DNA from: Alloactinosynnema sp. L-07
GTDB lineage: Bacteria > Actinomycetota > Actinomycetes > Mycobacteriales > Pseudonocardiaceae
Reading direction: 5' to 3'
Length of the DNA stretch: 64,000 bases
NCBI RefSeq assembly: GCF_900070365.1
Contig: NZ_LN850107.1
Location: 7,316,001 to 7,380,000, forward strand
Under the pieces are notes generated by a model. The model had not been told where the DNA came from. It searched no databases and was given only the letters and a program-made list of their open reading frames with translations. Every line of letters begins with the position of its first letter. The first letter of the stretch is position 1. Position numbers and translations under genes: made by a program. Of the stretch, positions 1-64,000 are shown one piece after another.

Positions 1-2
1 CC

Positions 3-503
3 GCCCGCGCCGAGGACCTCATCACCCGCAGCCTCGACCGCCTAGGGGTCTGCAACCGCCTCAACCTCCTATTGGTCCACCGCGACATCTACGACGCGGC
101 GCTGCCGGGCATCCAAGAAGCCCTGGCCAAGGCAGGGGTCACCCCGTCATTGCCGCCCCACGAGCACCCCCTCGGCTACGAGTGGGCACTAGACGGAGAC
201 CACGAGGCCACCGTCACCATCGCCCCGGTCGACGGCCTGGACCAGGCAGTCCGCATCGCCAACCAGGACACCTCCGGCCTGGCCGCAGCCATCGTCACCG
301 AAGACAAGACCGCCGCCAACCGCTTCATCACCACCTACACCGGCACCGGCGTCTTCTGGAACGCCCCCACCCGCCTACTGGACGGCTTCAAGCTGCGCGG
401 AGTCCCCGAGACAGGCATCAACCTCGACCGAGTCCCCGGCCCCCGAGGCCCGGTCACCTTCACCGACCTGTCACTACGCCAGTACGCAGTGCTGCCCGCC
501 TAA
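3..503 (+). CDS. ProA-like glutamate-5-semialdehyde dehydrogenase, 3' part
   Basis: The frame is open from the window edge and encodes the C-terminal ~166 residues of a gamma-glutamyl phosphate reductase-like enzyme (NADPH-dependent reduction in proline synthesis). The motif G-V-C-N near the edge matches the region of the catalytic cysteine of ProA, followed by LLVHRD, typical of the family. The end of the protein keeps the order 'N-A-x-T-R-x-x-D-G', 'E-x-G-I', 'G-P-x-G-P' seen in ProA, but the sequence is divergent (for example NLDRVPGPRGP where ProA usually has a STQKLHARGPMG-like stretch). It could therefore be a paralogue of housekeeping ProA, perhaps with another acyl-phosphate substrate. 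The 5' end lies outside the window. Confidence 0.75.
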   Translation, partial: ARAEDLITRSLDRLGVCNRLNLLLVHRDIYDAALPGIQEALAKAGVTPSLPPHEHPLGYEWALDGDHEATVTIAPVDGLDQAVRIANQDTSGLAAAIVTEDKTAANRFITTYTGTGVFWNAPTRLLDGFKLRGVPETGINLDRVPGPRGPVTFTDLSLRQYAVLPA

Positions 504-530
504 GCAGCGCAACAGGCCAAGACCAACGGC

Positions 531-664
531 CTGATTGGGTGGTTCGCCTTGATTTGGGGTGAATGGGCCTAAACTCGCGGTGCGGGTGAGGCTCCTTGAC
601 CTCGCCTTTTGACCCGCACAGGCCCATTCGAGGGGCCCCAAATCAAGGCGAACCACCCAATCAG
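531..664. repeat. Long-arm hairpin element H1
   Basis: A palindrome fills most of the gap after the proA-like stop. The outer arms (531-559 with 636-664) pair perfectly over 29 bp. An asymmetric bulge containing GGGG/CCCC follows, then a 10-bp inner stem (561-570 with 620-629), then a loop of about 49 nt that itself contains GTGCGGGT paired with ACCCGCAC. Read on the minus strand, its inner part aligns with element H2 at 33339-33489. The arms are different in sequence but again self-complementary. It may act as a terminator for the upstream gene. The rest of the 504-855 gap shows nothing else except the ctaD ribosome-binding site. Confidence 0.7.
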
Positions 665-855
665 GCACCCACGGATCAGCCCGCAGGCGCCCACGGTGCC
701 AGTAGGCCCTGTGACGGCCGCCACCCGTGGCGAGGCCCACGTCAAACGGTGTCAACCCAGCCGAGCCACCCCCACCAGACGGGGCTAGGATTCCCCCGAG
801 CCAGTGAGCCAGCGGCTCGACCATGTCCACCACCAGGCATATGCAGGAGGCAGGA

Positions 856-2610
856 GTGACTGCAGTAGCCCCGCAGCCGATCGCGACGCGGCCGTATCCG
901 GCGCGCGAGACGCTCAAGGGTTCGTACCTGCTGCGGTTGTTCAGCACGACGGACCACAAGCAAATCGGCATCATGTACTTGGTCACCTCGTTCGCCTTCT
1001 TCATGGTGGGCGGCGCGATGGCCATGCTGATCCGCAGTGAGCTCGCCGTGCCGGGACAGCAGTTCCTGTCGCAGGAGCAGTACAACCAGCTGTTCACCAT
1101 GCACGGCACGATCATGCTGCTGCTGTACGCGACCCCGATCCTCTTCGGCTTCGCGAACTTCATCCTGCCGCTGCAGATCGGCTCGCCCGACGTGGCGTTC
1201 CCGAGGCTCAACGCGTTCTCGTACTGGCTGTACCTGTTCGGCGGCCTGATCGTGATGGCGGGCTTCCTGACCCCGGGTGGCGCCGCCGACTTCGGCTGGT
1301 TCGCCTACACCCCGCTGTCGGACAAGATCCACTCTCCGGGTGTCGGCGCGGACCTCTGGATCACCGGCCTGGTGGTCGCCGGTCTCGGCACCATCCTCGG
1401 CGCGGTCAACATGCTGACCACCGTGGTCTGCCTGCGCGCGCCCGGCATGACGATGTTCCGGATGCCCATTTTCGTGTGGAACATCCTGATCACCAGCATC
1501 CTCGTGCTGCTGGCCTTCCCGATCCTGACCGCCGCGCTGCTCGGCCTGCTGGCCGACCGGCAGATCGGCGCGCACGTGTTCGACCCGGCCAACGGCGGCG
1601 TGATCCTCTGGCAGCACCTGTTCTGGTTCTTCGGCCACCCCGAGGTCTACATCGTCGCGCTGCCGTTCTTCGGCATCGTGTCCGAGATCTTCCCGGTGTT
1701 CAGCCGCAAGCCGCTGTTCGGCTACCGCACCCTTATTTACGCGACCCTGGGTATCGCGGCGCTGTCGATGACGGTGTGGGCGCACCACATGTACGCGACC
1801 GGCGCGGTCCTGCTGCCGTTCTTCTCGTTCATGACGTTCCTCATCGCGGTCCCGACCGGGGTGAAGTTCTTCAACTGGATCGGCACGATGTGGAAGGGGC
1901 AACTCACCTTCGAGACACCGATGCTGTTCAGCGTCGGCTTCCTGGTGACGTTCCTCTTCGGTGGTCTGACGGGTGTCCTGCTGGCCGCCCCGGCGATCGA
2001 CTTCCACGTGTCCGACACGTACTTCGTCGTCGCCCACTTCCACTATGTGCTCTACGGCACGATCGTGTTCGCGACCTTCGCCGGGATCTACTTCTGGTTC
2101 CCGAAGATCACGGGCCGGTTCCTCGATGAGCCGCTGGGCAAGCTGCACTTCTGGACCACGTTCCTCGGCTTCCACGGCACGTTCCTCGTCCAGCACTGGC
2201 TGGGCAACGAGGGCATGCCGCGCCGGTACGCCGACTATCTGGCCAGCGACGGCTTCACCACGCTGAACATGATCTCGACCATCGGCGCGTACATCCTCGG
2301 TGCCTCGACGCTGCCGTTCATCTGGAACGTCTTCAAGAGCTACCGCTTCGGTGAGATCGTGACCGTCGATGACCCGTGGGGCTACGGCAACTCCCTGGAG
2401 TGGGCCACCAGCTCCCCGCCGCCGCGGCACAACTTCACCGAGCTGCCGCGCATCCGGTCCGAGCGTCCCGCGTTCGACCTGCACTATCCGCACATGCTTG
2501 AGCGGATAGAGGCCGAGCGGAACATCGGGCACGTCTCCCACCTCGATGAGAAGGCGCACGAAGCGGTGGTCCACACCGTGGAAGCGCACAAGGACGACCC
2601 GAAGCCCTGA
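856..2610 (+). CDS. ctaD: Cytochrome c oxidase subunit I (aa3 type)
   Basis: This is the catalytic subunit of the terminal aa3 oxidase in the plasma membrane, which reduces O2 and pumps protons. All signature elements are present: MHGTIM (low-spin haem ligand), [14 protein letters not shown] with His261 and the cross-linked Tyr265 for CuB, AHHMYATG (CuB histidines) and [10 protein letters not shown] (haem a3 and haem a ligands). The length of 584 residues and about 12 membrane segments are normal. An in-frame ATG exists at 823, but GTG at 856 is preceded by GGAGG at 846-850 (5 nt spacing) and gives the N-terminus usual in actinobacteria, ending in R-P-Y-P-A-R before the first helix. In mycobacteria ctaD is next to serB2; here three genes and two remnants lie between. 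Confidence 0.97.
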
Positions 2611-2622
2611 AGCTGACAAATT

Positions 2623-2654
2623 CAAAGCCCCGGCGCCAGCGCGCCGGGGCTTTG
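2623..2654 (+). terminator. Intrinsic terminator after ctaD
   Basis: A perfect 14-bp stem (CAAAGCCCCGGCGC, 2623-2636, with 2641-2654) closes a CAGC tetraloop, 13 nt after the ctaD stop. The right arm ends in CTTTG, giving a short T-rich tail. Confidence 0.9.
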
Positions 2655-2748
2655 TCGTGTGTGGCATGTATCACAATGGCGGTGAGGTGCTCTTAGTAGG
2701 TGGCAGCGGCGTGGGGGGCGCCGGTACGCATCACGAAAAGGGGACACG

Positions 2749-4419
2749 ATGTCAGCACCGACCGACCCGCCGAAGGAACCGCCGTACTCCGCGGTCGCCG
2801 CCGTGGCGGAAGCCAAGCTCGACGAGGCCCCGGAGGGCTTCGACCAGGTTCAGGAATACCTGCGCCGCTTCGGCTACCTGACCGACGACACCAAGGTCGA
2901 ACAGGCCGAGGAGCTGGGTGCCAAGGACGCCGACGCGAAGGTCACCGGAACGCTGGACTCGGACACATCGACAGCGCTCGCCCAGTTCCAGGCCGTCAAC
3001 AGTCTGCCCGCGACCGGTGTCTTCGACGAGGCCACCCGTGCGCTGATGACGCGGACGCGGTGTCTGCTGCCCGACCCGCCCGCCCCGTCGCCGCTGGCGT
3101 TCACCACCACGTGCGCGTGGAACAAGACCGCGCTGACCTACGCATTCGACGCGGGCACCGCCGACATCGCGGGCGACGACGAGCGTCAAGCCGTGCGCAG
3201 GGCGTTCATCACCTGGTCGGCCGCCGCCCCCCTGGCCTTCCGCGAGGTCGCCACGAACCAGAGCCCTGACCTGCTGATCCGCTGGGGCAATGCGAACTGC
3301 GGTGACACCGACATGACCGGCAGCACCCTCGCCCACTGTGACTACCCGCCCGGCTGCGGTTTCTACGGCAACGCCATCCCGCGGCCGCTGCACTTCGACG
3401 ACCAGGAGAACGCCTGGGGGCTCGGCGGGGCGGGCGCGTTCGACGTGGAGTCCATCGCGCTGCACGAGATCGGGCACTTCCTGGGGTTGGCGCACTCCAG
3501 CGACACCAGCGCTGTGATGTACGCCTTCGCCCCCAGCGCGGGCACCACCAAGCGGGTCCTCACCACCGACGACATCGAGGGCGTCCGCAAGCTGTACCCG
3601 CCGACCGGCCCGATCTTCGTCAAGCACAGCGGCAAGTGCCTCGACATCGAGGGCCAGTCCACCGCCAACGGCGCCGACGCCCACCAGTGGGACTACTGGG
3701 GCGGCAACAACCAGATCTTCAAGATCGAATGGGTCGAGACGGGCCACTACCGGCTCATCGCCCAGCACAGCAACAAGGTCGTCGACATCGAGGGCCAGGC
3801 CACCGGCAACGGCGCGCAGGTGCACCAGTGGGACTGGTGGGGCGGCAACAACCAGCGGTTCCGCCTCGACCCGGTCGGCCACGGCTACTACCGGATCGTG
3901 GCCAAGAACAGCGGCCGGGCACTCGACGTCTCCGGCATCTCGCAGAACTCCGGCGCCAAGATCGTCCAGTGGGACTGGTGGGGCGGGGACAACCAGCGCT
4001 GGCGCGTCGGCCCGGCGCCGATCACGTCGCTGCACAGCGGCAAGGTCATCGATGTCTCCGGGATCTCGCTGAACGCGGGCGCCCCGGTGATCCAGTGGCA
4101 GTACTGGGGTGGCGGCAACCAGCGCCTGCGCCTTGACCCGGTCGGCGGCGGCTACTACCGGATCATGGTCGAGCACAGCGGCATGTGCCTGGACGTCGAG
4201 GGCATCTCCACCGCCCAGGGCGCCCGGATCATCCAGTGGCCCTATTGGGGCGGTGACAACCAGAAGTGGCGACCAGAGGGCGTCGGCAACGGCTGGGTGA
4301 AGCTGGTGGCCAAGCACAGCGGCCACTGCCTCGACGTCTCCGGCATCTCGGCGAACAACGGCGCCCAACTGATCCAGTGGCCCTACTGGGGCGGCAACAA
4401 CCAAAAGTGGCGCATGTAG
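2749..4419 (+). CDS. Matrixin-type metalloprotease with PG-binding prodomain and ricin-type repeats
   Basis: A 556-residue zinc protease of the M10A (matrixin) type. Residues ~30-100 form a peptidoglycan-binding-1 fold like the MMP prodomain. R-C-L-L-P-D at Cys105 resembles the cysteine switch PRCGVPD that keeps MMPs latent. The catalytic motif HEIGHFLGLAH starts at His239, and a Met-turn 'S-A-V-M-Y' follows. From ~residue 287 there are six ~45-residue repeats ending in Q-W-x-Y/W-W-G-G-x-N-Q, a ricin-type beta-trefoil carbohydrate-binding region of two trefoils. The ATG at 2749 has AAGGGG upstream. No classical signal peptide is visible, which is odd for such a protein, so export would need another route or a missed upstream start. 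A terminator follows. Confidence 0.85.
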   Translation: MSAPTDPPKEPPYSAVAAVAEAKLDEAPEGFDQVQEYLRRFGYLTDDTKVEQAEELGAKDADAKVTGTLDSDTSTALAQFQAVNSLPATGVFDEATRALMTRTRCLLPDPPAPSPLAFTTTCAWNKTALTYAFDAGTADIAGDDERQAVRRAFITWSAAAPLAFREVATNQSPDLLIRWGNANCGDTDMTGSTLAHCDYPPGCGFYGNAIPRPLHFDDQENAWGLGGAGAFDVESIALHEIGHFLGLAHSSDTSAVMYAFAPSAGTTKRVLTTDDIEGVRKLYPPTGPIFVKHSGKCLDIEGQSTANGADAHQWDYWGGNNQIFKIEWVETGHYRLIAQHSNKVVDIEGQATGNGAQVHQWDWWGGNNQRFRLDPVGHGYYRIVAKNSGRALDVSGISQNSGAKIVQWDWWGGDNQRWRVGPAPITSLHSGKVIDVSGISLNAGAPVIQWQYWGGGNQRLRLDPVGGGYYRIMVEHSGMCLDVEGISTAQGARIIQWPYWGGDNQKWRPEGVGNGWVKLVAKHSGHCLDVSGISANNGAQLIQWPYWGGNNQKWRM

Positions 4420-4467
4420 TAGGGCCCGCACCCCCACCAACCGCCGCCTTAGGGGAACGTATCGGCA

Positions 4468-4505
4468 CTGGACCACGGTGGGCGCCTGTCCGCACCGTGG
4501 TCCAG
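4468..4505. terminator. Bidirectional hairpin between convergent genes
   Basis: A perfect 13-bp inverted repeat (CTGGACCACGGTG at 4468-4480 and its complement at 4493-4505) with a 12-nt loop lies between the 3' ends of the matrixin gene and the B3/4 fragment. It has no T-tract on either side, as is usual for actinobacterial terminators. Confidence 0.7.
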
Positions 4506-4541
4506 CAAAGGCGACCAACCTTAGAAATCCGGGGAGGCGGG

Positions 4542-4952
4542 TTAGAGCTCGAAGCGGGGTGACTCGGCGCTGAGGACGGTGGACTTGGCGGTGGCCGACC
4601 AGACGGCGTCCATCTCCTCGGTCACGGCGGCCAGCAGATCCTGGACATCGTTGACCGCCGACTCGTGCAGCGCCTCGGCGACGATGAGCAGCGACGATGT
4701 GGTGCCCCGCACCGCGGAGTACGCGCTCTTCCGGTTGGTCCACCGCCGGGCGTGGGCCTTGCCCGCCGCGTCAGCGAAGACGACCTCGTTCGGCTCCGGG
4801 TGCTCCTCGTCGCCGTTGAACGCCAGGTACGTCTCGCCGCCGGTGGCGTGCCGAACCTCCAGCGACGTGTCGATCGCCGCGGTGTCGAACACGGCGATCG
4901 GGATCGCGTACGCCAAGGAGATTGCGTTTTCGAGCGATGAATGGACGGTTAC
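4542..4952 (-). pseudogene. B3/4-domain protein, 5'-truncated
   Basis: The C-terminal ~135 residues of a B3/B4 domain protein (COG3382, related to the tRNA-binding domain of PheRS beta). Recognisable blocks are S-L-E-N-A-I-S-L-A-Y-A-I-P, V-R-H-A-T-G-G-E, E-H-P-E-P-N-E-V-V-F-A-D and R-R-W-T-N-R. Family members are usually about 220-240 residues. The missing N-terminal ~100 residues would lie where the lysE-like gene now ends, and recognisable homology begins exactly at the lysE stop codon (4949-4951). A TTG at 4916 could start translation inside the domain, so a short product is possible, but the simplest reading is a gene truncated by a rearrangement that brought in the exporter gene. Confidence 0.6.
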
Positions 4953-5557
4953 ATTCCGGCCAAGGCCAACCGTGCGCCCAGTGCGATGAACGCGGCGGCG
5001 AAGACCCGGCGAATCCAGGTGAGTACCTTAGGCCGAGAGATCACATGGTTGCGGATCGACGCGGCGAACATGCCATATCCGATGAACACCACGAATGTCA
5101 TCGCCATGAAGATCGCGCTCAGTCCGACCATTTTGATGAACGCGCCGGACTCGTTCGCGGCGACGAACTGCGGCAGGAACGCGAAGAAGAAGATCGTGAG
5201 TTTCGGATTGAGCAGGTTGAGCACGATTCCGGACACGATCACCTTGCGTACCGGCTCGGGTTCGGCGTTCTCGACAGTCAGCGCGCTCTTGTCGCGCAAT
5301 GTGCTGATGGCCATGTAGAGCAGGTACGCCACGCCCGCGTACTTCAGGATCTCGAAGGCGAGTTGGCTGGTGTGCAGCAACGCGGCGAGGCCGGTGATCG
5401 CCGCGGCCATGTGCGGCACGATCCCCAGTGTGCAGCCCAAGGAGGCGACCACGCTCGCTCGCGCGCCGCGGGAAAGGCCCGCGGCCATTGTGTAGACCAC
5501 GCCGGTTCCCGGCGTGATGACGATGACCAGTGTGGTCAACCAGAATTCGACGCTCAT
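4949..5557 (-). CDS. LysE/RhtB family exporter
   Basis: A 202-residue inner-membrane protein with about six hydrophobic segments. The N-terminus carries the family signature T-P-G-T-G-V-V-Y-T in the first loop, followed by the glycine-rich second helix, and N-L-L-N-P-K marks the middle of the protein as in LysE/RhtB amino-acid and homoserine-lactone exporters. The ATG at 5555-5557 has GAGAGGA upstream. The substrate cannot be told from sequence. Its 3' end abuts the truncated B3/4 gene, and the divergent spacer towards serB holds a trpF remnant. Confidence 0.88.
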   Translation of the reverse strand: MSVEFWLTTLVIVITPGTGVVYTMAAGLSRGARASVVASLGCTLGIVPHMAAAITGLAALLHTSQLAFEILKYAGVAYLLYMAISTLRDKSALTVENAEPEPVRKVIVSGIVLNLLNPKLTIFFFAFLPQFVAANESGAFIKMVGLSAIFMAMTFVVFIGYGMFAASIRNHVISRPKVLTWIRRVFAAAFIALGARLALAGM

Positions 5558-5644
5558 CGCGATCCTCTCGCAACAGTGCTTACGCGAGGAGACAATCCCC
5601 CTGCGATCACCCTACCGGTCACTGTCCGATTGGGGGTTGGTCGC

Positions 5645-7908
<2,264 letters not shown>

Positions 7909-7992
7909 GCTGAGCGGATTCGTCGAGGTGTAAGGCGGGGGCTCCCTCGTCTTTGAGCGTCTTGTCCGGAACCAGCGTTGTCAAGGGCGCGC

Positions 7993-9355
7993 GTTGACTC
8001 ATCGGAAATGCCCGCTTGGGTGGGTCGTTGCCTCATGTGAAAGTGCCCGGTTTGGTCGGCGTGGTGTCGGTTGGGGTGGTGGGGTGGGGTTCATCGTGGT
8101 GGATGGGATTGACGATGGGTCAGCGTGATGCGGTGTCTCGGCAGGTGGCGGTGCGGTATCGGGATGCGTCGCGGGCGGGGAAGACGCTGATTCTGGATGA
8201 GTTGTGTGCGGTGACGGGGTGGCATCGTGATCACGCGCGGAAGGCGTTGCGGCGTGGGTTGGTCCCGAAACGTGTTGGCAGGAGACGGAAGGCGCCGGCG
8301 CGGGTGCTCTATGGGCGGGAGGTGATCGTTGCGTTGGAGGTGTGTTGGGCGGTGTTGGGTGGCCCGGCAGGGAAGCGGTTGGCGCCGTTTCTGCCCGAGA
8401 TCGTGGATCGGTTGCGGGAGGTTGGGGAGTTGCGGATCGACCAGGACACGCGGGACCGGTTGGTGGGGATGTCGGCGGCGACGATCGATCGCCGGTTGGC
8501 TGGGGCGCGGGACCGGTTGCGGGTCAAGGGTCGGTCGGGGACGAAGCCGGGGTCGTTGTTGAAGACGCAGATCCCGGTGCGCACGTGGTCTCAGTGGGAT
8601 GAGGACCGGCCGGGGTTCGTGGAGGTGGATCTGGTCGGGCATGAGGGCGGCAATTCCAAGGGCGAGTTCTGTCAGACGTTGACCGTCACCGACATCGCCA
8701 CCGGGTGGACCGAGACGATGGCGGTGCGGAACAAGGCCGGGATCCGGGTGGTGGCCGCGTTGGATGACATCGCCGCGGCGTTGCCGTTCCCGATTCTGGG
8801 GATCGATTCGGACAACGGGCAGGAGTTCATCAACAACCACCTGTTGCGCTACTGCGTCGATCGGGAGATCACCTTCACCCGGTCGCGGCCTGGGCATAGC
8901 AACGACAACGCCCACGTGGAGCAGAAGAACTGGTCGGTGGTGCGCCAGGCCGTCGGGTATCTGCGCCATGACACCGACCGGGAGGTCGAGTTGCTCAACG
9001 AGCTCTACCAGCCGCTGCGGTTGATGACGAACTTCTTCACCCCGCAGCAGAAACTGGTGTCCAAGACCCGTGTCGGGGCGAAGGTGATCAAGAGGCACGA
9101 CACCGCGAGGACCCCGTTCCAGCGGCTGCTCGCCCATGCCGCGATCGACCGCCCGGTCAAGGACAACGTGACCGGCTGGTACGACCAGCTCAACCCCGCC
9201 CAACTCCGCCGCGACATCGCCGCCGTCCAGGACCAGCTCTGGGACATCTCCAGGGCCAAAGGCCACCCCAACCTCGCCCCCGCACGACCACCCCGCCGGG
9301 CACAACCCGATGAGGCAACGAACCCCCCAATCCGGGCATCTTGACATGAGGCAAC
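7993..9355 (+). mobile_element. Insertion sequence, ~1.36 kb, DDE type
   Basis: Terminal inverted repeats are long and bipartite. Each end contains two copies of GTTG(A/C)CTCAT about 34-36 bp apart (left at 7993 and 8027; right at 9355 and 9320 on the complementary strand), with the following G-C-C-C-G block also shared. One transposase gene fills the interior. No clear target-site duplication is visible: the bases outside are GGCGCGC on the left and AGGGGGC on the right. The family is uncertain (IS481/ISNCY-like DDE). Confidence 0.85.
8103..9344 (+). CDS. DDE transposase
   Basis: A 413-residue integrase-core transposase. The N-terminal helix-turn-helix region (L-I-L-D-E-L-C-A-V-T-G-W-H-R-D-H-A-R-K) is followed by the catalytic triad: Asp in V-E-V-D-L-V-G-H-E-G-G-N, Asp in I-D-S-D-N-G-Q-E-F, and Glu in N-D-N-A-H-V-E-Q-K-N. 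No frameshift or stop is seen, so the element may be active. ATG 8103 or 8115 are both possible starts; the frame is open from 8016, but the upstream part is terminal repeat. The 3' end of the gene runs into the right terminal repeat. Confidence 0.85.
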   Translation: MGLTMGQRDAVSRQVAVRYRDASRAGKTLILDELCAVTGWHRDHARKALRRGLVPKRVGRRRKAPARVLYGREVIVALEVCWAVLGGPAGKRLAPFLPEIVDRLREVGELRIDQDTRDRLVGMSAATIDRRLAGARDRLRVKGRSGTKPGSLLKTQIPVRTWSQWDEDRPGFVEVDLVGHEGGNSKGEFCQTLTVTDIATGWTETMAVRNKAGIRVVAALDDIAAALPFPILGIDSDNGQEFINNHLLRYCVDREITFTRSRPGHSNDNAHVEQKNWSVVRQAVGYLRHDTDREVELLNELYQPLRLMTNFFTPQQKLVSKTRVGAKVIKRHDTARTPFQRLLAHAAIDRPVKDNVTGWYDQLNPAQLRRDIAAVQDQLWDISRAKGHPNLAPARPPRRAQPDEATNPPIRAS

Positions 9356-9470
9356 AGGGGGCGCCTGCGGCGTCGCTGCGCGATCAGCAAGCTGACCCTG
9401 GACAACGCTGGTTCCGGACAAGGGATTGCCGGGACGAGGGTGCTGGGGGAAGAGCAGGGACTTTGGTCCC

Positions 9471-9533
9471 AAAGCCAAAGCCAAAGCCGAAAGCCGAAAG
9501 CCAAGCCAAAGCTAAAAGCCCAAAGCAAAAGCC
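9471..9533 (+). repeat. AAAGCC hexamer-like tandem array
   Basis: About ten imperfect copies of AAAGCC/GAAAGC in 63 bp, giving one strand strikingly rich in purine-CC steps. It follows a small GGGAC-TTTG-GTCCC hairpin (9457-9470) and lies 24 bp downstream of the 3' end of the 107-residue gene. No coding role is evident. The 9345-9557 spacer contains only this array, the IS end and the H3 right arm. Confidence 0.7.
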
Positions 9534-9557
9534 GCAGCTAGTCGCTGGGCTGGTGCC

Positions 9558-9881
9558 TCAGCGACGCCAGATGACGAAGAGGCCGTCCTCGATGGTGGTC
9601 ATGGCCTCGACGAAGGCGTCGTTGTCGAAGTCGGGGAGCGACTGGAGTCGGTTCATCAGGTCGTCGGCCGCAGGGTCGCCCGCTGGGACGGCGCAGCCGC
9701 CGCCGCCCTCACGCATCAGGAGGAAGAAGACGTCTTCCTTCCAGGGGCCTTCTGGGGTGGTTCGGATTGCGACCTCAGCGAGTTCGGCCCACGACACGGA
9801 CTCTTCGGTGCCGTCGGCGAGGTGCCTGCGCACACCGTCGTCATCGACGGTGATACCTGTTTCGCCGGGAATGCCTGACAC
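9558..9881 (-). CDS. Conserved hypothetical protein
   Basis: A 107-residue soluble acidic protein of unknown function. The GTG at 9881 has GGAGG seven nucleotides upstream. The N-terminal half, G-V-x-R-x-L-A-D-G-T-E-E-S-V-S-W-A-E-L-A-E-V, looks like a small beta-rich domain. The C-terminus ends D-G-L-F-V-I-W-R-R, a pattern I associate with a widespread family of short actinobacterial proteins without assigned role. It starts 30 nt after the dinG stop on the same strand, so the two are probably one transcript. No transmembrane segment or metal motif is seen. Confidence 0.7.
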   Translation of the reverse strand: MSGIPGETGITVDDDGVRRHLADGTEESVSWAELAEVAIRTTPEGPWKEDVFFLLMREGGGGCAVPAGDPAADDLMNRLQSLPDFDNDAFVEAMTTIEDGLFVIWRR

Positions 9882-9911
9882 GCGTCCTCCGTAGGGGAAT
9901 CGAACTGCTGC

Positions 9912-11942
9912 TCAGCCTGCCGCACTGGCCAGGCGGCGCAGGGCGGCGCGGACGACCTCGGCATCGGTCGTCGGCCAGAATGGGGGCAGGGACGCTCGCA
10001 GGAAGCCGCCGTAGCGGGCGGTGGCGAGGCGGGGGTCAAGGATCGCGACGACGCCGCGGTCGTCCATCGAGCGCAGGAGCCTGCCCGCGCCCTGGGCCAG
10101 CAGCAGGGCGGCGTGGGTGGCCGCGACGGTGAGGAAACCGTTGCCGCCGCGGGCCTCGACGGCGCGCTGGCGGGCGGAGGCCAGGGGGTCGTCGGGGCGG
10201 GGGAACGGGATCCGGTCCATCACCACCAGCGACAGCGACGGGCCCGGCACGTCCACCCCCTGCCATAGCGACAGGGTGCCGAACAGGCAGGTCGCCGGGT
10301 TCTCGGCGAACTTCTTGACCAGCAGCGACGTCGAGTCGTCGCCCTGGCAGAGGATCTCCACCTCGGTGCGTTCCCGCAGGGCGGCGGCGGCGTTCTTGGC
10401 CGCGCGCATCGACGAGAACAGGCCGAGGGTGCGCCCGCCCGCGGCTTCCACCAGCGACTGCAGCTCGGTCAGGTACGCCTCGGGCAGGCCGTCGCGGCCC
10501 GGCGGGGGCAGGTGGCGGGCGGTGTAGAGGATGCCGCTGCGGCCGTGGTCGAACGGCGAGCCGACGTCGATGCCGGTCCACCGGATGTGGTCGGAGTCGA
10601 CCTCCTTGTCGGTGGCCATCCCGTCGACCTTCGTGCTGGAGCTCTGCCGCACCGGCAGGCCCCACTGGTTGGCCAGCGCGTCGAACGTGCCGCCCAGGGT
10701 CAGGGTGGCCGAGGTCAGGACCGTGGTGTTCTCGCCGAACAGCTTCTCCCGCAGCAGCCCGGCCACGCCCAGCGGCGCGACCTTCAACGTCGGCGGGCGC
10801 GGGGTGCTGGAGCCGAAGTCGCCGGTCACCCACACCACGTCGCGGCGGTTGGCGTCGTCGGAACCGAAGGCCTCCAGGACGCGGACCGCGTTGTCGTGCA
10901 CCTCTTCGAGTATGGACATCGCCAGCTTGCGGGTGGCGACGACATCGGGGTCGGCCTGCCGGTCCGGGCCGAGCGAGGTGATGCAGTTGTGCGCGCTGTC
11001 GCGGATCGCGGTGACCGTCACCCGCAGCGGCTCCGGGAACGTGTCCAGCCGACCGGTCGGCGCGTCCTCCAGCAGCATCGCCAGGCCCTCGCCGCACTCG
11101 GCGAGCCGGTCGGCGGTGTCCTCCTCGACCAGCCTGCCGACCCGCCGCGACGCGATCGACACCATCGCAGCCGACAGCTCGCCCGTGGCCACCGAGGTGA
11201 CCCGGTCGACCAGGTCGTGCGCCTCGTCCACGATCACCACGTCGTGCTCGGGCAGCACCTGGTAGCCCTGCAGCGCGTCGATGGCCAGCAGCGCGTGGTT
11301 GGTGACCACGATGTCGGCCCGGCCCGCCTCGGCCCTGGCCTTCTCGGCGAAGCAGTCGGTTCCCATCGGACACCGCGAGGCGCCCAGGCATTCCCGCGCC
11401 GACACCGAGACCTGCCGCCAGGCCTGTTCGGACACGCCGGGGACCAGTTCGTCGCGGTCGCCGGTCTCGGTGTCGCTGACCCATTCCCGCAGGCGGGTGA
11501 CCTCGCGGCCGAGCCGGGAGATGGCGAACGGGTCGAACAGCACCTGGTCGTCCGGCTCGTCCTCCGGCCCGTCGAGGCGGTGTAGGCACAGGTAGTTGCG
11601 GCGTCCTTTGAGGATGGCGAACGTCGGCGTGCGCTTGAGCGAGTCCTTGAGCGCTTTGGCCACCCTCGGCAGATCCCGGTCGACCAGCTGTCGCTGCAGC
11701 GCGATCGTCGCGGTCGAGATGACCACGGTGGACCCGTTGGCGACGGCGTGGCGGATGGCGGGAACCAGGTAGGCCAGGGACTTGCCGGTGCCCGTGCCTG
11801 CCTGGACGGCCAGGTGGTCACCGGTCCGGATGGACGCGTGCACCGCCTCGGCCATCTCGACCTGTCCCGAGCGCTCGGCCCCACCGACCGCGTCGACCGC
11901 GGTGGCGAGCAGGTCGCGCAGAGGGGGCAGGGTGTCCGACAC
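9912..11942 (-). CDS. dinG: ATP-dependent DNA helicase, DinG/XPD-like
   Basis: A 676-residue superfamily 2 5'-3' helicase that unwinds forked and R-loop DNA. The Walker A motif is A-G-T-G-T-G-K54-S and the Walker B motif is V-D-E-A-H. Between them, C-L at ~N-Y-L-C and the run E-C-L-G-A-S-R-C-P-M-G-T-D-C provide the four cysteines of the XPD-type iron-sulfur cluster. C-terminal motifs V/VI are present (L-W-Q-G-V-D-V-P-G and Q-G-A-G-R-L-L-R). GTG at 11942 is the start. Its position next to pncB-clpS matches Rv1329c in M. tuberculosis, with a surface island inserted between. Confidence 0.95.
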   Translation of the reverse strand: MSDTLPPLRDLLATAVDAVGGAERSGQVEMAEAVHASIRTGDHLAVQAGTGTGKSLAYLVPAIRHAVANGSTVVISTATIALQRQLVDRDLPRVAKALKDSLKRTPTFAILKGRRNYLCLHRLDGPEDEPDDQVLFDPFAISRLGREVTRLREWVSDTETGDRDELVPGVSEQAWRQVSVSARECLGASRCPMGTDCFAEKARAEAGRADIVVTNHALLAIDALQGYQVLPEHDVVIVDEAHDLVDRVTSVATGELSAAMVSIASRRVGRLVEEDTADRLAECGEGLAMLLEDAPTGRLDTFPEPLRVTVTAIRDSAHNCITSLGPDRQADPDVVATRKLAMSILEEVHDNAVRVLEAFGSDDANRRDVVWVTGDFGSSTPRPPTLKVAPLGVAGLLREKLFGENTTVLTSATLTLGGTFDALANQWGLPVRQSSSTKVDGMATDKEVDSDHIRWTGIDVGSPFDHGRSGILYTARHLPPPGRDGLPEAYLTELQSLVEAAGGRTLGLFSSMRAAKNAAAALRERTEVEILCQGDDSTSLLVKKFAENPATCLFGTLSLWQGVDVPGPSLSLVVMDRIPFPRPDDPLASARQRAVEARGGNGFLTVAATHAALLLAQGAGRLLRSMDDRGVVAILDPRLATARYGGFLRASLPPFWPTTDAEVVRAALRRLASAAG

Positions 11943-12015
11943 AGCGAAGACCGTACCGCTGTGGGGTGTCAGTCCGTGGTTGGGCTCGCGCCTGCGCGGG
12001 CGTCCATCCTCTCGA

Positions 12016-12265
12016 TCAGCGCGCGGCGCGGCGGCGGGTGGCGAGGACGGCGCCGGTGCCCAGGCCGAGTGCGGCGAGTCCGACCAGCACGAGCGGCAGG
12101 GCGTTCACGCCGGTGGCGGCCCAGGCTCGACGGGGTCGACCGGCCCTGAGCCGCGGCCGGGGTCGCCACGGTCGCGGGCGAGGTGCTCGGCGACGTGGTC
12201 ACGGGCGGGGTCGACGTGATGACTGTCGGCGAGATCTCGTCGACAACGGGGCTACCCGGTGTGGG
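12016..12265 (-). pseudogene. Frameshifted LAATG-anchor surface protein remnant
   Basis: Directly after the stop of the anchored protein encoded at 12266-12793, the same frame continues as a Thr/Ser/Pro-rich stretch (…T-S-P-S-T-S-P-A-T-V-A-T-P…). At a GGG run (complement of 12120-12122) it must shift by one base to enter L-A-A-T-G-V-N-A-L-P followed by a hydrophobic helix and A-T-R-R-R. This final part closely resembles the end of the upstream gene, including A-A-L-G-L-G-T-G. It therefore looks like a duplicated C-terminal anchor module, now lacking a start and broken by a single inserted G. A sequencing error in the G run is possible; then the gene would be a short GTG-started peptide from 12202. 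Confidence 0.6.
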
Positions 12266-12793
12266 TCAGCGCGTGGCGCGGCGCCGGGCCATGATCAGGA
12301 CGCCGGTGCCCAGGCCGAGGGCGGCCAGGCCCGCCAGCGCCACCGGCTGGGTGGGCGTGGGTGTCGTGGACAGGTTCGTCGCGTCCGAGAGCCCGGTCCC
12401 GCCCGGGTAGTCGATGGTGTGCGGCGGCGGGCCTGCCGATGGGGTGGACTGAGGTGGGTTCGGGCTGTGAACGCTCGTCGCGCTGGTGGGGACCGGGAGT
12501 CGGGGAGTGGGCGGGGGAGTGGAACGCGGTGGCTCCGCGGGCACGACAACCGGCGGGGGAGCAGGGCAGCCGCGGCGCACGCGCTTGACGTGGTCGCACC
12601 TGCGCGCCGCGGGTTCGCCCTTGGATTTCTTGTCCGCCTTGCTGTCGGGGCCGGAGCCGTGGGAGGCGGTGCGGTTGGCCTTGTCCTCGCGGTCCGGGTC
12701 CGCGGCCGCGTTGACGCCGCCGCACAGCAGCAACGCCAGCCCCGCCGAACTGAGCACCCCCGCGAACCGGCTGATCCATCTGCCTGTCGTCAC
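12266..12793 (-). CDS. Secreted Pro-rich protein with C-terminal membrane anchor
   Basis: A 175-residue protein with GTG start overlapping the glycosyltransferase stop by one base (TAGTG). Residues 1-32 form a signal peptide (W-I-S-R-F-A-G-V then a hydrophobic run ending V-N-A-A-A). The middle is charged, then Pro/Ser/Thr-rich and likely disordered, with two cysteines near R-R-C-D-H and R-G-C-P. The C-terminus is P-T-Q-P, a hydrophobic helix V-A-L-A-G-L-A-A-L-G-L-G-T-G and an M-A-R-R-R tail. This tripartite tail is the usual layout of sortase or exosortase substrates, but no clear LPxTG is present. The operon with the exosortase-like gene makes it a candidate substrate. Confidence 0.75.
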   Translation of the reverse strand: MTTGRWISRFAGVLSSAGLALLLCGGVNAAADPDREDKANRTASHGSGPDSKADKKSKGEPAARRCDHVKRVRRGCPAPPPVVVPAEPPRSTPPPTPRLPVPTSATSVHSPNPPQSTPSAGPPPHTIDYPGGTGLSDATNLSTTPTPTQPVALAGLAALGLGTGVLIMARRRATR

Positions 12794-14169
12794 TAGTGGT
12801 CCAACGCGACGACGGGGTGGCTGGTTTCGGTGTTGCGGCGGGTTTTTGTCCACCCGTTGTGGCCGCGGATGAGCCGGATGAGGGCGCGCCACGAGGTGAT
12901 GTAGAAGGTGTAGATGTAGATCGCGTACGCGAATCCGTAGGCCAGTCCGCGGAAGAAGCTCTTGTCCGGTTCGCATTTCTTGCGGTAGATCGGGCCCCAG
13001 ATGATGAACGGCAGCAGCCCGAACGAGCCGTAGGTGGCGAACAGCAGCCACGCGCCGCCGGTGAACCATTCCCAGACCTCGGTGGGCTGCTGGGTCGCTC
13101 GGATTCCCAGCAGTACGAACGGGATGGGGTAGATGAGTGTGCCGAGCAACTGCATCCATGGCTGGGCAAGGTAGTAGAGCATCTCCGCGGCGCCAAGGGT
13201 GGACAGGTGGCGGGAGTCCCAGATGCGGCGGACGTAGCGGGCGCATTGCATGGTGCCCTGACCCCACCTGGTGCGCTGGGTGAGGAACCGGCGCAGGCTG
13301 TAGAGAGCTTCCTGGTCGACGTGGGTGTCGACGGTGAACCCGGTCTGCCAGCCCGCGGTCAGCAGGTGCACGCCCAGCTCGAAGTCCTCCAGCAGCGCCC
13401 CGCGCCACGGTCCCGCGCCCTCGACGATGCTGTCCAGGGCCGACAGCCGGGTGAACTGGCCGTTGCCGCCCATGGAGATGGTGCCGGTGTGGCCGCGGGA
13501 GAGCTGGATCGCGGCGATGGCGCTGCGGAACTCCAGGTCCTGCATGCGCACCAGGGCGGTGCCGAACTTGCGCTTGACGTAGCCGCGCTCGCTCTGCGGC
13601 GTGCCCCGGTTGCTCATCCGCACGTCGACCTGTACGGCGCCGACCCTGGGGTCGCCGAACAGGTGCTCGGCCGAGCACACCTCCAGGCAGTCCGGCGCGG
13701 GCCTGCCGTCGGCGTCGACCACGACGATGATCGCCCGGTCGGTGTCGGCGTGCTTGCCCAGCCAGCGCTTGAGTTCCTGGTAGGCGGAGTTGAGCGCGTC
13801 GCCCTTGCCGGTGCGGGCGAACGGGCGCCGCCTGCGCACCAGGTGCAGCCGCTGGTCGCCGGTGCCGCCGTGCCGCGGGCCGCGCAGCCCGGTCACCACC
13901 TCGGCGGTCCGGTCCTCCGAGTCGTCGTCGATGACCCAGACGTGGGCGTCGCGGAAGGTCTCGCGCAGGTAGGCGATGGTGTCGCCGATGACGCTCTCCT
14001 CGTCGCGGCACGGCACGAAGAAGTGCCACTCCAGCTTCGTGGGATCGCCGCCCGGCAGCCGCTGGTGGCGCAGGTAGGGGACCACGATGAGCGCCACGTA
14101 GGTCACGAACGCCACGCTCATGGTGAGCGCGAGCGCCTGGGTCAGTCCCAGGAGCAGGGCCAGGTTCAC
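12793..14169 (-). CDS. Processive-type GT2 glycosyltransferase, membrane bound
   Basis: A 458-residue membrane glycosyltransferase of family 2, cellulose/chitin synthase-like. It has an N-terminal membrane helix, then the nucleotide-sugar part with W-V-I-D-D-D-S-E-D and V-V-D-A-D-G, the acceptor-site L-L-E-D-F-E-L-G, and the Q-R-T-R-W-G-Q-G form of the QxxRW motif. Three or four C-terminal membrane segments follow. GTG 14169 overlaps the stop of the exosortase-like gene (GTGA). An exosortase next to a GT2 suggests that the anchored proteins are glycosylated or that a polysaccharide is made at the same site. The sugar is unknown. Confidence 0.85.
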   Translation of the reverse strand: MNLALLLGLTQALALTMSVAFVTYVALIVVPYLRHQRLPGGDPTKLEWHFFVPCRDEESVIGDTIAYLRETFRDAHVWVIDDDSEDRTAEVVTGLRGPRHGGTGDQRLHLVRRRRPFARTGKGDALNSAYQELKRWLGKHADTDRAIIVVVDADGRPAPDCLEVCSAEHLFGDPRVGAVQVDVRMSNRGTPQSERGYVKRKFGTALVRMQDLEFRSAIAAIQLSRGHTGTISMGGNGQFTRLSALDSIVEGAGPWRGALLEDFELGVHLLTAGWQTGFTVDTHVDQEALYSLRRFLTQRTRWGQGTMQCARYVRRIWDSRHLSTLGAAEMLYYLAQPWMQLLGTLIYPIPFVLLGIRATQQPTEVWEWFTGGAWLLFATYGSFGLLPFIIWGPIYRKKCEPDKSFFRGLAYGFAYAIYIYTFYITSWRALIRLIRGHNGWTKTRRNTETSHPVVALDH

Positions 14170-14720
14170 CGCTCCGCCTTGGGTTTGCGGGTCGACATCC
14201 AGACGAACATCACCAGCGCGGCGGCGCCACCGATGATGCTGACCATCGAGCCCAGCAGCGTGTGGCCCCAGTAGTAGCCGCGGTCGGTGCCCAGCCACTC
14301 GATCAGGCCGACCAGGGTGAGGATGCGCAGCTGGTTGACCACGACGACGGCCAGCGTGGCCAGCGCGAGCGCGCCGAGCACGCGCCCGGCGATGCGTGGC
14401 CGCAGCCCGATCATGATCGCGCCGACCACCAGAAGCGGCAGGACGAGAAACGCCGAGGTGCATTCCGGGCTCATTTGCAGCCCGAATGGATGGTCGGTGC
14501 CGAGCCCGAAGTAAACCGTTTGGCGTTGCGCCGCGAGATATACCCCCGATGAGGTGACGACATTGAGAATTCCGCTGGCCAGCGCCATTTCCGCGGTCCG
14601 GTACGCGCGATTGAGCACGATCAGCGCCACGGCGGTGGTGGCCAGGGCGGCGATGAGGACACGACCGCCTGTCGTCGTTCGAGGTGTGCTGGGCAACGGC
14701 AGTGAGCCTGCGATCGCCAC
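14166..14720 (-). CDS. Exosortase/archaeosortase family membrane protease-transpeptidase
   Basis: A 184-residue polytopic membrane protein with the conserved exosortase triad: Cys87 in S-P-E-C-T-S-A, Arg132 in V-V-N-Q-L-R-I-L, and His153 in Y-Y-W-G-H-T-L-L-G. Exosortases remove C-terminal tripartite tails of surface proteins and are thought to transfer them to another anchor. The frame is open to 14834, but GTG 14720 has GGAGG 10 nt upstream and begins just before the first hydrophobic helix. It is first in an operon with the GT2 and anchored protein, and divergent from the 14973 surface protein. Actinobacterial exosortases are uncommon; an actinobacterial subgroup has been called XrtP, but membership is not something I can confirm from sequence alone. 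Confidence 0.8.
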   Translation of the reverse strand: MAIAGSLPLPSTPRTTTGGRVLIAALATTAVALIVLNRAYRTAEMALASGILNVVTSSGVYLAAQRQTVYFGLGTDHPFGLQMSPECTSAFLVLPLLVVGAIMIGLRPRIAGRVLGALALATLAVVVVNQLRILTLVGLIEWLGTDRGYYWGHTLLGSMVSIIGGAAALVMFVWMSTRKPKAER

Positions 14721-14972
14721 CAGGGATGACCTCCGATTTCGGCGTTCTTGGCCCCGACTGTCGTGACACATCATCGGTTGATCGGGTGGAGAACTCGATC
14801 GCTGGATCGGGTGAACCCGAAGACCGCTGCTCACGCGGAGTTAAGAGGCCTGCTTATCGCGGGTGGGTTAACTAGCCAGTTCACACGATCGGGTATTCGC
14901 GTGTTTATTCCGTCGAATTATTGGCAAGGTCACCGATAGGACATTGAGTCCCAACTGAAATCGGAGGAATTG

Positions 14973-15725
14973 ATGCATAAGCTCTCGGTGCGCCGGGGTG
15001 GCGCGGTCGGCCTGATGGCCGCCGCCGCGCTGCTGGTCGGCGCGCTACCCGCATCGGCCGCCCCAGGCGACGGTTCGGCTTACGTCGCCTCCGCGAACCT
15101 GACGCTGCTGGGATCGCCCGCGGTCAACGTCGCGCCGCTGGCGCCGAGCAACACCGACGGCCCGACCACGGCGCAGCTGGCCAGTCTCAACATCCCCACC
15201 GTGGTCTCCGCGGGCGTGGTCACCAGCCGGGCGGAGCGCGACGACGCGACCGGCGCCGTGCACGCCGAGGCCGACCTCGCCAACGTGCAGATCGCGCTGG
15301 CGGGTCTGGGCTCCATCGGTGCGATCGAAGCCGTATGCGACGCCACCCAGGCGGGCAACTCCGGCACGACCACCCTGGCCAACGTGCAGCTGGCCGGGGT
15401 GACCGTGGGTGCGAGCCCGGCGCCGAACACCACGATCTCGGTGCCGTCCGGCCCGATCCCGCCGCCGCTGGTGTCGATCACCTTCAACGAGCAGATCAAC
15501 AACCCCGACGGCAGCCTCACGGTCAACGCGGTGCACATCAAGCTCAACGCCCTCCTCGGCACCGGTGACGTGATCCTCGGCCAGGCCCGGTGCGGGCCTG
15601 CGGCCCCGCCGATCCCGATGGCCTCGGGCGCTGGTCTGTGGATCGGTCTCGGCCTGCTGGGCGTGGCCGCGATCCCGGTCACGATCACGGTGCTCCGCAG
15701 GCGCGCGCTCACCGCGGCCGGATAG
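14973..15725 (+). CDS. Secreted 'choice-of-anchor' type surface protein
   Basis: A 250-residue exported protein. ATG 14973 has GGAGG at 14963-14967. The signal peptide ends near A-L-P-A-S-A-A. The mature part is an all-beta-looking domain (S-A-Y-V-A-S-A-N-L-T-L-L through G-D-V-I-L-G-Q-A-R-C-G) with a likely disulfide between the two cysteines (V-C-D-A-T and A-R-C-G). The C-terminus has P-I-P-M-A-S-G-A-G, a hydrophobic helix and L-R-R-R, a processing-and-anchoring tail without LPxTG. Similar actinobacterial proteins occur with interchangeable anchors. It is divergent from the exosortase operon (252-bp spacer, relatively AT-rich, promoters presumed) and is its most likely substrate. Confidence 0.75.
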   Translation: MHKLSVRRGGAVGLMAAAALLVGALPASAAPGDGSAYVASANLTLLGSPAVNVAPLAPSNTDGPTTAQLASLNIPTVVSAGVVTSRAERDDATGAVHAEADLANVQIALAGLGSIGAIEAVCDATQAGNSGTTTLANVQLAGVTVGASPAPNTTISVPSGPIPPPLVSITFNEQINNPDGSLTVNAVHIKLNALLGTGDVILGQARCGPAAPPIPMASGAGLWIGLGLLGVAAIPVTITVLRRRALTAAG

Positions 15726-15742
15726 CGGCGGGAGGCCAGAGC

Positions 15743-15910
15743 GTGTACCGAGCTCCAACCGGAGGCGCCATCGTCGGCGGCGGCGCGGGCTTGGCGGCCA
15801 CCGGTGCCAACGTCGGCTGGTGGATCGCCTTGGGGATCGTGCTGCTGGTGCTGGGTGCGCTGCTGCTGCACGCGTACCGCAGGCGTCAGTACACCGCGGA
15901 AGTCGATTAG
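15743..15910 (+). CDS. Small LAATG sortase-substrate-like peptide
   Basis: A 55-residue protein starting at GTG 15743 with GGGAGG upstream and 17 nt after the preceding gene. It has no signal peptide of its own and is essentially an anchor: A-G-L-A-A-T-G-A-N (LAxTG motif, residues 17-21), the hydrophobic run W-W-I-A-L-G-I-V-L-L-V-L-G-A-L-L-L, and A-Y-R-R-R. LAxTG is the motif cut by class E sortases of actinobacteria; no sortase gene is in the window. The lack of an N-terminal signal means it may insert by its single helix. Its TAG stop codon is the first three bases of the 165-bp palindromic element copy A. Confidence 0.65.
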   Translation: MYRAPTGGAIVGGGAGLAATGANVGWWIALGIVLLVLGALLLHAYRRRQYTAEVD

Positions 15911-16072
15911 TGCTGTGTCCATGAGCGTTGTCGGGCTATCGGCGGATCCAGGTTTCCGCTGGGCGTGCCGCCGGAATGCCGCTCGTACCGGGTGTGCTTG
16001 GGCGTTTCGGCGGTGCGGCCGGCGGGAAGCTGGGCCGTCGAGAGCCTGGCAACGTTCGTGGACACGGCACTA
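15908..16072 (+). repeat. 165-bp palindromic element, copy A (possible structured RNA)
   Basis: One of two 165-bp copies (other at 30478-30642). Outer arms 15908-15936 and 16044-16072 pair over 29 positions with five deviations, all G-U wobble if the + strand is RNA. The core shares long identical blocks with copy B: 15937-15962 (T-A-T-C then GGCGGATCCAGG…), a CGTACCGGG around 15984-15992, and 16015-16043 (one difference). Within the core, TCGGCGG pairs with CCGTCGA and CCGCTGG with CCGGCGG. Beyond the first six bases (TAGTGC) the arms have no resemblance to those of copy B. It begins in the stop codon of the 55-residue gene. Confidence 0.8.
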
Positions 16073-16097
16073 GCGGTATCCCAGTGGAATCCACTGT

Positions 16098-16129
16098 GGA
16101 CTCCGGGCGGGTGATCCCGCCCGGAGTCC
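16098..16129 (+). terminator. Strong intrinsic terminator just before wecB
   Basis: A perfect 14-bp GC-rich stem (GGACTCCGGGCGGG, 16098-16111, with 16116-16129), TGAT tetraloop and a CTTTATT tail. It ends 21 nt before the wecB start codon. It should stop transcripts from the surface-protein genes. It leaves little room for a wecB promoter, so attenuation or read-through control of wecB is possible. Confidence 0.9.
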
Positions 16130-16150
16130 CTTTATTCGCAAGGAGAGAGC

Positions 16151-17410
16151 GTGGAGGTCCTGCTCCTGGTCGGCACCAGGCCGGAGGCGGTGAAGGCGGC
16201 GCCGGTCGCGCTGGCGCTGGCCGACCACCCGGTGCTGCGGCCGGTCATTATCCACAGCGGACAGCACGTGGGCATGGTCGAGCAGGCGCTGGCCCCGTTC
16301 GGCTTGGCGCCGGCGGAGGCGCTGGCGGTGACCAGGGGCGGCGGCGGCCAGGCCGAGCTGATGGCCGAGGTGCTGCCCGAACTCGAAGCCGTGCTCACCC
16401 GCAGGCGCCCCGCCGCGGTGATCGTCCAGGGCGACACGACCACCACCCTGGCGGGCGCGCTGTGCGCGTTCTGGCAGGGGATCCCGGTGGTGCACCTGGA
16501 GGCGGGCCTGCGCACCGGCGACCTGGCCGCGCCGTTCCCCGAGGAAGGCAACCGGCAGATGGTCGCCCGGGTCGCGGCCCTGCACCTGGCGCCGACCCCG
16601 GACGCCGCCGCCGCGCTGCGCCGCGAGTCGGTCCCCGACCGCGACATCGTGATCACCGGCAACACCGTCGTCGACGCCGTGCGCCACATCGCCGCGGCCG
16701 ACCAGCCCGCCACCAACCCCACCCTGGCCGCCGTCGAGGCGCTGCCCGGGAGGCTGGTGCTGGTCACGGTCCACCGCCGCGAGTCGTGGGGCCCGCCGCT
16801 CAACGAGGTGCTGTGCGCCGTGCGAACCCTGGTCGAGCGGCACCCAGACGTCCATGTGGTGCTGCCCACCCACCCGAACCCGGCGGTCCGCGCCCAGGTC
16901 CACGCCGTCCTCGGCGACGCCGACCGGGTGGCAGTGACCCCGCCGCTGGACTACCCGGACCTGGTACGCGCGCTGCGCCGGGCCGCGCTGGTCATCACTG
17001 ATTCCGGTGGCATCCAAGAGGAAGCGCCCACCTTCGGCGTGCCCGTCCTGGTCGCGCGCGAGGTCACCGAACGCCGGGAGGCCGTCGACGCGGGCTGCGC
17101 GTGGCTGGTCGGCACCAGCGGTCCAACACTGCTGGCCCACGCCGACCACATCCTGCGCACCGGCCTGCGCGTGCCCGCCGACAGCAACCCGTTCGGTGAC
17201 GGCCACGCCGCCGCCAGGGTCCGCGACGCGGTCGCGCGGCTGCTGGGTCAGCCGACCTTGGGTTCCCCGACGAGCCCGACCTGGGCCTCGCGCAACGTGG
17301 TCAGCGCCGACTCGGTGGTGGCCGCGGCGACGCCCGCGGTCAGGTCGAGGAGCACGGTCGTGCTGAACCCGTCGCGCGCGGCGTCCATCGCGGTGGCCCG
17401 GACGCAGTGA
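16151..17410 (+). CDS. wecB: UDP-N-acetylglucosamine 2-epimerase, non-hydrolysing
   Basis: This enzyme interconverts UDP-GlcNAc and UDP-ManNAc in the cytosol, for cell-surface polysaccharides. Family blocks are clear: G-T-R-P-E-A-V-K-A-A-P near the N-terminus, V-Q-G-D-T-T-T-T-L-A-G-A, H-L-E-A-G-L-R-T-G-D, P-E-E-G-N-R-Q-M-V, V-H-R-R-E-S-W-G, and T-D-S-G-G-I-Q-E-E-A-P. GTG 16151 has AAGGAGAG upstream. Homologous sequence ends near residue 366 (V-A-R-L-L-G). The remaining ~50 residues are read through the antisense 3' end of pncA and look like a non-homologous tail caused by loss of the normal stop. The neighbouring GT2 could use a derived sugar. Confidence 0.92.
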   Translation: MEVLLLVGTRPEAVKAAPVALALADHPVLRPVIIHSGQHVGMVEQALAPFGLAPAEALAVTRGGGGQAELMAEVLPELEAVLTRRRPAAVIVQGDTTTTLAGALCAFWQGIPVVHLEAGLRTGDLAAPFPEEGNRQMVARVAALHLAPTPDAAAALRRESVPDRDIVITGNTVVDAVRHIAAADQPATNPTLAAVEALPGRLVLVTVHRRESWGPPLNEVLCAVRTLVERHPDVHVVLPTHPNPAVRAQVHAVLGDADRVAVTPPLDYPDLVRALRRAALVITDSGGIQEEAPTFGVPVLVAREVTERREAVDAGCAWLVGTSGPTLLAHADHILRTGLRVPADSNPFGDGHAAARVRDAVARLLGQPTLGSPTSPTWASRNVVSADSVVAAATPAVRSRSTVVLNPSRAASIAVARTQ

Positions 17411-17820
17411 TCGGTCGCGATCCCCACCACGTCGACCTTGCCGACACTGTGCGCGCGCAGCCAGTCCGCCAGCGCCACCCCACCCGGGCCGACGCCCTCG
17501 AAGCCCGAGTACGCCGCGGCGTGCGCGCCCTTGGAGAAGACGGCCTCGATGCCCGAGACGTCCAACTCCGGGTGGAACGACGCGCCCGGCGTGCCCGCCA
17601 CACAGTGCACGGGCCACGAGTTCACGAAGTCGGGCTCCGCGCTGAAGTGCGCGCCCGGGTCGAGGTGGTAGTCGCGGGTGGCGACCACGTGGTCGTAGGA
17701 CGAATCGGCGATATGCGCGCTGATCGCCCGCGCGACCGCCGCGCCGCCCGCGACCGGGAGGGAGCCGCCCTCGCAGAAGTCGTTCTGCACGTCCACCACG
17801 ATCAGCGCGGTCCGGTCCAT
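17248..17820 (-). CDS. pncA: Nicotinamidase
   Basis: Deamidates nicotinamide to nicotinate for NAD salvage (and activates pyrazinamide in mycobacteria). At 190 residues the full isochorismatase-fold protein is present: catalytic Asp in V-V-D-V-Q-N-D-F, Lys in V-F-S-K-G, and Cys in A-T-D-H-C-V. The metal site is D-Y-H-x5-H. ATG 17820 with AGGGG upstream is preferred to the longer frame beginning at 17865. It follows pncB by 10 nt on the same strand. Its last ~54 codons overlap the 3' end of wecB on the opposite strand. Confidence 0.94.
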   Translation of the reverse strand: MDRTALIVVDVQNDFCEGGSLPVAGGAAVARAISAHIADSSYDHVVATRDYHLDPGAHFSAEPDFVNSWPVHCVAGTPGASFHPELDVSGIEAVFSKGAHAAAYSGFEGVGPGGVALADWLRAHSVGKVDVVGIATDHCVRATAMDAARDGFSTTVLLDLTAGVAAATTESALTTLREAQVGLVGEPKVG

Positions 17821-17830
17821 TTCGACACCC

Positions 17831-19126
17831 CTAGTTGACGTAGACGGTCGGGATCGCGGGGTCACCCGCGGAGAGCTTGAGGCCCTCCCACGGCAGGCTC
17901 ACCAGGCCATGGCGCACCCGCTGCCTGCTGTCCTCCAGCGTGGGCAACCCGTCGACCGGTTGTCCACCGCGCATCAGAGGGATCTGGAGCGGCCGATCGT
18001 GCTCGCCGATCTCCGGCTGGTCACCGGCGGCGAGGTAGACGACCTCCTCCAGCGCCGTGCCCGTCGGCTTGTGCCTGCGCAGCGCCAGCTTGGCGCCGCC
18101 GCGAGACTCCTTGTGCGAGCTGCGCTTGGCCACCGGGCGGCCGTCGACCTCCACGAGCTTGTAGACCATGCCCGCGGTCGGTGCGCCCGAGCCGGTGACC
18201 AGCGAGGTGCCCACGCCGTAGGCGTCGACCGGCTCGGCGCGCAGCGCGGCGATGGCGTACTCGTCGAGGTCGCCGGAGACCACGATCCTGGTCTGTGTGG
18301 CGCCGAGGGCGTCGAGCTGCTCGCGGGCCTGCCTGGCCAGGATGCCGACATCGCCGGAGTCGATCCTGACGGCGCCCAGCGCCGTCCCCGCGACCTCGAC
18401 CGCGGTGGCGATGCCCTGGGTGATGTCGTAGGTGTCGACCAGCAGCGTCGTGCCCGCGCCGAGGGCGGCGACCTGCGCCTCGAAGGCGGCCTTCTCCGAG
18501 TCGTGCAGCAGGGTGAACGCGTGCGCGCAGGTGCCGCTGGTCGGGATCGCGAACGTGCGGCCTGCCTCCAGGTTCGACGTGGTGGTGAACCCAGCGATGT
18601 ACGCGGCGCGGGCGGAGGACACCGCGGCCTGCTCGTGGGTGCGGCGCGAGCCCATCTCGATGATCGGCCTGCCGTTGGCCGCGCCCGCCATCCGGGCGCC
18701 CGCCGACAGGATCGCGCTGTCGTGGTTGAGGATCGACAGGACCAGCGTCTCCAGGACCACCGCGTCGGCGAACGTGCCGCGCACGGTCAGGATGGGCGAC
18801 CCGGGGAAGTAGAGCTCGCCCTCGGGGTAGCCGTCGACGTCGCCGGAGAACCGGTACTCGGCCAGCCAGTCCAGCGTGTTCGCGTCGACCACGGCGGTCT
18901 CGCGCAGGTGGCGCAGCTCGTCGTCGCCGAAGCGGAACGCGCCGATCTCGTCGACGACCCGCCGCGTGCCGCCCACCACGCCGTAGCGCCTGCCGTCGGG
19001 CAGCCTGCGGGCGAAGGTCTCGAACACGCAGGTCCGGTCGCCCGTGCCGTCGGCCAGCGCCGCGGCCAGCATGGTCAGCTCGTAGTGGTCGGTGAGCAGC
19101 GCGCTGCTGCGGGCGATCCCTGGCAT
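17831..19126 (-). CDS. pncB: Nicotinate phosphoribosyltransferase
   Basis: Converts nicotinate plus PRPP (with ATP) to nicotinate mononucleotide, the step after PncA. The 431-residue protein begins at ATG 19126, giving L-T-D-H-Y-E-L-T-M near the N-terminus as in homologues; the open frame upstream to 19303 reads through the divergent promoter region. Typical blocks include E-M-G-S-R-R-T-H-E, A-G-F-T-T-T-S-N-L-E-A, the phosphate-binding R-I-D-S-G-D and G-V-G-T-S-L-V-T. It is first in the pncB-pncA operon and divergent from clpS (about 100-bp spacer), as in the Rv1330c/Rv1331 arrangement of M. tuberculosis. Confidence 0.95.
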   Translation of the reverse strand: MPGIARSSALLTDHYELTMLAAALADGTGDRTCVFETFARRLPDGRRYGVVGGTRRVVDEIGAFRFGDDELRHLRETAVVDANTLDWLAEYRFSGDVDGYPEGELYFPGSPILTVRGTFADAVVLETLVLSILNHDSAILSAGARMAGAANGRPIIEMGSRRTHEQAAVSSARAAYIAGFTTTSNLEAGRTFAIPTSGTCAHAFTLLHDSEKAAFEAQVAALGAGTTLLVDTYDITQGIATAVEVAGTALGAVRIDSGDVGILARQAREQLDALGATQTRIVVSGDLDEYAIAALRAEPVDAYGVGTSLVTGSGAPTAGMVYKLVEVDGRPVAKRSSHKESRGGAKLALRRHKPTGTALEEVVYLAAGDQPEIGEHDRPLQIPLMRGGQPVDGLPTLEDSRQRVRHGLVSLPWEGLKLSAGDPAIPTVYVN

Positions 19127-19227
19127 GGCGGTGAGCTTAGGGCGTGTCCGGCCGTGTGATCGCGAGTACTCCGATCGAATGAAGATCCGCCGCACTCGCG
19201 CGCGGCGGACATGCCACCATTGTCGCC

Positions 19228-19527
19228 ATGACCGCCCCCGTCGACATGGAGCAGAGCGAGGCCACATCGGCCGGTGCCGAAGTGGTCTCTGAGGACAGAC
19301 CATGGCAGACGGTCGTCTGGAACGACCCGGTCAACCTGATGTCCTACGTCACCTATGTCTTCCAGAAGCTGTTCGGCTACAGCCGCGACAAGGCGACCAA
19401 GCTGATGCTCGACGTGCACCACGAGGGCAAGGCCATCGTGTCAGCGGGGAGCAAGGAGACGATGGAGGGTGACGTGGCACGGCTGCACGCCGCCGGGCTC
19501 TGGGCGACCATGGAACACCAGTCGTGA
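19228..19527 (+). CDS. clpS: ClpS adaptor for N-degron substrates
   Basis: A 99-residue adaptor that delivers proteins with destabilising N-terminal residues to ClpC/ClpP. Core motif [13 protein letters not shown] (with the Asn-Asp pair that binds the N-terminal residue) and the following L-M-L-D-V-H-H-E-G are intact. A disordered N-terminal extension of ~25 residues precedes the fold. ATG 19228 is used. The stop overlaps the next start by 4 nt, so it is coupled to the DUF2017 gene, in the order of Rv1331-Rv1332. Confidence 0.95.
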
Positions 19528-20084
19528 AACCGTGGAAGCGCAAGGGTGACAAGGTCTACGGCGACCTCGACAAGCAGGAGGCCGCCGTGCTGCGCGGCCT
19601 GGTCTCCCAGATCGACGACATGCTCAAGGCGCGTATCGAGGAGACCCCGCAGGACGAGTTGGCCGAGCTGACCGGCATGCGCACCGGCCCGACCACCTCG
19701 CCGGACGATCCGGTGCTCTCCCGCCTGCTGCCCGACTTCCACCGGCTCGACGACGACAACCCGAGCAAGGAGGACCTCGACTCGGCCGCGGTCCTGCGCT
19801 CGCTGCACGAGCCCGCGCTGCTCGACCTCAAGACCGGGGTCGCGGGCGTCGTCCTCGACACCTGCCCGATGTACGGCGGGCAGGTCAAGCTGTCGGTGGA
19901 GCAGGCCGACGCGTGGCTCTCGGCGCTCAACGACGTCCGGCTGGCCCTGGGCACCGCCATCGACATCTCCGAGGACATGCCGGACGAGCTGCCCGACGAC
20001 GACCCGCGCAGCCCGCACCTGGCCGTCTACCACTGGCTGACCTGGGTACAGGAGTCACTGGTCCAGGCGCTGGCCGAGGGATGA
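19524..20084 (+). CDS. aosR: DUF2017 protein, AosR-like
   Basis: A 186-residue DUF2017 protein syntenic with Rv1332 of M. tuberculosis, named AosR, reported as an actinomycete redox-responsive factor that works with an alternative sigma factor to induce mec-cysO-cysM. Here those three genes lie 1 kb downstream in the same direction. The sequence is acidic and helical, with [10 protein letters not shown] as the only cysteine site I see, so a disulfide switch within one chain is not obvious in this copy. GTG 19524 overlaps the clpS stop, and its own stop overlaps the next start (ATGA). Confidence 0.85.
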
Positions 20085-21031
20085 ACGCGATCACCGACGT
20101 GCCCGGGGTCCTAGTCGGGCACCACCACCGGGTCGGTGACGGCTGGGCGACCGGGACGACGGTCGTGCTGCTGCCCGAGGGCACCGTCGGCGGCGTCGAC
20201 GGCCGCGGGGGAGCGCCGGGCACCCGCGAGACCGACCTGCTCGCCCCGGAGAATCTGGTCGACCGGATCGACGCGGTCTGCCTGTCCGGCGGCAGCGCCT
20301 ACGGCCTGGCCGCGGCCGACGGCGTCATGCGGTGGCTGTCGGAGCGCAACCGGGGCTACCGAGTGGGAGTCAACGCGCACGAGGTGGTGCCGATCGTCCC
20401 CGCCGCGGTCCTGTTCGACCTGCCGCGCGGCGACTGGGGCAACCGGCCGACCAGCGACTTCGGCTACACGGCGTGCTCGGCGGCGTCCACCACCGTCGCG
20501 CAGGGCACGGTCGGCGCGGGCGCGGGCGCCCGGGCGGGGTCGCTCAAGGGCGGCATCGGAACGGCGAGCGCGCGGGTGGGGGAGTTCACCGTGGGCGCGC
20601 TGGCCGCGGTCAACGCCCGTGGTGAGGTCATCGATCTGGCCAGCGGGACCCCGTGGGCGCAGGACCTCGGGCTGCCCGGCGAGTTTCCAGAGCCGCCCGG
20701 ACGGGCCGCTGACCTGGGCGTCGTCGCCTCCGACCTCAACACGACCATCGGGGTGGTGGCCACCGACGCGGCCCTCGACAAGGCCCAGTGCCGCCGCCTG
20801 GCGATGTCGGCGCAACTCGGCATCGCCCGGGCGGTCCGGCCGTCGCACTCGCTGTTCGACGGCGACACCGTCTTCGCCGCGGCGACCGGTGCCCGCGCGG
20901 TCGCGTCGCCCCTGGAACTGGACGCGCTCTACGCCGCCGCGGCCGACGTGTTCGCCCGCGCGGTGGTGCACGGTGTGTTGGCGGCCACGACCGTCGGGGA
21001 TCTGCGCTCCTACCAGGACGTCTGGGCCTGA
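20081..21031 (+). CDS. P1/S58 family peptidase (DmpA-like)
   Basis: A 316-residue N-terminal-nucleophile hydrolase of the DmpA/ThnT family. These are made as an inactive precursor and cleave themselves before the nucleophile; here D-L-N-T-T-I-G-V-V-A-T is the expected site, giving alpha and beta chains. The N-terminal part has I-T-D-V-P-G-V-L-V-G-H and L-S-G-G-S-A-Y-G-L, both typical. It corresponds to Rv1333, and the physiological substrate in actinobacteria is unknown. ATG 20081 overlaps the DUF2017 stop. A small intergenic region (~63 bp) separates it from mec. Confidence 0.9.
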   Translation: MNAITDVPGVLVGHHHRVGDGWATGTTVVLLPEGTVGGVDGRGGAPGTRETDLLAPENLVDRIDAVCLSGGSAYGLAAADGVMRWLSERNRGYRVGVNAHEVVPIVPAAVLFDLPRGDWGNRPTSDFGYTACSAASTTVAQGTVGAGAGARAGSLKGGIGTASARVGEFTVGALAAVNARGEVIDLASGTPWAQDLGLPGEFPEPPGRAADLGVVASDLNTTIGVVATDAALDKAQCRRLAMSAQLGIARAVRPSHSLFDGDTVFAAATGARAVASPLELDALYAAAADVFARAVVHGVLAATTVGDLRSYQDVWA

Positions 21032-21094
21032 ACCGGGCGGACGTGCGAACTCTCACAGACTGGGAGTGGGTCATCCACCACGTAGGATGGAGGT

Positions 21095-21556
21095 GTGTTG
21101 CAGATCCGCCGAGACCTAGTGGACGCGATGGTGGCGCACGCCCGTCGCGACCACCCGGACGAGGCGTGCGGCGTGATCGCGGGCCCTGAGGGAACCGACC
21201 GCCCCGAGCGGTTCATTCCCATGCTCAACGCGGCCCGGTCGCCGACGTTCTACGAGTTCGACTCGACCGACCTGCTCAAGCTCTACCGCGACATGGCTGC
21301 CAAAGACGAGGTGCCCGTGGTCATCTACCACTCGCACACCGCCACCGAGGCCTATCCGTCGCGCACCGACGCGAAGATCGCCGCCGAGCCCGAAGCACAC
21401 TACGTGCTCATCTCGACCCGCGACCCGCACGAACACGAGCTGCGCTCGTTCCGCATCGTCGACGGCCTCATCACCGAGGAGCCCGTCGAGGTCGTCGAGT
21501 CCTACCGGTTCGCCCACACGGGCCCGGACGACTTCACTGAGCCCAGCGCTCTGTGA
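21095..21556 (+). CDS. mec: JAMM metalloprotease Mec (CysO-cysteine hydrolase)
   Basis: A 153-residue zinc isopeptidase that frees cysteine from the CysO-cysteine adduct. The JAMM site is complete: Glu23, then H79-S-H81 and S89-x-x-D92 in Y-H-S-H-T-A-T-E-A-Y-P-S-R-T-D. GTG 21095 has GGATGGAGG upstream; TTG at 21098 is also possible. It is the first gene of mec-cysO-cysM (Rv1334-1336 order). Given the extra dipeptide at the end of CysO here, Mec could also trim the CysO precursor. Confidence 0.93.
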   Translation: MLQIRRDLVDAMVAHARRDHPDEACGVIAGPEGTDRPERFIPMLNAARSPTFYEFDSTDLLKLYRDMAAKDEVPVVIYHSHTATEAYPSRTDAKIAAEPEAHYVLISTRDPHEHELRSFRIVDGLITEEPVEVVESYRFAHTGPDDFTEPSAL

Positions 21557-21561
21557 CTTAA

Positions 21562-22878
<1,317 letters not shown>

Positions 22879-22879
22879 C

Positions 22880-23218
22880 TCAGCCCACGTCGATCATCTG
22901 GCGCAGCACGAACCGGACGTTCTCGATCTCGGAGTCCAGCAGCCGCGCGGGATGACGGCGGACAAGTCGGTTCACGCTCACGGACTTGATCTGGTCGCAC
23001 ATCGCGAACGAAGGTCGACCGAGGTCGACGGCAGGATGGAACGGCAGGCCTCGGTCGGTGGTCGTGCATGGCAGGACAATCGCCAGCCGATTCGGCAGCT
23101 CGCAAGCCAGGGTCGTGCCCACCACGATCGCCGGGCGCTGCCCGGCCTGCTCCCGGCCGACTTGTGGGTCGAAGTCGACCCACCACACTTGCCATGGAGC
23201 GAGGGTGCGAGCGGTCAC
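22880..23218 (-). CDS. MazF/PemK-type endoribonuclease toxin
   Basis: A 112-residue type II toxin of the MazF/PemK fold, expected to cleave mRNA at short sequences. Features are W-W-V-D-F-D-P at the start, Q-R-P-A-I-V-V-G after the first strand, L-P-C-T-T-T-D-R and C-D-Q-I-K-S-V (the conserved D-Q-I/V-R-T/S region). GTG 23218 overlaps the antitoxin stop (GTGA), so the pair is coupled with antitoxin first. It is convergent with cysM and absent from the mycobacterial order, so it is probably an acquired module. Confidence 0.88.
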   Translation of the reverse strand: MTARTLAPWQVWWVDFDPQVGREQAGQRPAIVVGTTLACELPNRLAIVLPCTTTDRGLPFHPAVDLGRPSFAMCDQIKSVSVNRLVRRHPARLLDSEIENVRFVLRQMIDVG

Positions 23219-23439
23219 TCTTCGACCACCGCATCGGTGTCGGCCATTGTCGCCGCCTCAGCCGCGTATGCGCCCGCGGCATCCGGGTCAGCGGCCAGCC
23301 GCGCCAACGCCACCCGCGTCGCGTGCTCGAACAGAACGATTCGCAGCGCCTCGTCGAGACTCACGCCGCCCAGTTCGTTCTCGGCGATCCTGGCTAACGC
23401 GTCCCGATTGCTCGCCGAAACTCGCATGCTCGTCTGCAT
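23215..23439 (-). CDS. Antitoxin partner of the MazF-like toxin
   Basis: A 74-residue protein read from ATG 23439 (the frame is open to 23475). The N-terminus M-Q-T-S-M-R-V-S-A-S-N-R-D-A-L-A-R-I-A looks like a ribbon-helix-helix or short DNA-binding strand-helix domain. The C-terminus is acidic (T-M-A-D-T-D-A-V-V-E-E), typical of the toxin-neutralising tail. Its stop overlaps the toxin start. Autoregulation through the upstream 60 bp is expected, but I see no clear operator. Confidence 0.78.
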   Translation of the reverse strand: MQTSMRVSASNRDALARIAENELGGVSLDEALRIVLFEHATRVALARLAADPDAAGAYAAEAATMADTDAVVEE

Positions 23440-23498
23440 ACATCCAGTATGCACGCGACGGTTCAGGTCGTCCAACCGGTGGGCGTAGGTTTGTCCCC

Positions 23499-23963
23499 GT
23501 GATTGAGATCGAACGAGTCGGCCGCGTCAACGCCCCGATATCCGACGTCTGGACCGTCGTCTCCGACGCCAACCGCGCACCCGACTGGTTCAGCTTCGCC
23601 GACCGCACCGACGTCATCGAAGGCACCGGCGTCGGGCAGCGCCGGACGCAGCACGGGCGATGGGACGGCAAGCGGTCAGAGATCGACCAGGAGATCATCG
23701 AGTTCATCCCCGACAAGCTCATCGCCTGGAAGCACACCGCCGAGCGCCTCAACGGCAAGCCTGCCCCCGTCTACTCGTCCTCCTCCGTCTTCCGCATAGA
23801 GCTGGAGCCGGACGGCGACGCCACCATCGTCCGCCTCCGCACCCTCCAGCAGCCCGCGGACACCCTCCGCAAGATCGCCATGAAACTCTTCGGCACCCGC
23901 GACATCACCCGTCGCATGGAGGACTCCCTGCACCGCCTGCGAAGCGCCGTGGACGGCTCGTGA
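23499..23963 (+). CDS. SRPBCC (START-like) family protein
   Basis: A 154-residue START/Bet v1-like fold protein. The N-terminus I-E-I-E-R-V-G-R-V-N-A-P-I-S-D-V-W-T-V-V-S-D is the standard opening of polyketide cyclase/dehydrase-type SRPBCC proteins, and a long C-terminal helix follows (T-R-R-M-E-D-S-L-H-R-L). GTG 23499 is the start, just after the divergent antitoxin promoter. The stop overlaps the next gene by 4 nt. These proteins bind hydrophobic ligands; the ligand is unknown. Confidence 0.85.
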   Translation: MIEIERVGRVNAPISDVWTVVSDANRAPDWFSFADRTDVIEGTGVGQRRTQHGRWDGKRSEIDQEIIEFIPDKLIAWKHTAERLNGKPAPVYSSSSVFRIELEPDGDATIVRLRTLQQPADTLRKIAMKLFGTRDITRRMEDSLHRLRSAVDGS

Positions 23964-24682
23964 AGGTCATTGGCCTGCTCGGCGGCATGAGCTGGGAATC
24001 CTCGATCGAGTACTACCGCATCGTCAACGAGCGAGTCCGCGAACGCCTCGGCGGGCTGCACTCCGCGCACTGCGTCCTCTACTCCGTCGACTTCGCCGAG
24101 ATCGAGCGCATGCAGGTCGAAGGCCGCTGGGACGACGCGGCCGAGGTCCTCAACTCCGCCGCCGCCACGCTCGTCGAGGCAGGCGCGGAGATCGTCGTTC
24201 TCTGCACCAACACCATGCACAAGGTCGCCGACCGCATCGATGTCCCCCTGCTCCACCTGGCCGACACGACCGCAGCCGCCGTACGCCGTACGGGAATCAC
24301 GAGCGTCGGGCTGCTCGGCACCGCCTTCACCATGGAGCAGGACTTCTACACCGGCAGGCTCGCGAGCCACGGTCTCGACGTCCTGGTCCCCGACGCCGAC
24401 GACCGTGCGACCGTGCACCGAGTCATCTACGACGAACTCGTCCAAGGCGTCGTCCGGGACGAGTCGCGGCAGGCCTACCGTGACGTCATCACTCGGCTGG
24501 TCGAGCGCGGCGCGGCGGGGATGATCTTGGGCTGCACCGAGATCGAACTGCTGGTCAGCCAGGCCGACAGCCCGGTTCCGGTCTTCCCGACCACCCGCCT
24601 GCACGCCGAACTCGCCGTGGACATCGCGCTCGGGGACGACCTCAGGGTTTCACCCGATCCACAACCCCGTTCCAGCCCGTAA
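23960..24682 (+). CDS. Aspartate/glutamate racemase family protein
   Basis: A 240-residue Asp/Glu racemase superfamily enzyme that would invert amino-acid stereochemistry with two cysteines. Both are present: V-L-C-T-N-T-M-H and L-G-C-T-E-I. The N-terminus I-G-L-L-G-G-M-S-W-E-S-S matches the YgeA-like aspartate racemase subgroup rather than MurI. GTG 23960 overlaps the SRPBCC stop, forming a two-gene unit. A separate glutamate racemase (murI) lies 640 bp downstream, so the two racemases are not redundant in family. Confidence 0.88.
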   Translation: MKVIGLLGGMSWESSIEYYRIVNERVRERLGGLHSAHCVLYSVDFAEIERMQVEGRWDDAAEVLNSAAATLVEAGAEIVVLCTNTMHKVADRIDVPLLHLADTTAAAVRRTGITSVGLLGTAFTMEQDFYTGRLASHGLDVLVPDADDRATVHRVIYDELVQGVVRDESRQAYRDVITRLVERGAAGMILGCTEIELLVSQADSPVPVFPTTRLHAELAVDIALGDDLRVSPDPQPRSSP

Positions 24683-24692
24683 CCTCGACGGT

Positions 24693-25325
24693 GTGAGCAC
24701 TCAGCCAGCCCGCAGCCAAGGTCGCGTCGTCCCGGCGAACCTGCCCCAGGCCGCCATCGTGGTCGCAGGGTTCGCCGTCCTGCTCTACCTCATCGAGCTC
24801 CTCGACGTCATCCTCCCCGCCGACCTCGACCAGAACGGCATCGTCCCGCGCAGCCTCGGCGGCCTCGACGGCATCCTGTGGGCGCCGCTGCTGCACGCCG
24901 ACTGGGGCCACCTGATCGGCAACACGATCCCGCTGCTGGTGTTCGCCTTCCTCGCGATGGCCAACGGCCTGGCCCAGTGGGCCGCGGTCACCGCCACCAT
25001 CTGGGTCGTCTCCGGCGTCGGTGTCTGGCTGAGCGGCAACAGCGACACCGTCACCGTCGGCGCGTCCGGGCTGTGCTTCGGCTGGCTGGCGTTCCTCCTG
25101 GTCCGCGGCATCTTCAACCGCAGCCTGCTGCAGCTGGGCGTCGCGGCCCTGCTGTTCCTGTACTGGGGATCGATGCTCTTCGGCGTCCTGCCCGGCGACC
25201 CCCACATCTCCTGGCAGGGCCACCTGTTCGGCGCCGTCGGCGGCATCCTGGCCGCCTGGCTGGCCGCGGTCGCGACCAAGTCGACCGCCGCCGAGAAGCC
25301 CGCGCCCGGTACGTTCACGGTGTGA
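24693..25325 (+). CDS. Rhomboid family intramembrane serine protease
   Basis: A 210-residue polytopic membrane protein with six hydrophobic segments. The catalytic dyad is Ser125 in V-G-A-S-G-L-C-F-G and His177 in [11 protein letters not shown]; the histidine-asparagine oxyanion region [10 protein letters not shown] is also present. It corresponds to Rv1337. GTG 24693 is 10 nt after the racemase stop, and its own stop overlaps murI (GTGTGA). Confidence 0.93.
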
Positions 25326-26122
25326 CCGTCCAGGCCCCGATCGGCATCTTCGACTCCGGCGTCGGCGGGCTCACCGTCGCGCGCGCCATCCTCGACCAGC
25401 TGCCGCACGAGCGGCTGCGCTACGTCGGCGACACCGGCAACGGCCCCTACGGCCCACTGCCCGTCGCCGAGGTCAGGGCGCACGCGCTGGCGATCGCCGA
25501 CCGGCTGGTCGAAGACGGCGTGAAGATGCTGGTCATCGCCTGCAACACCGCCTCCGCCGCGTGTCTGGCCGACGCGCGGGAGCGCTACCGCATCCCGGTG
25601 GTCGAGGTCGTCGTCCCCGCCGTGCGTCGGGCGGCGTCGGTGTCGAAGACCGGCCGGATCGGCGTCATCGGCACCGCGGGCACGATCCGCTCGCGCGCCT
25701 ATGACGACGCGTTCGCCGCCGCCCCCAGCGTCAAGGTGACCAGCTCCGCGTGCCCCCGGTTCGTCGACTTCGTCGAGCGGGGCGTCACCAGCGGCCGCCA
25801 GATCCTCGGGCTCGCGCAGACCTATCTGGAGCCGCTGCAGGAGGCCGACGTCGACACCGTCGTCCTCGGCTGCACGCACTACCCGCTGCTGACCGGTGTC
25901 CTGCAGGTCGTCATGGGCCAGGACGTCACCCTGGTCTCCAGCGCCGAGGAGTGCGCCAAGGACGTCTTCCGCGTGCTCGCCGAGCACGACCTGTTCGCCG
26001 AGGACGCGGGCGAGCCGGTGCACGAATTCATGGCGACCGGCCCCGCCGAGCCATTTCATCGTCTGGCACGCAGATTCCTGGGGCCGGAATTGGCGGCTAT
26101 TGCTCCATTGGCTCATCAGTGA
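25322..26122 (+). CDS. murI: Glutamate racemase
   Basis: Makes D-glutamate for peptidoglycan. The 266-residue protein starts at GTG 25322, overlapping the rhomboid stop. Key motifs: [13 protein letters not shown] (N-terminus), V-I-A-C-N-T-A-S-A (first catalytic Cys), [10 protein letters not shown] (second Cys). Genomic order matches Rv1338. Confidence 0.97.
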
Positions 26123-26157
26123 TCGCGCCGGGCGCTTCGCTGTGACAGGCTGCCGAG

Positions 26158-26931
26158 GTGCTGCTGACCGTCCTCGGCTGCTCGGGGAGCATCCCCGGCC
26201 CGAATGCCCCCGCGTCCGGATACCTGCTGTCGGCTGAGGGATTCCTGCTCGGAATCGAACTCGGCAACGGCACGTTCGCCGCGCTGCAGGCCGTCGCCGA
26301 CCCGTTCGCACTCGACGCGCTGCTGTTCTCACATCTGCACGCCGATCATTGTGCGGATTTCTCCGCGCTGTCGGTTTTGCGGCGTTATCACCCGGATCCG
26401 CCGCATGATCCCCGGGAGCGCAAACTCGCCGTGCACGCGCCATCGGCGGCGCCGGAGCGGTTCGCCGCGGCCTACGCGACCGACGACGCCGACCGGATGA
26501 TCACCGACCTGTCCGATGTGTACGACTTCCAGACGCTGCGGCCCGGAAAGATCCACATCGGACCGTTCGAGATCGTGGTGGCCGCCGCCGCGCATCCCTG
26601 TGAGGCCTTCAGCTTCCGCATCAGCCACGGCGGCCGCTCCCTGGCCTACACCGGCGACACCGGCGTCACCGACGCCCTCGACGACCTGGTCGACGGCGTC
26701 GACGTCCTGCTCGCCGAGGCGTGCTGGACCCACGCGCCGGGGCAGCGGCCGGTCGACCTGCACCTCTCCGGCACCGAGGCGGGCCAGTTGGGCACCGCGG
26801 GCGGCGTCGGCCGCGTGCTGATCACCCACATCCCGCCATGGACCGACACCGACGCCGTGATGGCCGAGGTCCGCGCCGCGTACGACGGCGAAGTGATCCT
26901 GGTCGAACAGGGGTGTGTGTACGACATCTAG
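26158..26931 (+). CDS. MBL-fold hydrolase, Rv1339-like (cyclic nucleotide phosphodiesterase candidate)
   Basis: A 257-residue metallo-beta-lactamase-fold protein with S-H59-L-H61-A-D63-H64 as the metal motif, then [13 protein letters not shown] and L-I-T-H-I-P. It is the syntenic equivalent of M. tuberculosis Rv1339, reported to hydrolyse cAMP. Conserved clustering with murI, rph and rdgB suggests a link to nucleotide metabolism. Start at GTG 26158 gives [10 protein letters not shown] as in homologues. Confidence 0.88.
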
Positions 26932-26941
26932 GCTCTGCGTC

Positions 26942-27688
26942 GTGGCGAGAAGCGATGGCAGGAACGACGACCAGCTCCGGGACATCAAGCTCACCCGGGG
27001 CTACCAGGACTGGCCCGCGGGCTCGGTGCTCGTGGAGTTCGGCAAGACCAGGGTGCTGTGCGCGGCGAGCATCGGCGACGGGGTTCCGCGCTGGCGCAAG
27101 GGCTCCGGGCTCGGCTGGGTCACCGCCGAGTACGCGATGCTGCCCTCGGCGACCAACACCCGTAGTGACCGCGAGTCGGTGAAGGGCCGCGTCGGCGGCC
27201 GCACGCACGAGATCAGCAGGCTCATCGGTCGCTCGCTGCGCGCGTGCATCGACCTCGGGGCCCTCGGCGAGAACACGATCCACCTCGACTGCGACGTCAT
27301 CCAGGCCGACGGCGGCACCCGCACCGCGGCGATCACCGGCGCCTACGTCGCCCTCGCCGACGCGATCACCTGGTTGGCCGCCGCGGGCAAACTGGCCGAC
27401 CCGCAGCCGCTGTCGTGCGCGGTGTCGGCGGTCAGCGTCGGCGTCGTCGGCGGTCGGGTCCGGCTGGACCTGCCCTACGAGGAGGACGTGCGCGCCGAGG
27501 TCGACATGAACGTCGTGGCCACCGACGTCGGCACGCTCATCGAGGTCCAGGGCACCGGCGAGGGCGCGACCTTCGCCCGCTCCACCCTCGACCAGATGCT
27601 CGACTACGCCCTGCAGGGCTGCGTCGAGCTCAACCGGATCCAGGCCGAGGCGCTCGCCGCGCCCTACCCCGGCACCCTCCCGTCATGA
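26942..27688 (+). CDS. rph: RNase PH
   Basis: Phosphorolytic 3'-5' exoribonuclease that trims tRNA 3' ends. 248 residues. Typical N-terminus [11 protein letters not shown], then [25 protein letters not shown] and [17 protein letters not shown] 26942 is chosen over the upstream open frame because homologues begin with A/S-R-x-D-G-R. Its stop overlaps rdgB (ATGA). Confidence 0.96.
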
Positions 27689-28278
27689 CCCGGGTCCTGC
27701 TGGCCTCGCGCAACGCGAAGAAGCTCGCCGAGCTGCGCCGGATCCTGGTCGACACGGGCATCGAGATCGTCGGCCTCGACGACGTCGAGCCGTTCCCCGA
27801 CGCGCCCGAGACCGGTGCGACGTTCGAGGAGAACGCGCTGGCCAAGGCCCGAGACGCGGCGGCGGCCACCGGTCTGCCCGCGGTCGCCGACGACTCCGGC
27901 ATCGCGGTCGACGCGCTCAACGGCATGCCGGGCGTCCTGTCGGCCCGCTGGTCCGGCAAGCACGGCCAGGACCAGGCCAACCTCGACCTGGTCCTGGCCC
28001 AGCTGACCGACGTCCCCGACGAGCGGCGCGGTGCCGCGTTCGTGTGCACCGCGGCGCTCGTGGTGCCGTCGGGGCCCGAGACCGTCGTCCGCGGCGAGTG
28101 GCGCGGGAGGCTGGTCCGGTCCGGCCGGGGCGAGAACGGGTTCGGCTACGACCCGATCTTCGTCCCCGACGGCGACACCCGGACGTCAGCCGAACTGGAG
28201 CCCGCGGAGAAGGACGCCCAGTCCCACCGCGGCCGCGCTCTGGCGCTGCTCCTGCCGCACCTGCGCGACCTCGGCTGA
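27685..28278 (+). CDS. rdgB: XTP/dITP pyrophosphatase (non-canonical NTPase)
   Basis: Removes ITP, dITP and XTP from nucleotide pools. 197 residues, ATG 27685 overlapping the rph stop. Signature [10 protein letters not shown] at the N-terminus, [19 protein letters not shown] and F-G-Y-D-P-I-F are intact. It is the last gene of the conserved block (Rv1341) and ends six bases from a convergent DJ-1 gene. Confidence 0.97.
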
Positions 28279-28284
28279 TCCCGC

Positions 28285-28923
28285 CTACGCGCTCGCCGTC
28301 ATCGCGGCGCGGGTCGCCGCCACGACCGCCGCCGATGCCTTCGACGGGTGTCCCGCGTCGAAGGGCGGCTGGGGGTCGTACTCGATGCCGAGCTGGATGG
28401 ACTCCGCCACCTCCCGCCCACACAGTTCCCCCGCGAGCCAGAGGGCCAGGTCGATCCCCGCGGACACCCCGGCCGCGGTGGCGATCCTGCCTGAGTGCAC
28501 GATGCGCGAACTCGGCGACGGGACGGCCCCGACCAGCGGGAGAAGGTCCTGCGCCAGCCAGTGCGTCGTCGCGGGCAGGCCCTGGAGCAGCCCGGCAGCG
28601 CCCAGGATCAGCGAGCCCGTGCAGACCGACGTGGTCCAGCGGGTGGTGTTGTGGACCGACACCAGCCAGCCCGTGAGCTCCTGGTCGTTCATCGCCGCCT
28701 GAGTGCCCCGCGAGGAGCCGGGGACGAGCACCACATCCGGCGCGGGCGTGTCGGCGTAGCTGTGGCTCGCGCCCAGCGTCAGCACACCCGAGTCGGTCAT
28801 CACCGGTCCGGGCGCGTGTGCGACCATCCGGATCTCGGTGCCGGGCATCGCCCTGAGCACCTCGTACGGACCGACCGCGTCGAGCGCGGTCACCCCGTCA
28901 TAGAGCACGACGGCCACCTGCAT
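28285..28923 (-). CDS. DJ-1/PfpI family protein
   Basis: A 212-residue class I glutamine-amidotransferase-fold protein. The nucleophile elbow is S-V-C-T-G-S-L-I-L-G-A, and an acidic residue in Y-E-V-L-R near the N-terminus can pair with it, as in isonitrile hydratase and other DJ-1-like proteins. ATG 28923 comes one base after the stop of the GlxA-type regulator on the same strand, and the two share the same domain, so they likely form a regulator-enzyme pair responding to a common small molecule. Confidence 0.88.
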   Translation of the reverse strand: MQVAVVLYDGVTALDAVGPYEVLRAMPGTEIRMVAHAPGPVMTDSGVLTLGASHSYADTPAPDVVLVPGSSRGTQAAMNDQELTGWLVSVHNTTRWTTSVCTGSLILGAAGLLQGLPATTHWLAQDLLPLVGAVPSPSSRIVHSGRIATAAGVSAGIDLALWLAGELCGREVAESIQLGIEYDPQPPFDAGHPSKASAAVVAATRAAMTASA

Positions 28924-28924
28924 G

Positions 28925-29878
28925 TCAGTTCCTCTCTGTGGTGCGAAACCGGGCCCGGTAGTCGTCCGGGCCCACGCCGAGAACGCGGACGAACGCCCGC
29001 CGCAAGGTCTCCGGGCTGCCGAAACCGCTGCGCTTGGACACAGCGGCGACGGTGATGACGCTGTCCTCCAGCAGTCCGCGCGCGGCCTCGACGCGGACGC
29101 GTTCGACGAAGCGCGCGGGAGTGGTGCCGAGCTGGTCGGCGAACAGCCTGCCCAGGTGCCGCTCGGAGACCCCGACGCGGCGGGCCAGGCTGGGGACCCG
29201 GTGGTCGGCGGCCGGGTCGGCGGCGATCTCGTCGAGCACGGGCCGCAGCGGCGAACCGGCGCCAACCGGGTGCTCCAGCCGGGTGGAGAACTGGGACTGG
29301 CCACCGGGGCGCTGCAGGAACATCACCAGCCAGCGCGCGATCGTCCGCGCGATCTTGACGCCGTGGTCGGCCTCGACCAGGGCCAGCGCCAGATCCATCC
29401 CGGCGGTGACCCCGGCCGAGGTGTAGACCGCCCCGTCCCGGACGAAGATCCGGTCGGGCTCGACGGTGACCTCGGGATACGCCCGGCCCAGTTCGGTGCC
29501 CGCGGCCCAGTGGGTGGTGACTCGGCGGCCGTTGAGCAGGCCCGCCTCGGCCAGGACGAACGCGCCGCTGCACACCGAGCAGACGCGTTGGGCGCGCTCG
29601 GCCAGCCGCCGGACCTCGGCGACCGCCGCCGGGCCGCAGGCGGCGCGGAACCCCAAACCGCCCGCGACCAGCAGCGTGTCGGCCCGATCGACGTCGGCGA
29701 CGGCGCGGTCGGCGCACAGGCTGAGCCCGGACTCGCTGCGCACCGGGGCGCCGTCGAGGGAGGCGACGGTCAGCTCGTAGTCGGCGCCGAACGACCGCGC
29801 GCCCGCGAACACCTCAGCCGGGCCGACGGCGTCGATCAGCTGGATACCGGGGTAGACGAGGACGACCACGTGGTGCAT
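28925..29878 (-). CDS. GlxA-type AraC family regulator with DJ-1 sensor domain
   Basis: A 317-residue regulator. The N-terminal ~190 residues are a DJ-1/PfpI domain with V-C-S-V-C-S-G-A-F-V-L-A at the nucleophile elbow. The C-terminal ~100 residues form an AraC double helix-turn-helix (S-L-A-R-R-V-G-V-S-E-R-H-L-G-R-L-F and V-S-K-R-S-G-F-G-S-P-E-T-L-R-R-A-F). It probably controls the downstream DJ-1 gene. Homologues are annotated GlxA; the inducer is unknown. Confidence 0.9.
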   Translation of the reverse strand: MHHVVVLVYPGIQLIDAVGPAEVFAGARSFGADYELTVASLDGAPVRSESGLSLCADRAVADVDRADTLLVAGGLGFRAACGPAAVAEVRRLAERAQRVCSVCSGAFVLAEAGLLNGRRVTTHWAAGTELGRAYPEVTVEPDRIFVRDGAVYTSAGVTAGMDLALALVEADHGVKIARTIARWLVMFLQRPGGQSQFSTRLEHPVGAGSPLRPVLDEIAADPAADHRVPSLARRVGVSERHLGRLFADQLGTTPARFVERVRVEAARGLLEDSVITVAAVSKRSGFGSPETLRRAFVRVLGVGPDDYRARFRTTERN

Positions 29879-29885
29879 GGGACCA

Positions 29886-30005
29886 GCTTCTGGCAGGTCC
29901 GCGATGTCGGCAAGGACAGGCTGCCCTCGCTTTCGGACATCAGGCAGGCTTCTGGCAGGTCTGCGGTGTCGGCGAGGACAGGTCGCCCTCGCTTTCGGAC
30001 ATCAG
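29886..30005. repeat. Tandem duplication of a ~57-63 bp unit
   Basis: Two adjacent copies (29886-29942 and 29949-30005) that differ at only a few positions and share CTTCTGGCAGGTC at the start and CTCGCTTTCGGACATCAG at the end. They lie between the bcp stop (the second copy overlaps the bcp stop) and the glxA start. The complement of the end reads ATGTCCGAAAGCGAGGG. No inverted repeat is strong enough to call a terminator. Confidence 0.75.
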
Positions 30006-30466
30006 ACCTTGAGGTCCTTGCGCAGCTTCGCCACGTGCCCGGTCGCCCGGACGTTGTAGAGGGCGTGGGTGATGACGCCGTCGGGGTCGATGATGAAGGT
30101 CGACCGGATCACGCCGGTGACCGTCTTGCCGTACAGCTGCTTCTCCCCGTAGGCGCCCCACGCGGTCAGCACGGCGCGGTCGGGGTCGGAGAGCAGCGGG
30201 AAGGTCAGGCCCTCGTCGGCGACGAACTTCGCCAGCTTGGCGGGCTTGTCGGGGGAGACGCCCAGGACGGTGAAGCCCGCTTCGTTGAGCTCGCCGAGGT
30301 TGTCGCGGAAGTCGCACGCCTGCTTGGTGCAGCCGGGGGTGGCCGCGGCCGGGTAGAAGTAGACGACCACGGACTTGCCGCGGAAGTCCGACAGCGACAC
30401 CTCGGTGCCCTCGCTGTCCAGGAGCGTGAAGTCGGGCGCTGTGTCGCCCGCGGAGAGACGCGTCAT
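30002..30466 (-). CDS. bcp: Thioredoxin-dependent thiol peroxidase (Bcp/PrxQ)
   Basis: A 154-residue peroxiredoxin that reduces hydroperoxides. The peroxidatic cysteine lies in A-A-T-P-G-C-T-K-Q-A-C-D-F-R-D, with the second cysteine five residues on as in PrxQ. N-terminal A-P-D-F-T-L and C-terminal L-R-K-D-L complete the family. ATG 30466 is preferred; the upstream open frame reads through the palindromic element copy B, whose left end is only 12 bp upstream of the start, so the bcp promoter must lie within or beyond that element. Confidence 0.93.
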   Translation of the reverse strand: MTRLSAGDTAPDFTLLDSEGTEVSLSDFRGKSVVVYFYPAAATPGCTKQACDFRDNLGELNEAGFTVLGVSPDKPAKLAKFVADEGLTFPLLSDPDRAVLTAWGAYGEKQLYGKTVTGVIRSTFIIDPDGVITHALYNVRATGHVAKLRKDLKV

Positions 30467-30477
30467 GACATTGACGC

Positions 30478-30642
30478 TAGTGCAGCACCGCGTTAGTCCT
30501 TCGGGGTATCGGCGGATCCAGGTTTCCGCTGGCAAGGCGCAGGGACAGCGCGCGTACCGGGTTGTACTCGGCTGTTCCTGCAACGCGGCCAGCGGGAAGC
30601 TGGGCCGTCGAGACCCCGAAGGACTAGCGCGGTGCTGCACTA
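30478..30642 (+). repeat. 165-bp palindromic element, copy B (possible structured RNA)
   Basis: Same length and same core as copy A (15908-16072). Outer arms 30478-30506 and 30614-30642 pair over 29 positions with one G-U wobble. The core blocks 30507-30532 and 30585-30613 match copy A almost base for base. The apical stem differs in sequence but still pairs (GCAGGGACAGC with GCTGTTCCTGC), a covariation. Only TAGTGC/GCACTA at the extreme ends is shared in the arms. It lies between bcp and the lipoprotein gene, antisense to both. Confidence 0.82.
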
Positions 30643-30673
30643 GGGCATGTCCCGCGCCAGGGGGCATTCGCGG

Positions 30674-31195
30674 CTATGCCACGCCGTCGAAGACCATCAC
30701 CATGGCCGGGGTCGCCGGGTCCGGCTGCGCGCTGACCTGCACCGGCGTCGGCTCCGGGCGCACCGCGAAGGCTACCGAGAACCGCACCTTGCCGCCCGGG
30801 TCGACCTCCGAGTCGCCCACCACGCCGGTATAGCCCTGGGTGGCGTCGACCACCTGGCGCATCGCCACGCCGTCCGAGGTGGCCGCGATGAGCAGCTGCG
30901 ATGGCCGGAACGCGGTGGTGCCGCTGTTCTCCACCAGCACGTCGAACCCGACCGCGCGGGTCGACTTCGGGCTGGCCGACGCGGTCGGTACGAACGACTT
31001 GGGCGCCGACACCGTGATCGAGAGCCCGTTGCCCAGCGGTCTGCGCTCGCCGGAGCGTGACGGGCTGCCCGCGGGCGCGGGCGTGGCCGACGTGGCGAGG
31101 GTGTCCACCGGCTCGGAGTACGCGGGATCACTGCCGCAGCCGGTGAGCCACACCAGCAGCGCGCAGACGATGGCCGCCAAGCCGACGGTTTTCAC
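30674..31195 (-). CDS. Secreted lipoprotein with DUF4352-like domain
   Basis: A 173-residue lipoprotein read from GTG 31195 (M-K-T-V-G-L-A-A-I-V-C-A-L-L-V-W-L-T-G-C). The lipobox L-T-G-C predicts lipidation at Cys20. The mature domain (L-G-N-G-L-S-I-T-V-S-A-P-K-S-F…V-L-V-E-N-S-G-T-T-A-F) is an immunoglobulin-like fold similar to DUF4352 proteins of unknown role. A GTG at 31207 is also in frame, but it sits directly on the AAGGAA ribosome-binding site, so the shorter form is likelier. Confidence 0.8.
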   Translation of the reverse strand: MKTVGLAAIVCALLVWLTGCGSDPAYSEPVDTLATSATPAPAGSPSRSGERRPLGNGLSITVSAPKSFVPTASASPKSTRAVGFDVLVENSGTTAFRPSQLLIAATSDGVAMRQVVDATQGYTGVVGDSEVDPGGKVRFSVAFAVRPEPTPVQVSAQPDPATPAMVMVFDGVA

Positions 31196-31355
31196 GCTCG
31201 ATGCCACTTCCTTGCCTGGGGACGGGGTCGGTGTCCACCTTGACGGGCGGAGAGGCCGAATGCCGACCCTGTTCGGCCGTTGAGTCGCACCTGGTGTCGT
31301 GCTGTGGCCGACCCGTGATCAGGGAAGCACCACGAGTGACCGGGACCACTCGAAT

Positions 31356-31538
31356 CTAGGCCGCCAGCGCGAAGAAGAGGATGAACAAGCCGATCACGAT
31401 GAGCCAGGCCGCGATGAGCCAGCCGAAGTCGCGCCACGGCGAGATCGCGTGATTGTCCTCACCGGGCACGTAGACGCCGCGCTCCTCGAACCGGTCGACC
31501 AGCCGCAGGAGCGCCGACCACGGTCGCGGTGAGCGCAC
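31356..31538 (-). CDS. Small single-pass membrane protein
   Basis: A 60-residue protein from GTG 31538 with one C-terminal transmembrane helix (F-G-W-L-I-A-A-W-L-I-V-I-G-L-F-I-L-F-F). It starts 10 nt after smpB on the same strand, so it is probably cotranscribed. No family is recognised. The N-terminal half is soluble with R-L-V-D-R-F-E-E-R-G-V-Y. Confidence 0.65.
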   Translation of the reverse strand: MRSPRPWSALLRLVDRFEERGVYVPGEDNHAISPWRDFGWLIAAWLIVIGLFILFFALAA

Positions 31539-31548
31539 GCCGCCGATG

Positions 31549-32028
31549 TTAGCGGCGTTGCCCCTTCACGTGCCGGGAGAAGGCTCGCTCGATCTCGCGG
31601 TTCGCGTCGCGGGTGGCGATGTCGGCGCGCTTGTCCCAGGTCTTCTTGCCGCGGACCAGGGCGAGCTCGACCTTGACGCGGCCGTCGGAGAAATACATCG
31701 ACAGCGGGACGATCGACAGGCCGCTTTCCCGGATCCGGATGTCCCAGCGGTCGATCTCGCGCCGGTTGAGCAGCAGCTTGCGCACCCGGCGCGGGGCGTG
31801 GTTGGTCCAGGTGCCCAGCGCGTACTCGTTGATGTGCAGCCCCCGCAGCCAGACCTCGCCGTCGTCGATCGTGGCGAACGCGTCGACCACGGAGACCCGG
31901 CCAAGGCGCAGGCTCTTGACCTCGGTGCCCACCAGCATCACGCCCGCTTCGATGGTGTCGAGAACGGCGTACTGATGTCGCGCGCGGCGGTTGGTGGCGA
32001 TCACCCTGCGGGTTGGCTTCTCACCCAT
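31549..32028 (-). CDS. smpB: tmRNA-binding protein SmpB
   Basis: A 159-residue trans-translation factor that brings tmRNA to stalled ribosomes. Typical blocks are N-R-R-A-R-H-Q-Y, G-V-M-L-V-G-T-E-V-K-S-L-R, R-K-L-L-L-N-R-R-E-I, P-L-S-M-Y-F and the basic tail K-K-T-W-D-K-R…R-D. ATG at 32026-32028. No tmRNA gene is seen next to it, and none elsewhere in the window. Confidence 0.96.
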   Translation of the reverse strand: MGEKPTRRVIATNRRARHQYAVLDTIEAGVMLVGTEVKSLRLGRVSVVDAFATIDDGEVWLRGLHINEYALGTWTNHAPRRVRKLLLNRREIDRWDIRIRESGLSIVPLSMYFSDGRVKVELALVRGKKTWDKRADIATRDANREIERAFSRHVKGQRR

Positions 32029-32214
32029 CGGTCGAGCCTATGTGGTGGCCGCCCTGCCTTGGCAAACGGTTATCCGCCAGGCCCGCCTCCCTCTGCAGAG
32101 GTAGATCAAATCTCACCCCGCAGAGGGACCCACCTCATCCTCCAGAGGGTGTTCCGCCCAGATCGACATCGAAAGAATCGCTACTACCAAACGACTTCCG
32201 ACGGGGGCCAACAA

Positions 32215-33294
32215 ATGCGCAAGTGGATGATCGCGGTCATCGTGCTCGCGATCGCGATACTGACCGCGGGCTCGGTGCAAGCCCAGCCCAGAACCGACAA
32301 CGCCATCCAGGTGGCGCTCGACAAGATGACCAAGACCGGCGCCCAGGGCGTCCAGGTCCGCATCACCACCGACGGCCGCACCCACGCGGCGCGTTCGGGA
32401 ACGGCGGAACTGGACAAGCCACGGCCCGTCCCGCGGTCCGGCCAGTTCCGGATCGGCAGCATCACCAAGGCGTTCACCGCCACCGTCGTACTTCAACTGG
32501 TGGCCGAGGGCCGACTCGACCTCGACGCCCCCGTGTCGACCTACCTGCCCGGCCTGCTCCCGGATGGCGACCGCATCACCGTCCGCATGCTCCTGCAACA
32601 CACAAGCGGCCTCTACAACTACACCGCCGCCTTACCGCTGGACCCGGACGGCTTCGAATCCATCCGCTACGACCACCACGACCCGCGCGACCTGGTCGCC
32701 ATCGCCACGAGCCGTCCACTGGACTTCCAGCCGGGCACCGGGCACGCGTACTCGAACACCAACTACATCGTCGCGGGCCTCCTGATCGAAAAGGCCACCG
32801 GCGGCTCGTATGAGCGGGCGGTCGACCGGCGGATCATCCGCCCCTTACGCCTGCACAGCACCACAGCCCCAGGCGACACTGTCGCCATCCCAGGCCCCCA
32901 TGCCCACGGTTACCACCGGGCGAACGGGACTCCTACCGATATCACCGAATTGAACCCCACGGTCGCGTGGGCGGCGGGTGCGATGATCTCCACCACCGCG
33001 GACCTGGACCGCTTCATCGCCGCCCTGCTGGGCGGAAATCTCCTGCCGCCTGCTCAACTCGCGGAGATGCTGCGCACGTCGCCACTGTCGAACGGTTTCG
33101 GCCTGGGTCTGTTTCAGATGCCGTTGCCTTGTGGGGGGACGGTTTGGGGCCATACCGGCGGGATCCCCGGCTACGCGAGCCTTATGTTGTCGACCCGGGA
33201 CACTCGCACTCGTCTGGAGATGTCGTTGACCACTGCGCCTGATCCTGGGCCGGTGGAGGGGTATGTGGACGTGATCGGAGAGGTCTTTTGCTGA
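32215..33294 (+). CDS. Secreted S12 serine hydrolase (class C beta-lactamase / DD-carboxypeptidase fold)
   Basis: A 359-residue exported penicillin-binding-like enzyme. The signal peptide ends near S-V-Q-A-Q. Catalytic motifs: S82-I-T-K85 (SxxK), Y-S-N in H-A-Y-S-N-T-N-Y, and H-T-G in W-G-H-T-G-G-I-P-G. These match Streptomyces R61 DD-carboxypeptidase. ATG 32215 is the chosen start; the open frame further upstream runs antisense through smpB. The 186-bp spacer before it shows no strong motif. The product may cleave D-Ala-D-Ala or a peptide ester. Confidence 0.9.
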   Translation: MRKWMIAVIVLAIAILTAGSVQAQPRTDNAIQVALDKMTKTGAQGVQVRITTDGRTHAARSGTAELDKPRPVPRSGQFRIGSITKAFTATVVLQLVAEGRLDLDAPVSTYLPGLLPDGDRITVRMLLQHTSGLYNYTAALPLDPDGFESIRYDHHDPRDLVAIATSRPLDFQPGTGHAYSNTNYIVAGLLIEKATGGSYERAVDRRIIRPLRLHSTTAPGDTVAIPGPHAHGYHRANGTPTDITELNPTVAWAAGAMISTTADLDRFIAALLGGNLLPPAQLAEMLRTSPLSNGFGLGLFQMPLPCGGTVWGHTGGIPGYASLMLSTRDTRTRLEMSLTTAPDPGPVEGYVDVIGEVFC

Positions 33295-33338
33295 CCTAGC
33301 CGTGCACCACGCTGCGTTGTGGGTGCTTGTGTCCGCAC

Positions 33339-33489
33339 CATCGGGTGGAGCTGGGCGATCCGGCTTTGTCTGGGGCCCCGACGACGGCCCTGTGGGGAAC
33401 AAGCGTGGCGGATAGGGCACCCCACACGCCAGGCAGCTTAGGGCCGTCGTCCCCCCAGACAAAGCCGGATCGCCCAGCTCCACCCGATG
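33339..33489. repeat. Long-arm hairpin element H2
   Basis: Arms 33339-33375 and 33453-33489 pair perfectly for 37 bp. A small internal loop (CCCC opposite G) follows, then 12 more bp ending at a ~48-nt loop with GTGGGG paired to CCCCAC. The inner region aligns with the reverse complement of H1 (TGGGGCCCC…GGCC(C)TGTG, CACCCC…CACGC, TTTAGG), so H1 and H2 belong to one family with unrelated outer arms. It lies between the serine hydrolase stop and the tRNA gene and could terminate both. Confidence 0.75.
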
Positions 33490-33560
33490 CTGCTCAGGCG
33501 CGGGGTGCTGCTCAGGTGCGGGGTCCAGCTCTTGCGCGGGGAGCTGCTCAGGTGTGGGGT
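33489..33560 (+). repeat. Four 18-bp direct repeats beside the tRNA gene
   Basis: GCTGCTCAGG(C/T)G(C/T)GGGGT occurs at 33489, 33507 and 33543. The block between the last two (33525-33542) is exactly 18 bp and degenerate, giving four units in tandem. The array abuts H2 on one side and lies 5 bp from the 3' end of the tRNA. Confidence 0.75.
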
Positions 33561-33565
33561 TGTGT

Positions 33566-33638
33566 GGGGCCGGAGAGACTCGAACTCTCACTGGCACGGA
33601 CCTAAACCGTGTGCCTCTGCCAATTGGGCTACGGCCCC
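33566..33638 (-). tRNA. tRNA with UAG anticodon and short variable arm
   Basis: A complete cloverleaf of 73 nt: acceptor GGGGCCG/CGGCCCC, D-arm GCC…GGC, anticodon stem CACGG/CCGTG with loop TTTAGGT (anticodon TAG at 33602-33604, complement), variable loop CCAGT, T-stem GAGAG/CTCTC with TTCGAGT. UAG decodes the leucine codon CUA, but bacterial tRNA-Leu always has a long variable arm and this one has only five bases. The body resembles tRNA-Trp more. No CCA is encoded. Identity is therefore uncertain. Confidence 0.85.
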
Positions 33639-33755
33639 GCTGTCCGCCGACCACAACGGACAGTGTGGGGACAGCCTATCGGCGTGGCCCGTGCGCGGTG
33701 CGGGTGGCCGGTGATCTAACGTGGTGGCGCAGGTTGGCTGCATCGAGGAGGACAC

Positions 33756-33977
33756 GTGGCCCGCGACCCTGACACCATCCAGCGCGAGATCGAGCAGGCG
33801 CGGGACGCGCTGGCGTCGACGTTGGACCAGCTGGGCACCAAGGCGAGCCCGAAGCGGTTGGTGGACAACGCCAAGAACAGCGCGCGCTCGAAGTTCGATG
33901 AGCCCAAGGTGAAGTACGCGCTCATCGGGGTTGGTGTGCTCGTCGGCCTGTTGGTCGTGCGCAGGCTGTTCCGCTAG
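33756..33977 (+). CDS. DUF3618 small membrane protein
   Basis: A 73-residue protein of the DUF3618 family: R-D-P-D-T-I-Q-R-E-I-E-Q-A-R-D-A-L-A-S-T-L-D-Q-L at the N-terminus forms an amphipathic helix, and A-L-I-G-V-G-V-L-V-G-L-L-V-V-R-R-L is a C-terminal transmembrane helix. GTG 33756 has GGAGGA upstream. It ends exactly where the convergent gene ends (no spacer). Function unknown, often seen near envelope genes. Confidence 0.88.
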   Translation: MARDPDTIQREIEQARDALASTLDQLGTKASPKRLVDNAKNSARSKFDEPKVKYALIGVGVLVGLLVVRRLFR

Positions 33978-34280
33978 TCAGGCCATGGCGGACGGGGCGG
34001 TGGGTTTCTCCGCCGCGTCCGCCACCGGGATTTCCCTCGGCTCGGTCCCCAGCCGGGCGGTCAGGTAGGCGGCGGTGAAGTTCACCGCGTCGCCTTCCAG
34101 CATGTGGACGATGGTGAGTGGTTCCTCGTTGGGGGCCATCTTCGCCGCGAGCTGGTCCGCGCGGTCCCGGGCGGCGATGAGACCTGGGGCCGTCGCCTTG
34201 AGGGTCTTGCCTCGGCAGGTCACCTCGATCTTCCAGTCGTCGCCATCCGGTGTGTAGTTCGCCTGGATCGGCTCGAACAT
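33978..34280 (-). CDS. Conserved hypothetical protein, small alpha/beta
   Basis: A 100-residue protein from ATG 34280 (open frame to 34319). Its middle (W-K-I-E-V-T-C-R-G-K-T-L-K-A-T-A-P-G-L-I-A-A-R-D-R-A-D-Q-L-A) suggests a three-stranded sheet with a helix, reminiscent of HicB-type or double-stranded-RNA-binding-like folds, but there is no partner toxin beside it. No function assigned. It lies between DUF3618 and the TetR gene. Confidence 0.65.
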   Translation of the reverse strand: MFEPIQANYTPDGDDWKIEVTCRGKTLKATAPGLIAARDRADQLAAKMAPNEEPLTIVHMLEGDAVNFTAAYLTARLGTEPREIPVADAAEKPTAPSAMA

Positions 34281-34393
34281 GGTGAATCCACCCCTCGCTC
34301 GCCCTGTGCGTTCGCCCAATTGGACGTCATTTCACGCCCGAATGGCACCCGCTAGCAGCGAGAATTTCATCGGACAGCCCCCACATGGGGTAT

Positions 34394-35005
34394 TTATAGC
34401 TCCATAACAGCGTCGCTGACGCCGCGCCAGAGCACTGTGAGCAGTTGTTCGGCGGCCTCGACGGCGGTGACCTGGTCCTGGCTGACGTACCAGATCGACA
34501 GGCGCTCGCAGGCGCCGACGACGATCTGGGCCAGCATCTCCAGCTCGGTCGGGGACTTGTCCGGGAGGAACGCGGCGAACATGGCGGCGTCGAGCTCGAC
34601 CTGTTCGCGGCGGATGGCCTCGATCTCGTCGATGGCGCCGGTGCCCGCCAACGCCACCTCGTTGCGCACCATCATCGCCCACGACCGGCGGCGGGAGTCG
34701 GCGAACTGGAAGAAGGCGACCAGGCCCCGGCGCAGCGCGTCCTGCGCGCTGGTGGCGCCGATGACGGCCTGGGTGGCGGTCTCGGCCAGCTCGGTCCGCG
34801 CCGCGCGGATGCAGGCCACGAGCAGGCCGTCCTTGGAACCGAAGTACTCGTAGATCATCGGCTTGGAGACCCCGCAGCGCTCCGCGATCTCGTCCATCGA
34901 GGCGGCCGCGTAGCCGCGCTCGGCGAAGATCTCCTCGGCGACGCACATCATCTGCCGCTCGCGTTCGGCTCGCGGCATTCTGCGCTTGCGCTCGGTGACA
35001 GTCAC
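34394..35005 (-). CDS. TetR family repressor
   Basis: A 203-residue repressor with the canonical N-terminal HTH: A-E-E-I-F-A-E-R-G-Y-A-A-A-S-M-D-E-I-A-E-R-C-G-V-S-K-P-M-I-Y-E-Y-F-G-S-K-D-G-L. The C-terminal part is a helical ligand-binding domain. GTG 35005 is the start. It is divergent from the flavin monooxygenase gene with an 80-bp spacer carrying a strong palindrome, so it most likely represses that gene and itself. Confidence 0.92.
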   Translation of the reverse strand: MTVTERKRRMPRAERERQMMCVAEEIFAERGYAAASMDEIAERCGVSKPMIYEYFGSKDGLLVACIRAARTELAETATQAVIGATSAQDALRRGLVAFFQFADSRRRSWAMMVRNEVALAGTGAIDEIEAIRREQVELDAAMFAAFLPDKSPTELEMLAQIVVGACERLSIWYVSQDQVTAVEAAEQLLTVLWRGVSDAVMEL

Positions 35006-35015
35006 AGATTGACTC

Positions 35016-35056
35016 TACCGCAAGTAACCTACTCCAAGTAGGCTGGACTCGCGGTA
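35016..35056. promoter_or_regulatory. Palindromic operator between tetR and the monooxygenase
   Basis: CCTACT-CCA-AGTAGG (35028-35042) is a perfect 6-bp inverted repeat. It is framed by TACCGC (35016-35021) and its complement GCGGTA (35051-35056). The position between divergent starts fits a TetR operator. TTGACT at 35009-35014 may be a -35 box. Confidence 0.7.
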
Positions 35057-35085
35057 ACACCAACGAGCGCATGGAGGATCGACCG

Positions 35086-36600
35086 ATGGGCAAGCTCATC
35101 CACACCGGTGTGGTGATCGTCGGGACCGGTTTCTCCGGTATGGGCATGGCGATCCAGCTGCGCAAGGACGGCCGGGACGACTTCGTGGTGCTGGAGAAGG
35201 CCCACGACTTCGGCGGCACCTGGCGTGACAACACCTACCCGGGCTGCGCCTGCGACATCCAGTCCCACATGTACTCGTTCTCCTTCGAGCAGAAGCCCGA
35301 CTGGTCGCGCTCGTTCGCCCCGCAGGCCGAGATCTGGGAGTACATGCGCGGCGTCGCCCAGAAGTGGGGCCTGCGCCGGTACACCACCTTCGGCGTCGAG
35401 GTCACCGGCGCGCGTTGGGACGCCGAGGAGAGCCGCTGGTACGTCACCACCGCGGGTGGGGACACCTACGTCGGCCAGTACCTGGTCGCGGGCATCGGCG
35501 CGCTGCACCTGCCGTCGATCCCCGAGCTGCCCGGCATCGAGGACTTCGAGGGCAAGACGTTCCACTCGGCGCAGTGGGACCACGACTACGACCTCACTGG
35601 CAAGAAGGTCGCCGTCATCGGCACCGGCGCCAGCGCGATCCAGTTCGTGCCGGAGATCGCCCCACAGGTCGCCGAACTGACCCTGTTCCAGCGGACGCCG
35701 CCGTGGGTCATGCCCAAACCCGACCACGCCATCGCGCCGTGGGCCCAGACCATGTTCGCCCGCGTCCCGGGCGCGCAGCGCGGCTACCGCAACTTCTTGT
35801 ACTGGCTCAACGAGGTCCGCGCGGTCGGCTTCAACGGCCACCAGGGCATCCTCAAGTACGCCTCGAAGCTGGCGGCCTGGAACATCCGCCGCGCGGTCAA
35901 GGACCCGGCCCTGGCGCGCAAGCTGACCCCGGACTACGTCATGGGCTGCAAGCGCGTGCTGGTGTCCAACAACTACTACCCGACGTTCAACCGCCCCAAC
36001 GTCGGCCTCGACACCGAGGGCGTCGCCGAGGTCCGCGCGAACAGCGTCGTGGGCCGCGACGGCCGCGAACACGAGGTCGACGCGATCATCTACGGCACCG
36101 GCTTCCACGTCACCGACGCGTTCGACTACCTCGACATCACCGGCGTCGACGGCCGTGACCTGGCCAAGCAGTGGTCGGAGAACGGCATCGCCACGCACAA
36201 CGGCATCAACGTCACCGGCTTCCCGAACCTGTTCTTCCTGCTCGGCCCGAACACCGGCCTCGGCCACAACTCGGTCGTGTTCATGATCGAGTCCCAGATC
36301 CGCTACGTCGCCGACGCGATGAAGCTGGTCAAGCGGCACAACGCCGACGCCATCGACGTCCGCGAGACCGCGCAGGAGGAGTTCAACCAGGAGATCCAGC
36401 GCAAACTCGCCGACGGCGTCTGGACCCAGGGCGGCTGCCAGAGCTGGTACCTCGACGCGAAGGGTGTCAACCGGACCATTTGGCCCGGGTTCACGTGGCG
36501 CTACTGGCTGCGGACCCGGCAGGTGGACCCGGCGCACTTCGAGCTGATCACCCGCGGCAAGGTCGCGGGCAAGCGCACCCCGGTCGCGGCAGGCCGCTAG
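35086..36600 (+). CDS. Flavin-containing Baeyer-Villiger monooxygenase
   Basis: A 504-residue FAD/NADPH enzyme that inserts oxygen next to ketones or oxidises heteroatoms. The FAD Rossmann motif is G-T-G-F-S-G (13-18) and the NADPH motif is G-T-G-A-S-A. The BVMO fingerprint F-x-G-x3-H-x3-W is met exactly by F154-E-G-K-T-F-H-S-A-Q-W164. ATG 35086 is chosen because GGAGG lies at 35073-35077; ATG 35071 would place the ribosome site inside the gene. Under probable TetR control. Substrate unknown. Confidence 0.93.
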   Translation: MGKLIHTGVVIVGTGFSGMGMAIQLRKDGRDDFVVLEKAHDFGGTWRDNTYPGCACDIQSHMYSFSFEQKPDWSRSFAPQAEIWEYMRGVAQKWGLRRYTTFGVEVTGARWDAEESRWYVTTAGGDTYVGQYLVAGIGALHLPSIPELPGIEDFEGKTFHSAQWDHDYDLTGKKVAVIGTGASAIQFVPEIAPQVAELTLFQRTPPWVMPKPDHAIAPWAQTMFARVPGAQRGYRNFLYWLNEVRAVGFNGHQGILKYASKLAAWNIRRAVKDPALARKLTPDYVMGCKRVLVSNNYYPTFNRPNVGLDTEGVAEVRANSVVGRDGREHEVDAIIYGTGFHVTDAFDYLDITGVDGRDLAKQWSENGIATHNGINVTGFPNLFFLLGPNTGLGHNSVVFMIESQIRYVADAMKLVKRHNADAIDVRETAQEEFNQEIQRKLADGVWTQGGCQSWYLDAKGVNRTIWPGFTWRYWLRTRQVDPAHFELITRGKVAGKRTPVAAGR

Positions 36601-36661
36601 ACAACGCCTGCAAGCACCTGGTGGGCGGACTCGGCCGGGTCGACCGCCAGCGTTAGGACTG

Positions 36662-36701
36662 ACATCGGCCCGTCACCCCCCCTCGGGTGGCGGGCCGATG
36701 T
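36662..36701 (+). terminator. Terminator after the monooxygenase gene
   Basis: A 16-bp stem (ACATCGGCCCGTCACC at 36662-36677 with 36686-36701, one T-G pair) and an 8-nt loop CCCCCTCG, lying between two convergent genes. Confidence 0.85.
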
Positions 36702-36728
36702 GACCACGTCGTACGGGCGAGTCGCGGG

Positions 36729-37211
36729 TCAGGGGCCAGGCGGGCTGCGCAGGGCGGTCAGGCGGCCGACCAGGGTCATCGTGTCCAGGCCGCACAGTTC
36801 GGCCATCCGCTCGATCGCCGAGATGTCCAGATGGACCTCCGCGGGCGCGGGCCCGGTGTGCTCGGCCAGACGTTCAGCCGCCCACCGGCGCAGTGGCATC
36901 AGGTCTTGGGCCTGGTGGCGCACGATGGTTCGCAGGTCGACCTTGATCCCGCCGAGCGCCTTCCCCGCGAACACGCGGTCGTGGACCCGCGCCATCAGGT
37001 CGTGCGGGTGTTCCTCCAGGGCTAAACAGATCTCCACGAAGCGCACCACCGAGCACTGGCGGGTGCCGAGTTCGTAGGTGGCGAGGGTTTGCAGGGAGAT
37101 TTCGCTCTGGAGCCTGCCGTTGAGATCCTTGCGGGTCCATCCCCGTTGCTTGCGCAGCCGTCGGATCTCGTCGCCGAGTACCCGCTGATAGGTCACCGCG
37201 TCGATCCGCAC
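36729..37211 (-). CDS. XRE family transcriptional regulator
   Basis: A 160-residue regulator. The N-terminal HTH runs E-I-R-R-L-R-K-Q-R-G-W-T-R-K-D-L-N…S-L-Q-T-L-A-T-Y-E-L-G-T-R-Q. The remainder includes L-D-I-S-A-I-E-R-M-A-E-L-C-G. GTG 37211 has AAGGGG upstream. This length and C-terminal layout resemble developmental XRE regulators of actinomycetes (BldD-like in size and tail), but the assignment is only by similarity of shape. The target is unknown. Confidence 0.83.
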   Translation of the reverse strand: MRIDAVTYQRVLGDEIRRLRKQRGWTRKDLNGRLQSEISLQTLATYELGTRQCSVVRFVEICLALEEHPHDLMARVHDRVFAGKALGGIKVDLRTIVRHQAQDLMPLRRWAAERLAEHTGPAPAEVHLDISAIERMAELCGLDTMTLVGRLTALRSPPGP

Positions 37212-37314
37212 AGTTCGCCCCTTGGTCGTGGTTCCGCATAGGTGGAAGGGACGAACGTCGGTTGTCTGACGCGAAAAGACGCCAACGTTCTCGAAGTTGG
37301 GCCGAATGGGTGAA

Positions 37315-38961
37315 CTAGTTGACGCAGGCGACCTGCGAGGGCTGGGCCAGACCGTTCAGGCGGACCATGGGGTCGCCGGTCAGCCGCTGGCCTGCCTGGG
37401 GGAAGTCCTTGCCGATGAGCACGGTGACCTTCCCCTTCCCGAGGTTCGCGTCCTCCTCGATCAGGAACGTCCCGTCGAGGGCGCCCGCGACGGCCTCGCC
37501 CGCGGGTTTGTCGCCGCGGGCGTAGCGGATGACGGTTTTGGCCCTGGCGGCGGCGTTGCCGGTTTCCCCGGTCTTGAAGCCCTGGCCGGTCAGCGAGTCG
37601 GCGACCTCGGCGGCCAGGCCGGTGCGGCCGGAGCCGTTGAGCACGGTCACCGTCGGCTTCGCCGCCTGGGTTGGCTCACTTTGGCCGCTGCTGCTCGCGC
37701 CGGAAGACGGCTGCGCGCCGCCGGTGAGGATGCCCCCGACGAACTTGCGCACGTCGGTGGGGTCGACCTGGATCGCCGAGCCGTCGGAGGGGGTTTCCAG
37801 ATCGATGCGGCCGTGCGGGATGGTCTGGAACGAGAGGTTGCCGCCGGTGAAGCCCATCATCTGCTGGGCGAAGCGCATGACGTCCCAGTTCTTGTCCAGC
37901 ACGACCGACTTCTTGATCGCCTCCTGCAGCTTCCCCAGCGACTCCGACCCGGGGACCAGCAGGTCCTTGGAAAGGATCTTCTTGGCCATGCCGTTCATGA
38001 AGGTCTGCTGACGCGTGATGCGGTCGATATCGCCGTTGGCCAGCCCGTGCCGCTGCCGGACGAAGGCCAACGCGGGCGCGCCGGAGAGGTTTTGCTGGCC
38101 GGCGGGGAAGTTGGCGCCGGAGTACGGGTCCTTGACGGCCTTGTTCAGGCACACGTCGATGCCGCCGATGGCGTTGGTGATGTCGTAGAAGCCGAGCAGG
38201 TTGACCTCGGCGTAGTGGTCGATCTTGGCGCCGGTCAGTTTCTCGACGGTGGCGATCAGCTTCTTGCCGCCCTCGACGTTGGACTGGACCTCCAGGTCAC
38301 GGCCCTGCACGCCGCTCTTCCGCAACCGTTCGAGGGAGTCCAGCTTCTCCCGCGCGTAGGCCGAGTTGATCTTGTGTTTGCCGAAGCCGGGGATGTCGAC
38401 GTACGAGTCGCGGGGGATCGAGACACCGACCGCCTTCCCGCCGTCGTTCGGGATGCGGATCATGATCAGCGTGTCGGTGTTGATCACGCCCTCGGCCTTG
38501 CCCGCGTTGAGCATCGCGAGCTGCTCCTTCGACAGCGGGTTGCCCTGGGCGTCGGTCCGGCTGTCCATGCCGACCATGAGGATGTCGACCGCGCCGTCAG
38601 CGGGCTTCTCGCCGGTGTCCTCGGTGAAGTCACCGGTGTTGAGTCCGTCGGCGAAGTCGTCGACGAGCTGGGAGTAGTAGCCCGTGGCGAACAGGACCAA
38701 GACCGAGAGCAGGGCGAGGAAGACCTTCCCGCCGACCATCTTCTGCTTGGGCTTCGCCTTGGCCGCGGGCCTGCGGGTCTGGGGCCGGGGGCGGCGGACC
38801 GGGGCCGCGGCCTTGTCGGCGATGCGCTCGGTCGGCGCGGAGTGGTGGGGCCTGCCGGTGATCCTCGGCTGGGCCGGGCGTTCCGTGGTCGACGTGCGCG
38901 CCGGAGTGGGCCTGCCCTGGCCCGCGCGACTCGCTGACCTCGGCGGCGGCCGGTACTCCAC
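37315..38961 (-). CDS. LytR-CpsA-Psr (LCP) ligase with LytR_C domain
   Basis: A 548-residue membrane protein that attaches polymers (such as arabinogalactan or teichoic-type glycans) to peptidoglycan. A basic, Pro-rich cytosolic N-terminus of ~75 residues precedes one transmembrane helix. The LCP catalytic region carries I-L-M-V-G-M-D-S-R, N-T-D-T-L-I-M-I-R-I-P-N, S-I-P-R-D-S-Y-V and R-Q-R-H-G-L-A-N-G-D-I-D-R-I-T-R-Q-Q. A C-terminal LytR_C domain follows (V-T-V-L-N-G-S-G-R-T-G-L-A). GTG 38961 has GGAGGGAG upstream. It follows the PLA2-acyltransferase gene on the same strand. Confidence 0.93.
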   Translation of the reverse strand: MEYRPPPRSASRAGQGRPTPARTSTTERPAQPRITGRPHHSAPTERIADKAAAPVRRPRPQTRRPAAKAKPKQKMVGGKVFLALLSVLVLFATGYYSQLVDDFADGLNTGDFTEDTGEKPADGAVDILMVGMDSRTDAQGNPLSKEQLAMLNAGKAEGVINTDTLIMIRIPNDGGKAVGVSIPRDSYVDIPGFGKHKINSAYAREKLDSLERLRKSGVQGRDLEVQSNVEGGKKLIATVEKLTGAKIDHYAEVNLLGFYDITNAIGGIDVCLNKAVKDPYSGANFPAGQQNLSGAPALAFVRQRHGLANGDIDRITRQQTFMNGMAKKILSKDLLVPGSESLGKLQEAIKKSVVLDKNWDVMRFAQQMMGFTGGNLSFQTIPHGRIDLETPSDGSAIQVDPTDVRKFVGGILTGGAQPSSGASSSGQSEPTQAAKPTVTVLNGSGRTGLAAEVADSLTGQGFKTGETGNAAARAKTVIRYARGDKPAGEAVAGALDGTFLIEEDANLGKGKVTVLIGKDFPQAGQRLTGDPMVRLNGLAQPSQVACVN

Positions 38962-39064
38962 GCTTGCTCCCTCCGGTCGCGCAGGCGCACTGATGACACT
39001 TATAGGACGCCGTAAAGCCTCCCCAGGTTGTTTCTAGCGTGTCATACCGGCCGGGTGGGCCCGG

Positions 39065-41314
39065 TCATGGCACGGCCTCGGCGGCGGCCAACTGGTCGCC
39101 GCGCGCCGCTGACCTGCGAGGAAGCGCGACCATCCGGCATGCGGCCACTCCGAGTGCCACAGCGGTGGTGGTGACGTGGACCACGACCCCGGTGGTGCCC
39201 GGCGTGGTGATCACCGGCGGTACGCACGCCACGGCGGTCATCAGCCACGGCCACGGTGTGGACGTCGTGCCGATCCGCACCGAGTGCAGCAGGTACCAGC
39301 CCAGCAGCAGATGGATGATGCTCGCCATCGGCTCCAGCGGGAAGCCCAGCAGCACCGGGGTCTGGTGGGTGCCGGTGAGCCCGGTCACGGCGAACCCGAG
39401 GATGCCCGCGGCGCCGTACCCGGTGCCGAGCGCGGCGGCGAGCGCGTCCCGGCGCGCGGTGGCCCGGGTCCGGTCGGCGACGACGTCCGGGTCCAGTGTC
39501 GAACGCCACTCGAACAGCACGAACACCAGCGCGGTGGGCACGCCGAGCAGGGCAAGCGCCAGCAGGCTGCGCGGCTGGGCCAGCCAGTCGACCGCGGTGG
39601 TCGGCAGGCCCGCGTGCCGGGCGGCGCCGATGATCCCGGCCAGCATCAGCACCGCGCACAGGAAGACGAGATAGACCGTCATCGGCGCCGCCCTGACGAA
39701 GCGCGCCGCCCGGGCAGGCGCGCTCGTGGCCACCGCCCGGATGCCCGCGGGACCCGGCATGGCGATCAGACACACGTGCGTGATCCCGATCAGCAGCACG
39801 CCGGTCGCCCAGGGCATGAGGCCGGGATCGGCCATGAGCAGCGGCGACAGGCCGCCCGCGGTGGTCAGCGAGATCAAGGTCGCCACCGCGGCCACCGCGC
39901 CGCCGATCAGGAAACGCGGGTGGATCCGCCCGCCCTCGGTGTAGTGGAGGGCGAGCTGGCCGAAGAACACCGCGAGGACCACGGTCGCCGCCGGGCCCGC
40001 GCCCACCGCGTCCAGCGCGGCCACAAGGCCCGCCTGGGTGACCGGGGTGGCGATCGGGGCCTGTTCGTGCAGCCACAGCATCGCCGGGGTGACGGCGACG
40101 ACGAGCAGGTAGAGGGCCAAGAGCAACAGTGGGCCGACGACGAGCCTGCCGACCGTGCCGACCGCTTCCGAGGGCACCCGCAGCAGGTCGAGCGAGAGCG
40201 GGAGCACGAGCCACGCGGTGAGGAAGGCCAGGACCGGGCGGATCAGCCAGCACATTCGGCCCGCCAGATAGCCGCCGTACCCGGTCCCGTTCGCGACCGC
40301 CGCGCGCCAGGCGACGAGGTTGGCGTGGCCGCCCGCGAAGAAGAAGAGGGGAGCCAGCTGCAGCAGCCAGGTCACCGGCCAGAGGTCGGCCGCCGGGGTA
40401 CCGAGCATCGGTGCGATAGCCAGGACGGACTCGGCCACGACGACTCCCGCCAGGCTCGCCATCCGCAGGAACGCCAGGTAGGGGCTGTGGCCAGGATCGT
40501 GCGGCCCGCCGCGGTCTCGGTGCCGGGGCCTGCCAACCAGGTCGTCCGGTAGGTCTTCGTCAGGATGCGCCGGGTCGCCGGGGGCACGGTCGGGAACGGC
40601 GGGCGGGGTGGAGTGCGGTGCGCGCCTGGTCCGGCGCAGGATGGGCACCCGCACGACCAGCAGGGCGATCACCACCAGCAGGCCCGCCGTCCAAGCGCCG
40701 ATCGGCTCGGTGCGGGGCGGGCCCCAGCGCTGGTGCCACGAGTTGACGACCAGACCGGCGGAGAACAGCGTGGCCACGACCTCGCACGGGCCCGCCGCGC
40801 CGCGCGGGTCGCGGTCGCACTGGGCGTGCATGTCGGCGGACAGGCGGTCGTCGAGGCGCTCGCGGGGGGCCGCGCCGAGGGGCTGGCCCTTGGCCTCGGC
40901 GTAGCGGAGCAGGTCGTAGCCGAGGTCGTGGGCCTGGCAGCCGACCGCGTAGTCCCAGCGGGTGTCGTCGTCGCCCCACGGGGTCGAGCAGCCGCCGCCG
41001 ACGTGGACCGCGCGGGTCCCGCCTTCCGGGGCGGGGGCGTGGCCCGCGACGACGCCGGTGACGTCGGTGAAGTCCGCGGGCAGGTGGTCGAGGGGATCGC
41101 CCGCGGCTGGGTCGAGCAGCGCGTCGATGGCGGCGGCGGCCTCGGCGGCGGGGCCCGTCGGCTGGGTCTTGGGGGGCGAGGGGGAGCGGGAGGCGATCAC
41201 GCCGAAACCGCCCGCGGCGAGGACGACCAGCACGAACCAGGCCAGGCGCCCGGGCAGCCTGGGATGGGCCCGGCCAAGCGGGCCGGGGTCGGGTCGCGAC
41301 GGCTTGTTGATCAT
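39065..41314 (-). CDS. Phospholipase A2-like domain fused to acyltransferase-3-type membrane protein
   Basis: A 749-residue protein from ATG 41314. After a signal-anchor helix (residues ~20-38), the region V-G-C-Q-A-H-D-L-G-Y-D-L-L-R-Y carries the His-Asp dyad of prokaryotic phospholipase A2, with surrounding cysteines (G-G-G-C-S-T, C-D-R-D-P, G-P-C-E-V). After another helix and a charged linker comes a membrane domain of ~10 helices starting at Y-L-A-F-L-R, with the F-F-F-A-G-G-H-A-N-L-V-A-W-R motif of actinobacterial acyltransferase-3 proteins. Such a fusion could release a fatty acid from phospholipid and move an acyl group to a surface glycan. That coupling is inference. Confidence 0.78.
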   Translation of the reverse strand: MINKPSRPDPGPLGRAHPRLPGRLAWFVLVVLAAGGFGVIASRSPSPPKTQPTGPAAEAAAAIDALLDPAAGDPLDHLPADFTDVTGVVAGHAPAPEGGTRAVHVGGGCSTPWGDDDTRWDYAVGCQAHDLGYDLLRYAEAKGQPLGAAPRERLDDRLSADMHAQCDRDPRGAAGPCEVVATLFSAGLVVNSWHQRWGPPRTEPIGAWTAGLLVVIALLVVRVPILRRTRRAPHSTPPAVPDRAPGDPAHPDEDLPDDLVGRPRHRDRGGPHDPGHSPYLAFLRMASLAGVVVAESVLAIAPMLGTPAADLWPVTWLLQLAPLFFFAGGHANLVAWRAAVANGTGYGGYLAGRMCWLIRPVLAFLTAWLVLPLSLDLLRVPSEAVGTVGRLVVGPLLLLALYLLVVAVTPAMLWLHEQAPIATPVTQAGLVAALDAVGAGPAATVVLAVFFGQLALHYTEGGRIHPRFLIGGAVAAVATLISLTTAGGLSPLLMADPGLMPWATGVLLIGITHVCLIAMPGPAGIRAVATSAPARAARFVRAAPMTVYLVFLCAVLMLAGIIGAARHAGLPTTAVDWLAQPRSLLALALLGVPTALVFVLFEWRSTLDPDVVADRTRATARRDALAAALGTGYGAAGILGFAVTGLTGTHQTPVLLGFPLEPMASIIHLLLGWYLLHSVRIGTTSTPWPWLMTAVACVPPVITTPGTTGVVVHVTTTAVALGVAACRMVALPRRSAARGDQLAAAEAVP

Positions 41315-41490
41315 GCTCGACGCGACTGCCTGCGCTGTGCCCCCACTGTGGCAGGTTACCGGTGTGCTCCGACCCGCCGCGCGCTGTGCGCGTGCTGTCC
41401 CCCAGCGCGGGGGCGGTATGGCGCACCCCCAGGGCGCCAGGCCACCCCCCGCACGAAAAACACTACGGGCCGGTCCTGGCACCCGATCTA

Positions 41491-41509
41491 TACCCGGAGG
41501 TGCCGGGTA
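41491..41509. promoter_or_regulatory. Inverted repeat upstream of the SARP-type regulator
   Basis: TACCCGG-AGGTG-CCGGGTA is a perfect 7-bp inverted repeat in the 311-bp divergent spacer 41315-41625. It could be an operator for autoregulation. No other clear motif is visible in the spacer except GGAGG at 41614-41618. Confidence 0.45.
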
Positions 41510-41625
41510 CGCCCCTCCCGTCTAGGGTTCCCACCAGCGAGAATGTCCCGCGAGGATGCACTAGGATTGGCAACCGGCAATTCGCGTGGACGCAGGCGGC
41601 AACTCGGTACCGGGGAGGCGGCGTG

Positions 41626-44600
41626 ATGGGTGGGGACTCGCCGGGCACGTTCGGCGAGGTACTCCGCTTCCACCGGCTGCGCGCCAGGCTCACCCAGCAG
41701 GAACTCGCCGAGCGGTCCGGGCTGAGTGTCCGGGCACTTCGCTACATCGAGCGCGGCGGTGTCGACCGGCCCCGGCCGGAGTCGGTGCGCAGGCTGGCCG
41801 CCGCGGTCGGGGTGTCCCCCGACGACACCGAGTTCCACGAGGCGGCCGTGCGGCAGGCGGTCGCGCGGCGGGTGCGGGTCGGCATCCTGGGGCCGCTGAC
41901 CGTGGAATTCGGTGACCGCCCGATCGAGGTCGGCGCGCTCAAGCTGCGGTCACTCCTGGGGCTGTTGGCGCTGCGCGCGGCCACGGCGGTGCGGCACGCG
42001 GAGATCATCGACGTCCTGTGGGGCGACGACCCGCCCGACAGCTGCCTGAGCCTTGTGCACACCTATGTCTCCAGGCTCCGCCGCACCCTCGCGGGCCCGG
42101 ACAAGGACGCCCAGGAGCTCATCACCTCCGTTCCTGGCGGCTACCGGCTCGACCTCGGCACCAACCAGCTCGACCTGGTCCGATTCGACGACCTGGTCAC
42201 CCAGGGGCAGGGGCTGCGGGTGAGCCAGCCCGAGCGCGCCGCCGACCAGTACGAGGACGCCCTGGCCTGCTGGCGCGGTCCGCTGCTGGCCGACCTGCCC
42301 GCCCGCCTGCGCCAGCACCCGGCCGCCGTCGCGATGGCCGCGCGCCGCCGCGACGCCGCGATCGCCCACGCCGACCTTGGCCTGCAGCTCGGCCGCTATG
42401 ACGAGGTGGTGAGCAGCACCCGCGGCCTGACCCACGACGAACCGCTGCACGAGGGACTGCACGCCCGGCTGATCCTCGGCCTGGCCGGGACCGGCGAGCA
42501 GGCCGCCGCGCTCGGCGTGTTCGCCGACATCCGGGCCCGGCTCGACGAGGACCTCGGTGTCGAGCCCGGCGCGGAGATCCGCGCCGCCCACCTGAAGGTG
42601 CTGCGCAGCGGCCAGACCGAACACCTCAGCCCGCGCCCACCCGCGCAGCTGCCCGCCGAGACCCCCGGGTTCGTCGGCCGGGCGGTCGCCCTGGAGCGGC
42701 TCGACGGGTTCCTGCAGGACATCGACGGGCACGCGGTGATCATCGCGGTGTCCGGCAGCGCCGGAGTGGGCAAGACCGCGCTGGCCGTGCGCTGGGCCCA
42801 CCGGGTCCGCTCGCGCTTCCCCGACGGCCAGCTCAGCGTCAACCTGCACGGATTCGCCTCGGCCAACCCGCCGACCACGCAGGTGGTGCTGGTCCGGTTC
42901 CTGCACGCGCTCGGCGTGGCCCCGGAGCGGGTCCCGGCCGACGCCGACGAGGCCGCCGGGCTGTACCGGACGATGCTCACCGGCAAGCGCGTGCTGATCC
43001 TGCTCGACAACGCCGCCACCGCCGAGCAGATCCGCCCGCTGCTGCCCGGGTCGGCGGGCTGTCTCGTCCTGGTGACCAGCCGCGACCGGCTCACCGGCCT
43101 GACCGCGCGCGACGGCGCCCACCAGCTCCCGCTCGACGTGCTGGCCCCGCAGGAGTCCGTCGAGCTGCTTGGCAGGCTCGTCGGCGTCGCCCGCACCCGG
43201 CGGGAGGCGCGCGCCGCGGCCGAGATGGCCGACACCTGCGCACATCTGCCGCTCGCGCTGCGCATCGCGGGCGCCAACCTGGCCATCCGCCCGCTGACCA
43301 CCATCGCCGACTACACCGGTGAGCTGCGCGACCGCGGCCGGATGGCGGGCCTGACCGTGGCGGGCGACGAGTCGGCCGCCGTCCGGGTCGCCTTCGACCT
43401 GTCCTACGCCCGCCTCGCCCCGGCCGCGCGCAGGCTGTTCCGGCTGCTCGGCCTGGTCCCCGGCAACGACATCGACCCACGCGGCGCCGCGGCGCTGGTG
43501 GACGCGTCGCCGGAGGAGGCCGCGCGGCTGCTGCGCGTGCTCGACCACGGCAACCTGATCCGCGAGCACGCCCCCGGCCGCTACACCTTCCACGACCTGC
43601 TGCGCGACTACGCGGCCAACCGGGCAGGCCACGCCGACGACGGCGACGACCGGTCCGCCGCGCTCACCCGGCTGTTCGGCCACTACCTGCGGTCGGTCCG
43701 CGCGCAGAGCGCGATGCTGTGGCAGGTCGAGCCCACCGCCGCCCCGGGCGGCGGCGAACAGGCCGCGATCGCCTGGCTAGACGCCGAACGCGGCAACCTC
43801 GTCGCCGCCACCCTCAAGGCGGGCGCCGTCGGCCTGCCCAGCTACGCCTGGCGTTTCGCCGAGGCCCTGCGCGGCTACTTCATCAACCGCGGCCACGGCA
43901 GCGACGGCATCGCCGTGTGCACCGCCGCCCTCGCCGCGGCCCGAGGCGCGGGCGACACCGACGCCGAGGCGTCGGTGCACGAGCTGCTCGGGCAGATCCA
44001 CGCCATCCTCAGCGACTACGACAACGCGGGCGAACACCTCCAGTGGGCCCTGGAACTCAGCCGCAGCACCGGAAACCGCGTCATCGAGGCCTCGGCGCTC
44101 TACAACATGGCCCGCGCCCACTCGGTGTGCGGCAGACCCGCCCAGGCCTTGACGGTGTGCGAGGAGTCGCTGCATATCTACCGCGCCATCGGCAACCGCC
44201 GCGGCGAGGCCACCGCGCTCAACTACCTGGGGATCAACCTACTTCTCCTGGGCCGCCCGGAAACCGCCGTCCAGCGACACACCGAGGCACTGGAACTGAG
44301 CGCCCGCATCGGCCACCGCCAAATCGAAGCCGCCGCCGCCCAGGGCCTCGGCCTGACCTACTGGGCACTCGGCGACCTCGCCCGAGCCGACCAGTGCTAC
44401 CGCGACGCGCTCGCGGTGTGCCGAAAGTACGGATACCGACTGGGCGAGGTCAGCATGCTGGTCTGCCTGGCCGAGACCGGAAGCGACATGGGCACCTTCG
44501 CCGACGCCCACGCCTTGGTCCGTCAGGCCCTCGACCAGACCAGGGCGTTGGGGGAGCGGCGGCACGAGGTCAGCGGCCTCGACATCCTGGCCACCATCCA

Positions 44601-45093
44601 GTTGCGAACAGGCGAATGGTCAGCGGCGGCCATGCATTACGCGGACGCACTCGCCTTGGCGGGCAGCATCCGCTACAGCTTCGGCGAGGCATCTGTCCTG
44701 ACTGGACTGTGCGCGCTGAACCGCCGCACCGGCGACCCGGCGGGCGCCGTCGACTTCGGCCTGCGTGCGCTTGGCCTGATCCGGGACACCGGCATGCGAC
44801 TGCTGGAGGGGCGGACACTGACCGAGATCGCCCACGCCTACCTTGACGCGGGTGACCCGGCCGCCGCGGAGGAGTACATCGAACTGGGGATGTCGGTGAC
44901 CACGCGTGCGGGGCAGCGGTTGGCCCAGGCGAGGGCACATCACGTCAGGGCGCTGATAAGGCACCGGGCGGGGAATGTCTTGGGGGCGCAGGAGGACTGG
45001 CGAGCGGCTTTGGGTGTCTTTGACGAACTGAATGTCCCGGAGGCAGCACACGTCCGGGCTCTGCTGTCTGCCGCAAGGCAGTTGGAGCACTAG
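41626..45093 (+). CDS. XRE-BTAD-NB-ARC-TPR regulator (AfsR/SARP-like)
   Basis: A 1155-residue regulator. Residues ~8-65 form an XRE HTH (L-T-Q-Q-E-L-A-E-R-S-G-L-S-V-R-A-L-R-Y-I-E-R-G). An OmpR-like winged helix (V-G-I-L-G-P-L-T-V-E-F) and a BTAD domain (~85-310) follow, then an NB-ARC ATPase with P-loop G-S-A-G-V-G-K-T (around residue 376) and L-I-L-L-D-N-A as Walker B, then C-terminal TPRs. ATG 41626 with GGAGG 7 nt upstream is preferred; GTG 41623 is just ahead of it. Carrying an XRE domain in front of a SARP core is less common than plain AfsR. Regulators of this type switch on secondary metabolism, and an NRPS operon lies 8 kb downstream. Confidence 0.9.
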   Translation: MGGDSPGTFGEVLRFHRLRARLTQQELAERSGLSVRALRYIERGGVDRPRPESVRRLAAAVGVSPDDTEFHEAAVRQAVARRVRVGILGPLTVEFGDRPIEVGALKLRSLLGLLALRAATAVRHAEIIDVLWGDDPPDSCLSLVHTYVSRLRRTLAGPDKDAQELITSVPGGYRLDLGTNQLDLVRFDDLVTQGQGLRVSQPERAADQYEDALACWRGPLLADLPARLRQHPAAVAMAARRRDAAIAHADLGLQLGRYDEVVSSTRGLTHDEPLHEGLHARLILGLAGTGEQAAALGVFADIRARLDEDLGVEPGAEIRAAHLKVLRSGQTEHLSPRPPAQLPAETPGFVGRAVALERLDGFLQDIDGHAVIIAVSGSAGVGKTALAVRWAHRVRSRFPDGQLSVNLHGFASANPPTTQVVLVRFLHALGVAPERVPADADEAAGLYRTMLTGKRVLILLDNAATAEQIRPLLPGSAGCLVLVTSRDRLTGLTARDGAHQLPLDVLAPQESVELLGRLVGVARTRREARAAAEMADTCAHLPLALRIAGANLAIRPLTTIADYTGELRDRGRMAGLTVAGDESAAVRVAFDLSYARLAPAARRLFRLLGLVPGNDIDPRGAAALVDASPEEAARLLRVLDHGNLIREHAPGRYTFHDLLRDYAANRAGHADDGDDRSAALTRLFGHYLRSVRAQSAMLWQVEPTAAPGGGEQAAIAWLDAERGNLVAATLKAGAVGLPSYAWRFAEALRGYFINRGHGSDGIAVCTAALAAARGAGDTDAEASVHELLGQIHAILSDYDNAGEHLQWALELSRSTGNRVIEASALYNMARAHSVCGRPAQALTVCEESLHIYRAIGNRRGEATALNYLGINLLLLGRPETAVQRHTEALELSARIGHRQIEAAAAQGLGLTYWALGDLARADQCYRDALAVCRKYGYRLGEVSMLVCLAETGSDMGTFADAHALVRQALDQTRALGERRHEVSGLDILATIQLRTGEWSAAAMHYADALALAGSIRYSFGEASVLTGLCALNRRTGDPAGAVDFGLRALGLIRDTGMRLLEGRTLTEIAHAYLDAGDPAAAEEYIELGMSVTTRAGQRLAQARAHHVRALIRHRAGNVLGAQEDWRAALGVFDELNVPEAAHVRALLSAARQLEH

Positions 45094-45158
45094 ACCGTCG
45101 CACGCCAAGACAAGGCTAGACAAGAGCAAAAGCGCGCCTGGCTGGCGGTCCTTGAGTG

Positions 45159-46409
45159 TCAGGTTGTCTGGGGGGCGGGGACGCCGGTGCGGGGGGTTCT
45201 GGCTGTTAATTCTGTATTGGCCGCGCGTTGGGCTCGGGACCAGGCGATGGTGGCGGGGATGGCTATGACGACGCCCAGTGCCCCTGCCAAGGCGATGGTG
45301 TTGGCCGAGGACCCGATCAATTGGGCCACGGCACCGCCTAGGCCGACGCCTAGGCCTTGGGCTACTCGAAGGCCGGTGCGGGCCGCGCCGAAGGCGCCGC
45401 CGCGGATTTCGTTGGGGACGATGGTGTTGAAGAGGCTCATGACGGTGATCTGGTAGGCGCCGACGGCTCCCGCGAGGAAGAGCAGGAGGAGGGCGAAGAT
45501 CAGGTTCGGCTGGAGTACGAACAAGGTCAGGACCGCCACGGAGGCCGCTGCCAGGACACCGATGACCCGGGGGCGGGCTGACACCGGCACGTACCTGGAG
45601 ATCAGGAAGGTGCCGACGATGAAGCCGAGGGGGTCGGCGGCCAGGAGCAGGCCGACCGCCTTGGATGGGGCGCCGATCTCGGCGGCCAGGGGGGCGGCGA
45701 GTCCTTCGGGGATCACGGCCAGGCCGACCAGCCAGGACAGTGTGATCAGGATGCGGAGTCGTCGGTCGCCGAAGACGAAGCGGGCGCCTGCGAGCCAGTG
45801 GTCCTGTTTGCTGCCCGCGGGTGGGCGGTTGCCGACCCAGCGGCGCACGATGAGGGCGGCCAGGGCGAAGGTGGCGGCGTCGATGGCCAGGGCCCAAGAG
45901 GTGCCGATCCAGGCCACCAGCAGGCCGCCGCCGCCGAGGCCGATCAGGAGCATCGTGTTGGTCGTGATGCCGCGCAGCTCCTGGCTGCGGAAGTAGAGGT
46001 CGTCCTCGTCGAAGATCTCGCGGGTGGTGGCGTTCTGGGCGGCGACGGCCGGTGACTGGATCAACGGGACGCCGATGACCAGGATGAACAGCACCCACAG
46101 TGGCATGTTCGGGATGGCCATCAGGCCAACCAGCACCGCCTGGGCGGCCGAGCACACCACCATCAGAGTTCGCCTGCGGTAGCGGTCGGCGAAATGGGAC
46201 AGGCCGAGCCCGCCCGCCAGCGCGGGCAGGAAGGTCAACGCGTAGATTCCGGCCGACCAGAGCGCCGACCCGGTGCGGGTGAACACCAGTATCGCCAGCG
46301 CGACTCTGGTCAGCTGGTCGCCTGCGACGGACATGGCCTCGGTGAACCAGAGCGCGCGGAACTCTCGGTTCGCTAACACCGCGAACATGCTCGGCGCTGG
46401 TCGGCTCAC
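45159..46409 (-). CDS. MFS transporter, enterobactin-exporter-like
   Basis: A 416-residue, 12-helix major facilitator. Start chosen at GTG 46409 with GGAG 5 nt upstream, placing F-R-A-L-W-F-T-E-A-M-S before the first helix; the open frame to 46637 has no membrane features. The inter-helix motif D-R-Y-R-R-R-T-L-M-V (loop 2-3) is clear. It resembles the MFS_3/EntS-like subgroup that exports siderophores and drugs. Convergent with the SARP-type regulator gene. Confidence 0.85.
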   Translation of the reverse strand: MSRPAPSMFAVLANREFRALWFTEAMSVAGDQLTRVALAILVFTRTGSALWSAGIYALTFLPALAGGLGLSHFADRYRRRTLMVVCSAAQAVLVGLMAIPNMPLWVLFILVIGVPLIQSPAVAAQNATTREIFDEDDLYFRSQELRGITTNTMLLIGLGGGGLLVAWIGTSWALAIDAATFALAALIVRRWVGNRPPAGSKQDHWLAGARFVFGDRRLRILITLSWLVGLAVIPEGLAAPLAAEIGAPSKAVGLLLAADPLGFIVGTFLISRYVPVSARPRVIGVLAAASVAVLTLFVLQPNLIFALLLLFLAGAVGAYQITVMSLFNTIVPNEIRGGAFGAARTGLRVAQGLGVGLGGAVAQLIGSSANTIALAGALGVVIAIPATIAWSRAQRAANTELTARTPRTGVPAPQTT

Positions 46410-46782
46410 ATCAACTCCCGGTCCGGCGGGTGGTTCCCACTCGGGCTGAGCGGCATCCTCCAGGGGCCGGTGTGTGGCCCTGGTGGATTTCGCGGCATCC
46501 TGCCACTCGGTCACCGCCGCGTCGCTCAGAGTACCGGCATATCGCTGCGTGATCAGCGGCGCCCGAGCATTCGAGTCCGGATATCGCACCGATGGGGCCG
46601 TCCGGCGCAATCTCGGCAATCTGTTTCCAACTACCAACGCGCTGAATGGACTACAAACGCCGTGCGCTGCGACCGACCGTTCGGCGCCGACGGGTCATCA
46701 CCGGCTGTTTGTTCGCCAACACTGGCCCACACCCGGCGATGGGCCCAGCGGGGCGGGAAATGGGGAATGGGGAAGAGCGGCA
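46410..46782. other. Intergenic stretch without a recognised feature
   Basis: 373 bp between the MFS start and the SDR remnant. No coding frame with actinobacterial codon bias, no hairpin of note. It presumably contains the MFS promoter. Confidence 0.5.
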
Positions 46783-47117
46783 TGGACGGCACAGCGGTCG
46801 TGGTGACCGGAGCGGGACGGGGACTCGGCGCGGCGTTCGCGGCGCACCTGGCCAGGGCGGGCGCGGCGGTGGTGTGGTGCACTTCCTGCTCGACGAGCGT
46901 TCCGCCGGGATCACCGGCCAGTTGGTGCGCTGCACCCGGGAGGGTGCACATCGTCGGCCAGCCCTCGTTCGCCGATCCTGCGGCGGACACTTGGGACCTC
47001 GACAGCGTCGACGAAGCGTTCACGGAGGTCTTCCAGGCCCATTTGGAGCCCAACGGGTTGGAGAAGCGATTGCCGCCGCGGCTGCGCAAGTGGCCGACGG
47101 CCGCGCTCACAGCGTGA
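46783..47117 (+). pseudogene. Short-chain dehydrogenase/reductase remnant
   Basis: ATG 46783 opens a normal SDR N-terminus, V-V-V-T-G-A-G-R-G-L-G-A-A-F-A-A-H-L-A-R-A-G-A-A-V-V, and the end reads H-I-V-G-Q-P-S-F-A-D-P…G-L-E-K-R-L-P-P-R-L-R-K-W, typical of SDR C-termini. The middle, including the Y-x3-K catalytic motif, is missing (~170-200 codons). At the junction a short piece (F-L-L-D-E-R-S-A-G-I-T-G-Q-L-V-R-C-T) is readable only in another frame. This is an internally deleted, frameshifted gene. Confidence 0.8.
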
Positions 47118-47508
47118 GTGAGTTCCATCACAGAGAGTTTAAGTCCGGCCGGCGGGAACGCGACCCCGGAGGGGTGACTTCGGTTGCGCCCCACCGTGTC
47201 ATGAATCGAGGGGTCAGGCGTCGGGAAGTCAAGGGCCTTCGGCCACAACGCCGCAGGTACTTGCTCCATTTGGGCGCTGCTTGGCGTAGTGGGGTCACTA
47301 CTGTCGGCGCAGGCCGTAACGTGGAGTCGTCGGGCGACATGGCGTGGCCGGGAGCAGGTGATACGCCGAACAACAGGTCGGCGATGTTACGGACGATAAG
47401 CCGTTAGACGGGGAACTGTGTCGGGACAGAGGCATACGCTTCTAGGTACGACGGTAATCCGGCGGAAGTCCGCGGGCTGTCGCGAGTGAGGAAGGGGAGG
47501 TCGCACCG
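47118..47508. other. Intergenic stretch upstream of the GGDEF gene
   Basis: 391 bp with no convincing gene. The sequence is somewhat less GC-rich than its neighbours. GGGGAGG at 47493-47500 is the ribosome site for TTG 47509. No promoter can be assigned with confidence. Confidence 0.5.
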
Positions 47509-49854
47509 TTGGGGTTCACCAGTCGTGGGAACGGGCGGAAGACGCCTCCCCCGCACGAGGGGCTGAGCACTCGGGCCGACGCCGATGGCGCGGCGTCCGA
47601 GTCGGTCACCAGTCACGACTGCGCATGGGGTTCTCCTGGGGTCGATGGGGACATGACGGTTGACTCGGGTGTCACCAGTCGCGGCTCATGGGAGCTTCCT
47701 TCGGTAGATGTGGACCAGGCGGCGGAGCGGAGTGTCACCAGTCGCGGCTCATCGGAGCTTCCTTCGGTTCGTGGGGGAATGGACGGGGTGGGGGTCACCA
47801 GTCGCGGCTCATCGGAACTTCCTTCAGTCGGTGTGGACGGATCGATCGGGAATGTGATCACCAGTCGCGGCTCATCGGAACTTCCTTCAGTCGGTGTGGA
47901 CGGATCAATCGGGAATGTGATCACCAGTCGCGGCTCATCGGAGCTTCCTTCGGTTCGTGGGGAAATGGACGGGGCGGGTTTCACCAGTCGCGGCTCATCT
48001 GAGCTTTCTCCTTCTGCGAGTGCGGACGGGGGCGATAGGGGTGGGGTCACCAGTCGCGGCTCATTGGGGCTTCCTTCAGTCGGTGTGGACGGATCAAATG
48101 GAAATGTGATCACCAGTCGCGGCTCATCGGAGCTTCCTTCGGTTCGTGGGGACGGGGACTCGGGGGCGGATCTCACCAGTCACGGCTACGCATCAGGGGC
48201 TCCATCATTTAGGGGGGACGGGGTGGAGGGGCAGGTCACCAGTCGCGGCTCATCTGGGCTTCCTTTGGCTAGTGGGGACGGGAGCACCGGGTTCGAGATC
48301 ACCAGTCGCGGCTCATCGGACATTCCTTCGGTTACGGGGACGGAAACAGGGGCGGAAGCTGGGATCACCAGTCGCGGCTCCGGATCGGACTCACCTCCGG
48401 GCTTAACGAGCGTCGAGGGCTGCGGCAGCGATGCACTTGCAACACCTCCTCGCGACGGCGCTCAACAGGTGGGGCAGGCCGAAGCGCGCGTTCGCGACGG
48501 TCGTGAACGGAACGTGGGCCGGTTCCGTTCACGGCTAAGTGTGACGGACCGGATGCACGCTGAACACCCTCCGGGCCATTCGTTGCTTTCGGTGCGACGG
48601 TGGGGCCTTTGGACTCTTCCGCACCCGGCTCTGCGTTACATCCTGGCGTTCGAACTCGTCACGATCTTGGCCGTCGTTTTCGCTGTCGTCACCGACCCGC
48701 CGGCACTTGAGATGGACTGGCGGCGCCTCGCGGTGCTCATCGCGGCGGGTGCCGCGCATCTGTGGATCTCCCGCCGAACTGAGGAGACGCGCCGCGACGG
48801 CGGCACCGGTCCGCACATGGACACCAGCGTCGTGTGGATCCTGCCCGCGATGGTCCTGCTGCCCGCGTGGATGGCCGTGGTGTCGATGCTGCTGCTGCGC
48901 GTGCAGCTCTACCCGGTCGCCCGCCGCCCGCTCTACCGATACACCTTCGGCACGGCGGGCATCCTGCTCGCGGCCTTGGCGTCGCTCTTCGTGATCAGAT
49001 TTTCCGGCATCCACGTCACTGAGACCTTCGGCGCGCGGGAATCGTTGCTTCTCGCTTTGGCGGGTGCCGCGTACTTCGTCGTCAACGCCATCGCCATCGG
49101 TGGTGTCATCGCCCTGTCGACCCCGCAGCCGACGTGGACCGCGGTGGTCGGTTCCAGCCGCGACAACGCCATGGCGGCGCTGACGGTCAGTCTCGGTGCC
49201 CTGGCCGCGCTGGCCATCGCCCATTCCTGGCTCGCGCCGCTGTTCCTGGTTCCGCTGCTCGGCGCGGTCGACTGGGGCCTGCTGCAGATCGAGAACCTCA
49301 AGGGCGACGCCCGCACCGACCACAAGACCCAGCTACTCAACAGCCGAGGCTGGCACGAGCAGACCGGTCGTGAGATGGCCCGCGCCCGCAGGCAACAGGG
49401 CCTGATCGCCGTCGCGGTGATCGACCTCGACCACTTCAAGCAGGTCAACGACACCTGGGGACACCCGGCGGGCGACGCCGTGCTGCGCGCGGTGGGCACC
49501 GTGCTGCGGGAGACGACCCGCCAGGGCGACGTGGTCGGCCGGTTCGGCGGCGAGGAGTTCGTGCTGCTGCTGCCCGACACCGACGCCGACCAGGCGGCCA
49601 GGGTGGCCGAGCGCGTGCGAATGGGCGTCGCCGAGATGCACGTCGCGGCCACCGACAAGCGCGGTCAGCCGGTGCTGATCTCGCACCGCACCGCCTCGAT
49701 CGGCATCGCGTCGGGCCCGGGGGCCACCTCCGACCTCGACGACCTGCTCCGCTCGGCCGACGCGGCGGTCTACGAGGCCAAGCACGGCGGTCGCAACCAG
49801 GTTCGAGTGGCCGACCCCGCCCAAGCCCACTCGCCCGCCGCCCCGGAACTCTAG
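47509..49854 (+). CDS. Membrane GGDEF diguanylate cyclase with repetitive N-terminus
   Basis: Makes cyclic di-GMP. The C-terminal domain has G-G-E-E-F at residue 680 and an R-x-x-D inhibitory site exactly five residues before it (R-Q-G-D-V-V-G-R-F), so it should be active and feedback-inhibited. About six transmembrane helices (residues ~375-580) precede it. Residues 1-300 are a Ser/Gly-rich region made of 14 units of 20-22 residues containing T-S-R-G-S-S-E-L-P-S. TTG 47509 has a good ribosome site. GC at third positions falls to about half in the repeats, so the coding status of that part is less certain; GTG 48541 is an alternative start. Confidence 0.85.
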   Translation: MGFTSRGNGRKTPPPHEGLSTRADADGAASESVTSHDCAWGSPGVDGDMTVDSGVTSRGSWELPSVDVDQAAERSVTSRGSSELPSVRGGMDGVGVTSRGSSELPSVGVDGSIGNVITSRGSSELPSVGVDGSIGNVITSRGSSELPSVRGEMDGAGFTSRGSSELSPSASADGGDRGGVTSRGSLGLPSVGVDGSNGNVITSRGSSELPSVRGDGDSGADLTSHGYASGAPSFRGDGVEGQVTSRGSSGLPLASGDGSTGFEITSRGSSDIPSVTGTETGAEAGITSRGSGSDSPPGLTSVEGCGSDALATPPRDGAQQVGQAEARVRDGRERNVGRFRSRLSVTDRMHAEHPPGHSLLSVRRWGLWTLPHPALRYILAFELVTILAVVFAVVTDPPALEMDWRRLAVLIAAGAAHLWISRRTEETRRDGGTGPHMDTSVVWILPAMVLLPAWMAVVSMLLLRVQLYPVARRPLYRYTFGTAGILLAALASLFVIRFSGIHVTETFGARESLLLALAGAAYFVVNAIAIGGVIALSTPQPTWTAVVGSSRDNAMAALTVSLGALAALAIAHSWLAPLFLVPLLGAVDWGLLQIENLKGDARTDHKTQLLNSRGWHEQTGREMARARRQQGLIAVAVIDLDHFKQVNDTWGHPAGDAVLRAVGTVLRETTRQGDVVGRFGGEEFVLLLPDTDADQAARVAERVRMGVAEMHVAATDKRGQPVLISHRTASIGIASGPGATSDLDDLLRSADAAVYEAKHGGRNQVRVADPAQAHSPAAPEL
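47516..48390. repeat. 14-unit tandem repeat, 60-66 bp period
   Basis: Fourteen copies of TCACCAGTCGCGGCTCAT-type units with a conserved following C(G/T)GA(G/A)CTTCCTTC and a variable G-rich rest. Every full unit is a multiple of three in length (60, 63 or 66 bp, the first 90), so the + reading frame is kept. On the opposite strand ten units contain ATGAGCCGCGACTGGTGA, a complete five-residue ORF. The units at 47859 and 47921 are nearly identical, which suggests recent duplication. Confidence 0.9.
48502..48533. promoter_or_regulatory. 12-bp inverted repeat before the GGDEF membrane domain
   Basis: CGTGAACGGAAC (48502-48513) and its complement (48522-48533) with 8 nt between. It lies 7 bp before an in-frame GTG (48541) that may be an alternative start. 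It could be an operator or transcript hairpin, or simply coding sequence. Confidence 0.45.
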
Positions 49855-49885
49855 AGCTGGGAGCGCGGCCGCCGTCACGGTCTAC

Positions 49886-50866
49886 TCAGGTGGCGGTCTG
49901 TTCCACACCGAAGGCCGGGTAGTCACGGAGGAACGCCGTGTAGCGCGGGCTGCGGGCGATCACGTCCTGGTAGGCGGCGCAGGCGAGCTTGCGGACCTGG
50001 TCGGCGAACGACGCGGCGGGGCCGTCGGGGTGCCAGCCGATCAGATTGCGCCAGCGCAGCGGGTTGCCCTGGATCGGCACCGGCACCACACCGGGGAACC
50101 GGCGGAACATCGGCTGGCACAGCACCACGGCGTCGCCGGACTCGACCAGGTCGACGCAGCTGGCGAAATCGGTTTCGTACAGTGCACGAGGGGTGAATCC
50201 GGCGCGGGCGCACGCCGCGGCGAAGCACTCGCCGAAGCAGCCGTCCCCAGGGGTGGCGCCCCAGTGCACGTCGGCGAGGTCGGCCAGGTCGACCGCGTCC
50301 TGATTCGCCATCGGGTGGTCCTCGGCGAGCAGGACGAACACCGGGTCGGTGGCCAGCGTCCGCCACAGCACCCCCGGCTGTGCGGGTGGGGCGGCGTCCC
50401 CGCAGACGCCGACCACGGCGTAGTCGACCTTCCCGTCGGCCACCATCGTGCCCAGTTCCTCCGACGACCAGGACGCGTAGGTGGTGACCACCAGGTCCGG
50501 GTAGGTCGTGGTGAGCTGGTGGACCAGCGCGCCGAGGAGCGGGCCGGTGGCCGAGGCCAGCCGCAGCCGGGTCGGCGTGTCGCCGGGAATTCGTTCGTTG
50601 TTCGCGAACCGCGCCGCCTCTTCACGTAGTCCGGACACGGCCGGAAGCAGCAATCGGGCGCGCGCGAGGACCAATTCGCCCAGCGGGGTCGCGCGGGCGC
50701 CCTTGCGGTCGCGGTCGAACAGCGGGCCGCCCAGTGCCCGTTCGATGCGGTGCAGCTGCGCGGTGAGCGCGGGCTGGGCGAGTCCCAGCGCCGCGGCGGC
50801 CTTGGTGATGCTGCCCGCTTCGTCGATCGCGCAGATGATCCGGAAGTGGCGCAGTTCCAGCTCCAT
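49886..50866 (-). CDS. LysR family transcriptional regulator
   Basis: A 326-residue LysR regulator. The N-terminal winged HTH reads L-R-H-F-R-I-I-C-A-I-D-E-A-G-S-I-T-K-A-A-A-A-L-G-L-A-Q-P-A-L-T-A-Q-L-H-R-I-E. The C-terminal half is the periplasmic-binding-like effector domain with a cluster of cysteines (G-C-F-G-E-C-F-A-A-A-C-A-R, S-C-V-D). ATG 50866. Neighbours suggest no obvious target: DUF4184 upstream on the same strand, GGDEF gene convergent. Confidence 0.92.
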   Translation of the reverse strand: MELELRHFRIICAIDEAGSITKAAAALGLAQPALTAQLHRIERALGGPLFDRDRKGARATPLGELVLARARLLLPAVSGLREEAARFANNERIPGDTPTRLRLASATGPLLGALVHQLTTTYPDLVVTTYASWSSEELGTMVADGKVDYAVVGVCGDAAPPAQPGVLWRTLATDPVFVLLAEDHPMANQDAVDLADLADVHWGATPGDGCFGECFAAACARAGFTPRALYETDFASCVDLVESGDAVVLCQPMFRRFPGVVPVPIQGNPLRWRNLIGWHPDGPAASFADQVRKLACAAYQDVIARSPRYTAFLRDYPAFGVEQTAT

Positions 50867-50884
50867 GAACCAACGCTAAGGTGC

Positions 50885-51592
50885 CTAGGGGACCGAGCGG
50901 AAGCTCCCGCGCCGCAGCAACAGCCCGCAGACGATCATTCCGGTCGCGAAACCGCTGGTCGCGCCCACCGCGCCGCGCACGAACCCGACCTCGGCCCGCA
51001 AGTCCGGCCGGGCGACCGCCATCGCGTCGACAGCGGCGATCACGGCGAAAACCCCGGCGGCGATCAGGACAACGGCGGCCACCGACAGCGTCGGCCGCTT
51101 GCGCGGCAGCCTGCGACACCGCCGAACGACATGGACGAGCAGGACCCCGACGCCGACGAAGCTGAACGCGACCTGGAGGAAGAAGAACAGGGGCATGTCG
51201 GGCCACACGAACCGCCGGAACATCGGGATGCGCTCGACGACGAACCCGTGGCTGTGGGTGAAGGCGTCCCACACCAGATGCGTGCTTATCCCGAGCGCCG
51301 CGGCGGCGATGGCGGGAATCGGTTTGGGCAGCGGTGCTCGGGCGAATCGACGGGGCGATAACGCCAGCGCGGCCTCTTGGGCGCAGTGGTGCCAGACAGC
51401 GGTCAAGATCAACGCGAGCGGAATGGTGAGGATGAATCCGGGAATCGTGTGCGTGAATCCGGTGTCGAGCCTGCTGAGCCCGGCGAACTGCAGGAGATCC
51501 GGGGCCAGGGCGCCCGCCACCAGCGCGGAGGTGGGCAGGCGGGTGCGGAAGAACGGCAGGACGGCGGCCGGGTGGGCGAGGGTGAACGGCAT
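50885..51592 (-). CDS. DUF4184 family membrane protein
   Basis: A 235-residue protein with the DUF4184 start M-P-F-T-L-A-H-P-A-A-V-L-P and six or so membrane segments. His residues in V-W-H-H-C-A-Q-E, S-T-H-L-V-W-D-A-F-T-H-S-H-G suggest metal binding like the YdjM-type hydrolases. Function unknown. Its stop is 18 bp from the LysR start on the same strand. Confidence 0.88.
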   Translation of the reverse strand: MPFTLAHPAAVLPFFRTRLPTSALVAGALAPDLLQFAGLSRLDTGFTHTIPGFILTIPLALILTAVWHHCAQEAALALSPRRFARAPLPKPIPAIAAAALGISTHLVWDAFTHSHGFVVERIPMFRRFVWPDMPLFFFLQVAFSFVGVGVLLVHVVRRCRRLPRKRPTLSVAAVVLIAAGVFAVIAAVDAMAVARPDLRAEVGFVRGAVGATSGFATGMIVCGLLLRRGSFRSVP

Positions 51593-51699
51593 ATCCGCGA
51601 TGGTCGCGGGGAAGTGTGGAGGATCGGTGCGGGGAACGGGGAGTTAGTGGTCGGTGTTTATGGTTTGGGCTGGAACGGGGTCGCGGGGGGAAAGCGCTA

Positions 51700-51894
51700 C
51701 TAGACCGGCGGGATGATTCCCGCGAAGTGGCCGACGGTCTCACAGTGCGGGCACGGGCGGCCGTTGTCGACGGTCCGGGGGCTCCCGGCGATGATCGCCA
51801 GCTTCGGGTCGGCGACCATCCCGCCGCCGCCGCAGTACTGGCACACCGTGTGCACCTCGGTCGGGACCTCGAGGTCCTCGTCGTCCTCATCCAC
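51700..51894 (-). CDS. Small zinc-ribbon-type protein
   Basis: A 64-residue acidic protein with two knuckles, V-C-Q-Y-C-G-G-G-G and P-C-P-H-C-E, like the zinc-binding half of DnaJ central repeats. GTG 51894 has GGAG upstream. It is divergent from the GH3 gene. It probably binds one zinc; partner unknown. Confidence 0.75.
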   Translation of the reverse strand: MDEDDEDLEVPTEVHTVCQYCGGGGMVADPKLAIIAGSPRTVDNGRPCPHCETVGHFAGIIPPV

Positions 51895-51917
51895 GGGCTG
51901 CTCCTTCGGAGGTGATG

Positions 51918-53090
51918 GTGCGAGAATGCCACGTGCCCACGACTCGGCGGATCAGGCTGGTCCTGGCGGCGTTCGCCGTCGGCGCCGTCGCCGCGACCAT
52001 GGCGCCGCCCGACCGGGTGACCGGCTCGCCGGTCGCGCAGCAGCAGGTGCCCGCCGCCGTCTCCGCCTATCCGGGGTCGATGCTCTCAGCCCTGCGGCCC
52101 CGGCGCTGCCTCGGTCGGATCGCGGTCATGCCCACGCGGGCCCGGTTGGCGCAGCTGCTGGTCATCGGCGTCGACCCGGCCGACCCGGCGCAGGCGCTGG
52201 CCGCGGTGCGCGCCGAGCAGATCGGTGGCGTGTTCCTCGGCGGCAACGCCACGACCCTGCTGGTCGACCAGCGGCTCACCGAGGTCACCGCGGCGGCGAC
52301 GCTGCCGCTGACCGTCGCCGTGGATGACGAGGGCGGCCGGGTGCAGCGCGTCGACGCCCTCGACGGCGACCTGCCCAGCGCGCGCGAGATGACCGCGACG
52401 ATGTCGGAGAGCCAGGTCCGCGAGCTGGCCAGGACCAGGGCCGACAAGATGCGGGCGCGCGGGGTCACCCTCGACTTCGCCCCCGTCGTCGACCTCACCG
52501 ACGCGGGCGCCGGTCACGTGATCGGCGACCGCTCCTTCAGCGCCGATCCGGATACCGCCACCCGGTACGCGGGCGCCTTCGCCGCAGGCCTGCGCGACGG
52601 CGGGATGCTGCCGGTGCTCAAGCACTTCCCCGGCCACGGCCACGCGACCGGCGACTCGCACAAGACGACCGTCCGCACCCCGACGCTGGCCGACCTCGAC
52701 GGCGACCTGCTGCCCTACCGCGAGCTGCCGAAGGCGGGCCCGGTCGCGGTGATGGTCGGCCACCTCGATGTGCCGGGCCTCACCGACGGGGTGCCCGCGA
52801 CGCTGCACCCGGCCACCTACCGCCTGCTGCGTGAGGGCCTTGCCTTCGACGGCCTGACCGTCACCGACGACCTGGGCGGGATGAAGGCCGTCTCCGACCG
52901 CTACGACCTGCCCGAGGCCGTCCTGCAGTCCCTGCGCGCGGGTGTCGACATCCCCTTCTGGTCCTCTGGCGCCGACCGGCTGACCGAGGTACTCGACCGG
53001 CTGGAGACGGCGCTGCGCACCGGCGAGCTGACCCAGCCCCGGGTGACCGACGCCCTCGAACGGGTCATGATCGCCAAAGCCCTTTGCTAG
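51918..53090 (+). CDS. Secreted GH3 beta-N-acetylhexosaminidase-like enzyme
   Basis: A 390-residue family 3 glycoside hydrolase, likely cleaving GlcNAc from peptidoglycan fragments. The [14 protein letters not shown] motif (NagZ-type His/Asp dyad) and the nucleophile region V-T-D-D-L-G-G-M are intact. The N-terminus has a signal-peptide-like helix ([14 protein letters not shown]). GTG 51918 is 5 nt after GGAGG (51908-51912); 51912 and 51933 are alternative starts. Its stop overlaps the mbtH stop by 4 bp (convergent). Confidence 0.9.
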
Positions 53091-53269
53091 GAATCCATGC
53101 GTTCGCGCAGGCTGCGCGGGCGCATGTCGGTCCACACCTCCTGGATGTGGGCCAGACACTCCTCCTTGGTGCCGCTGGTGCCCTCGTCGCGCCAGCCCAT
53201 GGCGTTCTCCTTGTCCGCGGGCCAGATCGAGTACTGCTCCTCGTCGTTGACGACGACCTTGTAGATCAT
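53087..53269 (-). CDS. mbtH: MbtH-like protein
   Basis: A 60-residue chaperone-like activator of NRPS adenylation domains. Family residues are present: [10 protein letters not shown] at the start, W-R-D-E-G and the C-terminal [12 protein letters not shown] 53269, AGGAGT upstream. It follows the NRPS gene by 13 nt and closes the operon. The symbol is generic for the family. Confidence 0.96.
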
Positions 53270-53282
53270 GGTTGACTCCTGG

Positions 53283-56200
53283 TCAGTTCGGCGCCTGGGG
53301 CAGCGCGGCGGACAGTGACGCGACCGTCGGGTTGTCGAAGATCAGTCTGAGTGACGCGGGGACTTTCAGCTCGGCGCGGATGCGGGTCATGACCTGGCCC
53401 GCCTTGATCGAGTGGCCGCCGAGCAGGAAGAAGTCGTCGTGCACGCCCAGCTCCGGGTTGCCGAGGACCTCCCGCCAGATCGCCCGCACGACCCGTTCGA
53501 CCTCGGTCGTGGGCTCCGCGGCGACGGAATCGGACTGGGCCAGCGGGTCGGGCAGCGCGGACACGTCGAGCTTGCCGTTCGCGTTGACCGGCAGCGCCTC
53601 CATGGCCACCAGCACCGTGGGCACCAAGTAGTCCGGCAGTCGGGAACGCAGGGCGTCCAGCAGGTCGGCCATGGACGCAGCCGGGTCGAGCGGCACCACG
53701 TACCCGATGAGCTGGGCGTCGCGGACCTGCACGGTGACTTGCCTGACCGCGCCGGTCTCGCGCAGGCAGGCCTCGACCTCGCTCGGCTCGATCCGAAAGC
53801 CGCGGATCTTGACCTGCCGGTCGGCCCGGCCGAGGCAGTCGATCCGGCCGTCGGCGCGGTACCGGCCCAGGTCACCCGTTCGGTACATCCGGGAACCCGG
53901 GGCGCCGAACGGGTCGGGCACGAACCGCTCGGCGGTGAGGTCCGGGCGACCCAGATAACCCCGGGCGACGCCGTCGCCGCCCAGGTAGATCTCGCCGACG
54001 AGGCCGGGGGCGGCCGGATGCAGGTCGGTGTCGAGCACGTAGGCCGTGCTGTTGGCGATGGGTCGCCCGATCGGGACGGTGTCGCCGACCTCGCCCGCCT
54101 CCCACGACAGGGCGAACGTCGTCGTCTCGGTCGGACCGTAGGCGTTGTGCACCGACGGCCCGCCGACCGACCGCAGCCGGGCGATCATCTCCGGGTCGGC
54201 CTGCTCGCCGCCGACGAGCAGCTGCCGCAGCCCGGCGAAGGTCTCCGGCGCCTCGCCCGCGAGCTGGCGGGCCAGGGACGTGGTCAGGAACATGAGGTCG
54301 ACCTTGTTGTCCCGCAGGGTCTTCGCGAACGCGGGCGCCGACAGCAGGTCGTCCTTGGGCACGCCGACGATCCGGCCGCCCGCGCACAGCGGGCCCCAGA
54401 TCTCGAACGTGGCCGCGTCGAAGGACAGGTTCGACACCTGAGCCACCGTGTCACCCGGTCCGAAGTGGACATAGTTCGTGTCCCGGACCAGCCGCACGAT
54501 GTTGCGGTGGGTGACCCCCACGCCCTTGGGGGTGCCGGTCGACCCGGACGTGTACATCACGTACGCCAGGTTGTCCGGGTGCGGCGCCGACCCCGGCCGG
54601 GTCACCGGTCCCGGGACGCCGCCGTCGAGTGTCACCACGGTCGGCGCGGTGACCCGGTCGCGCAGGCTCTCATGCGCCACGACCACGGTGACCCCGCTGT
54701 CGGCGCACATGAACTCCAGCCGCGCCGCCGGGTAGGCCGGGTCGAGCGGCACATACGCCCCGCCCGCCTTGAGCACCGCCAGCGCCGCGACCACCCAGTC
54801 CGCCCGGAACTCCAGGCACAGCCCGACCCTGGTCTCCGCGCCCACGCCCAGCGAGCGCAGGTGGTGTGCCAGCTGGTTGGCCCGCTCATCGAGCTCGCGA
54901 TAGGTCAGACTCTCCGCGCCATAGACCGCCGCCACCGCCGACGGGGTCGCGTCGACCTGCCGCTGCACCAGCTCGACCAGACTCGTGTCGCGCGGGTAGT
55001 CGGTCGCGGTGTCGTTCCATTCGGTGACCGCGCGGGTGTAGTCGGCCTCCCGCAGCGTGGGCACGTTCGCCAGTCGCGCGTCGGGCTCGGCGCCGAGTCT
55101 GCCCGCCAGGTGCAGGAAGTGGTCGATCAGCCCGGTCATGTGGTCGCGGGTAAACAGCGCCGTGCGGTACTTGAGGTACCCGCGCATCCCGTCGCCCTCG
55201 TCGATGACCTGGACCTCGATGTCGAACAGCGACTCCGTGCTCGTGCCATCGCCGAACGCGAACGTCACACCCTCCACAGTAGACGGAGCGGCGAGCGCGG
55301 GCGGGGCCGCGAAGGCGATCTGGAACACCGGGTGGATGCTCGCCGACCGGCTCGGCGAGAGCTGGTCGACCACGGCGGCGAAGGGCGGCCGCGCGTTGTC
55401 GAACGCGTCGAGCGCGGCGGACCGGACGGTGCCGAGCACGTCGGACCAGGTCGCCGCGTCGGCCAGGCGCAGGCGCAGCGGCACCATGTTGACCAGGCAG
55501 CCCACCAAGTCCTCGGTTCCCGGGTCGTCTCGACCCGCGACCGGGGTGCCGATGACCAGGTCCGAGGTCCCGCTGTAGCGACGCAGCAGCACGGCGAACG
55601 CGCTCATCAGGACCATGAACGGGCTCGACCGCTGGGTCTTGGCCACCTCGCGCACCGCGGCCGACACCTCGTCGGGCACCGCGAACCGCACGACGTCGGC
55701 GGCCAGGCCGGGGTCGGCGGCGCTCGCGGCGAACGGCAGAGCGACCGGGTCCGGCAGGTCGGCGAGCTCCGCGCGCCAGTGCGCCAGTTCGAGCTCGTGC
55801 GACCCGGCTGGGCGCTGGGCGAAGGCGGAGTAGCGCAGCTCCTCGACGTGGCCGTCGGGGTCGGCGTAGCCGTCGAGCAGGTCCCGCTGCAGCAGGGTCA
55901 GCGAGTAGCCGTCGACGGCGATGTGGTGGGCCACGACGATCAACTCGTGCTCGTCGTCGGCCAGCCTGGCCAGCGTCACCCGCAGCGGCGGGCCGTTGAC
56001 CAGGTCGAACGGCGTGCGCAGTTCCTTGTCCCGCAACGCTTCCAGCGCCGACTCGCCCTGGCCGGTCAGGTCGAGCTCGCGCAGTGTCGGCGCCACGGCG
56101 GTGAGCTGGGCGACGTCACCGGGGTAGACCGTCCGCAGCGACTCGTGCCTGCGCACACACCGGGCCAGCGAGCCGCGCAGCGCGTCGAGGTCGAGCGGTC

Positions 56201-57305
56201 CGGTGATCCGGGCGTAGAGCGGCACGTTGTGCCAGGTGGAGCCGGGGAACAGCCGGTCGAAGGTGAGCATCTGCCGCTGCGCGACGGTCGGCTGCCACAC
56301 GCGCGACTCCTCCTTCGTCGCGGTGAAGAGCCGGAAGGTCGGCGCGGAGGCGATCCCGGCCGACCCCAGCGCGCCGAATCCGGCCTCGGCCAGCAGGTCC
56401 CCCAGGGCGGGCGCGTCGTAGATCTGGCCGCCCTGGGTGTGGAACAGGTTGAGACTGAACATCGGCACCCACGCCGCGCCGGTCCCGCCCGCCTCGGGCG
56501 GAACGTCGGTGGTCTCCTCCAGGATCAGCACCGTGCCGCCGGGTCGGACCGCCCGGCCGACCCGCAGCAGCAGGTCGCGGGCGCGGTCGGGGGACAGGCA
56601 GTGCACGACGTTGAACAGCAGCACGATGTCGTATTCGGACCCGAGATCGTCGCTGAGCCAGTCGGCCTCGCGGAAGTCGATCCGGTCGCCCAGATCCTCT
56701 GGCCTGGCACCGGGCAGGTCGACGACGGTGACGTGCAGGTCCGGGTTGGCGTCGCGGAAGGCCCGCGCGTACCGGCCGTGGCCGCCGCCGACGTCGAGCA
56801 GCCGCCGGGCGGCGGGCTGGGCCAGCGGCAGTTCCGGGACGATGGCGTCGGCCAGTTCGCCGAGCATGGCTTGGAACTCGGCCAGCGCGTCGGGGTTGTC
56901 GGTCATCCAGCCGTAGAAGTCGACCGCGGGCTTCCCGTCCATAATGGACCGTTCGAGCTCGGCCCACTGGTCGAACAGCACGCGGTGCCAGAACGAGAAG
57001 ACGGTGCCGTAGCCGGTGGACAGCCACTTCGCGCCGGGTGCGGCCCGGTAGCCCGCGGCGTCGCGCTCGGCGTAGGAGAACCCGACGAGGGCGTCGAGCA
57101 GGATCCGGGTGCCGCGCGGGTCGGCGGACACGGCCGCGGCGATGTCGTCGGCGGCCCGCGGTTCGTCGGTGAGCTGGGCGAGGATCCCCAACCGTTGGGC
57201 GGCGCCCGCGACGCGGTAGGACAGGGCGTGCAGGACGTCCAGATGCGGTCCGGGTGCTTCGTTGTCGGTGAACGCGCGCTGTTCAGCCTGCGGCAAGTTC
57301 AGCAT
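53283..57305 (-). CDS. NRPS: methyltransferase-C-A-T
   Basis: A 1340-residue NRPS. Residues 1-330 form an O-methyltransferase-type unit with an N-terminal dimerisation part and S-adenosylmethionine motif L-L-D-V-G-G-G-H-G (~172). The condensation domain (~340-770) has A-H-H-I-A-V-D-G at ~460. The adenylation domain (~790-1230) has [11 protein letters not shown]. The carrier Ser is S1299 in L-L-G-G-H-S. My reading of the specificity positions is D-A-F-F-L-G-A-T-F-K, nearest to codes for branched-chain aliphatic residues. ATG 57305 overlaps the MFS gene by 23 nt. An N-terminal methyltransferase without oxygenase is unusual. Confidence 0.9.
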
Positions 57306-58652
57306 CGGTCTCCCCCTTCACTTCGGTGCTGTGCAGCAGGTCTGGCAGGTCATCGATGCCCCGCAGCGTGGGCGACGCGGCGGCGAGCGCGGCCAGGCCG
57401 ACCAGCACGGCGCCGGTGATGACGAAGACGAGCGCGATGCCCCGGCCGGGGCCCGTGCCGATCATGGCGCCGACGCTGTCGGCCAGCGCGCCGCCGGGGG
57501 CGAGCATGGGCTCGAAGACCTGGTCGGCCAGCGGTCCGGCGATGGCGAAGGCGAGCGCGGTCGCGCCCTGCGACACCATCCGCGCGCTCGCCATGACCCG
57601 GCCCAGGGTGTTCGGGGCGACCTTGGTCTGCAGCAGCGACATCGTGCAGCCGGTGATCACCGGCAGGGTGAACAGGAACGCGGGCGCGAGGATCCCGATG
57701 AGCAGCGGCGACGGCGACAGCGAGTGCGCGGCCAGCGCGACACCGCCGATGGCGAGGAACCCGGAGACGCCGGTGACCCGCCGCTTCGGCCCGCCCCACA
57801 CGCTCATCGCGAGGCTGCCGAGCAGCATGCCCGCGCCACCGGCGAACATCAGCACACCCAGGGTGGCGGGGCCGGTGAAGGTCAGGATCAGCGGCTGCAC
57901 GAGCACCCCGGCCAGCCCGAACGCGAAGTCGAACGCGCCGAGCACGACCAGCAGCGTCAGCAGTCCGCGCCGGGACGCCAGTTCGGTCCAGCCGCCGCGC
58001 AGTTCGGCCAGCGCGCCTGCGCGTTCGGCGGCCTCGACCGGGGTCGGCCTGGTGGCCCGCGTAGGGAGGCTCAGCGCGAGCGTGATCGCGACGGCGACCC
58101 CGTAGGTGGCCAGGTCGATCAGCACGACGCCGCGCAGGCCGATCGTGGCCAGCAGCCCGCCCGCGGCCAGGGGCGCGGCGATCTGGACCGCCATGCCCGC
58201 CTGGGCCAGCCCGTTGGCCCGGCTCAGGTGCTGTTCGGGAACGAGCAGCGGCAGCATGGTGGTGAAGGTGACCATGCGGAACGTCGAGCACATCGCGGTG
58301 ACGGCGGTGATCGGGTAGACCTGCCAGACCTGCAGGTCACCCGCGTTGACCAGCACCAGCAGAACCCCGGTGGCGACTGCGGCGACGACGTCGCTGGCGA
58401 TGAGCGTCATCCGTCGGTCGAGGCGGTCGGCCACGGCCCCGGCCAGCGGCGCCACGGCGATCGCCGCGACGGCCTCGACCAGCATGATCAGGCTGAACTG
58501 GGTGGCCGAGCCGGTGAGCTGGTAGACCCACACGCCGAGAACGAATCCGGTGATGGCCGTGCCCGCCAGGGAGACGATCTGCCCCAGCCAGATGGCCACG
58601 AACCGGCCGAGTCCTTCGCCTGCCTCCCGAGTTCCTGGGTCTCGCTGGGCCA

Positions 58653-58653
<1 letters not shown>
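57283..58653 (-). CDS. MFS transporter in the NRPS operon
   Basis: A 456-residue, 12-helix major facilitator of the MFS_3 type (F-V-A-I-W-L-G-Q-I-V-S-L-A-G-T-A-I-T-G-F in helix 1; A-D-R-L-D-R-R-M-T in loop 2-3). ATG 58653 overlaps the stop of the C-A-T-R NRPS gene (ATGA). Being inside the NRPS operon, it probably exports the product or gives self-resistance. The start GTG 58656 is also possible. Confidence 0.93.

Positions 58654-64000
<5,347 letters not shown>

Follow-up and report, generated by a model that had tools for sequence, protein, structure and literature searches.

How can two elements of identical length have common internal blocks and carry different arms, when within each element the two arms are complementary to one another? 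This question is raised by the window analysed here, a 64,000-nucleotide stretch of the genome of Alloactinosynnema sp. L-07, in which two 165-nt elements, A (15908..16072, + strand) and B (30478..30642, + strand), are related through their cores and have arms that differ beyond the tips TAGTGC/GCACTA. The first-pass annotation had described the pair in these terms and at these positions, and our analysis agreed with it. With their terminal TA...TA included, A and B scored 146.1 and 159.1 bits, respectively, against a model (R1) built from an alignment of 35 diverse copies. Element A is formed by a left arm (15908..15937), a conserved core (15938..16042) with an apical GTACC...TGTGC hairpin near 15985-16000, and a right arm (16043..16072) complementary to the left one. 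The left arm, core and right arm of B correspond to 30478..30507, 30508..30612 and 30613..30642, its arms being again complementary. Element A starts in a stop codon, as had been noticed: its TAG closes an ORF (15590..15910, + strand) for which no Pfam match was found, and a UDP-N-acetylglucosamine 2-epimerase gene lies downstream (16151..17410, + strand; PF02350, 7.8e-96). Element B was correctly placed upstream of a bcp-type (AhpC/TSA) peroxiredoxin gene (30002..30466, - strand; PF00578, 2.9e-43), the distance to its start being 11 bp and not 12.

On the + strand, both elements form the whole set of 30 outer pairs, and the predicted fold energy of this strand was -139.1 kcal/mol for A, and likewise for B, with z-scores of -14.4 (A) and -18.6 (B) and none of 200 shuffled sequences folding equally well. 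The corresponding values for the - strand were -80.4 kcal/mol for A, with 5 outer pairs broken, and -117.1 for B, with 1 broken; these are the imperfect pairs (five in A, one in B) that had been counted, correctly, from the letters. The asymmetry persisted when A was folded as single-stranded DNA (-68.5 on the + strand, -43.4 on the - strand). At the gathering score, Rfam gave no structured RNA match to the elements, the window yielding a tRNA only.

A and B are members of a dispersed family of ~165-nt mobile hairpins in actinobacteria. With A as query, 44 rows were obtained in the L-07 genome, and 15 places, including A itself, were covered over at least 156 of the 165 bases at 91-100% identity, so that A represents a dispersed subfamily. 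An exact 22-base core pattern matched 59 stretches in named actinobacteria, from the genera Kibdelosporangium, Crossiella, Actinocrispum, Actinosynnema, Amycolatopsis, Pseudonocardia, Actinophytocola and Rhodococcus. Model R1 produced 130 rows in the L-07 genome, many of them both strands of one copy, and at least 73 copies were read out from the best 150 of 11756 first-look candidates; three partial rows of this genome and cut contig copies (e.g. L117, L255) were left out, and the copy at 1594155 lay outside the fetched loci. Matches with E<=1e-6 were present in 42 of 100 genomes, L-07 included. As the best 28 places were scored per relative, copy numbers are lower bounds, and the copies fetched from relatives are a part of those present. 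The collected set comprised 208 copies in 41 clusters, and their same design means that the resemblance between A and B is not due to chance. Lengths of 163-170 nt were found in 204 of the 208, with no transposase gene inside. The L-07 copies have about a dozen arm types on related cores, and 17 of them bear at least one A-type arm, which is thus not unique to A. Many copies do have common arms, as in a MITE subfamily, an outcome that the first-pass annotation had named as contrary to its own interpretation.

One L-07 element (L016, 1120137-1120300) has an A-type left arm and core joined to the right part of another subfamily, and this chimera suggests recombination between elements. An autonomous version formed by the core and a large loop was considered and rejected, as the large loops observed are due to insertion of an unrelated IS. 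Among recurrent neighbour genes, no likely mobiliser was seen in the 40 protein clusters listed as most shared. One survey of palindromes dropped 24 of 119 places, corresponding to poor or cut palindromes and to L029, a duplicate of L030.

Pairing within the family was measured with an algorithm that scored G-T and A-C alike, applied to 204 of the 208 copies (158-172 nt; 41 clusters). The cluster-averaged arms contained 135.5 G-T pairs versus 13.4 A-C, and the same excess was seen per region (31.7:3.6 in the tips, 103.8:9.8 in the arms, 216.7:31.4 in the core and 70.1:10.3 in the apex, averaged per cluster). Arm G-T pairs outnumbered A-C in 37 clusters, were fewer in 1 and tied in 3, and the + strand folded better in 41 of 41 clusters, with one representative each. 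A-C pairs as frequent as G-U ones, which would have spoken against selection on base pairs, were accordingly not found. Within the outer 30 pairs other mismatches were as rare as A-C (G-G 10.7, T-T 10.6, A-G 3.7); inward of these, G-G, A-G and C-T were also common (54-59 each). This wobble-only tolerance in the arms resembles RNA more than DNA. The idea that orientation had been defined by the wobbles themselves was rejected, because a core-only sequence HMM, blind to arms and pairs, gave the same orientation for 208 of 208 copies at 21 bits or more.

Covariation was assessed on 35 sequences and 61 pairs, 92.7% of them paired, in an alignment that had not been fitted to the structure, although the structure was derived from that alignment. 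Double-change cells numbered 387 versus 124.1 in shuffled versions (0/500 as high) and at most 136 in slid versions. The covarying apical stem proposed for A and B was recovered in the wider family (helix 2, with changes on both sides in 9 of 11 pairs), and one U-G pair was kept in 34 of 35 sequences. Conservation of pairing, as the annotation had suspected, is thus a property of the family: + strand pairs are kept, G-U is tolerated and A-C is rare. Young single changes (15 clusters, 107 copies) comprised 42 to G-U, 19 to A-C and 24 to other mismatches, in addition to 18 doubles. So many broken pairs in young copies would indicate that selection acts mainly on which copies spread.

At one orthologous locus, elements of different subfamilies occupy the same place in G010 and G013, and the place is empty in G014 (95% identical to G010 at this locus), G003, the L-07 genome and others. 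The filled sequence in G010 reads CCCGGC-TA[element]TA-GGGT and the empty ones CCCGGCTAGGGT (G003) and CCCGGATAGGGT (L-07), so the change from CCCGG[C/A]TA[G/A]GGT to CCCGGC-TA[element]TA-GGGT corresponds to a 2-bp TA duplication, at one locus other than A or B. TA is the target expected of the IS630/Tc1-mariner family. By analogy with that locus, the first TA of the left arm of A would be one copy of the target duplicate. In the whole collection TA was found at the start of 168 and at the end of 172 of the 208 copies. The base preceding L-07 elements was C or T in 67 of 73 cases and the following base G or A in 69 of 73, which defines YTAR as the preferred target. Such a sequence is often a stop codon, and 29 of the 73 copies touch a gene end there (simple gene caller, counted by eye), and overlap with a predicted gene was limited to 3 of 73. 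In a single gap between convergent genes, elements were found at different TA sites in three species (L-07, G003 and G005; loci L257, L260 and L267), the G003 element being recognised by eye. In-place swap of one subfamily for another at the same site is not favoured, since independent insertions are consistent with both the empty sites and the use of several different TA sites within one gap.

The L-07 genome contains three DDE_3 (IS630-type) matches, two of them within 1181-bp elements with ends TA-GTGTCGCG..., and ends were not detected for the third. A 1268-bp IS630 element of another genome (L317, in G008) has the ends TAGTGCGTTGACCACATTGGTTCGCC and TAGTGCGCTGACCACGAACGTTCACCGGGT, which are resembled by those of the L-07 subfamily 6 hairpins, TAGTGCGTTGACCACGAACGTTCGCCGGGT and TAGTGCGCTGACCACGAACCTTCACCGGGT. 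By eye, the right arm of subfamily 6 fits the IS630 end upstream of the transposase gene, and its left arm mixes both ends. For the A-type arm, a 25-base pattern (3 mismatches allowed) was found in 33 of 390 genomes of the bacterial family, L-07 included, compared with 5 matches for the backward control. At four of the loci (L325, L326, L328 and L335), a complete IS630 element of 1234-1244 bp has an A-type arm at one end, so the left arm of A resembles one end of IS630 elements of other genera; the matching end, TAGTGCTCTGTCCATGAA[C/G]GTTGGCCGG, is close to TAGTGCTGTGTCCATGAGCGTTGTCGGG of A. Both arms of A are nearer, by eye, to the IS630 end upstream of the transposase gene. The ORFs of L325 and L317 scored 167.3 and 164.4 against an NCBIfam IS630 cut-off of 100. 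Several more of the fetched loci with A-like ends were hairpin elements again. In the L-07 genome no IS630 with A-type ends was found, such ends being present there only in hairpins, and no convincing partner was found for the B arm type among the three L-07 IS630 loci with which its ends were compared. PF13358 (DDE_3) was detected in 8 of 16 genomes of the genus, including L-07, and gave no hit in G006 and G015, despite 27 and 28 R1 matches, respectively, among their best 28 places.

Some related arrangements were also observed. At locus L323, A-like ends delimit an element of 315 bp that R1 does not match, and pattern spacing in L323 and G120 suggests further A-like-ended elements of 405 and 449 bp. 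In G010 (L307/L210), a hairpin element abuts an IS630 with TAGTAGCGTGTCGCTGC... ends, the TA being common to both; an Actinosynnema hairpin (L108) is flanked by the same sequence at 85% identity over 347 nt, where a complete IS was not seen.

The tips of the 15 subfamily A copies already include TAGTGC/GCACTA, TAGTGG/CCACTA, TAGAGC/GCTCTA and TAGCGC/GCGCTA. Distinct states were counted against the consensus in the 13 subfamilies (clusters with at least 4 copies), yielding 115 double Watson-Crick changes, 119 changes from Watson-Crick to G-U, 69 from G-U to Watson-Crick, 35 to A-C and 77 single changes to other mismatches. Transversions were involved in 52 of 123 doubles (8 of the 123 start from G-U), and 94 lay in the outer 30 positions. 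Moreover, deletions mirrored in both arms to within two columns were found in the L-07 copies 5329757, 6364761 and 6626641, and one-sided deletions in others, e.g. L-07 5911006 and, in G010, L206 and L215. The paired changes within subfamilies support the earlier proposal that arms are rewritten together. Template switching between arms can create and repair stems and cause multi-base compensatory changes, according to the consulted part of PMC8794818. It best explains the double arm changes, the alternative being selection through unseen intermediates.

The orientation of the 73 L-07 copies splits best at ~5.85-5.90 Mb, and dnaA lies at 5853751. The best split came from scanning origins, with 54 copies observed against a random 95% limit of 48, and dnaA was looked up afterwards. 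Around dnaA, the + sequence is on the leading-strand template in 54 of 73 copies and opposite in 19 (p=5.1e-5), and no bias was apparent on initial inspection by eye or with the contig start taken as origin (36 of 73). Tandem gene contexts showed no preferred orientation (21 sense, 16 antisense), and the biased orientation was found in 16 of the 21 sense contexts and 12 of the 16 antisense ones (counted by hand), leading us to reject gene-strand bias as its cause, as the bias holds whichever way genes run. Counted by hand among the matches listed, 7 of 8 were in the biased orientation in G042, with dnaA at the contig end, and 4 of 7 in G029, without clear bias and with one weak row (E 0.006) left out; the origin of G006 was absent from the contig ends and from the 400 kb fetched. 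The bias would reflect orientation-dependent loss or insertion, in that copies whose stabler strand falls on the lagging-strand template would be lost, or would insert less often. Among 60 of the 73 copies, the G-U:A-C ratio of single changes was 8:3 in 16 copies with + as the leading sequence and 16:4 in the 44 opposite ones. That orientation does not reverse the G-T excess in these small numbers would place selection on the propagating form.

The interpretation that we prefer, to which we assign a probability of roughly two in three, is that the elements are non-autonomous, TA-inserting IS630-type MITEs whose arms are homogenised and whose + strand fold is selected. IS630-family transposases would act in trans, taking the ~28-bp arms as terminal inverted repeats, to judge from the sequence similarity, and arms would differ among elements by following different IS630 ends. 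Template switching would homogenise the near-perfect palindrome and keep the arms complementary; both ends could then change at once and follow diverging IS630 transposases, with the core persisting. The + strand fold, with G-U allowed, would be selected during propagation, more probably as RNA than as single-stranded DNA, since no non-Watson-Crick pair other than G-T is frequent in the arms. A MITE that follows a diverging transposase needs both terminal repeats changed at once, a difficulty that a self-homogenising palindrome would solve and of which this family offers dozens of natural examples. Strand-specific wobble pairing would further imply that one folded strand is read at some point of the life cycle, a step unexpected for DDE cut-and-paste transposition. 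Neither concerted end change nor a single-strand fold is expected of ordinary transposon leftovers.

A second reading, possible but rather doubtful, is that the single-stranded + hairpin itself, as RNA or ssDNA, is the mobile or transposase-recognised form. The arms would then pair into one IS630-end duplex, which would require both to resemble an IS end and to remain paired, with wobble allowed, and copies with + on the lagging-strand template would be excised or lost, generating the orientation bias. If true, this would be a DDE-family element spreading via a folded single strand. We regard as unlikely that these are plain IS630 MITEs, with arms complementary merely as terminal repeats and a palindrome without function of its own. 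IS630 ends do fit two arm types, TA is duplicated at the one locus, and stable folding has been described for MITE transcripts in general (PMC10969869, the portion consulted), but the G-T versus A-C asymmetry, the core common to different arms, the near-constant length and the core covariation would remain unexplained.

A structured host RNA (terminator, RNase III site or riboswitch-like element) selected in host transcripts seems quite improbable: the very stable + strand fold, the RNA-like wobble pattern of the arms and the L-07 copies abutting stop codons would suit it, yet tandem contexts lack a preferred orientation, and the many pair-breaking changes in young copies make selection on each copy not obvious. 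There is little to recommend a local effect of replication, i.e. mutation or mismatch processing with a strand bias where the copy resides; the orientation bias around dnaA and the single substitutions of young copies at Watson-Crick pairs (26 C>T and 16 A>G versus 6 G>A and 13 T>C) are compatible with it, but it predicts a reversal with orientation, and G-U exceeded A-C in both orientations (small numbers). The proposal of the first-pass annotation that arms are rebuilt from each target site can practically be discarded, for although tip bases differ among close copies, the filled site has gained just the element and a TA over the empty ones, TA being all that the target gave at the one locus compared, and the arms recur at unrelated sites and fit IS630 ends.

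Returning to the preferred reading of mobilised, homogenised MITEs, some known systems share part of these features. In REP/BIME with RAYT transposases and in the single-strand transposition of IS200/IS605, it is one strand's hairpin that matters, and elements are oriented with respect to replication. The present family is similar in the favoured fold of one strand and in its replication-linked orientation, and differs in its TA duplication and DDE (IS630) partners; moreover, the leading-strand template carries its + strand, contrary to the IS200/IS605 arrangement. The TA duplication argues against an IS200/IS605-type or REP-type single-strand element with an HUH (Y1) transposase. Correia (NEMIS) and ERIC repeats are palindromic, and RU-1 is the same as ERIC. 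Like the present family they are small mobile repeats, and the consulted parts of the sources describe cleavable transcripts for Correia and ERIC (PMC3049150) and RU-1 as a 127-bp enterobacterial unit (PMC2759123). In contrast to them, the hairpin family is marked by IS630 partners and strand-specific pairing, the features on which it is distinguished here.

The RUP element of Streptococcus pneumoniae, of 107 bp and with repeats like those of IS630-Spn1, is an IS630/Tc1-mariner MITE that is likewise short, non-coding and highly folded with IS630-like terminal repeats, as far as the part of PMC3049150 consulted describes it. Unlike RUP, the family has related cores with many arm sets at ~165 nt across genera, arms that covary, and a strand-specific fold with G-U. 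Homogenisation of imperfect inverted-repeat arms is also known from template-switch (quasipalindrome) correction (PMC8794818, in part); here it is proposed, in difference from known cases, as a route for joint change of transposon ends. IS630-linked MITEs and folded MITE transcripts are thus already known from the consulted parts of PMC3049150 and PMC10969869. In the open-licence literature we found no paper that deals with these hairpins, nor one describing a MITE with concerted arms and strand-specific wobble pairing.

Larger versions were observed in Kibdelosporangium philippinense, where hairpins at six different loci (L067, L073, L085, L086, L102 and L112) carry at the same internal CTA/TAG site a ~1.8 kb insertion, which we take to be IS1182-like. 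This recurrence would come either from movement of hairpins already carrying the insertion or from homing of the insertion to hairpins. At a further locus (L116:4924-6839), the same insertion lies between identical inverted 61-nt copies of the right half of the hairpin, a configuration that looks like the copying of one arm onto the opposite side.
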